A stretch of DNA of 64,000 nt, taken from Burkholderiales bacterium. Its GTDB lineage: Bacteria; Pseudomonadota; Gammaproteobacteria; Burkholderiales; Casimicrobiaceae. The stretch lies in assembly GCA_905339295.1 (NCBI GenBank), contig CAJPFI010000037.1:1-64000 (forward strand), in the 5' to 3' direction. Both the position numbers and the translations under genes were made by a program. A model generated the notes under the pieces. That model saw nothing but the letters and a program-made list of their open reading frames with translations, searched no databases and was not told where the DNA came from. This document shows positions 1-64,000 of this stretch, piece by piece (position 1 is the stretch's first letter; each line of letters begins with the position of its first letter).

Positions 1-1647
<1,647 letters not shown>

Positions 1648-1670
1648 CCGCCGCGCACGCGACGTGACGA

Positions 1671-1694
1671 AGGGCGCGCCTCGGGGCGCGCCCT
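1671..1694 (+). terminator. Inverted repeat downstream of ftsH, possible terminator
   Basis: Ten-base arms AGGGCGCGCC and GGCGCGCCCT are separated by a four-base loop, starting 23 bases after the ftsH stop. There is no T-run after the stem, so it may act as an mRNA 3' end stabiliser or a Rho-assisted stop rather than a classical intrinsic terminator. Confidence 0.5.
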
Positions 1695-1793
1695 ACGCAT
1701 GTGCAGAATTCGTGTGTCCTGCGCGCCCTCCTGACATGACGCTCCCGGATCGGCGTGGCACCTGGCCTGCGGCGGGGCTGGCGTGAGAGCCGC

Positions 1794-2651
1794 GTGACCC
1801 CGCGCGTCCTTCGCTGCGGCACCCGCACGCTGGACTTCGCGCGCCCGCGCGTGATGGGCATCCTGAACGTCACGCCCGACTCGTTCTCCGACGGCGGCCG
1901 CTTCCACGACGTCGCGCGCGCGCTCGACCACGCGCGGTCGATGCTCGACGAAGGCGCGGACATCGTCGACGTCGGCGGCGAGTCGACGCGCCCCGGCGCC
2001 GCCGCGGTCGACGCGGCCGTCGAGGTCGCGCGCGTCGTCCCGGTGATCGAGGCGCTCGCGAGCGAGGGCGCGCTCGTGTCGGTGGACACGATGAAGCCTG
2101 CCGTGATGCGCGCCGCGCTCGCGGCCGGCGCGTCGATGGTCAACGACGTCCGCGCGCTGCAGGAGCCCGGCGCGCTCGACGCGGTCGCGGCGAGCGGCGC
2201 GGCGGTGTGCCTGTTGCACATGCGCGGGACGCCCCTGACGATGCAGCGGTCGATCGACTACGCGGACGTCGTCGCCGAGGTCCGCGAATTCCTGCTCGCT
2301 CGCGCGAGGGCGTGCGAGTCGGCGGGCATCGCGCGCGAGCGCATCGTGCTCGACCCGGGATTCGGCTTCGGCAAGACGCCGGCGCATAATCTCGCGCTGC
2401 TGGACCGCCTGGACGACCTCGCCGCGGCGGACTACCCGGTGCTCGCCGGGCTGTCGCGCAAGTCGACGCTCGGCGCGATCACCGGGCGCGGCGACGGCGA
2501 CCGCATGGCGGCGAGCGTCGCGGCGGCGCTGATCGCGGTCGAGCGCGGGGCGTCGATCGTGCGAGTCCACGACGTGCGCGAGACGGTCGATGCGCTCGCC
2601 GTGTGGCGCGCGGTCGAGGACGCGGGCAGGCAACGGGAGCGGGAACGATGA
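1794..2651 (+). CDS. folP: Dihydropteroate synthase
   Basis: Condenses 6-hydroxymethyl-dihydropterin pyrophosphate with p-aminobenzoate to dihydropteroate in folate synthesis; cytoplasmic TIM barrel. Diagnostic segments are [15 protein letters not shown] near the start, [11 protein letters not shown], the SVDTMKPAV strand, the DPGFGFGKT loop and the GLSRKS loop near the C-terminus. I chose the GTG at 1794 because it gives 285 residues and places the first motif where it lies in the family. An upstream GTG at 1755 would add 13 Arg/Gly-rich residues. The stop overlaps the glmM start (ATGA), so the two are probably translationally coupled, the usual proteobacterial arrangement. Confidence 0.95.
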
Positions 2652-4009
2652 GGCGCGAGTACTTCGGCACCGACGGCGTGCGCGGGCGCGTGGGCGAGGC
2701 GCCGATCACGCCCGAGCTCGTCATGAAGCTCGGCTGGGCGGCGGGCCGCACGCTGGCGGCGGATCCGCGGCGTCCCGCCGGGCGCCCGGCCGTGCTGATC
2801 GGCAAGGACACGCGCATCTCGGGCTACCTGCTCGAGGCCGCGCTCGAGGCCGGGCTGTCCGCGGCGGGGGTCGACGTCGCGCTGTGCGGCCCGCTGCCGA
2901 CGCCCGGCATCGCGTACCTCACGCGCGCGCTGCGCCTCACCGCCGGCATCGTGATCAGCGCGTCGCACAATCCCTACGACGACAACGGCATCAAGTTCTT
3001 CTCGTCGGCCGGCGCGAAGCTGCCCGACGCGACCGAGCTCGCGGTCGAGGCCGAGATGGCCGTGCCGCTCGCCTGCGTCGCGTCCGCGGAGCTCGGGAAG
3101 GCGAGGCGCGTCGCCGACGCGGCGGGGCGCTACGTCGAGTTCTGCAAGTCGACGTTTCCGGGCACGCTCGACCTGCGCGGCGCCACGATCGTCGTCGACT
3201 GCGCACACGGCGCCGCGTACCACGTCGCGCCGCCGGTGATGAGCGAGCTCGGCGCGACGGTGATCGCCACCGGCGTCTCGCCGGACGGGCTCAACATCAA
3301 CGAAGGCTGCGGCGCCACCCATCCGAAGCACCTTGCGGCGGAAGTGACGAAGCACGGCGCCGACCTCGGCATCGCGCTCGACGGCGACGGCGACCGGCTC
3401 GTGATGGCCGACCGCGACGGGCGCATCTACGGCGGTGACCAGCTGCTCTACGTGATCGCGATGGACGCGAAGCGGCGCGGGGTGCTCGGCGGCGGCGTGG
3501 TCGGGACCGTGATGACCAACCTGGGCTTCGAGCAGGCGCTCGAGCGCGAGGGCGTGCCGCTCGAACGTGCGAAGGTCGGCGACCGCTACGTGCTCGAGAA
3601 GATGGTCGAGCGCGGCTGGACGCTGGGCGGCGAGAGCTCGGGTCACCTGATCTGCCTCGACAAGCACACGACCGGCGACGCGATCGTGGCCGCGCTGGCC
3701 GTGCTTCGGGCGCTGATCGAGAGCGGCTCGACGCTCGCGCAGGCGACCGTGCCGGTCGCGATGTTCCCGCAAACGCTGATCAACGTGCCGATCCGGCGCG
3801 GCTGGGACTGGCAGGGCAGCGACGTGGTCCGGCGCTCGCGCGAGCGGGCGGTCAGCGCGCTGGGCGACGCGGGCCGCGTGCTGCTGCGGCCCTCGGGCAC
3901 CGAGCCGGTGCTGCGCGTGATGGTCGAGGCGCGCGACAAGGCGATGGCCGACGAACACGCCGGCGCGATCGCCGAGACCATCGCGCGGGCGGCGGGCATG
4001 CCGCTCTGA
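2648..4009 (+). CDS. glmM: Phosphoglucosamine mutase
   Basis: Interconverts glucosamine-6-phosphate and glucosamine-1-phosphate on the way to UDP-GlcNAc for peptidoglycan and LPS. Seen: the start [13 protein letters not shown], the phosphoserine loop [12 protein letters not shown] (serine near residue 106), the metal-binding loop ALDGDGDR, the sugar-binding GGESSGH and the phosphate-binding [12 protein letters not shown] near the C-terminus. The 453-residue length is normal for the family. The ATG at 2648 overlaps the folP stop and is preceded by a purine-rich stretch. An upstream GTG at 2603 in the same frame would add non-conserved residues and is rejected. Confidence 0.97.
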
Positions 4010-4083
4010 CGGGCGGGGCGCGGGCCGCGCACGCGCACGGCGCGCGTGCCCGCGTCGGCCGCGGTGGGTATCATCGTCGTTCC

Positions 4084-6294
4084 ATGGTCGCCGTCGTCCA
4101 CGCCAAGCCGGACTCCGCCGCGCCGCAGGCCGTCGCCGCGTGGCTCGAATCGCTCGCCGGGACCTATCCGCGCGAGGACGTCGACCTGTTCCGGGCCGCG
4201 TTCGATTACGTGCAGGAGCGCGCGGGCGCCAGGGCCGGCGCCGACGGCGAGGCGCTCGTCGACCGCGCGCTCGGGGTGGCCGGCATCGTCGCCGGGCTGA
4301 AGCTCGACCCCGAGTCGATCCGCGCGGCGCTGCTGGTCGTGCTGCCCGCCGCGCAGGCGTTCGATGCCGAGCAGGTCGCGTCCCGCTTCGGCGGCGGCGT
4401 CGCGGCACTGGTCGCCGGCGTGGCCCGCATGGAGTCGATCCGCGCGCGCAGCGTGGGCGCGACGCCCGACGAACGGGCGGCGCAGAGCGAGAACCTTCGC
4501 AAGATGCTGCTCGCCATGGTCGAGGACATCCGCGTGGTGATCGTGAAGCTCGCCGAGCGGCTGGCGGCGCTGCGCTGGCTCATGTCCGGCGACGAGGCGG
4601 AGCGGCGCGAGACGGCGCGCGAGGTGCTCGATCTCTACGCGCCGCTCGCCAACAGGCTGGGCGTGTGGCAGCTCAAGTGGGAGCTCGAGGACCTTTCGCT
4701 CCGCGCGATCGAGCCCGCGACCTACAAGCAGATCGCGGCGCTGCTCGACGAGCGCAGGCTCGACCGGCAGCGCTACATCGAGGACGTGGTCGCGACGCTC
4801 GGGCGCGAGCTCGAGGCGGTGCGCATCCACGCCGACGTTTCGGGCCGCCCGAAGCACATCTTCAGCATCTGGAGCAAGATGCGCCGCAAGCAGGCGGGCA
4901 TCGACTCGCTCTACGACATACGCGCGGTGCGCATCCTCGTCGACGACGTGAAGCAATGCTACGCGGCGCTCGGCATCGTCCACCATCTATGGACGCCGCT
5001 GCCCGGCGAGTTCGACGACTACATCGCGAAGCCTAAGGCCAACGACTACCGGTCGCTGCACACGGCGGTGATCGGTCCGGAAGGCAAGCCGCTGGAAGTG
5101 CAGATCCGCACGCGCGAGATGCACCAGCACTCCGAGTACGGCGTCGCAGCGCACTGGCGCTACAAGGAAGGGCCGGGGTCGCGCCGCGATCCGGCATTCG
5201 AGGACCGCATCGCGTGGCTGCGCCAGGTGCTCGACTGGAAGGACGCGATCGCCGACACGAGCGACTGGCTCGCGGCGTTCCGGCAGTCGCTGTTCACCGA
5301 CACGATCTACGTGCTCACGCCGCAGGGCAAGGTCGTCGACCTGCCGGCCGGCGCGACGCCGGTCGACTTCGCCTACGCGGTGCACACGAACCTCGGCCAC
5401 CGCTGCCGCGGCGCCAAGGTCGACGGCCAGATGGTGCCGCTCAACACCGTGCTGTCGAACGGGCAGCGCATCGAGGTGCTGACGGTGCGCGAGGGCGGAC
5501 CGTCGCGCGACTGGCTCAACCCGGAGCTGGGCTACGTCACGAGCCACCGCGCGCGCGCCAAGGTGCGCCAGTGGTTCAAGGCGCAGCTGCTCGACGAGAC
5601 GGTCGCGCACGGGCGCGCCACGGTCGAGCGCGAGCTCGCGCGCGCCGGAGCGTCGCTCCTGAACCTCGACGTGCTCGCCGCGAAGGCCGGCTACGGCAAG
5701 CCGGAGGAGCTGTTCGCGGCGGTCGCGCGCGACGAGGTCAACCTGCGCCAGCTGCAGACGGCGATCAAGTCGGCCGCCGCGCCGGCGCCCCCGCCGCAGG
5801 CGGCCCATGCCGCGGACGGCGTGGTGACGCGCGCGAGCCGCGCGGCCGGCTCGGGCAGCGGCATCCTGATCGTCGGCGTCGACCGGCTGATGACCGGCCT
5901 CGCGCGTTGCTGCAAGCCGGCGCCGCCCGATCCGATCGCGGGCTTCGTGACGCGCGGCAAGGGCATCACGATCCATCGCGCATCGTGCGCGAACCTCGCG
6001 CGAATACGCGCACGCGAACCCGAGCGGCTGATCGAGGCGGACTGGGGCGCGCGCCGCGACGAGGTGTTCCCGGTCGACATCGTCGTCGAGTCGGGCGACC
6101 GCCCGGGACTGCTGCGCGACATCTCCGAGGTCTTTTCGCGCGAGAAGATCAACGTGACCTCGGTCAACACGCTGACCAGGCAGCACCTGGCGCGCATGGG
6201 CTTCACGATCGAGGTGGCCGGCGTCGAGCAGTTGAGGCGCGCGCTCGCCCTGGTGCGGGAGGTGCCCGGCGTGCTCGCGGCCGGGCGCCGTTGA
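4084..6294 (+). CDS. relA: (p)ppGpp synthetase, RelA type
   Basis: Makes the stringent-response alarmone (p)ppGpp from ATP and GTP/GDP on stalled ribosomes. The N-terminal region has the HD-domain fold length but lacks the His-Asp metal ligands, so it should not hydrolyse (p)ppGpp. The synthetase domain (about residues 230-350) contains YDIRAVRILV and EFDDYIAKPKAN. The EXDD form is typical of monofunctional RelA, whereas bifunctional SpoT/Rel enzymes carry RXKD. A TGS domain (about 400-460) and a C-terminal ACT domain follow. At 736 residues it matches RelA. A hairpin with arms GCACGCGC/GCGCGTGC (4029-4049) lies between glmM and the ATG, suggesting separate transcription. Confidence 0.95.
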   Translation: MVAVVHAKPDSAAPQAVAAWLESLAGTYPREDVDLFRAAFDYVQERAGARAGADGEALVDRALGVAGIVAGLKLDPESIRAALLVVLPAAQAFDAEQVASRFGGGVAALVAGVARMESIRARSVGATPDERAAQSENLRKMLLAMVEDIRVVIVKLAERLAALRWLMSGDEAERRETAREVLDLYAPLANRLGVWQLKWELEDLSLRAIEPATYKQIAALLDERRLDRQRYIEDVVATLGRELEAVRIHADVSGRPKHIFSIWSKMRRKQAGIDSLYDIRAVRILVDDVKQCYAALGIVHHLWTPLPGEFDDYIAKPKANDYRSLHTAVIGPEGKPLEVQIRTREMHQHSEYGVAAHWRYKEGPGSRRDPAFEDRIAWLRQVLDWKDAIADTSDWLAAFRQSLFTDTIYVLTPQGKVVDLPAGATPVDFAYAVHTNLGHRCRGAKVDGQMVPLNTVLSNGQRIEVLTVREGGPSRDWLNPELGYVTSHRARAKVRQWFKAQLLDETVAHGRATVERELARAGASLLNLDVLAAKAGYGKPEELFAAVARDEVNLRQLQTAIKSAAAPAPPPQAAHAADGVVTRASRAAGSGSGILIVGVDRLMTGLARCCKPAPPDPIAGFVTRGKGITIHRASCANLARIRAREPERLIEADWGARRDEVFPVDIVVESGDRPGLLRDISEVFSREKINVTSVNTLTRQHLARMGFTIEVAGVEQLRRALALVREVPGVLAAGRR

Positions 6295-6301
6295 CGGCCG
6301 A

Positions 6302-6501
6302 GGGTCGGGCTTCCGCCCGACAATGCCATGTGGGTCGGGCTTCAGCCCGACGGTCTCATGTGGGTCGGGCTTCAGCCCGACAGCCCCCTGTGGGTCGGGC
6401 TTCAGCCCGACGGTCTCATGTAGGTCGGGCTTCAGCCCGACGGTCTCATGTAGGTCGGGCTTCAGCCCGACAGCCCCCTGTGGGTCGGACCTCGGCCCGA
6501 C
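6302..6501. repeat. Array of seven 30-bp palindromic (REP-like) repeats
   Basis: Seven units start at 6302, 6332, 6362, 6392, 6422, 6452 and 6482. Each has the core GTCGGGCTTCAGCCCGAC, a stem-loop with GTCGGGC/GCCCGAC arms, followed by a short linker. The period is exactly 30 bases. The first and last units are degenerate (TTCCGCCC; CGGACCTCGG). Linkers are of a few kinds: GGTCTCATGT three times, AGCCCCCTGT twice, AATGCCATGT once. The array fills the space between the convergent relA and DUF202 genes and ends four bases from the latter's stop, so in either direction the transcript can fold into a series of hairpins. Confidence 0.9.
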
Positions 6502-6505
6502 GGGT

Positions 6506-6901
6506 TCAGCCGAGCGCGAGGTAGAGCGCGAGCGCGCCGCCCAGCACCGCGAACGTCATCGCGAACGCGAGGGCCCGGCCGATGCCGTAGCCCGCCGGCA
6601 GATCGGAGTCCGGCAGCGTTCGCACGAAGCGCGCGTGCTGCACGCCGGCGAAAACGATCACCGCGACGCCGGAAGCCACGAGCAGGATCCCGATCAGGTT
6701 CGACGCGGACGTGTGCATCGGCCCCGTCGCCTGACCGATCTGCACGGACATGATGCTCACGAACAGCCCGAAACGCTCGACGACGAAGCCGAGCGCCATC
6801 ACGGCGATGCCGGTGCGCACCCACGCGAGCAGCGTGCGCTCGGCGGCGAAGTAGGCGCGGGGATCGTTCGTCATCTGCGGTGGCGCGGGGGACCCGCTCA
6901 T
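6506..6901 (-). CDS. DUF202 (YidH-type) small membrane protein
   Basis: A 131-residue inner-membrane protein of unknown function. The family signature AAERTLLAWVRTGIAVMALGF is near the N-terminus (residues about 19-39), and three hydrophobic segments are visible: IAVMALGFVVERF, LIGILLVASGVAVIVFAGV and ALAFAMTFAVLGGALALYLAL. This agrees with the three-helix layout of YidH proteins. The start is uncertain: ATG at 6901 (used) or ATG at 6874, neither with a good ribosome site. A longer open frame upstream is Arg/Gly-rich and overlaps msrB, so it is not coding. It lies downstream of msrB on the same strand. Confidence 0.85.
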   Translation of the reverse strand: MSGSPAPPQMTNDPRAYFAAERTLLAWVRTGIAVMALGFVVERFGLFVSIMSVQIGQATGPMHTSASNLIGILLVASGVAVIVFAGVQHARFVRTLPDSDLPAGYGIGRALAFAMTFAVLGGALALYLALG

Positions 6902-7005
6902 CGCGAGGATACGCGAGACCGGCGAGCGCCCGTGCGACCGAAGCGTTGTCGCGCGGGCACCGTGCCCCCGGGGAGTGGCTCGCGCAGCGCGCGCCGGGGT
7001 TTCGG

Positions 7006-7554
7006 CTATGCCGGGATGAATCGCAGCGCGACGCCGTTGTTGCACCAGCGCTGGAACGTCGGCCGCGGACCATCGTCGAACACGTGTCCGTGATGGCCGC
7101 CGCATTTCGCGCAGTGGTACTCGATGCGCGGATAGAGAATCCTGAAATCGGTCGACGTCTCGAACGCGCCGGCGATCGTGGTGAAGAACGACGGCCAGCC
7201 GGTGCCGCTGTCGTATTTCATCGCCGAGCTGAACACCGGCCACGCGCAGCCCGCGCAGACGTACACGCCCTTCCGCTTCTCGTCGTTGAGCGGGCTCGTG
7301 AACGGCCGCTCGGTGCCCTCGTCGCGCAGCACCTTGTACGCCTCGGCGGGCAGGCGCTTGCGCCACTCGTCGGCGGTCAGTTTGAGCGGCGTGGCGTCCT
7401 TCGCGATGTCGGCGTCCCTGGCGAGAAGCGTCCGCCATCCCTTGCGAAGCTCCTCGACCTGCGGCGTCGTCGTGCCCGGCGGCACCGGCCCGGCGCTCGC
7501 CGAGCGGACGAGCGGCAGGGCGGCAAGCAGCGTCAGCATCGTGCGGCGGTCCAT
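7006..7554 (-). CDS. msrB: Exported peptide-methionine (R)-S-oxide reductase
   Basis: Reduces methionine-R-sulfoxide in oxidised proteins. The N-terminus MDRRTMLTLLAALPLVRSASA is a signal peptide with twin arginines, so the enzyme probably works outside the cytoplasm. Zinc ligands are present as CAGC and CAKC pairs, and the catalytic cysteine lies in RWCNNGVALRF. The position that holds the resolving cysteine in E. coli-type enzymes (SGCGWPSF) is threonine here (SGTGWPSF), so recycling must use another thiol or an external reductant. The ATG at 7554 has a good GGAG ribosome site. A longer frame reaching 7605 is not needed. 182 residues. Confidence 0.93.
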   Translation of the reverse strand: MDRRTMLTLLAALPLVRSASAGPVPPGTTTPQVEELRKGWRTLLARDADIAKDATPLKLTADEWRKRLPAEAYKVLRDEGTERPFTSPLNDEKRKGVYVCAGCAWPVFSSAMKYDSGTGWPSFFTTIAGAFETSTDFRILYPRIEYHCAKCGGHHGHVFDDGPRPTFQRWCNNGVALRFIPA

Positions 7555-7669
7555 CGGCTTCTCCTTGCGTGGCCTGGTCGGTCCTGTCGACCCCTCGCGG
7601 GGCACGGAGGTTCCGCGCTCGCGGGTCCTGCCGGACAGTCGGCGCCGCGGGGGGCCACCTTACGCCCCG

Positions 7670-8785
7670 TCACAGCGCGAGGGGCGTCCCATAGCCGGTG
7701 AGTTCGAGGTACCCGCGCCCGGCGGGCAGGCCGCGGGCGCGCACCCGCACCGCGCCTTCCCAGTAGACGATGCCGACGCTCCCGCGTGCGTCGAGCTCCT
7801 GGTCGTCCATCATCGGCTCCAGCGCGACCGCGAGGTCGCCGGCGCGCACGTCGAAGGTTACCGGATAGACGACGCCGGTGCGCGGGGATCGCCACGTGCG
7901 CCCCGGCGCGAACGCCACCTCGTGCGGTGCGAACGTGCGCGTGCGCCCGGACGCGTCGCGCAGCGTCCCGCCCGCCCAGGTCGTGCCGCCGTCGCGGCCG
8001 CGCATCCGGAACGCCATCAGTGCGCCGCCGTCGTCGAGATTCACGCCGATCCAGTCCCAGCCCGACGCCTCCGCCGGGAGGTACGCGCTCGACCACTCAT
8101 GGTCGAGCCATGCACGCCCGCGCACCGCGAAGGTCCGTCCGCCGACCTCGATCGTGCCGCCGGTCGCGAGCTGCGGGACGCTGTAGTAGCCGCTCGCCTG
8201 GCCGGGCTTCGGCCCCTTGCTCGACACGCCCCGGTCGCCTTGCAGCAGGACGGGCTGCACCGCGCGGAACGCGAGGTCGAGCGCGAAGCCGCGCGCGTCG
8301 ATGCGCGCCCGGTACGCGTCACCGTCGCGCACGAGCGACCAGCGATCGATACGCACGTCGGTCGTCGCCGTCGAGGCGGCCGCGAGGCCGAATCCCGCGC
8401 GCGCGGCGCGTTGGTCGTGAACCAGCCGCCCGGTCGCGGCGTCCGCGACCGCGGCGTGGGCGAACAGGAGCTCGCGCGGCGCGAACGCGCTCACCGATGC
8501 CTCGCCGATGCCCGGCCGGCTGCGGAAGAACGTGATCTGCACGCCGCGCTCGACGCCGGCGTCGTCGGAGGTCCATCCGGTGACGTACCACCACTCGGTG
8601 CGGAAGTCCGGATGGCTGCCATGATCACGCGGAAAGGCGATCGGCATGCCCGGCAGCACGACCGGGTAGCGGACGCCCGCGTCCGTCACGACCGGCGGCA
8701 GCGTGCCGACGGCCTGGCCGCCGGCGAGCCGCGGCAGGCAGCCGAGCGACAGCGCGGCGAGTACCCGGCGGCGGGTGGCGATCAC
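7670..8785 (-). CDS. AttH/CrtC-like lipocalin-family exported protein
   Basis: Predicted 371-residue periplasmic protein of the lipocalin-like hydroxyneurosporene synthase (CrtC)/AttH family. Seen: a Tat-like leader (ATRRRVLAALSLGC...AGGQ), the early family signature DFRTEWWYVTGW, and the later WLDHEWSS and GWDWIGVNLDDGGALMAFR segments. A GTG start at 8785 overlaps the stop of the permease gene (GTGA), so it is coupled to the ABC transporter. AttH-like proteins commonly sit beside such transporters, and a role in handling a hydrophobic or lipid-type substrate is an inference from that context. True CrtC hydratase activity is unlikely, since no carotenoid genes are near. The substrate is unknown. 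Confidence 0.85.
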   Translation of the reverse strand: MIATRRRVLAALSLGCLPRLAGGQAVGTLPPVVTDAGVRYPVVLPGMPIAFPRDHGSHPDFRTEWWYVTGWTSDDAGVERGVQITFFRSRPGIGEASVSAFAPRELLFAHAAVADAATGRLVHDQRAARAGFGLAAASTATTDVRIDRWSLVRDGDAYRARIDARGFALDLAFRAVQPVLLQGDRGVSSKGPKPGQASGYYSVPQLATGGTIEVGGRTFAVRGRAWLDHEWSSAYLPAEASGWDWIGVNLDDGGALMAFRMRGRDGGTTWAGGTLRDASGRTRTFAPHEVAFAPGRTWRSPRTGVVYPVTFDVRAGDLAVALEPMMDDQELDARGSVGIVYWEGAVRVRARGLPAGRGYLELTGYGTPLAL

Positions 8786-11289
8786 CAGTCCTCCTTGACC
8801 GCGAGCACCGCGTCGCCCGCCGTCGCGCGACGCGCGCTCGCGAGCGCCGTGACGGTGGCGAGCGCGAGCAGCGCTGCCGACAGCGCGGCGAGCTGCGCGA
8901 CCGGGAAACGCAGGTCCATGCTCCAGTGGAACGACTGCCGGTTCACGACGTGCACCAGGATCACGCTGATCGCTCCGCCCAGCGCCAGGCCGACCGCGAG
9001 CCCGACCGCGCTCACGATGCCGCCCTCGGCGGCGAGCATCGCGCCGACCTGCCTGCGCGTCATGCCGAGGTGGCGCAGGACGCCGAACTCGCGCCGGCGC
9101 GCGAGCGCGAGCGCGCCGAACGACGCCGACAGTCCCACCAGTCCGATCGCGACGGCGACCGCCTCGAGCACGTAGGTGACCGCGAACGTGCGGTCGAACA
9201 CCGCGAGCGAGACCGCGCGGATCTCGCCGGGCGAGGCGACGGTCACGCGCCCGGGGCCGAAGCGTCGCTCGATCGTCTCGCGCACGCTCCCGGCGCTCGC
9301 GCCCGGCGCGAGCCACAGCGCGGCGTCGTTGGCGCGCTCGTCGCCGGAGAGGCGCGCGTAGGCACCGCGCTCGACGATCACCGCGCCGGACTGGCGCGCG
9401 TAGTCACGCCACACGCCGGCCACGGCGAACGTCACGGCGCGCCCGGCGATCGGCAGCTCGATCGACGTGCCGGGCGTCGCTCCGTAGCGGTCGGCGTACG
9501 CCTCGCTCACCCACGCGACCTCGGCGTCGCCGACCGGCACGGGCGCCGCGTCGCCAACCAGGGGCAGGCGGTCGGCGGCGCTCGCGCGGTCGACGTCGCG
9601 CGCGAGGATCACGACCGGCGGGTCGCCTTCGCTCGCGGTGACGCGAAGCACGCGCAGGAACTCTGCGCGGCGCACGCCGGGCAGCGTCGCGATCGCGCGC
9701 TGGTCCTCCGGTGCAAGCCATCCCGTGCTGGACGCGCCGCCCGAGCGCAGGTACAGGTCGGCGGGAAGCATCCGGTCGAGCCACGACGACAGCGACTCGC
9801 GGAACGACGCGACCATGATCGCCATCGACACGGCGAGCGCCACCGCGGCCACGATGGCGGCGAGGCTGACGGTCGCCTGTCCGGGCGCCGCCCGCAGGCT
9901 GTCGAGCGCGAGCACGGCGACGGTCGAGCGTGGCTGCGGCACGCGCGCGAGGATCGCGCGCGCGATCCGCGGCAGCAGCAGGAGCGTGCCGATCAGCATC
10001 AGCGCGATCGCAGCGTAGCCGAAGACCGGCAGGCCGCCGACCGGCGGCAGCGCCACGATCGCGAGCGCGGCGACGAGGCACGACAGCCCCGGGCGGGGCG
10101 ACGCGAGCCGCCCGAACACGCTCTCGTCGTCGCCGGCCTTGAGCGCCGCCGCCGGCGAGGCGCGCGCCGCCTCGATCGCGGGCAGCCACGCGCCGCCGGC
10201 CGCCGCCGCGATCCCGAGGGCCGCGAACACGAGCGCGGACGCCGGCGAGAAATCGAGCGCCGGTGCCGCACCGCGGAAGAAGCCCGCGCCCAGGTCCGCG
10301 CCGAACACCGACAGCAGCACGGTGGCGAGCGCATGGCCGCCGACGAGACCGAGCGCTGCGCCCACGGCGCCGATCAACGCCCCCTCGCCGAGCAGCAGGC
10401 CCGCGAGCCGGCGGCGCGGGAGCCCCAGCGTGCGCAGCAACGCCATCTGCGCGCGGCGGCGAACGACCGACAGCGCCTGCGTCGAGAACACGAGCAGGCT
10501 GCCGGTGAACAGCGCGACCAGCGCGAGGACGTCGAGGTTGACGCGATACGCGCGCGTCATGCGCGCCGCCATGTCCGCGGTCTCCCCGGGACGCTCGACG
10601 GTGACGCCGGCGGGCAGCGCGCCAGCGATCGCCGCGCGTGCCGCGTCGACGCTCGCGCCTGGCGTGATGCGTACGTCGATGCGCGAGAGCCGCCCGAGAC
10701 GGCCGAACGCTTCCTGCGCGGCGGCGATGTCGACGACGCCGAGGCGCAGGCCGACCGGCGCCTCCAGGGTTCCGCCGACCATGAACGTCGCGAGCGACGT
10801 GCCGGCCTGGACGGCGAGCTCGTCGCCTGCGGCGAGACCGAGCCACACGAGCGCCGCGGGCGACAGGAACACGCGATCGGGGCGCAGAAGATCGAGCGCC
10901 GAGTCGCCGCGGCCGAGCAGCGCCGGCGTTACCGCGCCAGCGCGCAGCGCGTCGACACCTACGAGGCGCAGGGCCTCGTCGCGACCGGGGAGCCGGGCGT
11001 CGACCTCGACGACGGGCGAGGCGGCCGCGACGGACGCGTCGAGCGCGATGCGCGCGTACACCGCCTCGTCGAAGCCGTCCGCCGGCCCGCGCACGACGAG
11101 GTCCGCGCTGCCGGACAGCGTGGCCATGCCCGACGTGAATTCGGCGATCGCCGAGCGATTGACCGTCTGGATCGCATAGCCGAGCCCGACGCCCAGCGCG
11201 ATGGCGAGCGTCGCGAGCGCCGTGCGGCCGCGGTTCGCTCCGAAGGCGCCGCGCATCACGGCGCGGGCGACGTCGCCCGACGCGCTCAT
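8782..11289 (-). CDS. ABC transporter permease, FtsX/MacB type
   Basis: An 835-residue inner-membrane permease with two FtsX-like domains. The N-terminal anchor (TALATLAIALGVGLGYAI) is followed by a large periplasmic region. Three helices lie near the middle (LDVLALVALFTGSLLVF onward), then a second set (AVALAVSMAIMV), a second periplasmic region, and three C-terminal helices (VAVAIGLVGLSASFGALALA, AVGLAVGLALGGAISVILV, LAALSAALLALATVTALA). This is the DevC/LolC-like layout that moves lipids, lipoproteins or peptides rather than small solutes. The ATG at 11289 overlaps the ATPase stop (ATGA), and its own stop overlaps the AttH-like start. The three genes form one coupled unit; the substrate is not known. 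Confidence 0.92.
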   Translation of the reverse strand: MSASGDVARAVMRGAFGANRGRTALATLAIALGVGLGYAIQTVNRSAIAEFTSGMATLSGSADLVVRGPADGFDEAVYARIALDASVAAASPVVEVDARLPGRDEALRLVGVDALRAGAVTPALLGRGDSALDLLRPDRVFLSPAALVWLGLAAGDELAVQAGTSLATFMVGGTLEAPVGLRLGVVDIAAAQEAFGRLGRLSRIDVRITPGASVDAARAAIAGALPAGVTVERPGETADMAARMTRAYRVNLDVLALVALFTGSLLVFSTQALSVVRRRAQMALLRTLGLPRRRLAGLLLGEGALIGAVGAALGLVGGHALATVLLSVFGADLGAGFFRGAAPALDFSPASALVFAALGIAAAAGGAWLPAIEAARASPAAALKAGDDESVFGRLASPRPGLSCLVAALAIVALPPVGGLPVFGYAAIALMLIGTLLLLPRIARAILARVPQPRSTVAVLALDSLRAAPGQATVSLAAIVAAVALAVSMAIMVASFRESLSSWLDRMLPADLYLRSGGASSTGWLAPEDQRAIATLPGVRRAEFLRVLRVTASEGDPPVVILARDVDRASAADRLPLVGDAAPVPVGDAEVAWVSEAYADRYGATPGTSIELPIAGRAVTFAVAGVWRDYARQSGAVIVERGAYARLSGDERANDAALWLAPGASAGSVRETIERRFGPGRVTVASPGEIRAVSLAVFDRTFAVTYVLEAVAVAIGLVGLSASFGALALARRREFGVLRHLGMTRRQVGAMLAAEGGIVSAVGLAVGLALGGAISVILVHVVNRQSFHWSMDLRFPVAQLAALSAALLALATVTALASARRATAGDAVLAVKEDW

Positions 11290-11963
11290 CGGTGCACCGC
11301 GGCCGGCGAGAGACCGTCCGGCGCGAGCACGAGCACGCGATCGGCGATCGCGGCCGCCGCGTGCGAATGCGTCGCCAGGACGCCGGTCGCGCCGCGCGCC
11401 TTCAGCGTGTCGCGCAGCAGCGCGACGATCGAGGCGGCGGTGCGCGGGTCGAGATTGCCGGTCGGCTCGTCGGCCAGGACCACGGCGGGCGCGTGGACCA
11501 GCGCCCGCGCGATGGCGACGCGCTGCAGTTCGCCGCCCGACAGCTCGCGCGGCATGCTCGCCGCGCGGTCGCCCAGGCCCACGGCGTCGAGCAGCGACGC
11601 GACCCTCGCGTCGCCGGCGGCGTCGGGAACGCCGTTGAGCGCGAGCGGCAGCGCGACGTTGCGCGCGACCGGCAGGTACGGCAGCACGTGGAACGCCTGG
11701 AAGACGAAGCCGAGGCGCTCTCGACGGAAGCGCGTGCGCGCATCGTCGTCGAGGACGGAGAGCTCGGCGCCGTCGACCACGACGCTGCCGGCGTCCGGGC
11801 GGTCGAGCCCGGCGATCAGGTTGAGCAGCGTCGACTTGCCCGATCCGGATTCGCCCAGGATCGCCACGATCTCGCCGGGCGCGACGGAGAGATCGAGCCC
11901 GCTGAACAGCGGCCGTGGCGGCGGGCCGGGAAAGGCGCGTGCGAGTCCGGAGAGGCGGATCAT
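11286..11963 (-). CDS. ABC transporter ATP-binding protein (LolD/MacB-like)
   Basis: A 225-residue ATPase that powers the FtsX-type permease encoded immediately downstream. All motifs are present: Walker A GESGSGKST, the Q-loop around FVFQAFHVLPYLPV, the signature LSGGELQRVAIARAL, Walker B AVVLADEPTGNLD and the switch histidine in ATHSHAA. ELQRVAIARAL with EPTGNLD is the pattern of the LolD/FtsE/MacB group. The start MIRLSGLARAF at 11963 is the only one that fits the family; the frame upstream runs into the divergent gene at 12061. The 97-base gap to that gene should hold the promoter. Confidence 0.95.
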   Translation of the reverse strand: MIRLSGLARAFPGPPPRPLFSGLDLSVAPGEIVAILGESGSGKSTLLNLIAGLDRPDAGSVVVDGAELSVLDDDARTRFRRERLGFVFQAFHVLPYLPVARNVALPLALNGVPDAAGDARVASLLDAVGLGDRAASMPRELSGGELQRVAIARALVHAPAVVLADEPTGNLDPRTAASIVALLRDTLKARGATGVLATHSHAAAAIADRVLVLAPDGLSPAAVHR

Positions 11964-12060
11964 GCGGACGAGGGTAGCGGCCGGACGCGCCGCGCGCAAC
12001 GCCGGCGCCTCGCATTGTCGCCCTCCGCGCGCCGGCGTAGACTCGGTCGCGGGTTGCGCC

Positions 12061-12453
12061 ATGAATCTCGCCGAATCCCTCCGGTCGCACAGCTTTCGCC
12101 GCTGGTACGAGCGGCAGCTCGTCGAATGCCACCTGTGGCTCGTCACCGGATTCCTCGCGCTCATCATGACCGCGATCGCCGTCGAGATGATCGCGTTCCG
12201 CGATTCGGCCGCCGGCATGGTCGCGATGATCGCGATCGGCGGCGGCGGTGCCGCGTTGTGCCTCTACGCGTGGCTGAAGTTCAACCGCCAGCTTGGGCTT
12301 GCCGAGCATGTCGCCGGCCAGGCGACGTGCTCGACGTGCCGCACCTACGGCAGGCTCTCGTTCGTGTCGGCGTCGCACGACGCCGGCGCGGTCATGGGCT
12401 GGGCGGTTCGCGTGCGCTGCCGGAGCTGCGGGCACGAGTGGTCGATCGCCTGA
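12061..12453 (+). CDS. Small membrane protein with zinc-ribbon-like C-terminus
   Basis: A 130-residue protein I do not recognise by name. Two transmembrane helices are visible (HLWLVTGFLALIMTAIAVEM and AAGMVAMIAIGGGGAALCLYAWL). A cytoplasmic tail follows with two cysteine pairs, CSTC and CRSCGHEW, spaced about 30 residues apart like a zinc ribbon. It is transcribed divergently from the ABC transporter, and its stop overlaps the start of the next gene by one base (TGATG), so the two small proteins are likely made together. The zinc-ribbon reading is inferred from cysteine spacing only. Confidence 0.8.
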   Translation: MNLAESLRSHSFRRWYERQLVECHLWLVTGFLALIMTAIAVEMIAFRDSAAGMVAMIAIGGGGAALCLYAWLKFNRQLGLAEHVAGQATCSTCRTYGRLSFVSASHDAGAVMGWAVRVRCRSCGHEWSIA

Positions 12454-12917
12454 TGCGCGATTTCGCGCGGCGCGCCCTCGGCGGGTTCGCGTCCGGGATC
12501 GGGTTCGCGGCGGCTGCGGGCCTCGCGTGGCTCGTCGTGCGCGAGGCGGGAGGGCTCGCGGGCGAGCTCTCCGGCGCCGTCGCCACGCGCGCGTCGGCGC
12601 GGCCGGCCGCGACGGCGCAGGCGAGCGCGGCCGCCGCGCGGGTGCGCGTCACGAGCCATCGCGTCGAACGCCGCCACGGCGACGCCATCGTGCTCGGCGT
12701 GCTGCACAACGAATCGGACGTTCGCGTGGGGTCGGTGCGCGTCGAGGCCGCGCATTACGACGCCGCGGGTCTGCTGGTCGACCTGTGCGGCTGGTACATC
12801 GCGCCCTCGCTCGCGCCGGGCGAGGACAAGCCGTTCAAGGTTTCCTGCGGCGGCACGCCCGAGCGGCCGTCTCCCGAGGGCGCGTCGGTCCGGCTGCGCA
12901 TCGTCGAGGCGTACTGA
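12453..12917 (+). CDS. Membrane-anchored FxLYD/DUF3426-like protein
   Basis: A 154-residue protein with an N-terminal hydrophobic segment (GFASGIGFAAAAGLAWLVV), an Ala-rich linker, and a C-terminal domain. That domain includes VLGVLHNESDVRVGSVRVEAAHYDAAGLLVD and ends in VRLRIVEAY. The 'new versus old residue, difference and neighbour' pattern is typical of FxLYD-type beta-sandwich domains that face the periplasm. The start overlaps the stop of the zinc-ribbon protein. No function can be assigned. The domain call is by resemblance and moderate in certainty; that it is a real gene is well supported by frame and codon pattern. Confidence 0.75.
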   Translation: MRDFARRALGGFASGIGFAAAAGLAWLVVREAGGLAGELSGAVATRASARPAATAQASAAAARVRVTSHRVERRHGDAIVLGVLHNESDVRVGSVRVEAAHYDAAGLLVDLCGWYIAPSLAPGEDKPFKVSCGGTPERPSPEGASVRLRIVEAY

Positions 12918-12987
12918 CGCGCGCGCGGCCGCGACGAAGGCAAGCGGGCGCCGGCGCACATCGGATGCAGTTCCTCCGGACAGAACC

Positions 12988-14358
12988 TCAGCCGGCGAGG
13001 ACGCGGGCGAGTCCGGCCGCCGCACCCGCGAACACGAGCGGGATCATCCCGACACCGAACCTGAACAGCGCGACCAGCGCGACGGCGAACGTGGCGACGC
13101 CCCAGACGTCGAGGCCGTCGAGCGGGCGCGACGCGGCGAAGCCGCCCGGCCAGAACACGTGCGCGGCGAAGAACACCGCGAGGCTCGCGATGACGCCGAC
13201 GACCGCCGCGGTGATCCCGGCGAGCGGCGCGGTGACGCGCACGTCGCCGTGCGTCGTCTCGACGAGCGGTGCGCCGGCGAGAATGAACAGGAACGACGGA
13301 AGGAACGTGAAGAACGTCGCGACGACCGCGCCCGCGATGCCCGCTGCCGCGATCGCGTCGGGTCCGAACGGCGCCTGCGTCCAGCTTGCGACGAAGCCGA
13401 CGAACGCGACCACCATGATGAGCGGCCCGGGCGTGGTCTCGCCCAGCGCGAGGCCGTCGATCATCTGCGCCGCCGTGAGCCAGCCGTGGTGCTCGACCGC
13501 GTTCTGCACGATGTAAGGCAGCACCGCATAGGCGCCGCCGAAAGTGACGAGCGCGGCCTTGCTGAACAGCCACGCCATCGCGGCCAGCGAGCCGTGCGCG
13601 CCCGTCGCCGCGGCGAGCGCGGCGATCGCCGCGGCCCATATCGCGACGAATGTCGCCACGAGGACGGCGAAGTGGCCGCGCGACCAGCGCGCGTGGGCCG
13701 GCGGCGGCGTGTCGTCGTCGATGACCGCCGGCGGATGCGCATCGGCGGAAGACGCATGCCCGCCGCCGCCGGAGAACGCGCGGGGCGCGAGGCGCGACCC
13801 GGCGAACCCCGCGAGCGCCGCGGCCGCGACGATCGCCGGGAAGGGCGCGTCGAAGCCTTCGAGCGCGACGAACGCGCCGATCGCGATCGCCCACAGCCAC
13901 GGGTGGTGGAGCGTGCGCCGGCCGATCCGCCACGCGGCATGCAGCACGATCGCCACGACGATCGGCTTCACCCCGGCGAGCGCGCCCGCGATCGCCGGCA
14001 CGTGACCGTGGCTCATGTAGATCCACGACAGCGCGATCAGGATCGCGAGCGACGGCAGCACGAACAGCGCGCCGGCGACGATCCCGCCCCAGGTCCGGTG
14101 CATGAGCCAGCCGAGGTAGGTCGCGAGCTGCGTCGCCTCGGGGCCGGGCAGCAGCATGCAGTAGTTGAGCGCGTGCAGGAAGCGACGCTCGGAGATCCAG
14201 CGGCGGCGGTCGACGAGCTCGCGATGCATGATCGCGATCTGCCCGGCGGGGCCGCCGAAGCTGACGAAGCCGAGCTTGAGCCAGAAGCGGAACGCCTCGG
14301 CGCGCGACGGCGCGGCGGGGCGCCCGGGCGCGCCCTTCGGTGCCGGTGGGCGGTCCAC
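12988..14358 (-). CDS. chrA: Chromate efflux transporter, two-domain type
   Basis: Inner-membrane transporter that expels chromate. This is the long 456-residue form with two homologous chromate-transport domains. The first shows KLGFVSFGGPAGQIAIMHRE and MLLPGPEATQLATYLGW; the second shows ALVTFGGAYAVLPYI and LALGETTPGPLIM. A His/Asp-rich hydrophilic linker (around residues 200-230) separates them. A GTG start at 14358 lies five bases after the stop of the rhodanese-ChrB gene, giving a two-gene resistance operon. Because the ChrB-type partner is next to it, chromate is a more likely substrate than other oxyanions. Confidence 0.93.
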   Translation of the reverse strand: MDRPPAPKGAPGRPAAPSRAEAFRFWLKLGFVSFGGPAGQIAIMHRELVDRRRWISERRFLHALNYCMLLPGPEATQLATYLGWLMHRTWGGIVAGALFVLPSLAILIALSWIYMSHGHVPAIAGALAGVKPIVVAIVLHAAWRIGRRTLHHPWLWAIAIGAFVALEGFDAPFPAIVAAAALAGFAGSRLAPRAFSGGGGHASSADAHPPAVIDDDTPPPAHARWSRGHFAVLVATFVAIWAAAIAALAAATGAHGSLAAMAWLFSKAALVTFGGAYAVLPYIVQNAVEHHGWLTAAQMIDGLALGETTPGPLIMVVAFVGFVASWTQAPFGPDAIAAAGIAGAVVATFFTFLPSFLFILAGAPLVETTHGDVRVTAPLAGITAAVVGVIASLAVFFAAHVFWPGGFAASRPLDGLDVWGVATFAVALVALFRFGVGMIPLVFAGAAAGLARVLAG

Positions 14359-14363
14359 GCGCG

Positions 14364-15200
14364 TCAGGCCGCGGCGGCCGCGACGCGCAGCGAGTCCGGG
14401 TTCCAGCCGTGCGACTCGCCGGCGGCGTCGCGGCAGCGCGCGTAGAGCGCGTCGTAGACGAGCATGCCGAAGCGCAGCATCGCATCGTCGTCGGCGAAGA
14501 CGCGCGAGAGCCCCAGCGAGACCGCGAGGAGTCCGGGGGCTTCCGCCGCGAGGTCGAGCGCGCCGGTGTCGGCACCGCGAACGATCGCGGCGAGCGCCGC
14601 CAGCGCGGGATCGTCGAGCCCGTGCAGCCGGATGAACGCATCGAAACTGCATTCCGCGCCGCGGTGCGAGTAGTCGACGTCGGGGATGTCGTAGGGCGTC
14701 GCGCCGTTCGCGGCGGCGAACGCGCGCACCTCGGCGTTCGGGACGTAGAAGAACCGCGCGGCCGGGTCGACGAAGCGCCGCACGAGCCACGGGCACGCGA
14801 TGCGGTCGATCTTGGGCCGCTCCCGCGTGACCCAGCGGCTCGGCGCGCGCCAGGCGACGACGCTGCCGCCCTCGGCGCGCCACTGCTCGATGCCGCCGTC
14901 GAGCGCGCGCGCGTCGTAGCCCGCCGCAGCGAGCGTGGCCGCCGCTTCCTCGCTCACCTCATGGCCGTGCACGCAGACCGACACGACCGGCCGCCACGGC
15001 TCGAGCGTCGCGGCGAGCGCGCGGACGTCCTGCGGCGCGCAGCGCACCGAACCGGGAATGACGACCGGATCGCGCTCGAACGCGGGCGCGCGCCGGACGT
15101 CGAGCACCTGGGGCGGCGGGAATGACTCGCGAAGCGCGCGAAACCGCGCGATCGAGATCGAGCAGGAAGTCGAAGGGGGATCGTTGCGGACCGCATCCAT
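14364..15200 (-). CDS. chrB: Rhodanese-ChrB fusion, chromate resistance protein
   Basis: A 278-residue protein with an N-terminal rhodanese domain (PQVLDVRRAPAFER, then active-site loop CVHGHEVSEEAA) and a C-terminal ChrB domain (RPKIDRIACPWLVRRFVDP, DYSHRGAECSFDAF). ChrB-type proteins accompany ChrA and are linked to chromate sensing and resistance. The rhodanese cysteine is intact, so sulfur transfer or oxyanion binding is possible. I chose the ATG at 15200 because a GGAGG ribosome site lies eight bases upstream at 15209-15213. An ATG at 15215 would add five residues but has no such site. The operon promoter should lie in the 124 bases before moeA's end. Confidence 0.9.
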   Translation of the reverse strand: MDAVRNDPPSTSCSISIARFRALRESFPPPQVLDVRRAPAFERDPVVIPGSVRCAPQDVRALAATLEPWRPVVSVCVHGHEVSEEAAATLAAAGYDARALDGGIEQWRAEGGSVVAWRAPSRWVTRERPKIDRIACPWLVRRFVDPAARFFYVPNAEVRAFAAANGATPYDIPDVDYSHRGAECSFDAFIRLHGLDDPALAALAAIVRGADTGALDLAAEAPGLLAVSLGLSRVFADDDAMLRFGMLVYDALYARCRDAAGESHGWNPDSLRVAAAAA

Positions 15201-15324
15201 GGCAGTCGCCTCCATTGCGGGCGCTTGGGGCCCGTGACGTCGGCGCAGAGCTTGGACGGGAAGCTCGTCGATGCGGCGGGGCGTCTGCGAAATGCCCCGC
15301 GGGGAATATACGCGCGACCCGCAG

Positions 15325-16602
15325 TCAGATCAAGCCCTCGAGCGGCTGCACGTCGACGCTCGCGCCGGCATCGAGGTTGCCTGCGTCGGTTTCGAGCACG
15401 ATGAAGCAGTTGGCGTGCGACATCGAAGACAGGATGCCCGAACCCTGGTCGCCGGTCGTGCGCACCGCCCACGAGCCGTCGGCGGCGCGCGCGAGGACGC
15501 CGCGCTGGAACTCGGTGCGGCCGGGCGCCTTCCTGATCGGCGCGACGAGCGTGGCCCTGAACGTCGGCAGCGGCTCGACGTTCGCGCGTCCCTGCAGCAC
15601 GAGGAGCGCGTCGCGCACGAACTGGTAGAACGTCACCATCACGCTGACCGGATTGCCGGGAAGCCCGAAGAAGTGCGCGTCGCCGATGCGGCCGTAGGCG
15701 AGCGGGCGCCCGGGCTTCATCGCGATCTTCCAGAACACGACCTCGCCCAGCCGGTCGAGGAGCTGCTTGACGAAGTCGGCCTCGCCGACCGACACGCCGC
15801 CCGACGTGATGACGACGTCCGCGCACGCCGCGGCGTCGCGGAACGCGCGCTCGAGCGCCTCGGGCCGGTCCGGCACCACGCCCATGTCGATCGACTCGCA
15901 ACCCAGGCGCGCGAGCATCGCGCCGATCGTGTACCGGTTGCTGTCGTAGATCTGGCCGGTCGCGAGCGGCGTGCCGATCGGGACCAGCTCGTCGCCGGTC
16001 GAGAAGAACGCGGCGACGAGCCGCCGGAACACCGGAACCTCGTTGATGCCGAGCGAGGCGAGCATGCCGATCTCGGCGGGATGGAGCGCCTGTCCGCGGC
16101 GGAACACGACGCCGCCGGCCTTGAGGTCCTCGCCCGCGAAACGGCGGTTCTGGCCGGCCCTGGCGACGGCGCCGGCGGCGATTGTCACGCGCCCGTCGCG
16201 CTCCTCCGCGCGCTCCTGCATGACGACCGTGTCCGCGCCGGCGGGCATCACCGCGCCGGTGAAGATGCGGACGGCCTCGCCCCGGGCGACCGTGCCCGGG
16301 TGGGGCCGCCCCGCGAACGACTCGCCCACGCGCGCGAGCGTCGTGGGCACACCGGGGGCGAGGTCGGCGAAGCGCACCGCCCAGCCGTCCATCGCGGAGT
16401 TGTCGTGGCCCGGCACGTCAATCGGCGAGACGACGTCGTCGGCGAGCGTCCGGCCGAGCGCCTGGCGGATGTGGACGCGCTCGACGGTCCGCACCGGCTC
16501 GAGGTAGTCGCGGATCAGCGCGCGCGCCCGGTCGACCGGCATCGAGTCCGGGTCGTAGTCGTCCGCGCACGAGGCTTCGCGCAGCGTCCTGGTCGTGGTC
16601 AT
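15325..16602 (-). CDS. moeA: Molybdopterin molybdenumtransferase
   Basis: Inserts molybdate into adenylylated molybdopterin, the last common step of Moco synthesis. 425 residues. Seen: SPIDVPGHDNSAMDGWAVR near residue 65, RIFTGAVMPAGADTVVMQE, the MoCF-like core with STGDELVPIG, GQIYDSNRYTIGAML and VITSGGVSVGEADFVK, and the conserved FGLPGNPVSVMVTF. The ATG at 16602 overlaps the stop of the upstream acyltransferase gene (ATGA). Together with mobA, fdhD and moaA on the same strand it serves the formate dehydrogenase encoded on the other side of moaA. Confidence 0.96.
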   Translation of the reverse strand: MTTTRTLREASCADDYDPDSMPVDRARALIRDYLEPVRTVERVHIRQALGRTLADDVVSPIDVPGHDNSAMDGWAVRFADLAPGVPTTLARVGESFAGRPHPGTVARGEAVRIFTGAVMPAGADTVVMQERAEERDGRVTIAAGAVARAGQNRRFAGEDLKAGGVVFRRGQALHPAEIGMLASLGINEVPVFRRLVAAFFSTGDELVPIGTPLATGQIYDSNRYTIGAMLARLGCESIDMGVVPDRPEALERAFRDAAACADVVITSGGVSVGEADFVKQLLDRLGEVVFWKIAMKPGRPLAYGRIGDAHFFGLPGNPVSVMVTFYQFVRDALLVLQGRANVEPLPTFRATLVAPIRKAPGRTEFQRGVLARAADGSWAVRTTGDQGSGILSSMSHANCFIVLETDAGNLDAGASVDVQPLEGLI

Positions 16603-17654
16603 GGTCGTGGCGTGGCGGGGGACCGGAACCGGGATTTTAGCCGCAGCGCCGGCGATTCGAGCAGGTGCCACGACATCGCGGCGACGGCCAGCGTCGCGGC
16701 GAGCGCCGTCACGAACAGCAAAGGCGGCGCGATGTCGCGCGCGAACCACACGATCGCCTGCTGGATCGGAAACGCGTAGACGTAGAGCCCGTAGGAATAA
16801 TCCGGCACATGCGCGAGGCCGCGCAGGCGCAGCGCCGGATGGTACGCGGCGACGAGCACGACGTAGGCGAGCAGGAGCGCGAACAGCGGGCCCTCGCGCG
16901 CGATGCCGTGCGCGTCGACGAACGGGATCGCTGCCGCGAGCGCGGCCGCCGGCAGCGACAGCGGCACGTGGCGCTGCCCCACGCGAGCGAGCGAGCCGAG
17001 AAGGAAGAGGAGGGCGGCGAGGCGCGTGCCGCGCGTGTTCGGGTCGAGCGGCACGTGGTCCGGCCACGCGAGCGCCGCGGCGACGAGCGCGAGCGCGGCC
17101 ACGAGCCACGCGCGCGGACGCACGAGCAGGCCGGCGAGACCCGCGAGGCCGAGCGCCACGTACAGCCTGAGCTCGACCGGCAGCGTCCACAGCGAGCCGT
17201 TGGCCGCGAGCGGGAACGGATTGTCGGGAAACGCGCCGGGCAGCGCGTCGACGACGTCGATGCCCGACGCGGTGCGGACGAGGTAGCGCAGGGTCACCGG
17301 CGAGGCGAGGTACTCGCGCCACGGCAGCGCGCCGGTCGCGCCGGTGACGACGATCGTGAACAGCGTCGCGGCGACGAGCGCGGGATAGATGCGCAGGGCG
17401 CGTGCCGTGGCGTAGGGCACGAGCGCGGGGCGCGCGAGCCAGCTTTGCGTCACCAGGAATCCCGACAGCACGAAGAACACCTGGACGCCCAGCGCGCCGA
17501 GGTTCATCGGCGCGAACGCGGCGTAGAGCGGCTCGTCCAGCCAGCGGCCGGTCAGCGCGTAGCAGTGGAACAGGATGACGCTCGCCGCCGCCGCGTAGCG
17601 GATCGCGAGCACGTTGTTCCCGCGCCCGGCGGTCTGGTCCGCGAGCTGCGTCAC
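16599..17654 (-). CDS. Membrane acyltransferase, OafA/YrhL family (type 3)
   Basis: A 351-residue polytopic inner-membrane protein of the acyltransferase-3 family, which transfers acetyl or other acyl groups to surface sugars or lipids. Seen: the early ASVILFHCYALTGRW with the family histidine, the QVFFVLSGFLVTQSW motif, RALRIYPALV, about ten hydrophobic segments and the DYSYGLYVYAFPIQQAIV motif near the C-terminus. A GTG start at 17654 overlaps the mobA stop, and its stop overlaps the moeA start, so it is embedded and coupled within the Moco operon. The acceptor is unknown, and no link of this family to Moco is known to me. Confidence 0.9.
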   Translation of the reverse strand: MTQLADQTAGRGNNVLAIRYAAAASVILFHCYALTGRWLDEPLYAAFAPMNLGALGVQVFFVLSGFLVTQSWLARPALVPYATARALRIYPALVAATLFTIVVTGATGALPWREYLASPVTLRYLVRTASGIDVVDALPGAFPDNPFPLAANGSLWTLPVELRLYVALGLAGLAGLLVRPRAWLVAALALVAAALAWPDHVPLDPNTRGTRLAALLFLLGSLARVGQRHVPLSLPAAALAAAIPFVDAHGIAREGPLFALLLAYVVLVAAYHPALRLRGLAHVPDYSYGLYVYAFPIQQAIVWFARDIAPPLLFVTALAATLAVAAMSWHLLESPALRLKSRFRSPATPRP

Positions 17655-18238
17655 GACCCGCCGGCCGCAGAGAGCTCGTCGCGCGTGTTGATGTTGCGGA
17701 ACGCCTCGGCCCGGTCGTCGAACGGCACCTCGACGACCCGGAGCGTCGCGTACCACGCGTCGATCTTGCGTCCGCCGCTGCCGAGGAACGCCTCGAGGTG
17801 CGCCCGCACGCCCGTGCGGACGAGCGCGAACACCGGGTGCGGCTGGTCGAACGTGCGCGCGACGGCGACGTCGGCGCCCGCCGCCTCGAGCCCCGCCGCG
17901 AGGCGCGCGACGAGGTCCTCCGGCAGGAACGGCGAGTCGCACGGCACGGTCGCGACGAACGGGGTCGCCGCGACCGCGAGCCCTGCGTGCAGCCCCGCCA
18001 GCGGGCCGGCGAATCCTCCGACCGAGTCGGGAACGACCGCATGGCCGAACGCGGCGTACGCCTCGGCGTTCTGGTTCGCGTTGACGAGGATCGCGCCGAC
18101 CTGCGGTGCGAGTCGCGCGATCGCGTGCGTCGCCATCGGCTCGCCGCGGAACGGCACGAGCCCCTTGTCGACGCCGCCCATCCGCCGGCCCTGCCCGCCG
18201 GCGAGGACGATCCCGGTGACGTCGGCGCGGGCGATCAC
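17651..18238 (-). CDS. mobA: Molybdenum cofactor guanylyltransferase
   Basis: Links GMP to Mo-molybdopterin to give the guanine dinucleotide form used by DMSO-reductase-family enzymes such as the formate dehydrogenase here. The nucleotide-binding loop VLAGGQGRRMGGVDKGLVPF is at the N-terminus, with PCDSPFLPEDLV in the metal-binding region and the C-terminal EAFRNINTRDEL. 195 residues, close to the E. coli protein. The GTG start at 18238 gives the expected N-terminus and overlaps the stop of a 47-codon frame upstream. Its own stop overlaps the acyltransferase start (GTGA). Confidence 0.95.
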   Translation of the reverse strand: MIARADVTGIVLAGGQGRRMGGVDKGLVPFRGEPMATHAIARLAPQVGAILVNANQNAEAYAAFGHAVVPDSVGGFAGPLAGLHAGLAVAATPFVATVPCDSPFLPEDLVARLAAGLEAAGADVAVARTFDQPHPVFALVRTGVRAHLEAFLGSGGRKIDAWYATLRVVEVPFDDRAEAFRNINTRDELSAAGGS

Positions 18239-18378
18239 GGGGTCCCGACGAAGCGGAGTGCGTTCGTCGCCCCGGGGGAGCGGGCGCCGGCGGGCGCGCC
18301 CCCTGAGTGCGCTGCGGCCGCGGCTCCCCGAGCGGGTTGCGCGCCCCCTGGCCCGTCCGGCAGGACGTCGGCGCTCAT
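18235..18378 (-). CDS. Possible 47-residue peptide coupled to mobA
   Basis: A short frame that exactly fills the gap between the GFA-family gene and mobA. Its ATG overlaps the upstream stop (ATGA) and its stop overlaps the mobA GTG (GTGA), the same junctions seen along this operon. The product is Gly/Ala/Pro-rich and matches no family I know. Third-position GC is lower than in its neighbours, and the DNA contains repeated GGGGGCGCG runs, so it may be an intergenic spacer whose translation merely carries ribosomes to mobA. Weakly supported as a functional protein. Confidence 0.3.
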   Translation of the reverse strand: MSADVLPDGPGGAQPARGAAAAAHSGGAPAGARSPGATNALRFVGTP

Positions 18379-18767
18379 TCGGGCGGCGCGGCGAGCGGCG
18401 GCAGCCACGGCACGTGCTCGTCCCAGAAGACGTGGCCCGTCGGCGGCCGGTCGACCGGCTCGTCGAACGCGGCGAGCGCGACGTGGGTCTCGCCGGGCCA
18501 GCGCTCCGACATGAAGAGCAGCTTGGTCCCGCACCTGCCGCAGAACAGGCGCCGGGTCCCGGCGGACGACTCGTGGGCCGCGAGCGCGTCCCGGCCCTCG
18601 ACGACATCGACCTGCGCCGACGGGAAGCCGGCCCAGGTCACGAACGCGGCGCCGTGCGCGCGCCGGCAGCTGGCGCAATGGCAGTGGGCGACGAAGCGCG
18701 ACGGAAACCGCGCGACGAACCTTACGGCGCCGCAGTGGCAGCTGCCGCGGGCCTCGCCTGCGCTCAC
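18375..18767 (-). CDS. GFA-family zinc protein (glutathione-dependent formaldehyde-activating-like)
   Basis: A 130-residue cytoplasmic protein with the GFA/CENP-V fold. Zinc ligands are GSCHCGAVRF near the start, HCHCASCRR and FCGRCGTKL. Family members bind zinc; glutathione-formaldehyde adduct formation has been described for Gfa, but most homologues have no proven reaction. A GTG start at 18767 overlaps the fdhD stop (GTGA). Its place in a formate dehydrogenase/Moco operon makes a link to one-carbon (formaldehyde to formate) metabolism attractive, but this is only inferred from context. Confidence 0.88.
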   Translation of the reverse strand: MSAGEARGSCHCGAVRFVARFPSRFVAHCHCASCRRAHGAAFVTWAGFPSAQVDVVEGRDALAAHESSAGTRRLFCGRCGTKLLFMSERWPGETHVALAAFDEPVDRPPTGHVFWDEHVPWLPPLAAPPE

Positions 18768-19588
18768 GGACGGAAGCGCTCCGCGCCGGTGAAGAGCAGG
18801 TAATGCCGGTTGGTCGCGCGACCGATCATCGTCATGCCGACCTTCGTCGCGATGTCGTGCCCCATCTGCGTCAGGCCCGAGCGCGAGACGAGGAACGGGA
18901 TCCCCATCTGCGCGCACTTGATGACCATCTCGGACGTGAGGCGGCCGGTCGTGTAGAACACCTTGTCCGCGCCGTCGAGCCCGTCGAGCCACATGCGGCC
19001 CGCGATCGCGTCGACCGCGTTGTGGCGGCCGACGTCCTCGACGAACATCAGGATCGCCGCGCGCTCGGGCCCGTTCTGGGCGAGCGCGCAGCCGTGCACG
19101 GCGCCGGCCTGCTTGTAGATCGTCTCGTGCAGCCGCACGCGGTCGAGAAGGTCGTAGAGCGCCGCGCGCGTGAGCGTCGCGCCGGCGGGCAGCCGCACGC
19201 GGTCGATCTCGTCCATCAGGTCGCCGAACACGGTGCCCTGCCCGCAACCGGTCGTCTTCGTGCGCCTCGCGGTCTTCTGCTCGAGGTCCTTCAGGCCGGA
19301 GCGCGTCACGATGGCGACTGCGCTGGTGTCCCAGTCGACCTGCACCGAAACGATGTCCTCGATGCTCTCCACCAGGCGCTGGTTGCGCAGGTAGCCGATC
19401 GCGAGCGCCTCGGGCGCCGCGCCGAGCGTCATGATCGTCAGGAGCTCCCGCTTGTCGACATAGAGCGTCAGCGGGTGCTCGCCCGCGACCGGCACGACTC
19501 TCGCCTCGCCGTGCTCGTCGGTCGCCGCGACGTCGAACGTCGACGGGCGCGCCGCGCTGGTCAGCACCGGACGGTAGGAAGCAGGCAT
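18764..19588 (-). CDS. fdhD: Formate dehydrogenase sulfurtransferase/accessory protein FdhD
   Basis: Carries sulfur from IscS to the molybdenum cofactor of formate dehydrogenase and is needed for its activity. Seen: PLTLYVDKRELLTIMTLGA, the loop region TTGCGQGTVFGDLMDEI, FVEDVGRHNAVDAIAG and the C-terminal FLVSRSGLTQMGHDIA. The E. coli protein uses a CxxC pair in the loop; here only the first cysteine is present (CGQG). The start is uncertain: ATG at 19588 (used, 274 residues, best fit to family length), 19609 or 19666, none with a clear ribosome site. The stop overlaps the GFA-family start. moaA lies upstream on the same strand. Confidence 0.94.
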   Translation of the reverse strand: MPASYRPVLTSAARPSTFDVAATDEHGEARVVPVAGEHPLTLYVDKRELLTIMTLGAAPEALAIGYLRNQRLVESIEDIVSVQVDWDTSAVAIVTRSGLKDLEQKTARRTKTTGCGQGTVFGDLMDEIDRVRLPAGATLTRAALYDLLDRVRLHETIYKQAGAVHGCALAQNGPERAAILMFVEDVGRHNAVDAIAGRMWLDGLDGADKVFYTTGRLTSEMVIKCAQMGIPFLVSRSGLTQMGHDIATKVGMTMIGRATNRHYLLFTGAERFRP

Positions 19589-19775
19589 CGGGAGACGGGG
19601 ATCGGGCATCGGTTGCGTGCGCGTTTCGCGGGGCGGCGCGTCGCGGCGCCGGACGATCGGGTGCATGTTCGGTTCGGCATCGCGCGCGACGGTGTCCGCC
19701 GGTCATCCGCGCAGGATGCGCGGCTGCGCGGGACACCGCCGCCGCCGATCCCTGAACGCCGATTCGTGGTGCCCG

Positions 19776-20873
19776 TCAGCCTCCGATATAGGACATCTCG
19801 ATGCGGCGCTCGCGCGGCGTGGCGGCAGTGCGCACCTCGGAATAGCGGTCGTCGCGGCGACGCCAGACCGCGGCGATCGCCCGCGCGAGCGTCGCGTCGT
19901 CCGCGCCGCCGCGCACGAGCTCGCGCAGGTCGTGGCCCTCGGTCGCGAACAGGCATGTGTAGAGCTTGCCGTCGGTGGACAGCCGCATGCGCGTGCAGTC
20001 CCGGCAGAACGCCTGCGTGACCGACGCGATGACGCCGATCTCGCCCGCGCCGTCGCGGTAGCGCCAGCGCAGCGCGACCTCGCCCGCGTAGTTCGGGTCG
20101 GCCGGCTCGATCGGGAACACGCTCGCGACGCGCTCGAGGATCTCGGCGGCCGGGACGACGTCGTCCATGCGCCAGCCGTTGGTCGCGCCGACGTCCATGT
20201 ACTCGATGAAGCGCACGATGTGGCCGGTGCCGCGGAAGCGCCGCGCCAGGTCGACGATCGCGTGCTCGTTGACGCCCCGCTTGATCACCGCGTTGATCTT
20301 GACCGGCGCGAGGCCCGCGCGCGACGCCGCGTCGATGCCGTCCAGCACCTGCGCCACCGGCGTGTCGGTATCGCCCATCGCGCGAAACGTCGCGTCGTCG
20401 AGCGCGTCGAGGCTCACGGTGACGCGCTTCAGGCCCGCATCGGCCAGCGGGCGCGCCTTGCGCGCGAGCAGCGCCCCGTTGGTCGTCAGCGTGAGGTCGA
20501 CGGGCATCGTCGCGAGCATCGCGACGAGCCGCTCGAGGTTCTTGCGCAGCAGCGGCTCGCCTCCGGTCAGCCGGATCTTGCCGACGCCCAGCCCGGTGAA
20601 CGCGCGGGCGACGCGCGCGATCTCCTCGAACGTCAGGAGCGCCGCGTGCGGGAGGAACGGGTAGTCGCGGCCGAAGACGTCCTTCGGCATGCAGTAGACG
20701 CAGCGGAAGTTGCAGCGGTCGGTGACCGAGATGCGCAGGTCGTGCAGGCGGCGGCCGCGCGCGTCCGCGACCGTCGCGCCGGCCGCGACGTCGTCGCCTT
20801 CGACGGCGGGCGCGCCCAGGCCCCCCGTGCCGCGGGGCGGGCGCAGGTCGGCGAGCGGAAGGATGCGGGACAT
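19776..20873 (-). CDS. moaA: GTP 3',8-cyclase, molybdenum cofactor biosynthesis
   Basis: Radical SAM enzyme that, with MoaC, turns GTP into cyclic pyranopterin monophosphate, the first step of Moco synthesis. The SAM cluster motif CNFRCVYC follows [24 protein letters not shown] binds SAM. The second cluster cysteines are in [21 protein letters not shown]. The C-terminal Gly-Gly tail (SYIGG) required by MoaA is intact. The start used is the ATG at 20873 (365 residues); an ATG at 20909 would add 12. It is divergent from the fdh operon, with a 110-base shared control region. Its two 4Fe-4S clusters would depend on the isc genes in this window. Confidence 0.96.
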
Positions 20874-20983
20874 GTCTGTTCGACGCGTGTGCTCGGGCGA
20901 AAGGATCATGTTAGCAGACGCTTCCGGCGCTACGGTATGATGGTCCGGCGCCCGCGTGACCTCTGCGGAGCGCGGGAAAGTCC

Positions 20984-21514
20984 ATGCCTGCCACGAGGAT
21001 TTCCGTCTCCGTCGAGTTCGAGCGCCTCGCGGTCGCCAGCCGGTGGGTCGACGCGCGCTGGCAGCCGTCGCGGGTGTCGTACGTCGACCGCGATCCGGCG
21101 GACGCCGACGAGTCGGCCGCCGAGCGCATCGACGCGGCCGGCGCGCTGGAGCGCTGGCGCTTCCCCGGACAGACGATCGAGATGCATCCGAGCGAGGCCG
21201 AGGGCTACTACCTCAACCTCAACTCGCCCGATCCGCGGTCGTTCGTCATGTGGCGCCGTCGCGACGACCCCGATGCGGAGCCGGCCGTGTACCCGGTCGT
21301 CGTCACCCTCTCGTACAACCAGGCCGCGCGCATGATGGACGGCGGCGAGCAGGTCGACTCGGTGCCGCTCGACCCGGACCTTCGCGCGATGCTCGAGCCG
21401 TACGTCGCGGTGCACTACAAGCCCGAGCCGCGCCGCAAGCACAAGCGAAACGACCCGTTCGCCGACGGCGCGTTCGTGCGCGACCGGCACGGAGACGGCA
21501 AGGCGAGAGGCTGA
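20984..21514 (+). CDS. DUF3305 protein, formate dehydrogenase cluster
   Basis: A 176-residue cytoplasmic protein of the DUF3305 type, with a conserved core [45 protein letters not shown] and FVMWRRR...[21 protein letters not shown]. The tail is basic ([10 protein letters not shown]). No biochemical role is known. It is regularly found with DUF3306 and a multi-cluster ferredoxin beside FdhABC-type formate dehydrogenases, so a role in assembly or electron transfer is inferred from gene order. It is the first gene of the rightward operon and is separated from DUF3306 by five bases. TATGAT at 20936-20941 is a possible -10 element. Confidence 0.85.
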
Positions 21515-21519
21515 GCGCG

Positions 21520-22131
21520 ATGGCGGACACGCCCGGAAACGAGCGCTTCTCGCTCAAGCGCTGGTCGAACCGGAAGCACGCGGCCGCGCGCGCGTCCGCG
21601 CCAGGGCCCGCGGCCGCCGTGCCCCCGGCTCCGGAGGCGTCGCCAGCGGCGCCCGCGCCGGCCCCGGCTTCCGTGTCGCGCGACGACGCGGCCCAGCTTC
21701 CGCCGGTCGATTCGCTTACGTTCGACGCCGATTTCACGCCGTTCATGAAGCCCGACGTCGAGCCGTCGCTCAAGCGCTCGGCGTTGAGGAAGCTGTTCGC
21801 CGATCCGCGTTTCAACGTGATGGACGGCCTCGACGTCTACATCGACGATTATTCGAAGCCCGACCCGATCGACGAGGAGACGGTGCGCGGACTGGCGCAG
21901 GCGCGCTACCTTTTCGACCCGCCCGTGACGCGCATCAACGAGCGCGGCGAGGTCGAGGACGTTCGCGACGAGCCCGCCGCCGACGCGCCGGAGGCGCCCG
22001 GCGCGCCGCAGGATCCCGCGGCGCTCGCGGACCCCGGCGCGTCGCATGCCGCGCCGGCGATCGACACCGCCGAGCCGTCGCCGCCCGTCGCGCCCGCCGC
22101 CGTTTCGCGCGACGGCGAGACGCCGCGATGA
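21520..22131 (+). CDS. DUF3306 protein, formate dehydrogenase cluster
   Basis: A 203-residue protein with the DUF3306 pattern. FSLKRWSNRK lies at the N-terminus, then a Pro/Ala-rich linker, and the conserved middle part is DFTPFMKPDVEPSLKRSALRKLFADPRFNVMDGLDVYIDDYSKPDPI (about residues 70-115). The tail is acidic and Pro/Ala-rich and looks disordered. No membrane segment or signal peptide is seen. The ATG at 21520 follows a GAGAGG ribosome site. The stop overlaps the ferredoxin gene start (ATGA). The function is unknown; its constant partnership with DUF3305 and the ferredoxin suggests a three-protein assembly. Confidence 0.85.
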   Translation: MADTPGNERFSLKRWSNRKHAAARASAPGPAAAVPPAPEASPAAPAPAPASVSRDDAAQLPPVDSLTFDADFTPFMKPDVEPSLKRSALRKLFADPRFNVMDGLDVYIDDYSKPDPIDEETVRGLAQARYLFDPPVTRINERGEVEDVRDEPAADAPEAPGAPQDPAALADPGASHAAPAIDTAEPSPPVAPAAVSRDGETPR

Positions 22132-24215
22132 CCATCTCCGACCGCCAGCTCTACCTGTGCTCGTGCAACGGCACGCTGCCGATCGACGCGACGGCGATCG
22201 CCCGCGCGCTCGACCTGCCCGCGACGCCGCCGGTGCGCACGATGCTGTGCCAGAAGGAGCTCGCCGCGTTCGCGGACGGCGCGCGCGGCGACGTGCTCGT
22301 CGCGTGCACGCAGGAGGCGCGGCTGTTCGAGGAGACCGCGGAGGAGGGCGCGCGGACGCAGACGATCCGCTTCGTCAACCTGCGCGAGGCGGGCGGCTGG
22401 TCGCCCGAGGCGCGCGGCGCGACGCCCAAGCTCGCCGCGCTGATCGCCGCGGCGTCGCTGCCCGAGCCCGCGCCGGTCGCGCAGGTGAGCTACGCCTCGC
22501 GGGGCCAACTGCTCGTCGTCGGGCCGCTCGACGCCGCGCTCGGCTGGGCGACGGTCCTCTCCGCGCAGCTCGCCGTCACGATCCTCGCGACCGGCCGCAC
22601 CGCGGGCGCGTCGCTGCCCGCCGAGCGGTCGTTCCCGATCGCGAGCGGGACGCTCGCCGGCCTCTCGGGCTGGCTCGGCGCGTTCGAGGCCACCTGGACG
22701 CAGGACAACCCGATCGACCTCGACCTGTGCACGCGCTGCCACGCGTGCGTGCGCGCCTGCCCCGAGCACGCGATCGACGAGAGCTACCAGATCGACCTCG
22801 ACCGCTGCAGGTCGCACCGCCAGTGCGTCGCGGCGTGCGGCGAGGTCGGCGCGATCGACTTCGCGCGCGCCGAGCGCTCGCGCTCCGCGAAGTTCGACCT
22901 GGTACTCGACCTCTCGCGCACGGCGTGGTTCCGGATGCACCAGCCGCCGCAGGGCTACTTCGCGCCGGGCGCCGACGTCGTCGCGCAGGCGAAGGCCGTC
23001 GCCGAGCTCGCCACGATGACCGGCGAGTTCGAGAAGCCGAGATACTTCGCCTACAAGGCGTCGATCTGCGCGCACGGGCGCTCGAAGAAGACCGGGTGCA
23101 CGGCGTGCATCGACGTGTGCTCGACCGCGGCGATCCGCGGCGACGGCGACGGCGTCCATGTCGAGCCGTTCCTGTGCATGGGCTGCGGCGCCTGCGCGAC
23201 CGTCTGCCCGTCGGGCGCGATGAGCTACGCCTACCCGGCGATGCCCGACCAGGGGGCGCGCGTGCGGACGCTTCTCGCGACCTACCAGCGTGCGGGCGGT
23301 CGCGACGCGACGATCCTGCTGCACGGGCCCGACGCCCGCGAGCCGATCGCGCGGATCGCGCGCCGCGGGCGCGGGCTGCCGGCTCGCGTGATCCCGCTCG
23401 AAGTGCACCACGTCGCATCGACAGGCCTCGACCTGTGGCTCGCCGCGCTCGCGTGGGGAGCGGCCGGCGTGTCGGTGATGCTGACCGGCGACGAGGCGCC
23501 GCAGTACCGCGACGCGATCGCGTTCCAGATGCGGCTGGGCGACACGATCGCCGGCGCGCTGGGCTACCAGGGCGAGCACTTCAGGCTCGTGGACGCCGCC
23601 GACCCGGCCGCGGGCGAGGCGGCGCTGTGGGACGCCACGCCCGCGCTGGGCGTGCGCGCCGCGGCGACCTTCGCCGCCACGCCGGAGAAGCGCACGACGC
23701 TCGCGCTCGCGCTCGACCATCTCGCGCTGCACGCGCCGGTGCCGCGCGCCGTGATCCCGCTCTTCGCCGGGTCGCCCTGGGGTCGCGTCGACGTGAACCG
23801 CGACACCTGCACGCTGTGCCTCGCCTGCGTCGGCGCGTGCCCCGAGGGCGCGCTGCTCGACCATCCCGAGTCGCTGCGGCTGCGCTTCATCGAGTCGAAG
23901 TGCGTGCAGTGCGGCCTGTGCGAGCAGACCTGCCCCGAGGACGCGATCGCGCTCGTCCCGCAACTCGACCTGACGCCGGAGGCGCGCGCGCCGCGCGTGC
24001 TCAACGAGGCGGCGGTCGTCGGCTGCATCTCGTGCGGAAAGCCGCTCGGTACCGCGAGGATGATCGAGGGCATGCTCGCGAAGCTCGCCGGCCACTCGAT
24101 GTTCGCCGCGCCCGGGGCGCTCGACCGCCTGCGCATGTGCGCCGACTGCCGCGTGAAGGCCATGGTCGCCGACGAGCCCGGCGGCATCGACCTCACCCGG
24201 GGCGGGCGGATCTGA
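22128..24215 (+). CDS. Multi-cluster 4Fe-4S ferredoxin-type protein, formate dehydrogenase cluster
   Basis: A 695-residue cytoplasmic iron-sulfur protein. Cysteine sets that can bind 4Fe-4S clusters: CTRCHACVRACP and CRSHRQCVAACG (about residues 201-245), CTACIDVC with CMGCGACATVCP (about 325-365), and CTLCLACVGACP with CVQCGLCEQTCP (about 562-605). Further CSC, CISC and CADC pairs lie near the ends. No flavin or NAD site is obvious. Such proteins accompany DUF3305/DUF3306 in FdhABC loci and may pass electrons to or from formate dehydrogenase or serve its maturation; this is inference. Translation is coupled to DUF3306. It would be a heavy user of the Isc system. Confidence 0.9.
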   Translation: MTISDRQLYLCSCNGTLPIDATAIARALDLPATPPVRTMLCQKELAAFADGARGDVLVACTQEARLFEETAEEGARTQTIRFVNLREAGGWSPEARGATPKLAALIAAASLPEPAPVAQVSYASRGQLLVVGPLDAALGWATVLSAQLAVTILATGRTAGASLPAERSFPIASGTLAGLSGWLGAFEATWTQDNPIDLDLCTRCHACVRACPEHAIDESYQIDLDRCRSHRQCVAACGEVGAIDFARAERSRSAKFDLVLDLSRTAWFRMHQPPQGYFAPGADVVAQAKAVAELATMTGEFEKPRYFAYKASICAHGRSKKTGCTACIDVCSTAAIRGDGDGVHVEPFLCMGCGACATVCPSGAMSYAYPAMPDQGARVRTLLATYQRAGGRDATILLHGPDAREPIARIARRGRGLPARVIPLEVHHVASTGLDLWLAALAWGAAGVSVMLTGDEAPQYRDAIAFQMRLGDTIAGALGYQGEHFRLVDAADPAAGEAALWDATPALGVRAAATFAATPEKRTTLALALDHLALHAPVPRAVIPLFAGSPWGRVDVNRDTCTLCLACVGACPEGALLDHPESLRLRFIESKCVQCGLCEQTCPEDAIALVPQLDLTPEARAPRVLNEAAVVGCISCGKPLGTARMIEGMLAKLAGHSMFAAPGALDRLRMCADCRVKAMVADEPGGIDLTRGGRI

Positions 24216-24279
24216 ATGTCGAGGGAACGCGCTGCGCGTCGTTTTCGCCTGGAATATCCATGATTCATTCAGGGATTCG

Positions 24280-24912
24280 ATGAGCGGCGACACCGAGTCT
24301 GCTGCACTGCCGCACCCGGTGGCACCCGAGGATCGGGCGCGCGCGGACCTCTACGCCGTCGTGGCGCGACTGTTCGCGGCGCCCCCGGACGCCGCGTTTC
24401 TCGCCGCGCTCGGCGCCGCCCCCGAATTGCCCGACGAGTCGGGAGCCGGCCTCCCTGCCGCCTACAACCGGCTGCTGCGGGCCAGCCGCGCGATGGATGT
24501 CGATGCGGCCGCCCAGGAATACACGGACCTCTTCGTCGGCGTGGGCAAGAGCGAGGTGAACCTCCACGGATCGCACTGGCAGTCGGGGTTCATGATGGAC
24601 AAGCCGCTCGCCGCGCTGCGCACGGATCTCGCCGACCTGGGCCTCGAGCGGCGCGAGGACACGGAGATGCTCGAGGACCACCTCGCGGCGCTCGCCGAGG
24701 TCATGCGACTGCTGATCGCCGGCGGTCACGGACGCGCGCCGGCGACGCTCGTCGAGCAGAAGCGTTTCTTCAACGAGCGCATCGCGTCGTGGGCGCCGGA
24801 TTGCTGCGACGCAATATGTGCAAGTCCGCTTGCAAACTATTACGTTCGGGCGGCAGAATGTGCAAAAGCCTTTCTGGCGATCGAACGTGACTCGTTCGCC
24901 ATGACGCCATAA
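24280..24912 (+). CDS. TorD/DmsD-family molybdoenzyme chaperone
   Basis: A 210-residue all-helical cytoplasmic chaperone of the TorD type, which binds the Tat leader of a molybdoenzyme and holds it until the cofactor is inserted. Seen: RADLYAVVARLFAAPPD at the N-terminus, EYTDLFVGVGKSEVNLHGSHWQSG in the middle (the E-x(3)-FxGxG-like family core), and the helical C-terminal half ending in ANYYVRAAECAKAFL. Its client is almost certainly FdhA, two genes on. The last 100 bases use AT-rich, otherwise rare codons (ATA, TGT, AGT, CTT, GTT), described under the regulatory feature at 24816. Confidence 0.9.
   Translation: MSGDTESAALPHPVAPEDRARADLYAVVARLFAAPPDAAFLAALGAAPELPDESGAGLPAAYNRLLRASRAMDVDAAAQEYTDLFVGVGKSEVNLHGSHWQSGFMMDKPLAALRTDLADLGLERREDTEMLEDHLAALAEVMRLLIAGGHGRAPATLVEQKRFFNERIASWAPDCCDAICASPLANYYVRAAECAKAFLAIERDSFAMTP
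24816..24865 (+). promoter_or_regulatory. Candidate internal promoter/operator for the fdh structural genes
   Basis: An AT-rich patch inside the 3' end of the TorD-like gene. It holds a perfect inverted repeat TGCAAG-TCCG-CTTGCA (24819-24834) and two direct copies of ATGTGCAA (24816-24823 and 24858-24865), 42 bases or four helical turns apart. A possible promoter is TTGCAA (24830-24835), 18 bases, CAGAAT (24854-24859). The codons used here are rare in the surrounding genes, suggesting selection on the DNA itself. The next gene starts at 24942. Confidence 0.4.
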
Positions 24913-24941
24913 CGTCACGACGCTTTCGTTCGGAGGTTCCC

Positions 24942-25184
24942 ATGCGCGACTCGCCGCAGATTCCCGCACACGCGTCCAATCCGTCGTCGGCGCCCACGCC
25001 CGACCTCAAGCGCCGTCGCTTCCTGCTCGCGGTGTCCGCGGGCGGCGCGGGTGCGGTCGCGGCAACGTCGCCCGCGCGCGCCGCGGCGGTCGCCGCCCCC
25101 GCGCAGGCCGCGTCGACGGACGCGGCGACCGGGTACCGGGAGACCGGACACGTCAAGAGCTACTACGCGACCACGCGCATCTGA
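24942..25184 (+). CDS. Formate dehydrogenase region Tat-target small protein
   Basis: An 80-residue protein whose N-terminal half is a Tat signal (LKRRRFLLAVSAGGAGAVAATSPARA). Its mature part is only some 30 residues, ending GYRETGHVKSYYATTRI. It matches the short 'formate dehydrogenase region TAT target' family found just before fdhA in many proteobacteria. It probably travels with FdhAB or aids their export, but no function is proven. A GGAGG ribosome site precedes the ATG, and it is 13 bases from the fdhA start. An otherwise anonymous peptide, supported by its constant neighbourhood. Confidence 0.85.
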   Translation: MRDSPQIPAHASNPSSAPTPDLKRRRFLLAVSAGGAGAVAATSPARAAAVAAPAQAASTDAATGYRETGHVKSYYATTRI

Positions 25185-25197
25185 CCGGAGACAGGCC

Positions 25198-28101
25198 ATG
25201 CTGCTCACGCGCAAGACCGATGCCGCGCCCGCCGCCGCCCCTCGCCTGAAGAGGCTCTCCGGCGCGTCCGCCCCCACCATCGACCGCCGCACGTTCCTGA
25301 AGCGCTCGGGGCTCGTCGCCGGCGCCGGCGCGTTCGCCACGCAACTCCCGTACGGCGCGATCCAGCCGGCGAAGGCGCAGAAGGCTGCCGACGGCGCCGG
25401 CGCCATGGAGGTCCGCCGCACGGTGTGCACGCACTGCTCGGTCGGGTGCGCGATCGACGCGCACGTTCAGAACGGCGTGTGGGTGCGGCACGAGCCGGTG
25501 TTCGACTCGCCGATCAACCTCGGCGCGCATTGCGCGAAGGGCGCGTCGGTCCGCGAGCACGGCCACGGCGAGTTCCGGCTCAAGAGCCCGATGAAGCTCG
25601 TCGACGGCAAGTGGCAGAAGCTCTCGTGGGACCAGGCGATCAACGAGGTCGGCGACAAGCTGCTCGCGATCCGCAAGGAGTCCGGCGCGGACGCGACGTT
25701 CTGGATCGGAAGCTCGAAGCACAACAACGAGCAGAGCTACCTGTTCCGCAAGTTCGTGTCGTACTTCGGCACGAACAACATGGACCACCAGGCGCGCATC
25801 TGCCATTCGACGACCGTCGCGGGCGTGGCCAACACCTGGGGCTACGGCGCGATGACCAACTCGTACAACGACATGCAGAACACGAAGTGTGCTCTGTATA
25901 TCGGGTCGAACGCCGCCGAGGCGCACCCGGTGTCGATGCTGCACATGCTGCACGCGAAGGAGAACGGCGCGAAGATGATCGTCGCCGACCCGCGTTTCAC
26001 ACGCACGGCGGCGAAGGCCGACATGCACGTGCGCATCCGGTCGGGAACCGACATCCCGTTCCTGTTCGGCGTGCTCCACCACATCTTCAAGAACGGCTGG
26101 GAGGACAAGCAGTACATCCACGACCGCGTGTACGGCATGGAGAAGGTGCGGGAGGACGTGCTGGCCAAGTGGACGCCCGACAAGGTCGAGGAGGCCTGCG
26201 GCGTGCCCGAGGCGGAGGTGTACAAGGTCGCCGAGATGATGGCCAAGAACCGGCCGTCGACGCTCGTCTGGTGCATGGGCCAGACGCAGCACACGATCGG
26301 CAACGCGATGGTGCGCGCTTCGTGCATCGTGCAGCTCGCGCTCGGCAACATCGGCGTGTCCGGCGGAGGCGCGAACATCTTCCGTGGCCACGACAACGTG
26401 CAGGGCGCGACCGACGTCGGCCCGAACCCGGACTCGCTGCCCGGCTATTACGGCATCGCCGCGGGCTCCTGGAGGCACTACGCCGCGGTGTGGGGCGTCG
26501 ACTACGACTGGATCAAGTCCCGCTTCGCCTCGCAGGCGATGATGGAGAAGCCGGGCATGACGGTGTCGCGCTGGATCGACGGCGTGCTGGAGAAGAACGA
26601 GCTGATCGACCAGGACAGCAACCTCCGCGCGATCGTGTACTGGGGGCACGCCCCCAACAGCCAGTCGCGCGGCAAGGAGATGGTCGAGGCGATGAAGAAG
26701 CTCGACCTGCTTGTCGTCATCGACCCCTACCCGTCAGCCACCGCCGCCATGGCCGCCATGGTCCGCAAGGACGGCGTCTACCTGCTGCCGGCGGCGACGC
26801 AGTTCGAGACCTCGGGGTCGTGCACGGCGTCGAACCGCTCGCTGCAGTGGCGCGAGCGCGTGATCACGCCGCTGTTCGAGTCGCAGACCGACCACGCGAT
26901 CATGTACGCGTTCGCAAAGAAGCTCGGCTTCGGCGCCGAGTTCGTCAAGAATTACAAGATCGTCAAGCCGGACGGCGAGCGCAAGATGGAAGAGCCGGAG
27001 ATGGAGTCGGTGCTGAGCGAGATCAACCGCGCGGTGTGGACGATCGGCTACACCGGGCAGTCGCCCGAGCGGCTCAAGCTCCACATGAAGAACATGCACA
27101 CGTTCGACGTGAAGTCGCTTCGCGCGAAGGGCGGCCCCTGCGACGGCGACTACTTCGGCCTGCCGTGGCCCTGCTACGGCTCGCCCGAGATCAAGCATCC
27201 GGGCTCGCCGAACCTGTACATGACGTCGCGCCACATGATGGACGGCGGGGGCTGCTTCCGCGCGAACTTCGGCGTCGAGCGCGAGGGCGTGAACCTGCTC
27301 GCCGAGGACGGCAGCTACCCGAAGGACGGCGACCTCACGTCGGGCTACCCCGAGTTCGACCACGTGCTCATGAAGAAGCTGGGCTGGTGGGACGAGCTCA
27401 CCGAGGCCGAGAAGAAGGCGGCCGAGGGCAAGAACTGGAAGACCGACCTGTCCGGCGGCATCCAGCGCGTCACGATGAAGCACGGCGCGCATCCGTTCGG
27501 CAACGCGAAGGCCCGCGCCGTCGTCTGGAACTTCCCGGACGCCATCCCGCAGCACCGCGAGCCGCTGTACTCGCCGCGCCCCGACCTTGTCGCCAAGTAC
27601 CCGACGCACGACGACAAGAAGGCGTTCTGGCGGCTGCCGACGCTGTTCAAGAGCGTGCAGGAGAAGAACAAGGACATCTCCAAGGACTTCCCGCTGATCC
27701 TCACGTCCGGACGACTGGTCGAGTACGAGGGCGGCGGCGAGGAAACTCGCTCCAATCCGTGGCTCGCCGAGTTGCAGCAGGAGAATTTCGTCGAGATCAA
27801 CCCGAAGGACGCGAACGACCGCGGCGTGCGCGACGGCGAGTACGTGTGGGTCAAGACGCCGACCGGCGCGCAGCTCAAGGTCAAGGCGCAGGTCACCGAG
27901 CGGGTCGGGGCGGGGACGACGTTCGTCCCGTTCCACTTCTCCGGCTGGTGGATGGGCAAGGACATGCTCGAGCACTACCCGCCGGGCGCGCATCCGGTGA
28001 TCCGCGGCGAGGCGGTGAACACCGCGACGACCTACGGCTACGACGCCGTGACGATGATGCAGGAGACCAAGACCACGCTCTGCCAGGTGGCCAAGGCCTG
28101 A
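25198..28101 (+). CDS. fdhA: Formate dehydrogenase catalytic subunit, Mo-bisMGD, cysteine type
   Basis: Oxidises formate to CO2 at a molybdopterin guanine dinucleotide centre in the periplasm. 967 residues. A Tat leader (DRRTFLKRSGLVAGAGAFA) is followed by the 4Fe-4S site CTHCSVGC...AHCAKGAS (about residues 80-120). The active-site segment is DHQARICHSTTVAG, so the Mo ligand is cysteine (TGC at 25801) where many enzymes have selenocysteine; the following histidine is kept. The C-terminal cofactor-binding domain includes LILTSGRLVEYEGGGEETRSNPW. It forms a complex with FdhB and FdhC in the same operon, is served by the TorD-like protein and FdhD, and gets its cofactor from moaA, moeA and mobA. 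Confidence 0.97.
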   Translation: MLLTRKTDAAPAAAPRLKRLSGASAPTIDRRTFLKRSGLVAGAGAFATQLPYGAIQPAKAQKAADGAGAMEVRRTVCTHCSVGCAIDAHVQNGVWVRHEPVFDSPINLGAHCAKGASVREHGHGEFRLKSPMKLVDGKWQKLSWDQAINEVGDKLLAIRKESGADATFWIGSSKHNNEQSYLFRKFVSYFGTNNMDHQARICHSTTVAGVANTWGYGAMTNSYNDMQNTKCALYIGSNAAEAHPVSMLHMLHAKENGAKMIVADPRFTRTAAKADMHVRIRSGTDIPFLFGVLHHIFKNGWEDKQYIHDRVYGMEKVREDVLAKWTPDKVEEACGVPEAEVYKVAEMMAKNRPSTLVWCMGQTQHTIGNAMVRASCIVQLALGNIGVSGGGANIFRGHDNVQGATDVGPNPDSLPGYYGIAAGSWRHYAAVWGVDYDWIKSRFASQAMMEKPGMTVSRWIDGVLEKNELIDQDSNLRAIVYWGHAPNSQSRGKEMVEAMKKLDLLVVIDPYPSATAAMAAMVRKDGVYLLPAATQFETSGSCTASNRSLQWRERVITPLFESQTDHAIMYAFAKKLGFGAEFVKNYKIVKPDGERKMEEPEMESVLSEINRAVWTIGYTGQSPERLKLHMKNMHTFDVKSLRAKGGPCDGDYFGLPWPCYGSPEIKHPGSPNLYMTSRHMMDGGGCFRANFGVEREGVNLLAEDGSYPKDGDLTSGYPEFDHVLMKKLGWWDELTEAEKKAAEGKNWKTDLSGGIQRVTMKHGAHPFGNAKARAVVWNFPDAIPQHREPLYSPRPDLVAKYPTHDDKKAFWRLPTLFKSVQEKNKDISKDFPLILTSGRLVEYEGGGEETRSNPWLAELQQENFVEINPKDANDRGVRDGEYVWVKTPTGAQLKVKAQVTERVGAGTTFVPFHFSGWWMGKDMLEHYPPGAHPVIRGEAVNTATTYGYDAVTMMQETKTTLCQVAKA

Positions 28102-28128
28102 CGCGACGGACGGACGAGGAGACCTACG

Positions 28129-28770
28129 ATGGCCAGGATGAAATTCCTCTGCGACGCCGAACGTTGCATCGAGTGCAACGGGTGCGTCACCGCGTGCAAG
28201 CAGGAACACGAGATTCCCTGGGGCGTGAACCGCCGCCGCGTCGTCACCGTCAACGACGGCGTGCCCGGCGAGCGTTCCATCTCGGTCGCCTGCATGCACT
28301 GCTCGGACGCCCCCTGCATGGCGGTCTGCCCGGTCGACTGCTTCTACAAGACCGAGGAGGGCGTCGTCCTGCACGACAAGGACCTGTGCATCGGATGCGG
28401 CTACTGCTTCTACGCCTGCCCGTTCGGCGCGCCGCAGTTCCCGCAGACCGGCGCGTTCGGCGTGCGCGGGAAGATGGACAAGTGCACGTTCTGCGCGGGC
28501 GGCCCGGAAGCGAACAGCTCGGAAGAGGAGTTCAGGAAGTACGGTCGCAACCGGCTCGCCGAGGGGAAGCTTCCGGCCTGCGCCGAGATGTGCGCGACCA
28601 AGGCGCTGCTCGGCGGCGACGGCGACGTGCTCGCGGACATCTATCGCCAGCGCGTCACGGTGCGCGGCCGCGGCGGCGACGTGTGGGGCTGGGCCACCGC
28701 CTACGGGCAGCCCGGCCAGGCGCCGGGACAGGCGCCGGGACAGGCTCCGGCCAAGGGAGGCAAGTCGTGA
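28129..28770 (+). CDS. fdhB: Formate dehydrogenase iron-sulfur subunit
   Basis: A 213-residue electron-transfer subunit linking FdhA to the membrane cytochrome. Four 4Fe-4S cluster motifs are visible: CIECNGCVTACK (about residues 13-24), CMHCSDAPCMAVCP (55-68), CIGCGYCFYACP (88-99), and CTFC with CAEMC (about 120-160). No signal peptide is seen, so it should be exported together with FdhA through the latter's Tat leader. The C-terminus carries a short Gly-Gln-Ala-Pro repeat, unusual for the family. The ribosome site GAGGAGA precedes the ATG. The gene overlaps the next by one base. Confidence 0.96.
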   Translation: MARMKFLCDAERCIECNGCVTACKQEHEIPWGVNRRRVVTVNDGVPGERSISVACMHCSDAPCMAVCPVDCFYKTEEGVVLHDKDLCIGCGYCFYACPFGAPQFPQTGAFGVRGKMDKCTFCAGGPEANSSEEEFRKYGRNRLAEGKLPACAEMCATKALLGGDGDVLADIYRQRVTVRGRGGDVWGWATAYGQPGQAPGQAPGQAPAKGGKS

Positions 28771-28991
28771 TGCGCCACGCATGGATTCTCGGCGCCGCGG
28801 CCGCGGCGTTCGCGCTCGCGGCATGCGGCGAGCGCCCGCAGGTGGTCCAGTACAAGCAGGGGACCTACCAGGGCAAGCCCGACCAGAAGCCGTACGCCGG
28901 CGCGCCGTTCGATGGCAACCACCAGCAGTGGGAGAACGCGATGCGCCAGCGCAACCAGACACAGAACGAGTACAAGCGGATCGGCAGCTGA
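28770..28991 (+). CDS. Small lipoprotein of the formate dehydrogenase operon
   Basis: A 73-residue protein with a lipoprotein signal peptide ending in the lipobox LAAC (cysteine near residue 20). The short mature part is rich in Gln, Asn, Lys and Tyr (QVVQYKQGTYQGKPDQKPYAG, DGNHQQWENAMRQRNQTQNEYKRIGS). I do not recognise a named family. Its start is at the fdhB stop (TGATG), and fdhC follows within 15 bases, so it is made with the enzyme and may anchor or organise the complex on the periplasmic face. That role is inferred only from position and targeting. Confidence 0.8.
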   Translation: MRHAWILGAAAAAFALAACGERPQVVQYKQGTYQGKPDQKPYAGAPFDGNHQQWENAMRQRNQTQNEYKRIGS

Positions 28992-29005
28992 CCGGGGGGT
29001 CGACA

Positions 29006-30037
29006 ATGCGACGCATGTTCACGCGCGCGGGCGCAGCGCTGCTCGCCTCGGCCTGGCTCGCGGCGGCGGCGCAGTCTCCCGCCGTCGATGCGACAAACGC
29101 CGAAATGGCGAAGCAGCAGCAGGCGCAGCAACTGAGCCAGCCGCTGAACAACCAGCCGGTCTGGAGCGAAGTGCGGTCCGGCGCGAAGCAGTACACGAGC
29201 ATCAAGGGCCGCGAAACCGACGTGCTGATCCAGCCGGAGGGTCAGACGTGGCGCGCGGCGCGCGTTCCGCTCGCGACCATCGGGGGATTCCTGTTCGTCG
29301 CGACGCTGCTCGCGCTGCTCGGGTTCTACCTCTGGCGCGGGCCGATCAGGCTGCGCGGCAAGCCTACGGGACGCATGATCGAGCGGTTCACGCTCGTCGA
29401 GCGCGTCGTGCACTGGACCGTCGCGATCACGTTCGTGACGCTCGGCGTGACCGGGCTCGTGCTCACGTTCGGCAAGTCGGTCCTGCTCCCGCTGATCGGC
29501 TACACGCTGTTCTCGTGGCTCGCGATCATCGCGAAGAACCTGCACAACTTCGTCGGTCCCGTCCTGGTCGTCGTGCTGCCGATCATGATCGTGCTGTTCA
29601 TGCGGGCGAACCTGTTCAACGCCCGCGACTGGGAGTGGCTGAAGAAGGGCGGGGGCATGCTGACCGGCGAGCACGTGCCGGCCAACAAGGCCAATGCCGG
29701 ACAGAAGATCCTGTTCTGGTCGATGGTCGTCGTGCTCGGGCTGACGCTGTGCGTGACGGGCCTGATCCTCGACTTCCCGAATTTCGACCAGACGCGCCAG
29801 ACGATGCAGATCGCGAACGTCGTGCATCTGATCGCCGGCGTCCTGGCCGTGGTCATGGTCTCGGCGCACATCTACCTCGGCACCGTCGGCATGCCCGGCG
29901 CGTACGAGGCGATGCGCGACGGCTACGTCGACGAGACCTGGGCGAAGGAACACCACGAGTACTGGTACAACGAGGTGAAGGCCGGAGCGATTCCGGCGGC
30001 CGGCCACGAGGCGCCGATGTCGCATCGGCCCGCCTGA
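29006..30037 (+). CDS. fdhC: Formate dehydrogenase cytochrome b subunit
   Basis: Membrane subunit that takes electrons from FdhB and reduces quinone through b hemes. 343 residues. A signal peptide (RAGAALLASAWLAAAAQ) and a Gln-rich periplasmic stretch precede a helix at VPLATIGGFLFVATLLALLGFYL. The cytochrome b561-like domain follows, with heme-ligand histidines in LVERVVHWTVAITF, NLHNFVGPV and VVHLIAGVLAVVMVSAHIYLG. The C-terminus has a basic/acidic tail (WAKEHHEYWYNEVKAG). The extra N-terminal signal-like part is common in this FdhC type. It completes the FdhABC complex. Confidence 0.95.
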   Translation: MRRMFTRAGAALLASAWLAAAAQSPAVDATNAEMAKQQQAQQLSQPLNNQPVWSEVRSGAKQYTSIKGRETDVLIQPEGQTWRAARVPLATIGGFLFVATLLALLGFYLWRGPIRLRGKPTGRMIERFTLVERVVHWTVAITFVTLGVTGLVLTFGKSVLLPLIGYTLFSWLAIIAKNLHNFVGPVLVVVLPIMIVLFMRANLFNARDWEWLKKGGGMLTGEHVPANKANAGQKILFWSMVVVLGLTLCVTGLILDFPNFDQTRQTMQIANVVHLIAGVLAVVMVSAHIYLGTVGMPGAYEAMRDGYVDETWAKEHHEYWYNEVKAGAIPAAGHEAPMSHRPA

Positions 30038-30068
30038 CCGCGCGACGGGTACTGGGAGGAGGGGGACG

Positions 30069-30347
30069 ATGACGACGACGATCCGCGGACTCATGGGCGC
30101 GGCGCTGGTGGTGGCCTGCTTCGGCGTGGCGGTGGCGAAGTTGCCGCCGCCGCCGCCGATGACCGACGCCCAGAAAGCCGAGGCCGAAGAGAAGAAGGCC
30201 AAGGCCGCCACGGCCGCCGAGGCGGCGAAGGCCGCGCAGGCCCGCGCCGAGGATCGCGCCGCGGCACGCTACTTCGCCGACATGAAGGCGAAGGGCAAGC
30301 AGGTCGCGCCGCCGCAGGTGCCGGCGGCGACGGCGGCGAAGAAATAG
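30069..30347 (+). CDS. Small exported Ala/Lys/Glu-rich protein at end of fdh operon
   Basis: A 92-residue protein with a signal peptide (GLMGAALVVACFGVAVA), then LPPPPPMTDAQKAEAEEKKAKAA and an Ala/Lys/Glu-rich stretch predicted to be one long helix, ending in a Pro/Ala tail. No named family is recognised. It is the last gene before the terminator at 30374 and has a GGAGG ribosome site, so it belongs to the fdh operon. Low-complexity composition limits inference; a structural or chaperone-like periplasmic role is possible but not shown. Confidence 0.75.
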   Translation: MTTTIRGLMGAALVVACFGVAVAKLPPPPPMTDAQKAEAEEKKAKAATAAEAAKAAQARAEDRAAARYFADMKAKGKQVAPPQVPAATAAKK

Positions 30348-30373
30348 CGAAGCATCGATCTCTGGCAAGGGGG

Positions 30374-30400
30374 ACGGGGCGCGATGCGCCCCGTTTATTT
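30374..30400 (+). terminator. Rho-independent terminator of the fdh operon
   Basis: Nine-base arms ACGGGGCGC and GCGCCCCGT with a three-base loop are followed directly by TTATTT. It lies 27 bases after the last small gene of the operon and eight bases from the stop of the convergent yqeB-like gene. It is the clearest intrinsic terminator in the window. Confidence 0.85.
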
Positions 30401-30407
30401 CCTTGCG

Positions 30408-31220
30408 TCAGGGAAGCGGTGCGCCCTCGCGCGGAAACGTCCGGCATTCGCGCAGGATGCCCGTCGCGATCGCGAGCGGACGCTCGCCGAGCCCGAAGCA
30501 CAGCGGCGCGTCATCGGCATCGATCTCGACGAGCTTCATGCCGGCGTCCACGCGCACGCCGTCGTGCACCAGCCCGCGAAGCGCGCCCGACATCGGGGCC
30601 GGCACGGCTTCGCCGTCCAGCGTCCCCACGCGGGCGCCCGAACGAACGCCGGCGCCGATCGAGGCGTCCGTCCTGAACACGCCGCGCGCCGGGGCATAGA
30701 CGAACCTCTCGCGTCCCGCACCGCCCACGATGCGCGGTTCGCCCTCGAGCGGCGCCGCATGGCCGGCGGAGAGCACGCGACCGAGCTGCGGTCCCCACTG
30801 GCTCTCGACCACGCGGTCGACGTGCATCCCGCACTCGAAGCCCGGACCGACGCCGAGCGTGAAGCGCGCGAGCCCCATGAGCCTCTCCGCGGGCACACGC
30901 TTGCGCATGCGGGCGTCCACGAGGAGCGCCGGGCGCAGCCGCCCGGCGACCTCGATGGCGTCGCCGACCACGAACGGAAGCGACTCGCCGCGCGCGAGCA
31001 TCTCGCGAAGCGCATCGCCAGGCTCGCACCGCGCCGCGACGACCGCCTCGAGCGTGGCCTTGCCCGTGAACGCGGCATCGGAAAAGGCCATCCCTCGCCG
31101 CAGCGTGGCCGGCGATGCGTGATCCTGGATGGCCGTCGGGAACCCCGCGATGAAGAAGGCATGCGCGACCGCGGACGCGACGTCGCCCGATCCCAGGACG
31201 AGCACGAAGGGTCGCTCCAT
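30408..31220 (-). CDS. YqeB-like molybdenum-enzyme accessory protein
   Basis: A 270-residue protein resembling the YqeB/EF2563 family that accompanies molybdenum hydroxylases. Its Rossmann-like N-terminus is FVLVLGSGDVASAVAHAFFIAGF, followed by ASPATLRRGMAFSDAAFTG, a centre with LLVDARMRKRVP and LTLGVGPGFECGMHVD-like residues, and a biotinyl-like C-terminal part (GTLDGEAVPAPMSGALRGLVHDGVRV). The family was described with selenium-dependent hydroxylases, but no selenium genes are visible here. The ATG at 31220 is used; a longer frame reaching 31370 only reads through the tRNA-Ser gene. Position next to the fdh/Moco genes supports a molybdenum role. Exact function is unknown. Confidence 0.65.
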   Translation of the reverse strand: MERPFVLVLGSGDVASAVAHAFFIAGFPTAIQDHASPATLRRGMAFSDAAFTGKATLEAVVAARCEPGDALREMLARGESLPFVVGDAIEVAGRLRPALLVDARMRKRVPAERLMGLARFTLGVGPGFECGMHVDRVVESQWGPQLGRVLSAGHAAPLEGEPRIVGGAGRERFVYAPARGVFRTDASIGAGVRSGARVGTLDGEAVPAPMSGALRGLVHDGVRVDAGMKLVEIDADDAPLCFGLGERPLAIATGILRECRTFPREGAPLP

Positions 31221-31252
31221 GCGTGGCCGAGCGTGCGGACGAGGTGGGGTGC

Positions 31253-31291
31253 CCAACGAAAACGGACCCGACCCGGGTCCGCTTTCGTTGG
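31253..31291 (-). terminator. Hairpin at the 3' end of tRNA-Ser
   Basis: A near-perfect inverted repeat: on the minus strand CCAACGAAAGCGGACCC pairs with GGGTCCGTTTTCGTTGG with one mismatch. The first three bases are the encoded CCA end of the tRNA. It lies between the tRNA and the yqeB-like gene and can act as terminator or processing signal, although no T-run follows the stem. Confidence 0.6.
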
Positions 31292-31376
31292 CGGAGAGAG
31301 AGGGATTCGAACCCCCGATACGTTGCCGTATACCTGATTTCGAGTCAGGCGCCTTCGACCACTCGGCCATCTCTCC
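31289..31376 (-). tRNA. tRNA-Ser (CGA)
   Basis: An 88-base tRNA including encoded CCA. The acceptor arms GGAGAGA and TCTCTCC pair perfectly. The anticodon arm CCTGA-CTCGAAA-TCAGG gives anticodon CGA, reading UCG, a frequent codon in GC-rich genomes. A long variable arm (type II) and the T-arm GGGGG-TTCGAAT-CCCTC are present, as expected for serine tRNA. It is on the same strand as the methyltransferase upstream and the yqeB-like gene downstream. Confidence 0.97.
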
Positions 31377-31479
31377 CGCGACTGATCATTATACCCGACG
31401 CGTCGATGCGCCCGAAGGCGCACGGCGCAATGCCGGGACCGGGCGTCCGGAGGCGCACGTGCGCCCGCGCCGCCGACGA

Positions 31480-32217
31480 TCAGGGTCGCTCGTAGATGCC
31501 GACGAACGAATGCTGCGTCACGTCCGGACCCGCCGCCTCCGGATCGAGCGTGCCACGTCGGATCCGCCTGAAGCGCGCGTCGAGCAACGCGGCGACGTCC
31601 AGGCCGTCGTCCACCCAGCCCCGGTCCGCCGGAACGGCGCGACGGAGATTGTTCACGACCAGCAATCGTCCCCCCGGCCGCAATGCCTCGAACAGGCGAC
31701 CTGCATCGACGCCCGGGTCCATGCAGTGCTGCAGTACCCAGCAGGCGATCGCCGCCTCCGCACGCATTCCGGCCGCGGCGCGCGCGTCGAGCGTCGCCGG
31801 ATCGATTGCCTCGAACCGCGGTGATTGCACGTAGCTTTGGGCGAGACGGCGCATCGATGCGCTGATGTCGACACCGATGACGCGGCAGCCGGTCGACGCG
31901 ATGAGTTCCCGGGCGATGCGGCCGATGCCACATCCGTAGTCGACGACGAGCGAGTCCGGACCGATCCCCAGTTCCTGGAGCGCCAGCCGCGTCACGCATG
32001 GCGTCTCGCGTTCCCACCGCGATCGGGTCGATTCACCTCCCTCGGGAGTGAGGATGATGCGTCGCGCGCTGTCCTCGTCGGTAACGTCGAACACGTCGGG
32101 ACGGTAGCGTAGCGTGACCGGGGACCCTGCGGGGGGCGCCGCCGGCGGCGTCGAGTCCCGCGACGGGAGGTCGCGTCGCGCGAACAGCAGGCCACTCAAC
32201 AGGCGCCGCAGAACCAT
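31480..32217 (-). CDS. Class I SAM-dependent methyltransferase
   Basis: A 245-residue cytoplasmic enzyme with the class I methyltransferase fold. Motif I is LVVDYGCGIGRIAREL, motif II around VIGVDISASMRRLA, and motif IV/post-motif is IACWVLQHCMDPGVDAGRLFEALRPGGRLLVVNN. The N-terminus has a short basic, hydrophobic stretch (VLRRLLSGLLFARR) that may touch the membrane. C-terminal residues QHSFVGIYERP give no substrate clue. It stands alone between the tRNA and the subtilase gene. Small-molecule or lipid-sugar methylation is possible; the acceptor is unknown. Confidence 0.85.
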   Translation of the reverse strand: MVLRRLLSGLLFARRDLPSRDSTPPAAPPAGSPVTLRYRPDVFDVTDEDSARRIILTPEGGESTRSRWERETPCVTRLALQELGIGPDSLVVDYGCGIGRIARELIASTGCRVIGVDISASMRRLAQSYVQSPRFEAIDPATLDARAAAGMRAEAAIACWVLQHCMDPGVDAGRLFEALRPGGRLLVVNNLRRAVPADRGWVDDGLDVAALLDARFRRIRRGTLDPEAAGPDVTQHSFVGIYERP

Positions 32218-32300
32218 GATCGTCCGCTATCGTCGACTCGCCCGAGTCGGGCAACCCGTTCCGACGCGGCGCGATCCGCGGGTGCGCGGGCGCCGTCGCG

Positions 32301-34493
32301 TCATGCCGGCGAGCAGAACGCGACGCCGTTCGTGCCTTCCGGCACCCAGCCGCGGTTGTTCATCGCGCGGCGCAGCGAGAGGTCGGGCGTGTGGCGATGG
32401 TTCGCGTCCTGGCGGTTGTCGAAGAACCGGTAGACGGGGATCGTGCCGTCGCGGCACGCGCCGGACGCGTCGGGCACCTCGATCCAGAATGCCGCGGGCG
32501 ACTCGAGCGTCCAGGTGCCGGGCCAGCGTGCCTGCACGAACTGGCACTCGGCCGCGTTCGCGGTGAAGAAGTGCGAGTCGACGAGCCCCCCCGCGTGGAA
32601 CCGGCATACCGGCTGCACGCCGGGCGGCGCGAGGAACGCGTCGGGGTAGGCGAAGAACACGATGCCCGTGCGCTCCCAGATTCCGCGCAGCTGGATGTCG
32701 AGGTACGCGACCTCGCCCGGATCGGCCGTCATGAAGTAGTGGTCGATGTCGACGCGGTAATACTCGATCACCGGCACGGCGTTGGGCGGCAGGCTGCCGG
32801 ACGCCGGTGTCGTGCTGGCGACCGCGACGCCCGCGTCGAGCAGCCCGGTGCCGCAGACCGATCCCGCGCGGCACTGCGTGCCGAGCGGGAACTCGCGCGT
32901 CGTTCCCTGCAGGATCGAGAGCACGCGCCCGGGCGTGAGCGTGGGATTGCGCGCGAGCATCAGCGACACGGTGCCGGACACGAGCGCCGTGGAAAAACTC
33001 GTCCCGGCGGCGATCGCGTAGGCGGGCCCGCCCGGCGTCGTCGTGCCCAGCGCGTGGGTCGACACGATCAGCGACGACTCGTCGCCGCCGTCGCCTCCCG
33101 GCGCCGACAGGTCGACGCGGCGCCCGAAGTTCGAGTAGCCCGTGCGCTCGCCGGTGTTGTCGGTGGCCCCGACGGCAATGACGCCCCCGCAGTTCGCGGG
33201 CGAGAAGTCCTCCGCGTCCATCGCGGCGTTGCCGGCCGCGGCGACGACGACCGCGCCCTGGGCCAGCGCGTCGTCGACCGCCTCCTGGATCGCGGACGAG
33301 CACGCCCCGAACCCTGCGAGGCTCATGTTGATCACGCGCGCCGGATGCGGATTGGGCGGCACCGCGGCGATCTGCACGCCCGATGCCCACAGCATGCCCT
33401 CGAACACGTCGGCGAGCGTGCCGCCGCACCGGGCGAGCGTGCGCACCGGGAGGATGCTCGCCGCCCAGTCCATGCCGGCGATCCCGATGCCGTTGTCGGT
33501 GCGGGCCGCGATCAGGCCGGAGACGAAGAGGCCATGGAAGAAGCTGTCGTTGCCGGGAACGCCGTCGCCGCAGTCGCCGTCGTCCGCCCAGTCGCCCTCG
33601 TCGCGCGGATTCGGGTCGCGCGCGTCGCCGTCGCGCGCGCTGACCGCGTCGGTGACGAAGTCGTACCCGGGCAGCACGCGACCGTCGAGGTCGGGATGCG
33701 GCAGGATCCCGGTGTCGATCACCGCCACGGTGATCGCCGCCGAGCCGCGCTGCACGTCCCAGGCGGCCGGTGCGTTCACGCCCGCGGCCGGCGACGACAG
33801 CGACCACTGGATCGCGAACAGCGGATCGTCGGGCACCTGCTGGGGGACCATGCGCCGAACCGCATCCGCGTACATCACTTCGGGATCCTGCTGCAGCGTG
33901 TCCGCGGCCGCCGCGAGCGCGTCGGGCGCGCGCGCGGTCAGCAGCGACAGCAGCCAGACGTTGCCGATCTTGCGCTGCGCCGCGACCGGCGTCCCCAGGC
34001 GCTCGGCGAATCGCGGCGCGAGCGTCGACCAGTCCTCGGCGACGCCGTCGGCAAGCCGGACCAGGAGCCGCCGGTCCGGTGCGCGAAAGCGCGCGTCGCT
34101 CGGCGCGACCTTCGCCGTCGCGCGCGGCGCGCGCATCGGCTGCGCCCACAGCACCGCGCGGTCCTCGCGCAGCAGCTTCGCGAGCCGCGACGCGATCGCG
34201 TCGTCGACGGGGCCCGGCAGCGCGAGTTCGAGCGCGCCGGTGCGTGTCACGGCGGTGATCGCGAGCGCGGTACCGGCGACACGCTCGAGCTTCGCGCGCG
34301 TCCCGTCCGGCAGCGTTCCTCGCGGCGCGGCGGACGGGTGGAGCATGACGCGAAGCCCCGGAACCATGTCGGCCGCGGCCGGCGCGGCATGCGCCACGGC
34401 ACACAGCGCGATGACGGCCGCGGTCAGGCGACCGCGGGTCGCGGAACGTGGATTCCGGAGGGACGTGCGCGAACGCTGTCGGTGGGGACTCAT
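32301..34493 (-). CDS. Secreted subtilisin-family serine protease with DUF5648 tail
   Basis: A 730-residue exported S8 peptidase. A signal peptide (TAAVIALCAVAHAAPAAA) is followed by an inhibitor-like propeptide region. The catalytic domain has Asp in ITVAVIDTGILPHPDLDG, His in FFHGLFVSGLIAA (HGLFVSG in place of the usual HGTHVAG), the oxyanion region VVVAAAGNAAMDAEDF, and Ser in AAGTSFSTALVSG. The triad is therefore complete, though the His motif is unusual. The last 170 residues (EYYRVDIDHYFMTADPGEVAYL, FFTANAAECQFVQ, PVYRFFDNRQDANHRH) form a DUF5648-type aromatic domain often found on secreted enzymes. The ATG at 34493 is chosen; 34565 is possible. Confidence 0.92.
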   Translation of the reverse strand: MSPHRQRSRTSLRNPRSATRGRLTAAVIALCAVAHAAPAAADMVPGLRVMLHPSAAPRGTLPDGTRAKLERVAGTALAITAVTRTGALELALPGPVDDAIASRLAKLLREDRAVLWAQPMRAPRATAKVAPSDARFRAPDRRLLVRLADGVAEDWSTLAPRFAERLGTPVAAQRKIGNVWLLSLLTARAPDALAAAADTLQQDPEVMYADAVRRMVPQQVPDDPLFAIQWSLSSPAAGVNAPAAWDVQRGSAAITVAVIDTGILPHPDLDGRVLPGYDFVTDAVSARDGDARDPNPRDEGDWADDGDCGDGVPGNDSFFHGLFVSGLIAARTDNGIGIAGMDWAASILPVRTLARCGGTLADVFEGMLWASGVQIAAVPPNPHPARVINMSLAGFGACSSAIQEAVDDALAQGAVVVAAAGNAAMDAEDFSPANCGGVIAVGATDNTGERTGYSNFGRRVDLSAPGGDGGDESSLIVSTHALGTTTPGGPAYAIAAGTSFSTALVSGTVSLMLARNPTLTPGRVLSILQGTTREFPLGTQCRAGSVCGTGLLDAGVAVASTTPASGSLPPNAVPVIEYYRVDIDHYFMTADPGEVAYLDIQLRGIWERTGIVFFAYPDAFLAPPGVQPVCRFHAGGLVDSHFFTANAAECQFVQARWPGTWTLESPAAFWIEVPDASGACRDGTIPVYRFFDNRQDANHRHTPDLSLRRAMNNRGWVPEGTNGVAFCSPA

Positions 34494-34586
34494 GCCGGGT
34501 CGAGGTCGGGTCCCCTGCCGATGCAATTTCGGTGCCATGCCGGTGCCGCCGTCGCCGGGCGGCAAGTGAGGCGCATGCTGGCGCGG

Positions 34587-35417
34587 TCAGGCCCGGGGTG
34601 CCTTGGAGGCGATCTCGCGCGCCATCGACGCGCGATAGGGCGACAGCGCCTGGACCATCTGCACGAACACCTTGGGATTGGCCGCGATCACCTGCCCGCC
34701 GTGCAGGTAGTCGCCCTCGCCGGACAGGTCCCCGATGAGCCCGCCGGCCTCGAGGACGAGCACGCTGCCCGCGGCGACATCCCACGGATTCAATCCGACC
34801 TCGAAGAAGCCGTCGTAGAACCCGGCCGCGACGTACGCGAGGTCGAGCGCGGCGGCGCCGGGGCGCCGCAGCCCCGCGGTGTGCGTGATCATCTCGCGCA
34901 TCATCGCGAGGTAGGTATCGAGGAAGCTGCCGTCGCGGAACGGGAAGCCGGTGCCGATCAGGCAATCGCGCAGGTGCTGCCGCTTCGAGACGCGGATGCG
35001 CCGGTCATTGAGGAACGCGCCGCGTCCGCGCGTCGCCGTGAACAGGTCGTTGCGCACCGGGTCGTAGATGACACCCTGCGTCACGACGCCGCGGTGGGCG
35101 AGCGCGATCGACACACAGTACTGCGGGAAGCCGTGCAGGAAGTTGGTCGTCCCGTCGAGCGGGTCGATGATCCAGACGTACTCGGCGTTAGCGTTCTCGC
35201 CCTTCGCCGTACCTTCCTCGGCGAGGATGGCGTGCGCCGGATAGGCGCCGAGCAGCGTCTCGACGATCGCGGCCTCGGCGCCACGGTCGATCTCGCTCAC
35301 GAAGTCCTTCGGCCCCTTCGCGCTGACCTGCAGCAGGTCGAGGTCCCGGGCGCCTCGGTTGATGATGTTGCCTGCGCGTCGTGCCGCCTTGACGGCGGTC
35401 GTGAGCATCGGGTGCAT
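34587..35417 (-). CDS. suhB: Inositol-1-monophosphatase family protein (SuhB)
   Basis: A 276-residue Mg-dependent phosphatase of the IMPase family. Metal-site motifs are complete: [41 protein letters not shown] (about residues 85-110) and the C-terminal [17 protein letters not shown]. SuhB proteins dephosphorylate inositol-1-phosphate in vitro and in E. coli also act in rRNA transcription antitermination. It is divergent from trmJ with a 71-base gap; this suhB-trmJ pairing is typical of proteobacteria. Start ATG at 35417 ([16 protein letters not shown]) agrees with the family. Confidence 0.94.
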
Positions 35418-35488
35418 GGCGGTCGGGGCGCGACGTCGGCGCGCGGAACAAAGAGCGGGATTCCCCGCTATTCTACGCCTGTCCCGCC

Positions 35489-36241
35489 ATGACCATGGAC
35501 GATCCCAGCGACTCTCCGCTCGCCCGTGTCCGCGTCGTGCTCGTCGCGCCGAGCCATCCCGGCAATGTCGGCGCCGCCGCGCGCGCGATGCTCGCGATGG
35601 GGCTCGAGCGCCTCGTGCTGGTCGCACCGATGCGCCACCCCGATCCGGAGGCGGTCGCGCGCGCGACCGGCGCGACCGCCGTGCTCGACGCCGCGCTCGT
35701 CGTCGGGACGCTCGACGCCGCGCTCGACGGCGTGTCGTGCTCGATCGGCTTCACCGCGCGGCCGCGAGAGTTCGCGGGCGACGTACTCGCCCCGCGCGAC
35801 GCCGCCGCGCTCGCGGTCGCCTCGGCGCGCGCAGGCCGCGAGGCGGCGTTCGTGTTCGGCACCGAGATGTCGGGACTGGCGAACGACCAGCTCGCGCGCT
35901 GCACGGCGGTCGCGACGATCCCGGCGAACCCGGCGTTCGCGTCGCTCAACCTCGCATCCGCCGTGCAGGTCGCCGCGTACGAGGCGCGCGTGGCCGCGGA
36001 AGGCGACGCCGTGTGGCACGCGCCGCGCTTCGAGCCCGCGACGCACGACGCGATCGAGGGCCTGATCGCGCACGCCGAGCGAACGTTCGTCGCGATGCGC
36101 TTCCTGCACCCGGAGATGCCGCGCCGGCTGATGCCGCGCCTGCGGCGATTGTTCGCGCGTTCGGGCCTCGAGAGGGAGGAGGTCAACATCCTGCGCGGCA
36201 TCCTTGCCCGGATCGACCAGTTGATCGAGCGGCGGCGATGA
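35489..36241 (+). CDS. trmJ: tRNA (cytidine/uridine-2'-O-)-methyltransferase TrmJ
   Basis: SPOUT-class enzyme that 2'-O-methylates position 32 of several tRNAs. The knot domain shows [24 protein letters not shown] at the N-terminus, [18 protein letters not shown] and [22 protein letters not shown], the usual SAM-binding knot. The C-terminal dimer extension ends [16 protein letters not shown]. 250 residues, normal length. Start ATG at 35489, with an in-frame ATG at 35495 as alternative. The stop overlaps the next start (ATGA), coupling it to a DUF3667 membrane protein. TATTCT at 35470-35475 could serve as -10. Confidence 0.94.
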
Positions 36242-37245
36242 GCGCGCCGGTCCCGGACCCGGCGGGCTTGTTCGGGGCACTCGGCGCGTCGCTCCGCAGG
36301 CGCGCCGTCGGGACGCCCGTGGACGACCGCGAGCCCGGCGACACGACGTGCCGCAACTGCGGCGCCGATGCGCCGGGCGCGTATTGCGCGGCGTGCGGGC
36401 AGGAGACGACGATCGGCTTGCCGAAGGCGACGACGTTCCTGCGCGAGGCCGCCGGACGCCACGTCGCGTTCGACGGGCGCATGTGGCGCACGCTGTTCGC
36501 GCTCGCGTTCCGCCCGGGCTTCCTCACACGCGAATACCTGGCCGGCCGCCGCAAGCGTTACGTGCGGCCGTCGCGCCTCGTGCTCGTGCTGGCGATCGTG
36601 CTGTTCGCGGTGGCGCGCTGGGTCGCCGAGCCGGACGGCATGGTGCGCGTGGGTGCACAGGTGCCCGGCGACACGGCGACGAAGGCCGCGGTCGTCGAGC
36701 TCGACAACGAGCCGATCACGATCGGCGTCGGCGGGGGCAGCGTTGTGTTCGATCCCGCGCTCAACGTGCGGCTTTCCGGAATTGGTGTCCTCGGCGAGCG
36801 CTTCGAGCGCCATATCGGCGCCTTCAACCGCCTCGACCGCGACCAGAAGGTGCGCGAGCTCGTGAACGGCATGCTGCGCTTCGGTCCCTACGCGCTGATC
36901 GCGATGCTTCCCGCGTTCGCGCTGCTCGTCCAGCTGCTCTACCTGGGCCGCGCCCGTCGCTATCCCGAACGACCGCGGCGCTACGCCGAGCACCTCGTGT
37001 ACGGCGCGCACAGCCACGCGTTCGTCGCGCTCGCGGTCGCGCTGATGATTGTCGCGCCGTTCGCGATCGTCACGACCGCCATCGCGCTATGGGCAGTCGC
37101 GTGGCTGTTCGCGTCGATGCACGCCGTCTACGGCGGACGCTGGAGCGGGACGATCCTGCGCGGGATGGCCGTGACGACCGTCTATGCCGTGCTCTTCGTC
37201 GTCGCCGTGGTCAGCCTGCTGCTGGCGGCGATCCTGTTCCGCTAG
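36238..37245 (+). CDS. DUF3667-type membrane protein with zinc-ribbon head
   Basis: A 335-residue protein. The N-terminal zinc-ribbon CRNCGADAPGAYCAACGQE (about residues 40-58) precedes a conserved block FLREAAGRHVAFDGRMWRTLFALAFRPGFLTREYLAGRRKRYVRPSRLVLV, the DUF3667 signature. Four or five hydrophobic segments follow (LVLAIVLFAVARW, YALIAMLPAFALLVQLLYL, FVALAVALMIVAPFAIVTTAIALWAVAWLF, TVYAVLFVVAVVSLLLAAILF). The function is unknown. The start overlaps the trmJ stop by four bases. Nothing in the neighbourhood beyond this coupling suggests a task. Confidence 0.85.
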   Translation: MSAPVPDPAGLFGALGASLRRRAVGTPVDDREPGDTTCRNCGADAPGAYCAACGQETTIGLPKATTFLREAAGRHVAFDGRMWRTLFALAFRPGFLTREYLAGRRKRYVRPSRLVLVLAIVLFAVARWVAEPDGMVRVGAQVPGDTATKAAVVELDNEPITIGVGGGSVVFDPALNVRLSGIGVLGERFERHIGAFNRLDRDQKVRELVNGMLRFGPYALIAMLPAFALLVQLLYLGRARRYPERPRRYAEHLVYGAHSHAFVALAVALMIVAPFAIVTTAIALWAVAWLFASMHAVYGGRWSGTILRGMAVTTVYAVLFVVAVVSLLLAAILFR

Positions 37246-37305
37246 GGCTCGGCCACGCACGTCACCGCGCCCTCGTCGACCCCCCGCGCGCAAGCATTTC
37301 GTCGA

Positions 37306-37473
37306 TCACCGATCGCTTGGTCGAATAGCGGTGCGCCGGCGCGCCGTCGAGGCCGTTGTTGTCGGATTCACCGTCCGGCCGTCGGGATTGGCGTTGCACA
37401 CCGGCAGTTGCGCAACAACCGCGCTCGCGGCAGAGAGGCCGACGAGCAGCAACGACAGGCGCAACCAACGCAT
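37306..37473 (-). CDS. Possible small secreted peptide or gene remnant
   Basis: A 55-codon frame that starts with a convincing signal peptide (MRWLRLSLLLVGLSAASAVVA, cleavage before QLPVCNANPDGR) and continues with a short Thr/Arg-rich tail of no known type. It lies alone in the 251 bases between the DUF3667 gene and the hydrolase. No clear ribosome site is visible. The adjacent frame (37262 onward) would read on from the same region with a different tail, so this could be the leader of a frameshifted, decayed exported protein. Low certainty. Confidence 0.35.
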   Translation of the reverse strand: MRWLRLSLLLVGLSAASAVVAQLPVCNANPDGRTVNPTTTASTARRRTAIRPSDR

Positions 37474-37496
37474 CCGCGAATGGTTCACCAGGCAGG

Positions 37497-38333
37497 TCAG
37501 GTGCGCCGATCGAGCCACGCGATTATGTCGCGCGTCGCCTCGTCGCGCGCGTCGTCGAGCAGCAGGTGGTGGAAGGCGCCGGGGTAGGTCTTGAGCGTCT
37601 TGTCGCGCGCGCCCGCGAGCGCGTGCAGCGCAATCGACCCGTCGGCCGGCACGACGCGGTCGGCCTGCCCGTGCAGCAGCAGCATCGGCAGCGCGAGGTC
37701 GTCGGCCCGGTGCATCACGAGCTCGATCCCGGCCAGGATCGCGACGGCGAGGCGCGGCGTGATCCGCCCGACCTGCATCAGCGGGTCATCGAGCCACGCG
37801 GCGAGTTCGTCCGGGTCGCGGGCGATCGCGCCGATCTCGATACCCGGATCGAGGCGCGTGCGCGGGGCGAGGAGCGCGAGCAGCCGCAGGAGCCGCCTCA
37901 TCATCGTCGATGTGCCGCCGGCGTCGAGCGCCGGCGCGCCGGCGACGATGCCCGCGAGCGAGTCGTGCGGGTCGAGCGCCGCGGCAATCGCGAGCAGTCC
38001 GCCGAGGCTGCCGCCGACGATGAACACCGGCCGGCCCCGGGCGTCGTCCGCGGCGAGCGCGACGACGCGCGCGAGGTCCCGCACGAGGATCGCGAAATCG
38101 CGTGCGTACAGGCGCGGGCCCTCCGACAGTCCGTGTCCGCGCAAGTCGAACGCGAGCGTCGCATACCCGTTCGCGGCGAGCGTCTCGAAGAACGGAACAT
38201 AGGGCCGGGCGCGGTGGTGCTCGCCCAGCCCATGCGCGAACACGACGTGCGCACGCGCGTCGCCGGCCGGAACCCAGCGCTCGGCGGCGAGGCTCACGCC
38301 GCCGTCCGGCGCGAGCATGCGCGCGGGGTTCAC
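37497..38333 (-). CDS. Alpha/beta hydrolase, monoacylglycerol lipase-like
   Basis: A 278-residue cytoplasmic serine hydrolase. Seen: VVFAHGLGEHHRARPYVPFFETLAANGYATLAFDLRGHGLSEGPR (oxyanion region and RGHG), the nucleophile elbow GGSLGG (serine near residue 108), the acid in LLLHGQADRVVPADGS and the histidine in YPGAFHHLLLDD. The pattern with a serine aminopeptidase/Hydrolase_4 cap is that of bacterial monoacylglycerol or lysophospholipase-type enzymes. Substrate not determinable. It sits at the end of a leftward run after the TRAP genes, separated by 49 bases. Confidence 0.9.
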   Translation of the reverse strand: MNPARMLAPDGGVSLAAERWVPAGDARAHVVFAHGLGEHHRARPYVPFFETLAANGYATLAFDLRGHGLSEGPRLYARDFAILVRDLARVVALAADDARGRPVFIVGGSLGGLLAIAAALDPHDSLAGIVAGAPALDAGGTSTMMRRLLRLLALLAPRTRLDPGIEIGAIARDPDELAAWLDDPLMQVGRITPRLAVAILAGIELVMHRADDLALPMLLLHGQADRVVPADGSIALHALAGARDKTLKTYPGAFHHLLLDDARDEATRDIIAWLDRRT

Positions 38334-38382
38334 GGGCCGGCGCGCGGCTGCCCGTCCGGGGACCCGCGGCCGTGCGCTGCCG

Positions 38383-39705
38383 TCAGCTCAGCAGGTGCAC
38401 GAGCCACAGCGACAGGACCGGGAACGCCGCCAGGAGCGCCACGCGTATCACGTCGGAGATGAGGAACGGCACGACGCCGCGAAACGTCTCGGACATCGGC
38501 ACGTCGCGCGCGAGGCTGTTGATGATGTAGACGTTCATCCCCACGGGCGGCGTGATCAGCCCGATCTCGACCACCATGAGCGCGATGATGCCGAACCAGA
38601 TCGCCTTGTCGGTGGGGTCGAGGCCGTGGAAGTCCATGCCCATGATCATCGGCAGGAAGATCGGGATCGTGAGCAGGATCATCGACAGGCTGTCCATCAG
38701 GCAGCCCAGCACGACGTAGACGACCAGGATGACGGCGAGCACCGCGAGCGGCGGCAGGCCGAGCCCCACGACCCAGGCCGCGAGCTCCCCCGGCATCTGC
38801 GTGAGCGCGAGGAACACGTTGAGGATGTCCGCGCCGAGCAGGATCAGGAAGATCATGCCCGTCGCCTCGGCCGTGCCGGCGAGGCAGTCGAGGAACCCGC
38901 GCCATCGCATGCCGCCGAGCCAGACCGCGAACGCGAGCGCGCCGACCGTGCCCACCGCGGCGGCCTCGGTGGGCGTGAACACGCCGCCGTAGATGCCGCC
39001 GATCACGACGACGAACAGCATCAGGACCGGCCAGACCTCGCGCAGCGCGCTCAGCCGCTCGGGCCACGATCGCTCGACGTTCGCGGGGCCGGCGTCCGGG
39101 CGCAGGCGCACGTAGACGGCGATCGCGGCCAGGTAGCCGAGCATGGCGAGGATGCCCGGAACGAAGGCGGCCATGAACAGCTTCGCGATGTTCTGCTCCG
39201 AGAGGATCGCGTAGATGACCAGCACGACCGAGGGCGGAATCAGGATGCCCAGCGTCCCGCCTGCGGCCAGGGCGCCGGTGGCGAGCGCCGGCTGGTATTT
39301 CAGGCGGCGCAGCTCCGGCAACGCGACCTGGCCCATCGTGGCCGCGGTCGCGAGCGAGCTGCCGCAGATCGCGCCGAAGCCCGCGCACGCGCCGACGGCC
39401 GCCATCGCGACGCCGCCGCGCCAGTGCCCCATCAGCGCGTTGGCCGCGCCGAACAGCGAACGCGACAGGCCGCCGCGGCTCGCGAACTGCCCCATCATCA
39501 GGAACATCGGGATGACCGAGAGGTCGTAGACCGAGAAGCGCGACCACGCCGCCGTCTTCAGGTAGTTGAGCAGCGGCGCCCAGCCGGTCAGGGTGACGTA
39601 GCCGGCGACGCCCGTGACGAGCATCGCGATCCCGATCGGGACACGGAGCGCGAGCATCACGAGCATCGCGCCGAACATCAGGAAGCCGAACTCGACGCCG
39701 CTCAT
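38383..39705 (-). CDS. dctM: TRAP transporter large permease (DctM family)
   Basis: A 440-residue, twelve-helix permease that carries the solute in a Na+-driven TRAP system. Family features: the N-terminal GFLMFGAMLVMLALRVPIGIAML, SVIPMFLMMGQFASRGGLS, CAGFGAICGSSLATAATMG, GGTLGILIPPSVVLVIYAI, VFTPTEAAAVGTVGAL and GLITPPVGMNVYII. The ATG at 39705 overlaps the DctQ-type stop (ATGA). The system resembles dicarboxylate TRAP transporters in build, but TRAP solutes (dicarboxylates, keto acids, ectoine, aromatic acids) cannot be told from the permease. Confidence 0.94.
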   Translation of the reverse strand: MSGVEFGFLMFGAMLVMLALRVPIGIAMLVTGVAGYVTLTGWAPLLNYLKTAAWSRFSVYDLSVIPMFLMMGQFASRGGLSRSLFGAANALMGHWRGGVAMAAVGACAGFGAICGSSLATAATMGQVALPELRRLKYQPALATGALAAGGTLGILIPPSVVLVIYAILSEQNIAKLFMAAFVPGILAMLGYLAAIAVYVRLRPDAGPANVERSWPERLSALREVWPVLMLFVVVIGGIYGGVFTPTEAAAVGTVGALAFAVWLGGMRWRGFLDCLAGTAEATGMIFLILLGADILNVFLALTQMPGELAAWVVGLGLPPLAVLAVILVVYVVLGCLMDSLSMILLTIPIFLPMIMGMDFHGLDPTDKAIWFGIIALMVVEIGLITPPVGMNVYIINSLARDVPMSETFRGVVPFLISDVIRVALLAAFPVLSLWLVHLLS

Positions 39706-40250
39706 CCGGCGCCGCCCGCGGGCGGAGCCTCGTCGCCGCCCCGCGCCGACCAGTGACTCCAGGCCGCGTGGAGTCCGGTCGCGGCGAACAGCGCGAAGCA
39801 CGGCACCATGATCGCGACCGGGATCCAGGTCGGCAGCGCGAGGATCGTCGTCTGGTCGTTGGCTTCCTCGAGCGCGATCGCGCCGGCGCCGAGCCGCCAC
39901 GCGAGGACGCCCGCGCACACGGCGAGCAGCAGCGCGCCGAGCGAATCGAGCGCGGCGCGCACCGCCGGCCGCGCGTTCACGGTGAAGAAATCGACGATCA
40001 CGTGCCCGCCGCGCATCTGCGTGAGCGGCAGGAACGCCGAGACGGCGATCGCGCAACCGACCTGCACGAGCTCGTAGTCGCCGGGCAGCGGCATCGAGAG
40101 CATCGCCCGCCCGGCGATCGAGACCAGCGACATGATCGTGAGCGCCACCAGCACGAGCCCCCCGGCGATCGCGAATGCGCGTGAAATCGCGTAGAGCACC
40201 CGCCCCGCGGGGTCGGTCGGTGCGTGCTTCAGGACGAGCGGTTCGGCCAT
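39702..40250 (-). CDS. dctQ: TRAP transporter small permease (DctQ family)
   Basis: A 182-residue small membrane subunit needed with DctM. Four helices are seen: AFAIAGGLVLVALTIMSLVSIAGRA, YELVQVGCAIAVSAFLPLTQ, ALDSLGALLLAVCAGVLAW and TWIPVAIMVPCFALFAATGLHAAW. The conserved RGGHVIVDFF, typical of DctQ, lies at the end of helix 2. Its stop overlaps the DctM start. The spacing of 64 bases to the DctP gene upstream on the same strand fits one operon in the order DctP, DctQ, DctM. Confidence 0.92.
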   Translation of the reverse strand: MAEPLVLKHAPTDPAGRVLYAISRAFAIAGGLVLVALTIMSLVSIAGRAMLSMPLPGDYELVQVGCAIAVSAFLPLTQMRGGHVIVDFFTVNARPAVRAALDSLGALLLAVCAGVLAWRLGAGAIALEEANDQTTILALPTWIPVAIMVPCFALFAATGLHAAWSHWSARGGDEAPPAGGAG

Positions 40251-40314
40251 CGGACGGTTCGCGAAAAAATCGGGCGCGGGATCGCCGCGCCCCGATCGCC
40301 CCGCAACCGCGGGG

Positions 40315-41346
40315 CTATTTCGCGCCTTCGTACTTCCTGATGAGGTCGCGCGTCGCCTGCAGCAGCATCCTGCCGTCGTTGCCCTTCGCGGTGACGTCCC
40401 TGACCCACTCGTCCTCGAGGTTCGCCGTCGCCTTCTGCCAGTTCTGCAGCTCGGAGGACGGGATCGTGTAGAAGACGTTTCCGCGGTCGGCCCCGAGCTT
40501 GCGTGCGGGCGGCGCCGAAGCGTCCCACTGCCTGCCGAACGCCTTCGCGGCCGCGAGGCCCGAGTTCTGGTCGATGACCTTCCTCAGGTCGGGCGGAAGG
40601 CTGTCGTACTTCGCCTGGTTCATCGCGAGCGTGAACACGGCCGTGTAGAGCGCGCGCGACGCAGGGTCGGTCTCCGAGTGGTACCTGGTGAGCTCGTGCG
40701 CCTTGATCGACGGGATGACCTCCCACGGCAGCAGGTAGCCGTCGACCACGCCCTTGGACAGCGCGTCCGCGAGCGCCGGGAGCGGCATCGCCACCGGCGT
40801 CGCGCCGAGCGCGCCGAGCATCTTGTTGGTCTGGCGCGTCGGGGCGCGCATCTTGAGCCCCTTGAAGTCCGCCATCACCTTCACCTGCCGCTCGCGCGCG
40901 TGCACGAAGCCGTTGTCGTGCACGTTCACGACCAGCATCTGGACGCCGGGAAATTCCTTGCGCGCGTACTTGTCGAAGTACTCCCACGCCGCCTGGCTCG
41001 TCGCCTCGGCGGACGCCGACATGAACGGCAGCTCGAACACTTCCATCAGCGGGAAGCGGCCGGCGGTGTAGCCGGGCAGCGTCCAGACGATGTCGGCGAC
41101 GCCGTCCATCGCCTGCTGGATCAGCTGCGGCGGCGCGCCGCCGAGCTGCATCGCCGGGTAGATCTGGCACTTCATCCGGTTGTTCGAGTCCTTGGCTATC
41201 CTCTCGCACCAGGGAACGAGCAGCGTCGAGGGCGGCATGGCGCCCGGTGGCCAGAAATGGTGGACCTTGAGCGTGACTTCCTGCGCGGCGGCGGGGAGCG
41301 CGGCGAGCGCGAACGCTGCGGCGACGATAGTGCGTGAGAACGTCAT
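40315..41346 (-). CDS. dctP: TRAP transporter solute-binding protein (DctP family)
   Basis: A 343-residue periplasmic receptor. The signal peptide MTFSRTIVAAAFALAALPAAAQ is clear, then VTLKVHHFWPPGAMPPSTLLVPW, LGGAPPQLIQQAMDGVADIVWTLPGYTAGRFPLMEVFELPF, and the family helix FKGLKMRAPTRQTNKMLGALGATPVAMPLPALADALSKGVVDG. The arginine of MRAP is the carboxylate-binding residue in TRAP receptors, so an organic acid is expected. The ATG at 41346 is preceded by a strong GGAGG site. First gene of the TRAP operon; its promoter region faces cysE. Confidence 0.94.
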   Translation of the reverse strand: MTFSRTIVAAAFALAALPAAAQEVTLKVHHFWPPGAMPPSTLLVPWCERIAKDSNNRMKCQIYPAMQLGGAPPQLIQQAMDGVADIVWTLPGYTAGRFPLMEVFELPFMSASAEATSQAAWEYFDKYARKEFPGVQMLVVNVHDNGFVHARERQVKVMADFKGLKMRAPTRQTNKMLGALGATPVAMPLPALADALSKGVVDGYLLPWEVIPSIKAHELTRYHSETDPASRALYTAVFTLAMNQAKYDSLPPDLRKVIDQNSGLAAAKAFGRQWDASAPPARKLGADRGNVFYTIPSSELQNWQKATANLEDEWVRDVTAKGNDGRMLLQATRDLIRKYEGAK

Positions 41347-41517
41347 CGGGATTCCTCCGGGTTGCCGGCTGTCGGGCGATCCCCGGCCGGTCGTATGGCT
41401 GCCCGGGCAGTGTATCAAAGCACCCGTGCCGCCTGCTTTGCGTCGGGAGGACCCGTTGGGGGTCGCGTCCGGCGCCGCGGCGCGATCCTTGACCGGCATC
41501 AAGGCGCGCCCGGGTCA

Positions 41518-41550
41518 ATAGTTGAGCAAATAGCTCGGAAATGTGAGAAT
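41518..41550 (+). promoter_or_regulatory. IscR type-1-like operator and promoter of cysE
   Basis: The 25-base stretch 41518-41542 begins ATAGTTGA, contains the inverted repeat GAGC-AAATA-GCTC and ends CGGAAAT. It is 19/25 identical to the operator before iscR at 42325. -35 TTGAGC (41522-41527), 17 bases, -10 GAGAAT (41545-41550). The -10 ends only five bases before the cysE ATG, so the transcript would be almost or fully leaderless. Confidence 0.6.
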
Positions 41551-41555
41551 GCCCC

Positions 41556-42311
41556 ATGTTCGACCGGCTCAAGGAAGACATCGCCGTGGTGTTCGACCGC
41601 GATCCCGCCGCGCGCACGCGCTGGGAGGTGCTCACCTGCTATCCGGGCCTGCACGCGCTCGCCTGGCATCGCGCAGTCGCGCACCCGCTGTGGAATCGCG
41701 GGTTCCGCTGGCTCGCGCGGTTCATCTCGCACGTGGGCCGCTGGCTGACCGGGATCGAGATCCACCCGGGCGCGACGATCGGCCGGCGCGTGTTTATCGA
41801 CCACGGCATGGGCATCGTGATCGGCGAGACGGCCGAGATCGGCGACGACACGACGCTCTACCACGGGGTGACGCTCGGCGGGACCTCGTGGAACAAGGGC
41901 AAGCGGCATCCGACGCTCGGGCGCAGCGTGGTCGTCGGGGCGGGCGCGAAGATCCTCGGTCCGATCACGATAGGCGACGCGGCCAAGGTCGGGTCGAACG
42001 CCGTGGTGGTCCGCGACGTTCCCGCGGGGGCGACCGCCGTGGGCATTCCGGCACGGGTCGTCACCGCGGACGAGGCCCAGCGCCAGCAGCAGCAGGCCGA
42101 GAAGATCGGCTTCTCCGCCTATGCGATCGGCAAGGATATCGACGACCCGCTGGTCCAGGCGATCCACAAGCTCCTCGACCATGCCGCCGTGACCGACGGC
42201 AGGCTCGACCGCCTGATCGAGCGCCTCACGAAGGGTGGCGTCGAGTGCGGCGACGACCGGGCCGTGGCCGACGGGTTCGACCCGAAGCAGATCAACCGCA
42301 CCCTCGAATGA
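41556..42311 (+). CDS. cysE: Serine O-acetyltransferase
   Basis: Makes O-acetylserine from serine and acetyl-CoA, the committed step of cysteine synthesis; cytoplasmic. 251 residues. The short SATase N-terminal domain ([26 protein letters not shown]) leads into a left-handed beta helix of hexapeptide repeats: [43 protein letters not shown], then [32 protein letters not shown]. Catalytic histidines lie in DHG and YHGVTLGG. Placed directly before iscR, it supplies the cysteine consumed by IscS. An IscR-like site overlaps its likely promoter. Confidence 0.95.
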
Positions 42312-42324
42312 ACTTTCGGCCTGT

Positions 42325-42357
42325 ATAGTTGACTAAATCATTCGGGAATCGTAGGAT
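42325..42357 (+). promoter_or_regulatory. iscR promoter with IscR type-1 operator
   Basis: The 25 bases 42325-42349 match the known type-1 IscR site (consensus ATA-S-YY-GACT-RWWWY-AGTC-RRS-TAT) well: ATAGTTGACTAAATCA at the left and TTCGGGAAT at the right. The -35 TTGACT (42329-42334), 17-base spacer and -10 TAGGAT (42352-42357) overlap it, as expected for autorepression by [2Fe-2S]-IscR. The predicted leader is about 93 bases. Confidence 0.75.
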
Positions 42358-42456
42358 ACTGATTGCCTTGGACATTCGTCCTGGCAGGCAGATGCCCCTT
42401 GCCGGACCGGCTCCCGATTCCCTTGGCCGGTCCGTCGCTGAAACGAGGATTTCGCC

Positions 42457-42939
42457 ATGCGCCTGACTACCAAGGGTCGGTTCGCGGTGACCGCGATGAT
42501 CGATGTCGCGATGCACGGCAACGGCGGGCCGGTGACGCTCTCCGCCGTCTCGGAACGCCAGAAGATCTCGCTGTCCTATCTCGAGCAGCTGTTCGGCAAG
42601 CTCCGGCGTCACGGGCTCGTCGAGAGCATGCGGGGCCCGGGCGGGGGATACAACCTCGCGCGCGACGCCGAGACCGTTTCGGTCGCCGACGTGATCCTCG
42701 CGGTCGACGAGCCCATCGACGCGACGCAGTGCGCCGGACGCGAAAACTGCCTCGATGACCGGCGCTGCATGACGCACGAATTGTGGGCGGGGCTCAACGC
42801 CCACATCTTCAGCTACCTTCGGTCGGTCTCTCTCGCCGAACTGGTGCGTCAGCAGCACGCGCGTGCGGCTGGCGAATCAGCCGTGGTCCACGACCACCGG
42901 CCGCAGAGCCCGCGGCCGTCCGAACCCGTCACTGCCTGA
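42457..42939 (+). CDS. iscR: Fe-S cluster-sensing transcription regulator IscR
   Basis: Rrf2-family repressor that, loaded with a 2Fe-2S cluster, shuts down the isc operon. 160 residues. Winged-helix domain: [21 protein letters not shown], with recognition region [30 protein letters not shown]. Cluster ligands are Cys92, Cys98, Cys104 and His107 ([16 protein letters not shown]), the same numbers as in E. coli IscR. The C-terminal tail is longer and Pro/His-rich. The ATG is preceded by AACGAGGA. First gene of the isc operon, autoregulated through the site at 42325. Confidence 0.96.
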
Positions 42940-42960
42940 CCCGCGCCCGGACGAAACGCC

Positions 42961-44169
42961 ATGAAGCTCCCGATCTACCTCGATTATTCGGCCACGACCC
43001 CGGTCGACCCGCGCGTCGCGCAGGCGATGATTCCGTGGCTCACCGAGCACTTCGGCAACCCGGCGTCGCGTTCGCACGCGTTCGGCTGGGAGGCGGAAGA
43101 GGCGGTGGAGAAGGCGCGCGCGCACGTCGCCGCGCTGGTCAACTGCGACCCGCGCGAGCTCGTGTGGACGTCCGGCGCGACCGAGTCGATCAACCTGGCG
43201 CTGAAGGGCGCGGCCCACTTCTACAAGGACAAGGGCAGGCACCTCGTCACGGTGAAGACCGAGCACAAGGCGACGCTCGACACGGTACGCGAGCTGGAGC
43301 GCGAGGGCTTCGAGGCGACCTACCTCGACGTCGGCGACGACGGCCTCGTGCCGCTCGCAGCGTTCGAGGCGGCGTTGCGCCCCGACACGATCGTCGCGTC
43401 GGTGATGATGGTGAACAACGAGATCGGCGTCGTGCAGGACGTCGCCGCGATGGGCGAGATCTGCCGCAGGCGCGGGATCGTGTTCCACGTGGACGCGGCG
43501 CAGGCGACCGGCAAGCTGCCGATCGACCTCGCGGCGCTCAAGGTCGACCTGATGAGCTTCTCCGCGCACAAGACCTACGGCCCGAAGGGTGTGGGCGCGC
43601 TGTTCGTCCGACGCAAGCCGCGCGTGCGCATCGAGGCGCAGATGCACGGCGGCGGCCACGAGCGCGGGATGCGCTCGGGCACGCTGCCGACGCACCAGAT
43701 CGTCGGCATGGGCGAGGCGTTCCGCCTCGCGAAGGAGGAGATGGCCGCCGAGGGCGAGCGCATTCGCGCGCTGCGCGACCGCCTGCTGAAAGGGCTCTCG
43801 TCGATCGAAGAGGTCTACGTCAACGGCGACATGGAGCGGCGCGTCGCGCACAACCTCAACATCAGCTTCAACTTCGTCGAGGGCGAGAGCCTGATCATGG
43901 CGATCAAGGACGTCGCGGTGTCGTCCGGCTCGGCGTGCACGTCGGCATCGCTCGAGCCGTCGTACGTGCTGCGCGCGCTGGGACGCAGCGACGAGCTGGC
44001 GCACAGCTCGATCCGCTTCACGGTGGGGCGCTTCACGACGCCCGAGGAGGTCGACTACACGGTCGAGCTCCTGAAGCGAAAGATCGCGAAGCTGCGCGCG
44101 CTGTCGCCGCTGTGGGAGATGCATCAGGACGGCGTGGACCTGAATTCGGTGGTGTGGGCCGCTCACTAG
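42961..44169 (+). CDS. iscS: Cysteine desulfurase IscS
   Basis: PLP enzyme that takes sulfur from cysteine and hands it to IscU, FdhD, MoaA-pathway and tRNA-thiolation partners. 402 residues. Seen: [14 protein letters not shown] at the N-terminus, [29 protein letters not shown], the PLP lysine in [12 protein letters not shown] (Lys204) and the mobile-loop catalytic cysteine in [17 protein letters not shown] (Cys326). The end [10 protein letters not shown] is close to the E. coli C-terminus that binds IscU. 21 bases after iscR. Confidence 0.97.
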
Positions 44170-44310
44170 GCGACACACGGTCACGGTCGGCCACAGCGGC
44201 CATGGCGGACGGAGGCGTGTGACGGAATGACCGTGCGGATGGGAGCGTCGGCAGTGCCGACGCCCGATCCGGACGGATCGAAGGCATTGGCAGTCAGCAG
44301 GAGAGACGAC

Positions 44311-44730
44311 ATGGCATACAGCGACAAGGTGCTGGATCACTACGAGAATCCCCGCAACGTCGGGTCGTTCGCGAAGGACGATGCGGGCGTCGGCACGGGG
44401 ATGGTGGGCGCGCCGGCGTGCGGCGACGTGATGAAGCTGCAGATCAAGGTCGGCAGCGACGGGCTGATCGAGGATGCCAGGTTCAAGACCTACGGCTGCG
44501 GCTCGGCGATCGCGTCGTCGTCGCTCGTGACCGAATGGGTCAAGGGCAAGACGCTCGACCAGGCGACGTCGATCCGCAACACGGAGATCGCCGAGGAACT
44601 CGCGCTGCCGCCGGTGAAGATCCATTGCTCGATCCTCGCCGAAGACGCGATCAAGGCGGCGGTGGCCGACTACCGGAAGAAGCAGGGCATGGCGCAGGCG
44701 CCGGCGGGCGAGAAGGCCGCGGCGGATTGA
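44311..44730 (+). CDS. iscU: Fe-S cluster scaffold IscU
   Basis: Scaffold on which 2Fe-2S clusters are built before transfer by HscA/HscB. 139 residues. The three cluster cysteines are in [25 protein letters not shown] and [12 protein letters not shown]. The HscA recognition motif LPPVK is present ([11 protein letters not shown]). The ATG at 44311 has an AGGAGA ribosome site; an in-frame ATG at 44227 would add 28 non-conserved residues. The 141-base space after iscS is longer than elsewhere in the operon and may hold an mRNA processing or regulatory site. Confidence 0.97.
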
Positions 44731-44732
44731 CG

Positions 44733-45056
44733 ATGGCCATCACGATCACCGAATCGGCGGCAAGGCACGTCGCGTCGCAGCTCGCGCGCCGCGGCAAGGG
44801 CATCGGGCTGCGGCTGGGCGTGCGCACGTCGGGCTGCTCCGGGCTCGCGTACAAGCTCGAGTTCGCCGACGAGTTGAAGCCCGAGGACGTCGCGTTCGAG
44901 GCGCACGGGGTCACCGTCGTCGTCGACCCGAAGAGCCTTCCGTATCTCGAGGGCACCGAGCTCGACTTCGCGCGCGAGGGACTGAACGAGGGATTCAAGT
45001 TCCGCAATCCCAACGTCAAGGACGAGTGCGGCTGCGGAGAATCCTTCAACATCTAG
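44733..45056 (+). CDS. iscA: A-type Fe-S carrier IscA
   Basis: Carrier that receives clusters or iron and delivers them to apoproteins, especially 4Fe-4S targets. 107 residues. The family cysteines are [18 protein letters not shown] (first) and the C-terminal [11 protein letters not shown] pair. Normal length and intact motifs. It starts two bases after the iscU stop. 214 bases without a convincing gene follow before hscB; I see only out-of-frame short ORFs and no clear terminator there. Confidence 0.97.
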
Positions 45057-45270
45057 CCGGCGCGGGATGCCGCGCGATGCAGCGCAGGACGCCCTCGCCG
45101 GACGTCGGAGCGCTGGCCGCGGGTGCGCGGTTCGCCTGAGGCGCGTTGGCGCGCCGGCCCCGCGTCAACGCATTGCGGGGCTCGGGGACCTGGCGCCCGC
45201 GCCGACGGTACGATTCGACGCCCAGCCTGACCGATTCCCGACTACCGCCACCTGACTCACGATTCCCGGT

Positions 45271-45801
45271 GTGATCGACTTCGCGCGCAACCACTTCGAG
45301 CTGCTCGGCCTGCCGGCGCGCTACGCGATCGACGTTCGCGCGCTCGAGGACGCGTACCGCACGCTGCAGCGCGCGGTCCACCCGGATCGTCACGCGGCGT
45401 CCGACGACGCCACGCGCCGCCTTTCGCTGCAGGCGGCCTCGCGCGTGAACGAGGCGTACCGCACGCTCGCCGACCCGGTCGAGCGCGCGCGCTACCTGCT
45501 CTCGCTCAAGGGCGTGGATGCGTTCGACGAGTCCGACACCGCGCTCGCGTTCGATTTCCTCGAGCGGCAGCTCGACCGTCGCGAGCGCGCCGAGCTGGCC
45601 GCGACGGCGCGCGACGAGCCGGCGCTCGAGTCGCTGCTGGGCGAGGTGCGTCGCGAGGCCGCGGCGACGGAGTCGGTGGTGGCGGCGCTGCTCGACTCGC
45701 AGGGCGCGCTTCCCGAAGCGCGCGAGCGGCTGCGCGAGCTCAAGTTCCTCGACCGGCTCGCAGGCGACGTCGACGCGATGCTCGCCGAGGCGGGTCCGTG
45801 A
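45271..45801 (+). CDS. hscB: J-type co-chaperone HscB
   Basis: Co-chaperone that brings IscU to HscA and stimulates its ATPase. 176 residues. The J domain occupies the first 75 residues ([36 protein letters not shown], with the HPD signature). The C-terminal three-helix bundle ([23 protein letters not shown]-type pattern) binds IscU. A GTG start at 45271 is used; no in-frame ATG lies nearby and no strong ribosome site is visible. 16 bases separate it from hscA. Confidence 0.95.
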
Positions 45802-45817
45802 CGGACGGGGGCGCGAG

Positions 45818-47683
45818 ATGGCGCTGATGCAGATCGCCGAGCCCGACGAGGCGCGCGCGCATCGTCCGCGCCGCCGCGCGATCGGCATCGACCTCGGCAC
45901 GACCAACTCGCTCGTCGGGACCGTTCGCGACGACGGCATCGCGATCGTGCTGCCCGACGCGGACGGCAGGACGCTGGTTCCGTCGATCGTCCACTACGGC
46001 GCTTCCGGCGTGGCGGCCGGCTACGACGCGGTTGCCGCGCAGACGGCCGATCCCCAGAACACGATCGTGTCGGTCAAGCGCCTGATGGGCCGGGGGCTGT
46101 CGGACCTCGCCGACGCGCGACGCTTTCCCTACCGGTTCGTCGACGCACCGGGCATGGTGCGCATCGGCACGCGCGACGGCGAGAAATCGCCCGTCGAGGT
46201 GTCCGCGGACATCCTGCGCGCGCTCCGCGAGCGCGCCGAGATCGCGCTGGGCGGGCCGGTCGACGCGGCGGTCGTCACGGTGCCCGCCTACTTCGACGAC
46301 GCGCAGCGGCAGGCGACGAAGGACGCGGCGAGGCTCGCCGGATTGCCCGTGCTGCGGCTGCTCAACGAGCCGACCGCGGCCGCGGTCGCGTACGGTCTCG
46401 ACCACGGCATCGAAGGCACCTACGCGGTCTACGACCTGGGCGGCGGGACGTTCGACATCTCGATCCTCAGGCTCACCCGCGGCGTGTTCGAGGTGCTCGC
46501 GACCAACGGCGACTCGGCGCTCGGCGGCGACGACTTCGACCATCGCGTCTTCTGCTGGATCCTCGAGGCGGCGAAGGTGTCGCCGCCGTCGCCCGAGGAC
46601 ACGCGCCTTCTGCTGCTGCGAGCGCGCGAGGCCAAGGAGATGCTCACCGGGCACGAGGCGGCGCCGATCGTCGCGACGCTTTCGACCGGGCAGCGCATCG
46701 ATCTCTCGCTCACGGCGGCGATGTTCTCGGAGATCACGCGCACGCTGATCGAGAAGACGCTCGCCCCGACGCGCCGTGCGCTGCGCGACGCGGGCCTCGA
46801 GCCGACGGACCTCGACGGCGTCGTGCTGGTCGGCGGCGCCACCCGCATGCGCGAAGTCCGGCGCGCGGTCGCCGGCTTCTTCGGCCAGGCGCCGCTCACG
46901 AACCTCAACCCGGACGAGGTCGTCGCGCTGGGCGCGGCGATGCAGGCGAACGCGCTCGCCGGCAACCGCGGCCGCGACGACGACTGGCTGCTGCTCGACG
47001 TGATCCCGCTGTCGCTCGGCCTCGAGACGATCGGCGGGCTCGCCGAGAAGATCGTGCCGCGCAACGCGACGCTGCCGGTGACGCGGGCGCAGGACTTCAC
47101 GACCTGGCGCGACGGGCAGACCGCGATGGCGATCCACGTCGTGCAGGGCGAGCGCGAGCGCGTCGACGACTGCCGGTCGCTCGCGCGCTTCGAGCTGCGC
47201 GGCATTCCGCCCATGGTGGCCGGCGCGGCGCGCATCCGCGTGACGTTCCAGGTCGACGCGGACGGACTGCTGTCGGTGTCCGCGCGCGAACAGGAGACCG
47301 GCGTCGAGGCGTCGATCGCGGTCAAGCCCTCCTACGGGCTCTCGGACGACGAGATCGCGCGCATGCTGCGCGATTCGTTCGAGCACGCGGCCAACGACAT
47401 GGCCGCGCGCGCGCTCGCCGAGGCGCGCGTGGAGGCCGACCACGTCGCGATGGCGACGCAGGGGGCGCTCGCCTCCGACGGCGACCTGCTCGCGGCCGAC
47501 GAACGCACCGCGATCGATGCGGCTCTCGCGCGCGTCCGGAGCGCGCGCGACGGCGCCGACGCGGCGGCGGTGCGGCGCGCGGTCGAGGATCTCAACCGCG
47601 CGACGATCGAGTTCGCCACGCGCCGGATGGACCGTGGCGTGCGGCAGGCGCTCGCCGGCCGCGCCATCGACACGCTGGCCTAG
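45818..47683 (+). CDS. hscA: Hsp70-family chaperone HscA
   Basis: Specialised DnaK homologue that releases clusters from IscU. 621 residues. ATPase motifs: [45 protein letters not shown] and [13 protein letters not shown]. The substrate domain follows with [14 protein letters not shown] and the helical lid ends in [13 protein letters not shown]. It lacks the charged EEVD-like tail of DnaK, as expected for HscA. The ATG at 45818 gives the family N-terminus. The stop overlaps the upstream fdx GTG by one base. Confidence 0.97.
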
Positions 47684-47694
47684 TGCCCGAGCCG

Positions 47695-48033
47695 ATGCCC
47701 GAGATCGTCGTCCTGCCGCACCCCGAGATCTGCCCCGACGGACTTGCGTTCGAGGGCGAGAAGGGGAAGTCGCTGCTCGACAACCTGCTCGAGCACGGCA
47801 TCGAGGTCGAGCACGCGTGCGAGAAGTCGTGCGCGTGCACGACCTGCCACGTGATCGTGCGGGAAGGCGGCCCCACGCTCTCGCCGTCGACCGAGGACGA
47901 GGACGACCTGCTCGATCGCGCCTGGGGCCTGACGCCGCAGTCGCGGCTGTCCTGCCAGGCGATCGTCGACGACGACCGGCTGGTCGTCGAGATTCCGCGC
48001 TACACGATCAACTACGCGAAGGAGCGCAAGTGA
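47695..48033 (+). CDS. fdx: 2Fe-2S ferredoxin, ISC type
   Basis: Adrenodoxin-type ferredoxin that supplies electrons for cluster assembly on IscU. 112 residues. Ligands lie in HACEKSCACTTCHVIV and SRLSCQAIV; the end is EIPRYTINYAKERK. I chose the ATG at 47695 because MPEIVVLPHPEICPDG aligns with known ISC ferredoxins. A GTG at 47683 that overlaps the hscA stop would add four residues and may be the coupled start. The stop overlaps iscX. Confidence 0.96.
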   Translation: MPEIVVLPHPEICPDGLAFEGEKGKSLLDNLLEHGIEVEHACEKSCACTTCHVIVREGGPTLSPSTEDEDDLLDRAWGLTPQSRLSCQAIVDDDRLVVEIPRYTINYAKERK

Positions 48034-48224
48034 ACTGGACCGATTCGCGCGAGATCGCGATCGCGCTCGCCGAGGCGCATCCCGGCGTCGATCCGGGCGC
48101 GATCCGGTTCACCGACCTGCGCGACTGGGTGCTCGCGCTCCCCGGCTTCGCCGACGATCCGAGGCACTGCGGCGAAAAGATCCTCGAGGCGATCCAGATG
48201 GCATGGATCGACGAGGCGGGCTAG
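48030..48224 (+). CDS. iscX: Fe-S assembly protein IscX
   Basis: A 64-residue acidic protein that binds IscS and iron and modulates cluster synthesis. Family pattern: NWTDSREIAIALAEAHPGVDP, RFTDLRDWVLALPGFADDP, CGEKILEAIQMAWIDE, all intact. A GTG start overlaps the fdx stop (GTGA). Last gene of the isc operon. The following 259 bases up to the convergent protoglobin gene contain no supported gene and no clear hairpin terminator. Confidence 0.95.
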   Translation: MNWTDSREIAIALAEAHPGVDPGAIRFTDLRDWVLALPGFADDPRHCGEKILEAIQMAWIDEAG

Positions 48225-48483
48225 GGATTCCCCGGCGCCGCGGCCAGCGGGCCGACGCGCCGCCCCGCTCGCGTGCGCGCCGATCAAGGCGGCTCGGGCG
48301 GCCGTCCCGCGTCGGTCGACACCTCCGACCTTCGGGACACGTTCGACGCCTGCCACCCTGCCGGGCCGCCCGGCTCGCCCGTCGGCATGTCGTCGCGACT
48401 CGCGGGACCGCGCGCCGGATCGGCCCCCGGCCCGTGGCTCGCGTGGTCGTCGAAGCGGCTGCGGGAACGCGATTCGGGGGTCC

Positions 48484-48984
48484 TCACTGCTTCGGCCCCG
48501 GCGCGTACCGCGCCCAGTACGGCGCCTGCATCACGATCAGCGAGCAGCCGAGCGCCGCGTTGAGCGCGGCGAGTCGCTCCGCCTCGGCGAACGGGCGTCC
48601 GAGCGCGCCGGCGAGCACGATCGGCTGAAGCGCTTCCTGCACGACCGTCATCGAGCCGGTGAGAAAGTCGACCGGCACGCCGACGGCGAGGTGCACCTCG
48701 CCGATCCGCCACACGGCCTCCGCGTAACGCCCTCCGTAGTCGGACGTGAACACGCTGCCGACCCACGCGCGAAAGGACTCGCGCAGCTGTTCCATGCGAC
48801 CGGCGAGGAACGGGCGCACGTCGGGCATCGCGTCGAGCCGCGCGTAGAAGCGGTCCGTGACGAAATCGAGCTTCGGCTCGACCTCCCGCGCCGCGGCGTG
48901 CAGGACCGCGATGCGCTCCGGCGTGAGCCCGGCAAGGGCCTTCGCGCGTGCAGCCAACCGCGCGTACCCGACATTCTGCGCCAT
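48484..48984 (-). CDS. Single-domain protoglobin (globin-coupled-sensor-type heme protein)
   Basis: A 166-residue cytoplasmic heme-binding globin of the protoglobin class. Seen: LTPERIAVLHAAAREVEPKLDFVTDRFYARLDAMPDVRPFL, FRAWVGSVFTSDYGGRYAEAVWRIGEVHLAVGVPVDFLTGSM, where His98 in GEVHLAVGV is the proximal heme ligand position. No methyl-accepting, cyclase or kinase domain follows; the protein ends soon after the globin fold, so it is a stand-alone oxygen, NO or redox-binding protein. Start ATG at 48984. It is convergent with iscX and follows serB's end on the opposite side. Confidence 0.88.
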   Translation of the reverse strand: MAQNVGYARLAARAKALAGLTPERIAVLHAAAREVEPKLDFVTDRFYARLDAMPDVRPFLAGRMEQLRESFRAWVGSVFTSDYGGRYAEAVWRIGEVHLAVGVPVDFLTGSMTVVQEALQPIVLAGALGRPFAEAERLAALNAALGCSLIVMQAPYWARYAPGPKQ

Positions 48985-49131
48985 TGCCGCGTGTTCTCCG
49001 ACCCGTGCCGCGTGGCCTCCTCCCGGCGGAACGGTGAGGGCCCAGCCTAGCAGCGCCCGCGCGCCGACGATCGACTTCCACCGGCAACCTTGACCTGGAT
49101 CAGAGTTTTCTTGCGCCGCGCGGCGCGCGTG

Positions 49132-50004
49132 TCACGCGAACAGGTTCAGGACGGCGTCGAGGCCGCCGTGGTCGATCGCATGCGTGGCCTGCGCGCGGAC
49201 GACGGGCTTCGCGCGGTACGCGATCGAGACATCCGCCCTGCGGAGCATCGCCACGTCGTTGGCCCCGTCGCCGATCGCCGCGACGAGGCCGCCGCTGCCC
49301 GCGTGCCGCGCGCGCATCGTGTCGAGCGCGTCGGCCTTGCGGCCCGCATCGATGATGTCACCGACCACGCGTCCGGTGAGGCGCCCGGACTCGACCTCGA
49401 GCACGTTCGACGCGGTGGCATCGAACGCGAGCCGCTCGCGCAACCGCTCGGTGAAGAACGTGAACCCGCCGGAGACGAGCAGCGTCCGCGCGCCAGCCGC
49501 GCGTGCCGCCGACAGCAGCGTCTCCGCGCCGGGGGAAAGCACGAGGCGCTCCCGATAGACGGACTCGAGCGCGTCGACGGAAAGGCCGGCCAGGAGCCCG
49601 ACGCGCCGCGCGAGACTCTCGCGGAAGTCGATCTCGCCCCGCATCGCGCTCGCGGTGATCGCCGAAACCTGCTCCCGGACCCCCGCGTAGTCGGCGATCT
49701 CGTCGATGCACTCGATCGTGATGAGCGTCGAGTCCATGTCCAGCGCGAGCACGCGCAGGTCCGCGAGGCGCCGGTCCCGCGGCACGATCGCGAAGTCGAG
49801 GCCCGCCGACGCACAGGCCTCCCGCACGCCGTCGTGCCGCGTCGCGCCGCGCAGGCGCCATGCGGACACCGTGGCGCCGGGGCGCGGGACGATCGCCTCG
49901 ATGGCATCGGGGTCCGCGATCGCCGCGAGGTGCGCCACGTCGTCGCTCGCGACCGACGCCCCCTGGACGACCAGGTCCACCGTCGCGCCCCGCACGACCG
50001 TCAC
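49132..50004 (-). CDS. serB: Phosphoserine phosphatase
   Basis: HAD-family enzyme releasing serine from phosphoserine, last step of serine synthesis and so upstream of CysE. 290 residues. Catalytic motif I is ALDMDSTLITIECIDEIAD (nucleophile Asp near residue 87), motif II LLVSGGFTFFTERL and motif III AIGDGANDVAMLRRADVSIAYRAKP. An ACT-like N-terminal region (about residues 1-80) precedes. A GTG start at 50004 overlaps the rnr stop (GTGA), an unusual coupling of serine synthesis to RNase R. Confidence 0.95.
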   Translation of the reverse strand: MTVVRGATVDLVVQGASVASDDVAHLAAIADPDAIEAIVPRPGATVSAWRLRGATRHDGVREACASAGLDFAIVPRDRRLADLRVLALDMDSTLITIECIDEIADYAGVREQVSAITASAMRGEIDFRESLARRVGLLAGLSVDALESVYRERLVLSPGAETLLSAARAAGARTLLVSGGFTFFTERLRERLAFDATASNVLEVESGRLTGRVVGDIIDAGRKADALDTMRARHAGSGGLVAAIGDGANDVAMLRRADVSIAYRAKPVVRAQATHAIDHGGLDAVLNLFA

Positions 50005-52193
50005 TTTCGCGGGCGCGGCCGCTGCGGCCGGTCGCCGCGCGCGAGCGGCTGGGACACCGACGGGTGCGATGCGGATTCGGCGTCGCCGAGCATGAAGTCG
50101 ATGCGGCTCTGCTCGAGGTCGACGCGCGCAACGCGGACGCGCACACGGTCGGCCAGCCGGAACACGAGGCCGCTGCGCTCGCCGGCGAGTGCGTGGCGCG
50201 ACGGGTCGAAGCGGAAGTAGTCGCGCGGCAGGTCGGTGACGTGGACGAGACCGTCGACGTTGAGTCCGTCGAGCGTCACGAAGATGCCGAAGCTCGCGAC
50301 GCCGGAGATCGTGCCGTCGAAGGTCTCGCCGACCTTGTCCTGCATGTAGAAGCACTTGAGCCACGCGACAACGTCTCGCGTCGCGTCGTCCGCGCGCCGC
50401 TCGGCGAGCGAGCAGTGGATGCCGAGGTCGGGCCAGGTCGTGCCGGCCGGCTGGTAGCGCCCGCCCGCGAGCACGGCACGGATCGCGCGGTGCACCAGCA
50501 GGTCGGGGTAGCGTCGGATCGGCGAGGTGAAATGCGCGTACGCCTCGTAGGCGAGCCCGAAGTGGCCGACGTTGTCCGGGCGATAGCGCGCCTGCTGAAG
50601 CGAGCGCAGCAGCACCGTCTGCAGCAGGGCGAAGTCGGGACGGTCGCGGACCCTGTCGAGCAGCTTCGCGTAATCCATTGCCGTGGGCGAATCGCCGCCG
50701 GAGAGCGAGAGCGCGCTTGCCGCGAGGAACGACTTCAGGAGCTCGAGCTTCTCGGGCGTCGGTCCCTCGTGCACGCGGTAGAGCACCGGGTGCCCGGCCT
50801 TCGCGAGGAGGTCGGCCGCGCAGACGTTGGCGGCGAGCATGCATTCCTCGATGACCTTGTGCGCGTCGTTGCGCGGCGCCGGGACGATGCGCTCGATCTT
50901 GCCGTGAGTGTCGAACTCGATCTCGAGCTCGACCGTGTCGAAGTCGATCGCTCCGCGCTTGTCGCGGCTCGCGTCGAGAACGCGGTAGAGCGCGTGGAGC
51001 GCCTGCAGGTGCGGCAGCAGCGCGCGGGCGCGCTCGCCGGTCACCGTCGACGGGTCGGAGAGCCAGCCCCACACCTCGTCGTAGGTGAGGCGCGCCCGCG
51101 AGTGCATCACCGCGGGATAGAACCGGTAGCGCCGGATCTCGCCGGTCGCGGCGATCTCCATGTCCGCGACCATGCACAGCCGGTCGACCTCGGGCTTGAG
51201 AGAGCACAGCTCGTTCGACAGCGCCTCGGGCAGCATCGGGATCACCCGGCGCGGGAAATACACGGAAGTCGCGCGCTCGCGCGCGTCCTTGTCGATCGCG
51301 TCGCCGTCCCTCACGTAGTGCGAGACGTCGGCGATCGCGACCACCAGGCGGAAGCCCTTGCCCTTCCTCTCGCACCAGACCGCGTCGTCGAAGTCCTTCG
51401 CCGTCTCGCCGTCGATCGTCACGAGGGGCAGCGCGGTCAGGTCGGCGCGATCCGCGCGCTCCGCGTCGAGCACGTGCCCGGGCAGGCGCTTCGCCTGCGC
51501 GACGGCGCCCTTCGAGAACGTGAACGGCAGCGCGTGCTTGCGCAGCGCGATCTCGATCTCGATGCCCGGGTCGGTCGCGCGGCCGAGCGACTCGATCACG
51601 CGTGCGATCGGCTCGCGCTCCGCCGTCGGGTACTCGACGATCTCGACGACGACGATGTCGCCGGCCTTCGCACCGGCGCGGCCGTCCGGCGGCACGATCA
51701 GGTCCTGTGCGATGCGGCGGTTCTCGGCGACGACGAACCACACGCCGCGCTCCTCGAAGAGCCGGCCGACGACCTCGCGGTGCGCGCGTTCGAGGACCTC
51801 GACGATCTCGCCTTCGGGGCGGCCCCGTCGGTCGGTGCCGGTGACACGCACGCTGACGCGGTCGCCGTGCAGCGCCTTGTGCATTTCGCGCGCGGGCAGG
51901 GCGACATCGGGACTGCCCGCGTCGGGGATGAGGAACCCGTAGCCGTCCGGGTGGCCCTCGAGCCGCCCGGCGACAACGTCGACCTTCGCCGCGAGGAGGA
52001 TCTGACCCTTGCGGTTGGCGAGGATCTCGCCCTTGTCGTGAAGGCGCGCGACCACCTCGTCGAGCGCGGCCCGTGCGCGTCCCTTGACGTCCAGCCGCAG
52101 CGCGAGCTCGTCGGGCGCGAGCGGGACGCCGGCGTCGGCGAGCGCCGCGAGGATCGCCGCGGAGGTCGGGGAGGGGGCCTGTTTCTTTGACAC
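50001..52193 (-). CDS. rnr: Ribonuclease R
   Basis: 3'-5' exoribonuclease that degrades structured RNA. 730 residues. N-terminal winged-helix and cold-shock domains (GRLEGHPDGYGFLIPD, GRLFEERGVWFVV), then the RNB catalytic core (LVTIDGETAKDFDDAVW with the metal-binding aspartates, YVRDGDAIDKDARERATSVYFPRRVIPMLPE), and a C-terminal S1 domain (KVGETFDGTISGVASFGIFVTLDGLNVDGLVHV). The basic tail is short. The GTG start codon (52191-52193) overlaps the -35 element of the divergent tRNA-Leu promoter. No good ribosome site is seen, but the family N-terminus fits. Confidence 0.95.
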   Translation of the reverse strand: MSKKQAPSPTSAAILAALADAGVPLAPDELALRLDVKGRARAALDEVVARLHDKGEILANRKGQILLAAKVDVVAGRLEGHPDGYGFLIPDAGSPDVALPAREMHKALHGDRVSVRVTGTDRRGRPEGEIVEVLERAHREVVGRLFEERGVWFVVAENRRIAQDLIVPPDGRAGAKAGDIVVVEIVEYPTAEREPIARVIESLGRATDPGIEIEIALRKHALPFTFSKGAVAQAKRLPGHVLDAERADRADLTALPLVTIDGETAKDFDDAVWCERKGKGFRLVVAIADVSHYVRDGDAIDKDARERATSVYFPRRVIPMLPEALSNELCSLKPEVDRLCMVADMEIAATGEIRRYRFYPAVMHSRARLTYDEVWGWLSDPSTVTGERARALLPHLQALHALYRVLDASRDKRGAIDFDTVELEIEFDTHGKIERIVPAPRNDAHKVIEECMLAANVCAADLLAKAGHPVLYRVHEGPTPEKLELLKSFLAASALSLSGGDSPTAMDYAKLLDRVRDRPDFALLQTVLLRSLQQARYRPDNVGHFGLAYEAYAHFTSPIRRYPDLLVHRAIRAVLAGGRYQPAGTTWPDLGIHCSLAERRADDATRDVVAWLKCFYMQDKVGETFDGTISGVASFGIFVTLDGLNVDGLVHVTDLPRDYFRFDPSRHALAGERSGLVFRLADRVRVRVARVDLEQSRIDFMLGDAESASHPSVSQPLARGDRPQRPRPRK

Positions 52194-52215
52194 GGCAGTG
52201 AAGGCCTTATAAAAT
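52187..52215 (+). promoter_or_regulatory. tRNA-Leu promoter overlapping the rnr start codon
   Basis: TTGACA (52187-52192, a perfect -35), 17 bases, TAAAAT (52210-52215). It lies 14 bases before the mature tRNA-Leu 5' end, so the primary leader would be short. The last two bases of the -35 are the first bases of rnr's start codon on the other strand. Confidence 0.8.
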
Positions 52216-52229
52216 ATTGGGTTCCGGTC

Positions 52230-52314
52230 GCCCAGATGGCGGAATTGGTAGACGCACCAGTTTCAGGTACTGGCGGGTAACACCGTGGAGGTTCGAGTCC
52301 TCTTCTGGGCACCA
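52230..52314 (+). tRNA. tRNA-Leu (CAG)
   Basis: An 85-base tRNA including encoded CCA. Acceptor arms GCCCAGA and TCTGGGC pair, with A as discriminator, correct for leucine. The anticodon arm CCAGT-TTCAGGT-ACTGG gives CAG, reading CUG, the dominant leucine codon in this DNA. A long variable arm and the T-arm GAGGTTCGAGTCCTC region fit class II. It is read divergently from rnr. Confidence 0.97.
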
Positions 52315-52385
52315 CTCCGGGCCGGCCGCATCCTGCCGGACCCGACGCCGCCGCAGCACGCCGACGCCCGCTCCCGCGGGCGTTG

Positions 52386-52901
52386 TCATCTGCGCGGGCG
52401 CGCGAGGCGTGCGGCGAGTTCGCCGGGGCGCATCCGATCGTAGATCTCGAAGGGCTGGTGGATCCACGGGCTGTCCGCCAGGTACTCGACGTGGAAGTCG
52501 GGCCGGAACGCCGAGCAACCCTTCCACCACAGCACCGCGCTCCTGAGCGAGACGATCCGCGGGTGGCGTCTCGGCAACTCGTCCACGACCTTCGCGAGCG
52601 TGTGCCCGGAGTCGACCATGTCGTCGACGAGCAGCACGCGGCTGCCGAGCGTCGGCGAGGTCATCGTCATGTGCTCGGCGATCACGAGGTCGCCGCGCAC
52701 CGTGCCGCCCTCCGTTGCGTACGAGTGCGTCGACAGGATCGCGAGCGGCCTCTCGTAGATGCGCGACAGCACGTCGCCGACGCGCAGGCCGCCGCGCGCG
52801 ATGCAGATGATCTGGTCGAACGCGTAGCCCGACTCGTGCACGACGAGCGCCAGGCGCTCGATCAGCGCATGGTACTGGTCCCAGCTCACGGTGAGGCTCA
52901 T
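52386..52901 (-). CDS. Phosphoribosyltransferase, hypoxanthine/xanthine-guanine type
   Basis: A 171-residue type I PRTase. The PRPP-binding loop is VLLVDDMVDSGHTLAKVV (about residues 90-107), with IICIARGGLRVGDVLSR and LAILSTHSYATEGG in the core. The end WIHQPFEIYDRMRPGELAARLARPRR is typical of the phosphoribosyltransferases placed next to purA in betaproteobacteria. Base specificity (hypoxanthine, guanine or xanthine) cannot be read with confidence. Purine salvage beside purA (AMP synthesis) makes sense. Start ATG at 52901; purA is 161 bases upstream on the same strand. Confidence 0.88.
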   Translation of the reverse strand: MSLTVSWDQYHALIERLALVVHESGYAFDQIICIARGGLRVGDVLSRIYERPLAILSTHSYATEGGTVRGDLVIAEHMTMTSPTLGSRVLLVDDMVDSGHTLAKVVDELPRRHPRIVSLRSAVLWWKGCSAFRPDFHVEYLADSPWIHQPFEIYDRMRPGELAARLARPRR

Positions 52902-53062
52902 GGCGGCGTCGTCCCCCTGCGTCGTTCGTCCGCGTCGATCCTGCCGCCGCGAGTCGCCGGGCCCGCCGCCTGCCCGCGACGCCCGCCGCGGCGGATCGGC
53001 GCTCCCGGTTCGCGACCCGCAGCATACTATTCCGGCCGGGCGCGGGGTTGCCGTTCCAGCGG

Positions 53063-55369
<2,307 letters not shown>

Positions 55370-55377
<8 letters not shown>

Positions 55378-55561
55378 GGCGAAGCACCAGGAAGCCGGCC
55401 AGCCCGACCGCGATCGACACCAGCCCGACGAAACGGATCTGGCCGTCGCTGAGCTCGGTCATGCGCCGGAACGTCTCGCGCCACGCGCGCGGCGCGACGA
55501 ACGGCATCAGGCCCTCGAGGACCAGCACGAGCGCGAGCGCCGCCCAGAGGGTGTCCGCCAC
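55370..55561 (-). CDS. DUF2065 small membrane protein
   Basis: A 63-residue inner-membrane protein of the DUF2065 (YjeT-like) family, with two helices (LWAALALVLVLEGLMPFVAP and RFVGLVSIAVGLAGFLVLRHA) joined by the conserved WRETFRRMTELSDGQI. It is regularly found between hflC and hisZ or purA in proteobacteria. The function is unknown; an accessory role with the HflKC complex is suggested only by position. Its stop lies inside the hisZ start region. Confidence 0.9.
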
Positions 55562-55579
55562 GGCGGGAGCGTACGCGGG

Positions 55580-56473
55580 TTACTTCGCGGCGCCACGCGA
55601 CCCGTCCCTCCCGGTGTTCTGCCGGAAATACCGGAAGAAGTCGGACGAGGGGTCGAGCACCATCATGTCGTTGCGGCTGCGGAACGTCGCGCGGTACGCC
55701 TCGAGGCTGCGGTAGAACGAGTAGAACTCGGGGTTGATCCCGTAGGCGGCCGAGTAGACGGCCGCCGCCTTCGCGTCGCCGTCGCCCTTGATCTTCTGCG
55801 CCTGCCGGTAGGCGTCGGCGAGGACGACCTCGCGCTGCCGGTCGGCGTCGGCGCGGATCTTCTCGCTCTCGGCGCCGCCCTGCGAACGCAGCTCGTTCGC
55901 GACGCGGCGGCGCTCCGACTCCATGCGCGCGTAGACCGGGCCGAGCACGTCGGGCGGGAGCTCGACGCGCCGCAGGCGCACGTCGACGATCTCCACGCCG
56001 ATCGACTTCGCGTCGCTGTCGGCCTTCTGGCGCGTCGTCGACATGATCTGGTTGCGCTGGGTGGAGATGGCCTCGTGCATCGTGCGCTTGTTGAACTCCT
56101 CGGCCATGTTGGCGCGCACCGTCTGCGTGAGGCGGCGGCGCGCCGCCTCCTCGTCACCCTGCACCGAGACGTAGAACCGGCGAACGTCGTTGATCCGCCA
56201 CAGCACGACGAACTCGACGAGCAGCGGCTTCTTCTCGGACGTCGTGACGCGGTCGGGCTCGGGAATGTCGAGCGTCAGGTTGCGGCGGTCGAAGTACTTG
56301 ACGTTCTGCACGACCGGAAGCTTGAAGTGCAGGCCCGGGTCGGTGATCACCTCGATCACCTCGCCCAGCTGGAACAGGATCGCGGCCTGCGTCTGCGCGA
56401 CGGTGAACACCGACTGCGACAGCACGAGGATCGCGGCGACGACGACGGCGAGGACGGGCATCGTGAACTTCAT
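55580..56473 (-). CDS. hflC: HflC, membrane SPFH protein modulating FtsH
   Basis: A 297-residue single-pass protein that forms the large HflKC cage around FtsH. The N-terminal anchor is MPVLAVVVAAILVLSQSVFTVAQTQAAILFQLGEV. The SPFH/band-7 domain (DPGLHFKLPVVQNVKYFDRRNLTLD, VEFVVLWRINDVRRFYVSV) is followed by a long coiled helix (ESERRRVANELRSQGGAESEKIRADADRQREVVLADAYRQAQKIKGDGDAKAA). Start ATG at 56473, four bases after the hflK stop, which fits the family; the longer frame to 56527 overlaps hflK. Confidence 0.96.
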   Translation of the reverse strand: MKFTMPVLAVVVAAILVLSQSVFTVAQTQAAILFQLGEVIEVITDPGLHFKLPVVQNVKYFDRRNLTLDIPEPDRVTTSEKKPLLVEFVVLWRINDVRRFYVSVQGDEEAARRRLTQTVRANMAEEFNKRTMHEAISTQRNQIMSTTRQKADSDAKSIGVEIVDVRLRRVELPPDVLGPVYARMESERRRVANELRSQGGAESEKIRADADRQREVVLADAYRQAQKIKGDGDAKAAAVYSAAYGINPEFYSFYRSLEAYRATFRSRNDMMVLDPSSDFFRYFRQNTGRDGSRGAAK

Positions 56474-56477
56474 CGCG

Positions 56478-57668
56478 TCAGCCTCCCCGCTCGCGCCGCA
56501 GCGCCTCGCGCGACGATCGCTGCGCATCGACCGCGGCGGGGGACTCGGACGGCGCGACGACGCGCGGCACGACCGCGGGCATCGCCGGCTCGCCCGCGGC
56601 CGGACCCTGCTGCATCAGCTTGTCGAGCGGCAGGTAGAGCAGGCTGCCGGACTTCGGCTCGACGACCACCTTCGAGCTCGAGCCGAGGACCGACTGCATC
56701 ATGTCGAGGTAGAGCCGCTCGCGCGTGACGCCGGGCGCCTTCTGGTACTCGGCGACGATCTGGCGGAAGCGCGAGGCATCGCCTTCGGACTTCGAGACGA
56801 CCGACGCCTGGTAGCCCTGCGCTTCCTCGAGCAGTCGCGCCGCGGCGCCGCGCGCGCGCGGAATGACGTCGTTGGCGTACGCCTGGCCCTCGTTCTTCAT
56901 GCGCTCGCGGTCCTGGCCGGCCTTCACGGCGTCGTCGAACGCCGCCTGCACCTTCTCCGGCGGAACGACGTTCTGCAGCGTGACCTTCTGGATGAACACG
57001 CCGGTCCGGTATCGGTCGAGCATGTCCTGCAGGAGCGTCTCGGTGTCGCGGGCGATCTGCTCGCGACCCTCGTAGAGGACGAAGTCCATCTTCGCCTTCG
57101 CCGTGACCTCGCGGATCGCGGACTCGGCCGCCCACGCGACGATCAGGTCGGGCTTGCGGTTGTGGAAGACGTAGTCCTCGGCGTTCTTGATGTTGTACTG
57201 GACCGCGAACAGGATATCGATGATGTTCTCGTCGTCCGTGATCATCACCGCCTCGCGGTCGACGCGGTTCTTCGGCGAGTTGCGGTAGCCGATCTCGATC
57301 GTCTTGACCTGCGAGAAGTCGACCAGCTCGACCGACTCGACCGGGTACGGCAGGTGCCAGCGCGGGCCGGGCTGTGTCGTCTCGGTGAACTTCCCGAAGC
57401 GCATGACGACGCCGCGGCGTCCCTCGTCGACGATGTAGAACCCGCTCGCGAGCCACACGAGCAGCACGAGCGCGACGAGGAGCCCCACGCCCGACAGCGG
57501 CAGGGCGGCGCGCGGGGGCCGCGGCTCGCCGGGAGGCGCGTCGCCGCTCCCGCGCCGCCCGAACATGTCGGACAGGCGCCGGTTCACGTTGCGCCAGATC
57601 TCGTCGAGGTCGGGCGGACCGCCCGAGTTACCGCCTCGCTTGCCCCACTGGGGATCGTTGAGCGACAT
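56478..57668 (-). CDS. hflK: HflK, membrane SPFH protein modulating FtsH
   Basis: A 396-residue partner of HflC. Gly/Asp-rich N-terminal segment with WGKRGGNSGGPPDLDEIWRNVNRRLSDMFG, one helix (LPLSGVGLLVALVLLVWLASGFYIV), then the SPFH domain (VDEGRRGVVMRFGKFTETTQPGPRWHLPYPVESVELVD, DENIIDILFAVQYNIKNAEDYVF) and coiled-coil. The C-terminus is Pro/Ala-rich. The ATG at 57668 (MSLNDPQWG) is preferred; 57704 would add 12 residues. The complex faces the periplasm and restrains FtsH proteolysis of some substrates. Confidence 0.96.
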   Translation of the reverse strand: MSLNDPQWGKRGGNSGGPPDLDEIWRNVNRRLSDMFGRRGSGDAPPGEPRPPRAALPLSGVGLLVALVLLVWLASGFYIVDEGRRGVVMRFGKFTETTQPGPRWHLPYPVESVELVDFSQVKTIEIGYRNSPKNRVDREAVMITDDENIIDILFAVQYNIKNAEDYVFHNRKPDLIVAWAAESAIREVTAKAKMDFVLYEGREQIARDTETLLQDMLDRYRTGVFIQKVTLQNVVPPEKVQAAFDDAVKAGQDRERMKNEGQAYANDVIPRARGAAARLLEEAQGYQASVVSKSEGDASRFRQIVAEYQKAPGVTRERLYLDMMQSVLGSSSKVVVEPKSGSLLYLPLDKLMQQGPAAGEPAMPAVVPRVVAPSESPAAVDAQRSSREALRRERGG

Positions 57669-57749
57669 GCTGGTCCGGAGTGTTGCGGGTTGGGTCGCCG
57701 GCATCGGCGGCGACGACGTGCCGTGCAGATGGGGGCGAAGGTCGGGGAG

Positions 57750-58880
57750 TCAAGGCGCCGCGCCGACCGCCGCGTCCTCGGCGTGCGCCGGGCGCGCCGG
57801 GAACCGCTCGGCCAGCGCGGAGACGAACTCCGCGCAACCCACCCCCGTCAGCGCACTGAGGCGCACGGTGCGAATCGTACCACACGCGTCGCGCTCGACC
57901 CCCGGCGCCAGTCCGGTCGCGTCGATCTTGTTCAGGACGGCCATCCGCGGCACCTGGTCCGCGCCGATCTCGGCCAGCACCCGCTCGACCGCCTCCGCCT
58001 GCTCGTCGCGGTCGGGCGCCGAGGCGTCGATCACGTGCACGACGAGATCCGCGTCGGCGGCTTCGGCGAGCGTCGCCCGGAACGCGGCGACGAGGTCGTG
58101 GGGCAGGTCGCGGAGGAACCCGACCGTGTCGGACAATACGACCGGGTCGGCGCCGGGGACATGCATCCGGCGCAGCGTCGTGTCCAGCGTCGCGAACAGC
58201 TGGTCCGCGGCGTACACGCGCTCGCGCGTCAGCCGGTTGAAGAGCGTCGACTTGCCGGCGTTCGTATAGCCGACGAGGGCGACCGTGCGCACGCGCGCCC
58301 GCTTGCGCGTGCGGCCCTGGACGCCGCGGCTCACCGCGACGCGGCCGAGGCGCTCCTTCAGGACCTTCACGCGCCGCGTGATCAGGCGGCGGTCGGTCTC
58401 GAGCTGCGTCTCGCCGGGGCCGCGCATTCCGATGCCGCCCTTCTGCCGCTCGAGGTGCGTCCAGCCGCCGACCAGGCGCGTCGACAGATGCGCGAGCTGT
58501 GCGAGCTCGACCTGCAGCTTGCCCTCGGCGCTTCGCGCGCGCTGCGCGAAGATGTCGAGGATCAGGCTCGTGCGGTCGACGACGCGGCAGGCGAGCGCCT
58601 GCTCGAGATTGCGCTGCTGGACGCCTGACAGCGCGTGGTCGAAGATGACCAGATCCGCTCCGGACGTGTCGCGCAGGCGCGAGATCTCGTCGACCTTGCC
58701 GCGGCCGGCGTAGAGCGCGGGATCGGGTGCGGCGCGGCGGCCGGTCACGCGGCCGACGACGGCCGCGCCCGCGGAGGCCGCGAGGGCGGCGAGCTCGTCC
58801 AGGCCCGCGTCGTCCCGTCTGGACCCGATCGCGAGCCCGACGATGACGGCGCGCTGGCCGCCGGCCGGGCGTTCGTGCAT
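57750..58880 (-). CDS. hflX: GTPase HflX
   Basis: A 376-residue ribosome-associated GTPase that splits stalled ribosomes. The N-terminal HflX domain contains LYAGRGKVDEISRL and LVIFDHALSGVQQRNLEQAL; a coiled linker has GGIGMRGPGETQLETDRRLI. The G domain shows [19 protein letters not shown] (G1), LFATLDTTLRRM (G2), LSDTVGFLRDLP (G3, with the usual DTVGFI-like form) and VLNKIDAT (G4). The ATG at 58880 lies 29 bases after the hfq stop. The strand order hfq-hflX-hflK-hflC is conserved. Confidence 0.96.
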   Translation of the reverse strand: MHERPAGGQRAVIVGLAIGSRRDDAGLDELAALAASAGAAVVGRVTGRRAAPDPALYAGRGKVDEISRLRDTSGADLVIFDHALSGVQQRNLEQALACRVVDRTSLILDIFAQRARSAEGKLQVELAQLAHLSTRLVGGWTHLERQKGGIGMRGPGETQLETDRRLITRRVKVLKERLGRVAVSRGVQGRTRKRARVRTVALVGYTNAGKSTLFNRLTRERVYAADQLFATLDTTLRRMHVPGADPVVLSDTVGFLRDLPHDLVAAFRATLAEAADADLVVHVIDASAPDRDEQAEAVERVLAEIGADQVPRMAVLNKIDATGLAPGVERDACGTIRTVRLSALTGVGCAEFVSALAERFPARPAHAEDAAVGAAP

Positions 58881-58909
58881 GCGTTCGCGGTCCGGTGCCG
58901 ATCCGGCGG

Positions 58910-59158
58910 TCAGGCGTCCGGCTCGCCGACCTGGTTGTGGTGCGGCATCACGACCGGGCGCGACGGCACGACCGTCGAGATCGCATGCTTGTACACCATC
59001 TGCGTCACGGTGTTCTTGAGCAGCACCACGTACTGGTCGAACGACTCGATCTGGCCCTGGAGCTTGATGCCGTTGACGAGATAGATCGACACCTGGACGT
59101 GCTCCTTGCGGAGCGTGTTCAGGAACGGGTCTTGTAGCATTTGCCCCTTGTTGCTCAT
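58910..59158 (-). CDS. hfq: RNA chaperone Hfq
   Basis: An 82-residue Sm-like protein that forms hexamers and pairs small RNAs with mRNAs. Sm1 ([41 protein letters not shown]) and Sm2 ([14 protein letters not shown]) are intact, with the proximal-face Gln-8, Phe-42-like and YKH residues. The short C-terminal tail ([13 protein letters not shown]) is typical of betaproteobacteria. A likely promoter lies inside the 3' end of der (see 59290). Good ribosome site upstream of the ATG (GAGAGC). Confidence 0.98.
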
Positions 59159-59242
59159 CGGTGCTCTCCGAGATTGTTGTCGCGCACCCAGCCGCGTCCG
59201 CCCTCGCGGGGGGCAGGCCCCCCCGTCGGTGCGGGCGGTCGA

Positions 59243-60586
59243 TCATCGGCGTGCGGCGGTGCCAGCGTAGGGGTTGACACCGGTCTTGAATTGTATCCTA
59301 AGCGGCGTACCCCGCAGTTGGAACGCGTCGGCGAAGAAATGTTCCAGGTAGCGGCGATAGGCCTCGGGGATCTTCGCGAGGGCCGTGCCGTGGATGACGA
59401 CGACCGGCGGGTTGCTGCCGCCCTGGTGCGCGTAGCGGAGCTTGGGCCGCACGAGGCCCGCGCGCGGCGGCTGCTGGCGCTCGACGGCGAGCTGGAGCGC
59501 ACGCGTGAGGCGCGGGGTCGGCAGCTTCGCCATCGCGGCGGCGTAGGCGGCGTCGACCGCGGCGAGCAGCGCTCCGAGGCCGTGGCCGTCGCGGGCCGAG
59601 ATCGGCAGCTGCGCCGCGAAATCGAGGAACGCGAGCTTGCGCGATATCTCGCGCTTCACGCCCTCGCGCGCGTCGGGCGGGAGGGCGTCCCACTTGTTGA
59701 TCGCGACGACGAGCGCGCGCCCGGCCTCGAGGATGTGTCCGGCGAGGTGCGCGTCCTGCTCGGTGATGCCGCCCTGCGCGTCGAGCAGCAGCACGACCAC
59801 GTTCGCGTCCTCGATCGCCTGCATCGTCTTGATGACCGAGAACTTCTCGACTGTCTCGAACACCTTGCCACGGCGGCGCACGCCGGCGGTGTCGACGATC
59901 GTGTAGCGCCTGCCGTCGCGCTCGAAGTCGAGCGCGATCGCGTCGCGCGTCGTGCCCGGTTCGTCGAACGCGATCACGCGTTCCTCGCCGACGAGCGCGT
60001 TGACGAGCGTCGACTTGCCGACGTTCGGGCGGCCGACGATCGCGACGCGGACGCGATCGTCATCGGCGTCCGCGTCCGCGTCGGTCGCGGCCGCCGGCAG
60101 GTGGGCGAGCGCGATGTCGACGAGGTCGCGCACGCCCTCGCCGTGCGCGGCCGAGAACGGCAGCGGCTCGCCGATGCCGAGCTCGTGGAACTCCGCCGCG
60201 GCGGCCGCGTGCGGCCGCCCCTCGCTCTTGTTGACCGCCAGCACGACCGGGAGTCCCGAGCGGCGCAGCATGTCGGCGATCCGGCTGTCCTGCGGGACGA
60301 GGCCCTCGCGGCCGTCGACGAGGAACAGGACGACGTCGGCCTCGGCGATCGCCGCCTCCGCCTGCCGCGCCATCTCGCGCAGGATGCCATCCTTGGCCAC
60401 CGGCTCGAAGCCGCCGGTGTCGACGACCAGGAACTCGCGGTCGTCCTGCCGCGCGCGCCCGTAGTGCCGGTCGCGCGTGAGTCCCGGGAGATCGTGGACG
60501 AGCGCGTCGCGCGAGCGTGTCAGGCGGTTGAACAGCGTCGACTTGCCGACGTTGGGACGGCCGACGATCGCGAGGGTCGGAAGCAT
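59243..60586 (-). CDS. der: Ribosome biogenesis GTPase Der (EngA)
   Basis: Essential GTPase with two tandem G domains for 50S subunit assembly. 447 residues. First domain: [18 protein letters not shown] at the start, [20 protein letters not shown] and AVNKSEG. Second: [54 protein letters not shown] and AINKWDAL. The C-terminal KH-like domain includes [41 protein letters not shown]. All motifs intact. It lies downstream of bamB, the conserved hisS-yfgM-bamB-der order. Its last codons contain the candidate hfq promoter. Confidence 0.97.
59290..59318 (-). promoter_or_regulatory. Candidate hfq promoter within the 3' end of der
   Basis: On the minus strand TACAAT (59290-59295) is a near-consensus -10; the sequence 17 bases upstream (ACTGCG, 59313-59318) is a poor -35. 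The region is coding for der, where four successive codons (CTT AGG ATA CAA) are rare in this DNA although common synonyms exist. The transcript would start near 59283, giving a leader of about 125 bases to the hfq ATG. Confidence 0.4.
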
Positions 60587-60617
60587 GGCGGGACCCCGGG
60601 ATTCCCGGGCGCCGGCG

Positions 60618-61796
60618 TCAGCGCGCGCGCGCGGCGAACAGCGTGCCCGCCGTCGATTGCCACGCCACGCCGCCCACGATGATCGCCGCCTGCGACGTCG
60701 GGGCGCTGCCGTCGGTCGCCACGCGCCCGACGTAGGCGCCGCTGACCGGCGAGACCAGGTGCAGCCAGCCCTCGGCGTCGACGACGCCGACCTGGTCGCC
60801 GACGATCTGCGGGCCGCCGATGCGGCGCTGCGCGAGCTTGTCCTGCTTCCACACCGATGCGCCGGTCGACTTGTCGAGCGCGTGCAACGCGCCGGCGTCG
60901 TCGGTCACGTACAGGTGGCTCCCGTCCATGGCGACGCCGCCCAGGCTGCCGATGTCGCGCGACCATACCGGCGTACCGCGCACGATGTCGAAGCACGCGG
61001 TGCGGCCCTGGTAGGCGGTCGCGCAGGCATGGCGGTCGTCCACGGCGGGCAGGCTCGTCACGTCGGCGATGCGCTCGAGCTCGGTCGCGCCCTTGGGCGT
61101 GGCCACCGCGGCCTCCCAGCCGACGGCGCCGGTCGCGAGATCGAGCCCGACGAGGCGCCCGCCCGCGGTGCCGAAGAACACGCCACCGCGCGCGATCACC
61201 GCGCCCGCATTGTTGCGTACCGTGAGCGGCGGGGTCGCGCGCTGGTAGACCCAGCGGACCGCACCGTCGGCCGCCGACAGCCCGTAGACGCGGCCGTCGC
61301 CGGAGAACACGACGGCGATGCCCTCGGCCACCTTGGGCGGCGAAATCACTTCGCTGCCGACCCGGGCGGTCCACAGCGCCTTGCCGCCCGCGTCGAACGC
61401 GAGCACGTCGCCTTTATCGGTGCCCGCCAGAACGACCGACGCATCGGCGCCGACGCCCGCCGACAGCGTGCGCCCGGCGCTCGCGCGCCACACGCTGCGG
61501 CCGGTCGCCGGGTCGATGCGCACGATCGTGCCGTCGATCGCGGCAGCGTAGATCGCGTCGGCGGTCACGAGCGGCGCGAAGCCGGGCGCCGCCCTGCCCA
61601 CGGAGGCCTGCCAGGCGATCGACGGCGTGACGCTTGCCGAGAGTTCGGGCAGGGGGCCCGGCTTGCGGCTGCCGCCGGAAAGCCATGCGAAGCCCGGTGC
61701 CGGGATCGACGGAATCCACGACGAGATCGTCGCGCAGCCGGACGCCGACAGCGCGAGCGCGACGACTGCGAAACGGGAGAGGGCCCGAGCGGTCAT
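60618..61796 (-). CDS. bamB: Outer-membrane assembly lipoprotein BamB
   Basis: Lipoprotein of the BAM complex that inserts beta-barrel proteins. 392 residues. The signal peptide ends in a lipobox ([15 protein letters not shown], cysteine near residue 21). The rest is an eight-bladed PQQ-type beta propeller: repeats of the form [80 protein letters not shown]. The ATG at 61796 overlaps the yfgM stop (ATGA). Normal length and order. Confidence 0.96.
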
Positions 61797-62512
61797 GGCT
61801 TCACGGCGGTCTGGCCTGCAGGCGCCGCGGGGGCCGGTGCTGCCTGGTCGAACACCGACGCGGCGCCGCCCGGCGCCGGGGCGCCGCCCAGCGCGTCGAG
61901 CTTGAGCTGGACGAAATTCCGGTAGGGCGTCTTCGCGTCGATCTTCGCGATCGCGGACTGGTAGGCCGCTCGCGCCTCGTCGACGCGGCCCGCGGCGGAG
62001 AGCGCGTCGCCGCGCAGGTCCGCGTAGAGGCCGGCATAGGCGTCCGAATGCTTCGCGTCGAGCACCTTGAGCGCCTCGTCGACATTCTTCTCGTCGAGCA
62101 GGACCCCGGCCAGCCGATAGCGCGCGACCTGCTTCAGGTCCTCGTCGGCCGCGTGGTCGACCACCCAGGAGAGCTGCGTCTTCGCGCCGGCCTTGTCGCC
62201 CGCGTCCCAGAGCTGCTTCGCATGGAGCAGCGCGGCCCGCGGCGCGTAGGACGTGCCCGCGTACTTGTCCGCGAGCGTCGCCATCGCCTCCTTCGCCTTG
62301 GCGGCGTCCTCGGCGCGCCCGGCGCTCGAGACCGCGAAGTAGAGCGCGCTCGCCCCGTCGGCCTGGCTCGCGACCCACCAGCGCCAGCCCTGCACCGAGA
62401 CGATCGTCGCCGCGACCGCGACCGCGATCCACGTGACGAGCGTGCCCCAGCGCGCCCACCACGCCTTGAGGTCGTCGAGCGTTTCCTGTTCCTGGAGATC
62501 GTAGACGGCCAT
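61793..62512 (-). CDS. yfgM: YfgM-like membrane-anchored TPR protein (ancillary SecYEG subunit)
   Basis: A 239-residue protein with a short cytoplasmic N-terminus (AVYDLQEQETLDDLKAWWARWG), one helix (TLVTWIAVAVAATIVSVQGWRWW) and a periplasmic tetratricopeptide domain (DKYAGTSYAPRAALLHAKQLWDAGDKAGAKTQLSWVV, QVARYRLAGVLLDEKNVDEALKVLDAKHSDAYAGLYADLRGDAL). YfgM of E. coli binds SecYEG and PpiD. The C-terminal tail is Pro/Ala-rich. The gene lies between hisS and bamB as in other proteobacteria, and is coupled to bamB. Confidence 0.94.
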   Translation of the reverse strand: MAVYDLQEQETLDDLKAWWARWGTLVTWIAVAVAATIVSVQGWRWWVASQADGASALYFAVSSAGRAEDAAKAKEAMATLADKYAGTSYAPRAALLHAKQLWDAGDKAGAKTQLSWVVDHAADEDLKQVARYRLAGVLLDEKNVDEALKVLDAKHSDAYAGLYADLRGDALSAAGRVDEARAAYQSAIAKIDAKTPYRNFVQLKLDALGGAPAPGGAASVFDQAAPAPAAPAGQTAVKP

Positions 62513-62531
62513 GTCGCTTCCCTCTTTCCTT

Positions 62532-63854
62532 TCAGTCCGCGCCGCGGGCGGGCGGCGCGGGAGTCAATGCGTTGACGATGTCCTGCGCCGGCACCGCGCG
62601 CTGCTCGCCGGGGTCGCGAAGCGGCTTGATCGCGACCGTGCGCGCCGCCGCCTCGCTCTCGCCGACGATGAGCGCGTAGCGGGCGCCGCTCGCGTCGGCC
62701 TTCTTCATCTGCGACTTGAAGCTTCCGCCACCGGCGTTCACGACCGCGGCGTGTCCGGCGTCGCGCAGCGACTCGGCGACGCGCAGCGCGAGCGCGCCCG
62801 CCGCGTCGCCCGAGTGCATGACATAGGCGAGCGGCTCGCCGTCCGCAGCCGTTCCCGCGTGCTGCAGCAGCAGGATCATGCGCTCGACGCCGATCGCGAA
62901 GCCGCACGCCGGCGTCGGCTTGCCGCCCAGCGCCTCGAACAGCCCGTCGTAGCGGCCGCCGCCGGCGACCGTGCCCTGCGCGCCCAGCCGCTCGGTGATC
63001 CACTCGAACACCGTGCGGTTGTAGTAGTCGAGCCCACGCACGAGGCGCGGATTCACCTCGAAGGCGACGCCGGCGTCAGTGAGCGCCTGCGCGAGTCCGT
63101 CGAAATGCGCGCGCGACTCCGTCGAGAGCCCGTCGACGAGCCGCGGCGCCTCGGCGATCATCGCCTGCATCGCCGGCGTCTTGCTGTCGAGGATGCGCAG
63201 CGGATTGGCGTGCAGGCGCCGGCGCGCGTCCTCGTCGAGCACGTCGCGGTGGCGCTCGAAGTGCTCGACCAGCGCGGCGCGGTGCGCGCGGCGCTCGTGC
63301 GCGTCGCCGATCGAGTTGATCGCGAGCCGGATGCCGTCCGACAGTCCCAGTTCGCGCCACAGCCGCGCGAGCATGACGATCTGCTCGGCGTCGACGTCCG
63401 GACCGGGGAAGCCGAGCGCCTCGACGTCGAACTGGTGGAACTGGCGGTAGCGCCCTTTCTGCGGGCGCTCGTGGCGGAACATCGGACCGGCGAGCCACAC
63501 GCGCTGCGGGCGCTCGTAGCAGAGGCTGTGCTCGATCGCCGCGCGCACGATGCCGGCGGTCGCCTCGGGCCGGAGCGTCAGGCTCTCGCCGGACAGCCGG
63601 TCGTCGAACGAGTACATCTCCTTCTCGACCACGTCGGTGTGCTCGCCGATGCCGCGCACGAACAGCGCGGTCGGCTCGACGACGGGCACGCGCAGGTTGC
63701 GGTAGCCGTAAAGCGCGAACACCTGGCGCGCCGCGTCCTCGAGGCGCAGCCACAGCGCGGCCTCGTCGGGCAGCACGTCGTTCATGCCGCGCACGGCCTG
63801 CAGCGGCGCGGGCCGCGCGCGCGGGGCTTCGTGGCGGGCGGGGGGCGCGGTCAT
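62532..63854 (-). CDS. hisS: Histidyl-tRNA synthetase
   Basis: Charges tRNA-His with histidine. 440 residues. Class II motifs: motif 1 with QAVRGMNDVLPDEA and VPVVEPTALFVRGIGEHTDVVEKEMYSF, LRPEATAGIVRAAIEHSL, motif 2 MFRHERPQKGRYRQFHQFDVEALG, the HisRS signatures RLVRGLDYYNRTVFEW and AGGGRYDGLFEALGG, and motif 3 ACGFAIGVERMI. The C-terminal anticodon domain ends in QDIVNALTPAPPARGAD. The ATG at 63854 is chosen; a frame reaching 63914 adds an Arg-rich stretch. Upstream is a rodZ-like end, not ispG. Confidence 0.97.
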   Translation of the reverse strand: MTAPPARHEAPRARPAPLQAVRGMNDVLPDEAALWLRLEDAARQVFALYGYRNLRVPVVEPTALFVRGIGEHTDVVEKEMYSFDDRLSGESLTLRPEATAGIVRAAIEHSLCYERPQRVWLAGPMFRHERPQKGRYRQFHQFDVEALGFPGPDVDAEQIVMLARLWRELGLSDGIRLAINSIGDAHERRAHRAALVEHFERHRDVLDEDARRRLHANPLRILDSKTPAMQAMIAEAPRLVDGLSTESRAHFDGLAQALTDAGVAFEVNPRLVRGLDYYNRTVFEWITERLGAQGTVAGGGRYDGLFEALGGKPTPACGFAIGVERMILLLQHAGTAADGEPLAYVMHSGDAAGALALRVAESLRDAGHAAVVNAGGGSFKSQMKKADASGARYALIVGESEAAARTVAIKPLRDPGEQRAVPAQDIVNALTPAPPARGAD

Positions 63855-63936
63855 CGTCGTCGTGTGGGGACGTCGTGCGCGCCGTCGCCGGGCGCGCCCC
63901 GCGCCGCACCGCACAGGTTCGCGGGGTCGTCCATCG

Positions 63937-64000
63937 TCAGTCCAGACGCACGCGGGCGACGTTCTGCCGCGACTGCGTCGTCAGGTCGAGCGGCCGCCCG
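63937..64000 (-). CDS. C-terminal fragment, probably RodZ (DUF4115) protein
   Basis: Only the last 20 codons are in the window, ending with GRPLDLTTQSRQNVARVRLD and TGA. The pattern 'GxPLDL...NVARxxL' is that of the C-terminal beta domain (DUF4115) of RodZ, a cytoskeletal helix-turn-helix membrane protein usually encoded upstream of ispG-hisS. The call rests on this short match and on gene order, so it is tentative. Confidence 0.45.
   Translation of the reverse strand, partial: GRPLDLTTQSRQNVARVRLD

Follow-up and report, generated by a model that had tools for sequence, protein, structure and literature searches.

A tandem array of REP-type palindromes between relA and a convergent DUF202 gene, probably of the RAYT-mobilised kind

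The 200 bp at positions 6302 to 6501 of the window (the whole stretch of 64,000 nucleotides analysed here, on contig C37) are, with a probability of about 0.85, a cluster of REPs of the RAYT-mobilised kind, which would have inserted into the gap between relA and a convergent gene and then been amplified on site, linkers included. The array is a REP feature of an already known kind, and a fairly ordinary one. The source draft genome (G000) has 4.03 Mb in 60 contigs and is 98.13% complete.

Structure of the array

The array takes up 200 bp of the 211-bp gap that separates the stop codons of two convergent genes: relA, a RelA/SpoT family gene at 4084..6294 on the + strand (HD_4, RelA_SpoT, TGS and ACT domains; stop codon 6292-6294), and a gene with a DUF202 domain at 6506..6874 on the - strand (stop codon 6506-6508; start codon as given by the gene caller used here). 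Its first hairpin lies 9 nt past the relA stop codon and its last 4 nt from that of the DUF202 gene, and it donates no stop codon to either neighbour. Seven units of 30 bp run head to tail on the + strand, each made of an 18-nt palindromic core, GTCGGGC-TTCA-GCCCGAC, and a 12-nt linker ending in a 4-nt tag. Tandem Repeats Finder reports 6.7 indel-free copies with a period of 30, together with a second period of 90 bp.

The exact core (GTCGGGCTTCAGCCCGAC) is present in five of the seven units (units 2 to 6); the cores start at 6304, 6334, 6364, 6394, 6424, 6454 and 6484. Counted with the tag, units 2 (6330..6351), 3 (6360..6381) and 4 (6390..6411) carry GTGG, and units 5 (6420..6441) and 6 (6450..6471) carry GTAG. 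Unit 1 (6300..6321, tag GAGG) has one loop change and an intact stem, and unit 7 (6480..6501, tag GTGG) has a degenerate core with three changes, one of them breaking a stem pair. The linkers after units 1 to 6 are, in order, AATGCCATGTGG, GGTCTCATGTGG, AGCCCCCTGTGG, GGTCTCATGTAG, GGTCTCATGTAG and AGCCCCCTGTGG. An earlier, sequence-only reading of this DNA had described seven 30-bp palindromic units following relA and facing a convergent gene, degenerate at the edges and nearly identical inside, and this description holds in full. Its account of the linkers holds in part: they are drawn from a small recurring set, but they do not strictly alternate, their order being A-B-C-B-B-C.

Within the window the core is found 15 times at up to three mismatches, against a mean of 0.44 and a maximum of 2 in 100 shuffles. 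Thirteen of these matches are the array itself (six palindromes matched on both strands and the seventh on one), and the other two lie within genes, at 4291 and 55949. The folding energy of a single REP hairpin is -14.0 kcal/mol for RNA of the + strand and -13.5 kcal/mol for the opposite strand, and region 6295-6510 as a whole folds 4.9 standard deviations below shuffles. All seven units lie on one strand, and the array thus differs from a REPIN, whose unit consists of two REPs in inverted orientation. A known structured RNA was rejected as an identity, since the search gave only two matches, both to mir-4488, with E values of 0.46 and 0.58 and scores well short of the gathering threshold.

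Copies in the source genome

The check proposed with the sequence-only reading, a search for the repeat elsewhere in the genome, returned 241 exact cores in G000 (117 forward, 124 reverse; reversed control 0). The 20-mer around the core matches at 530 places with at most three mismatches (control 12). Flanks and surroundings were studied in a REP sample, which consists of the DNA at places among the matches listed (contigs C3 to C21) plus the window, and was picked for REP content (45 loci, 273,526 bases, 236 copies, 114 exact).

The tag directly 5' of the palindrome is GTGG in 167 and GTAG in 4 of the 191 sampled copies that have full flanks and at most two mismatches. The 3' side is much less conserved, its first position being G in 138 of the 191. 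Stem variants altered on both arms were also found, the three main ones in 9, 7 and 3 copies, and the hairpin itself is therefore maintained.

The element is thus a dispersed, high-copy short palindrome with a tag in the degenerate form GTRG, much as in the GTAG-type REPs, of which Di Nocera et al. (2013, PMC3733652, in extract) describe 24 families. Like those REPs and their REPtrons, it is a tagged short hairpin in hundreds of copies with paired stem changes, favours gene 3' ends and convergent gaps, and in relatives has a RAYT between its copies (PMC3733652). It differs from them in a tag that is mostly GTGG and in donating TGA stops from the loop, not TAG stops from the tag (PMC3733652). 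The extract reports the GTGG tag for most O. terrae GTAG-20 elements (PMC3733652). The core sequence was not found in the literature, the search covering open-licence PMC papers and so having little bearing on novelty.

RAYT genes in the source genome and its relatives

A RAYT transposase elsewhere in the same genome had been put forward as the mover of the array. The G000 assembly yielded no cognate RAYT flanked by the REP, and its one Y1 transposase gene (C44:11656-11982) has unrelated terminal repeats of its own. This missing RAYT counts against the RAYT-mobilised reading, as does the prevalence of GTGG over GTAG tags. As a mobiliser of the REPs this gene was rejected: it scores 64 bits against REP_Tyr_transpos (cut-off 80), its 3.3-kb locus holds no REP, the nearest cluster being about 2 kb from the gene, and its perfect 21-nt inverted ends, 885 nt apart, are its own. 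These ends form a family of 59 sites in G000 at up to three mismatches (control 0), many of them clustered on C44. The element (L031:1310-2236, TGGGGTCAGAGCC...) is TIRYT-like with its own repeat family, and fits the TIRYT description in the extract of PMC3733652, GGGGWSAS motif included.

A likely cognate enzyme belongs to G015, a congener with 200 exact cores. Its RAYT, of 154 aa, scores 137.8 bits against the REP_Tyr_transpos cut-off of 80, matches the solved TnpA-REP structure 4er8 (E 9e-11), and is flanked by clusters of the same core as the relA array. The 20 other congeners have 0 to 3 exact cores each, and in 13 of them a RAYT-like match (E <= 0.01) is just 22-36% identical.

Across the order, the exact GTRG-tagged core occurs in 8 of 250 sampled genomes, with 228 copies in G000, 102 in G090, 13 in G167, 4 in G053 and one each in four genomes. 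G090, G167 and G053 have RAYTs 41-46% identical to that of G015, and a G015-type RAYT was not found (E <= 1e-8) in the four single-copy genomes. One RAYT of G167 lies between inverted copies of the exact core; that of G090 has a close variant to either side and, on one of the sides, the exact core too. In the 1.5 kb on each side, the core is absent beside both G053 RAYTs, a tagged hairpin of another kind lying next to one of them. Two more RAYTs of G167 also lack it: the first is without any tagged hairpin and the second is accompanied by hairpins of other types. The core is thus missing alongside two of the three better-matching RAYTs in G167 (41-44% identity), which counts against the RAYT link. 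From the distribution as a whole, core and RAYT tend to co-occur, G000 excepted.

Among 80 named RAYT relatives, 55 were scanned and 33 have GTRG-tagged hairpins on both sides, a count made without a shuffle control. One of the 33, in a Sulfuricellaceae MAG (L108), has the GTCGGCC/GGCCGAC form of the core, a stem variant that is present in G000 and G015 too. Its REPs share tag, loop and outer stem with the G000 REP and adjoin a RAYT; they differ in their inner stem pairs (GC in place of CG) and belong to another family, with the RAYT present. Taken together, the 241 exact cores, the GTRG tag and the RAYTs flanked by the same core in relatives uphold the REP array reading that had been offered from the sequence.

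The absence of the enzyme from the G000 assembly may have two causes. The draft often breaks within REP clusters: of the 120 contig ends, 34 have a REP (at most two mismatches) no more than 200 bp away, whereas interior 200-bp tiles hold one in 3 of 320 cases across the window and in 0 of 100 over the following 20 kb. REP-wrapped genes may therefore be missing from the assembly, and a RAYT wrapped in REPs could be hidden in one of its gaps. Alternatively, the RAYT may have been lost, and REPtrons may be missing through deletion, as in many E. coli strains, according to the extract of PMC3733652, so that a REP-bearing genome need not always have a RAYT.

The relA locus in congeners

The most similar RelA proteins among the congeners are those of G015 (84%) and G001 (82%). 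Both genomes keep the convergent relA/DUF202 pair, with REP-free stop-to-stop gaps of 43 and 8 bp, and the array was therefore most likely gained in the G000 lineage, although its absence in these two could also reflect loss. No DUF202 match (E <= 1e-3) was found at the other 12 relA loci searched, some of which end at contig ends, and because of this they are uninformative on the arrival of the array. Since G015 is itself REP-rich, the REPs of G000 and G015 occupy different places, at relA at least. The G015 relA gene has two REP copies, each with a single mismatch, on its upstream and not its downstream side (L048:4404-4452). The congener G014 has another inverted-repeat element just 3' of relA (L053, GGGGTCAGAGACGA... 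/ ...TCGTCTCTGACC), and the GGGGTCAG end of this element is similar to the TIR family of C44.

Placement at gene 3' ends and effects on mRNA

Gaps between genes were classed with our own codon-score gene caller on the REP sample. REPs occur in 17 of the 32 gaps between convergent genes, in 22 of the 188 between co-directional genes and in 1 of the 24 between divergent genes; by Fisher's test the convergent class differs from the co-directional one at p 5e-7 and from the divergent one at p 1e-4. Forty-two of the 60 clusters lie in gaps and 3 within genes, the other 15 being at sequence edges and unclassed. As in GTAG-type REPs, the copies are mostly extragenic and at gene 3' ends. A REP overlaps the gene end or lies within 15 nt of it at 26 of 64 REP-facing 3' ends and at 5 of 30 REP-facing 5' ends, and at 46 of the 64 3' ends the gene and its nearest REP lie on opposite strands (p 0.0006).

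At nine of these 64 3' ends the gene overlaps the REP in one fixed register, and the stop codon is the loop TGA read in reverse. These genes end in TCG (once TCC) GGC TGA, with Ser-Gly as the last residues, and are found one each in L181, L186, L187, L189, L190, L191, L197, L203 and L209. For one of them, precisely this ending is absent from all 11 orthologues compared, out of 20 other genomes with a match. The G015 orthologue ends in TCG GCC TGA, 11 nt ahead of another tagged REP, and this ending looks like a decayed REP copy. The termini of GTAG elements often supply TAG stop codons to genes, as stated in the extract of PMC3733652; the G000 tag is mostly GTGG, and here the loop gives TGA instead.

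The base case for the relA array is a tolerated insertion. A REP would have entered the short relA/DUF202 gap after the split from the nearest sampled congeners, and the array would persist mainly because convergent 3' ends tolerate it. Recruitment into post-transcriptional control, with hairpins near the stop codons stalling ribosomes or protecting mRNA and so tuning RelA and DUF202 levels, is a tentative alternative, conceivable and on balance doubtful. It gains from the spacing of 9 and 4 nt at the two stop codons and from the 26 of 64 REP-facing 3' ends with an overlapping or close REP. It loses from the missing array in the two nearest congeners, and closeness to stop codons is equally expected if REPs merely fill short 3' gaps. 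Liang and Deutscher reportedly carried out the original study of E. coli REPs and ribosome stalling. E. coli REPs at most 15 nt from a stop codon stall ribosomes, as given in the extract of PMC12306157, and the hairpins of the relA array fall inside this range. The G000 REP differs from these E. coli elements in sequence and has a perfect 7-bp stem (PMC12306157). The stable hairpins in a row at both transcript 3' ends may slow 3'-5' decay and may, by analogy with the E. coli REPs, also lower translation. A mild post-transcriptional effect of the array is possible; mRNA stabilisation and termination are both named as hypotheses in the extract of PMC3733652.

Growth of the arrays

The sample holds 214 copies (at most three mismatches) in 60 clusters. 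REP neighbours within 150 bp are placed head-to-tail 101 times, tail-to-tail 33 times and head-to-head 20 times, and 23 runs have at least three copies on the same strand. A single linker length is kept in 13 of the 23, with periods that vary between runs (26, 30, 37, 38, 39, 42, 44, 45 and others). With the tag removed, linkers of one array are 0.884 identical to each other (102 equal-length pairs) and those of different arrays 0.374 (573 pairs similar in length), and none of the three linker words in the window array recurs elsewhere in the sample. The core is genome-wide, but the linker is private to its array, and arrays therefore grow by local tandem duplication after insertion. Duplication of multi-unit blocks, already suspected from the sequence of the relA array, gains support from these private linkers. 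The order A-B-C-B-B-C would be consistent with a history in which a B-C block and a B unit were each duplicated. In such a scheme, unit and linkers may have multiplied in place through slippage or unequal exchange, sometimes by one unit and sometimes by several at a time, and growth would have left older, degenerate units at both edges of the array.

Tandem REPIN clusters that include flanks are known from Pseudomonas fluorescens SBW25 (Bertels and Rainey, 2011, PMC3116915, in extract). There, as in the G000 array, the element repeats in tandem together with its flanks; the repeated unit in SBW25 is an inverted REP doublet, and in G000 a single REP with its 12-nt linker (PMC3116915).

In G015, 31 kb around the RAYT and relA (L044, L045 and L319) hold two REP classes, of 35 and 36 copies. 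Of 38 pairs of inverted neighbours, 37 combine the two classes, and in all 23 same-strand pairs both copies belong to one class. The second class accounts for 10 of 200 copies in G000, unlike in G015. Around the G015 RAYT (L044) the two classes, with GGGC and GGCC stems, face each other. At L044:5833-5930 one full REP is followed by four tandem 20-bp copies of the 3' arm alone (CTTTGGCTTCAGCCCGACGG), a pattern of tandem growth of a part-unit.

That RAYT-mediated strand exchange among neighbouring REPs, in place of slippage or unequal exchange, built the array is unlikely. In its favour, RAYTs cut and recombine single-stranded tagged hairpins (PMC8266576, in extract), and the RAYT-bearing G015 likewise has same-class head-to-tail neighbours. 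On the pattern of the Marinomonas enzyme described in PMC8266576, a GTGG tag would be predicted to direct cleavage to CC or CA and not to CT. However, a RAYT was not found in G000, and multi-unit steps with private linkers need no transposase.

Termination and CRISPR readings

The sequence-only reading had further suggested a bidirectional terminator. That the array was selected as such, insulating two convergent genes, appears improbable. Its hairpins are stable on both strands (-14.0 and -13.5 kcal/mol), and REPs are enriched in convergent gaps. Against this, the array is without a T tract and is therefore no canonical intrinsic terminator. A terminator scan of 5800-7700 gave one terminator-like site, outside the array (0.7 expected), and none within it. 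The intrinsic form, a hairpin followed by a T run, was rejected on this basis, which bears on that form and not on a factor-dependent one. In addition, the same convergent pair in G015 and G001 does without REPs in gaps of 43 and 8 bp, and the same element occurs in co-directional gaps too.

A CRISPR-like or other short-spacer repeat array, suggested by the regular 30-bp period and the short palindromic repeats, has a negligible probability and is refuted, since the linkers measure 12 nt including the tag and recur where spacers should be unique, and the tagged core is dispersed over both genome strands.

Implications for REPs with and without RAYT

A further proposal is that the G000 lineage lost its RAYT, that its orphan REPs can now increase in no other way than local tandem amplification, one REP at a time and with linkers specific to the locus, and that the loop UGA, read on the opposite strand, serves neighbouring genes as a recurrent stop codon. 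This is rather unlikely; the RAYT-bearing G015 also shows same-class head-to-tail neighbours.

Three points reach beyond this array. The REP-filled contig ends of G000 are a warning that a draft assembly may miss RAYT genes. G000, REP-rich and with a RAYT not found, and G015, REP-rich with a RAYT, offer a natural comparison of the fate of REPs with or without the transposase. Finally, two growth modes of the REP population are cleanly separable here, the core being common genome-wide and the linker local.
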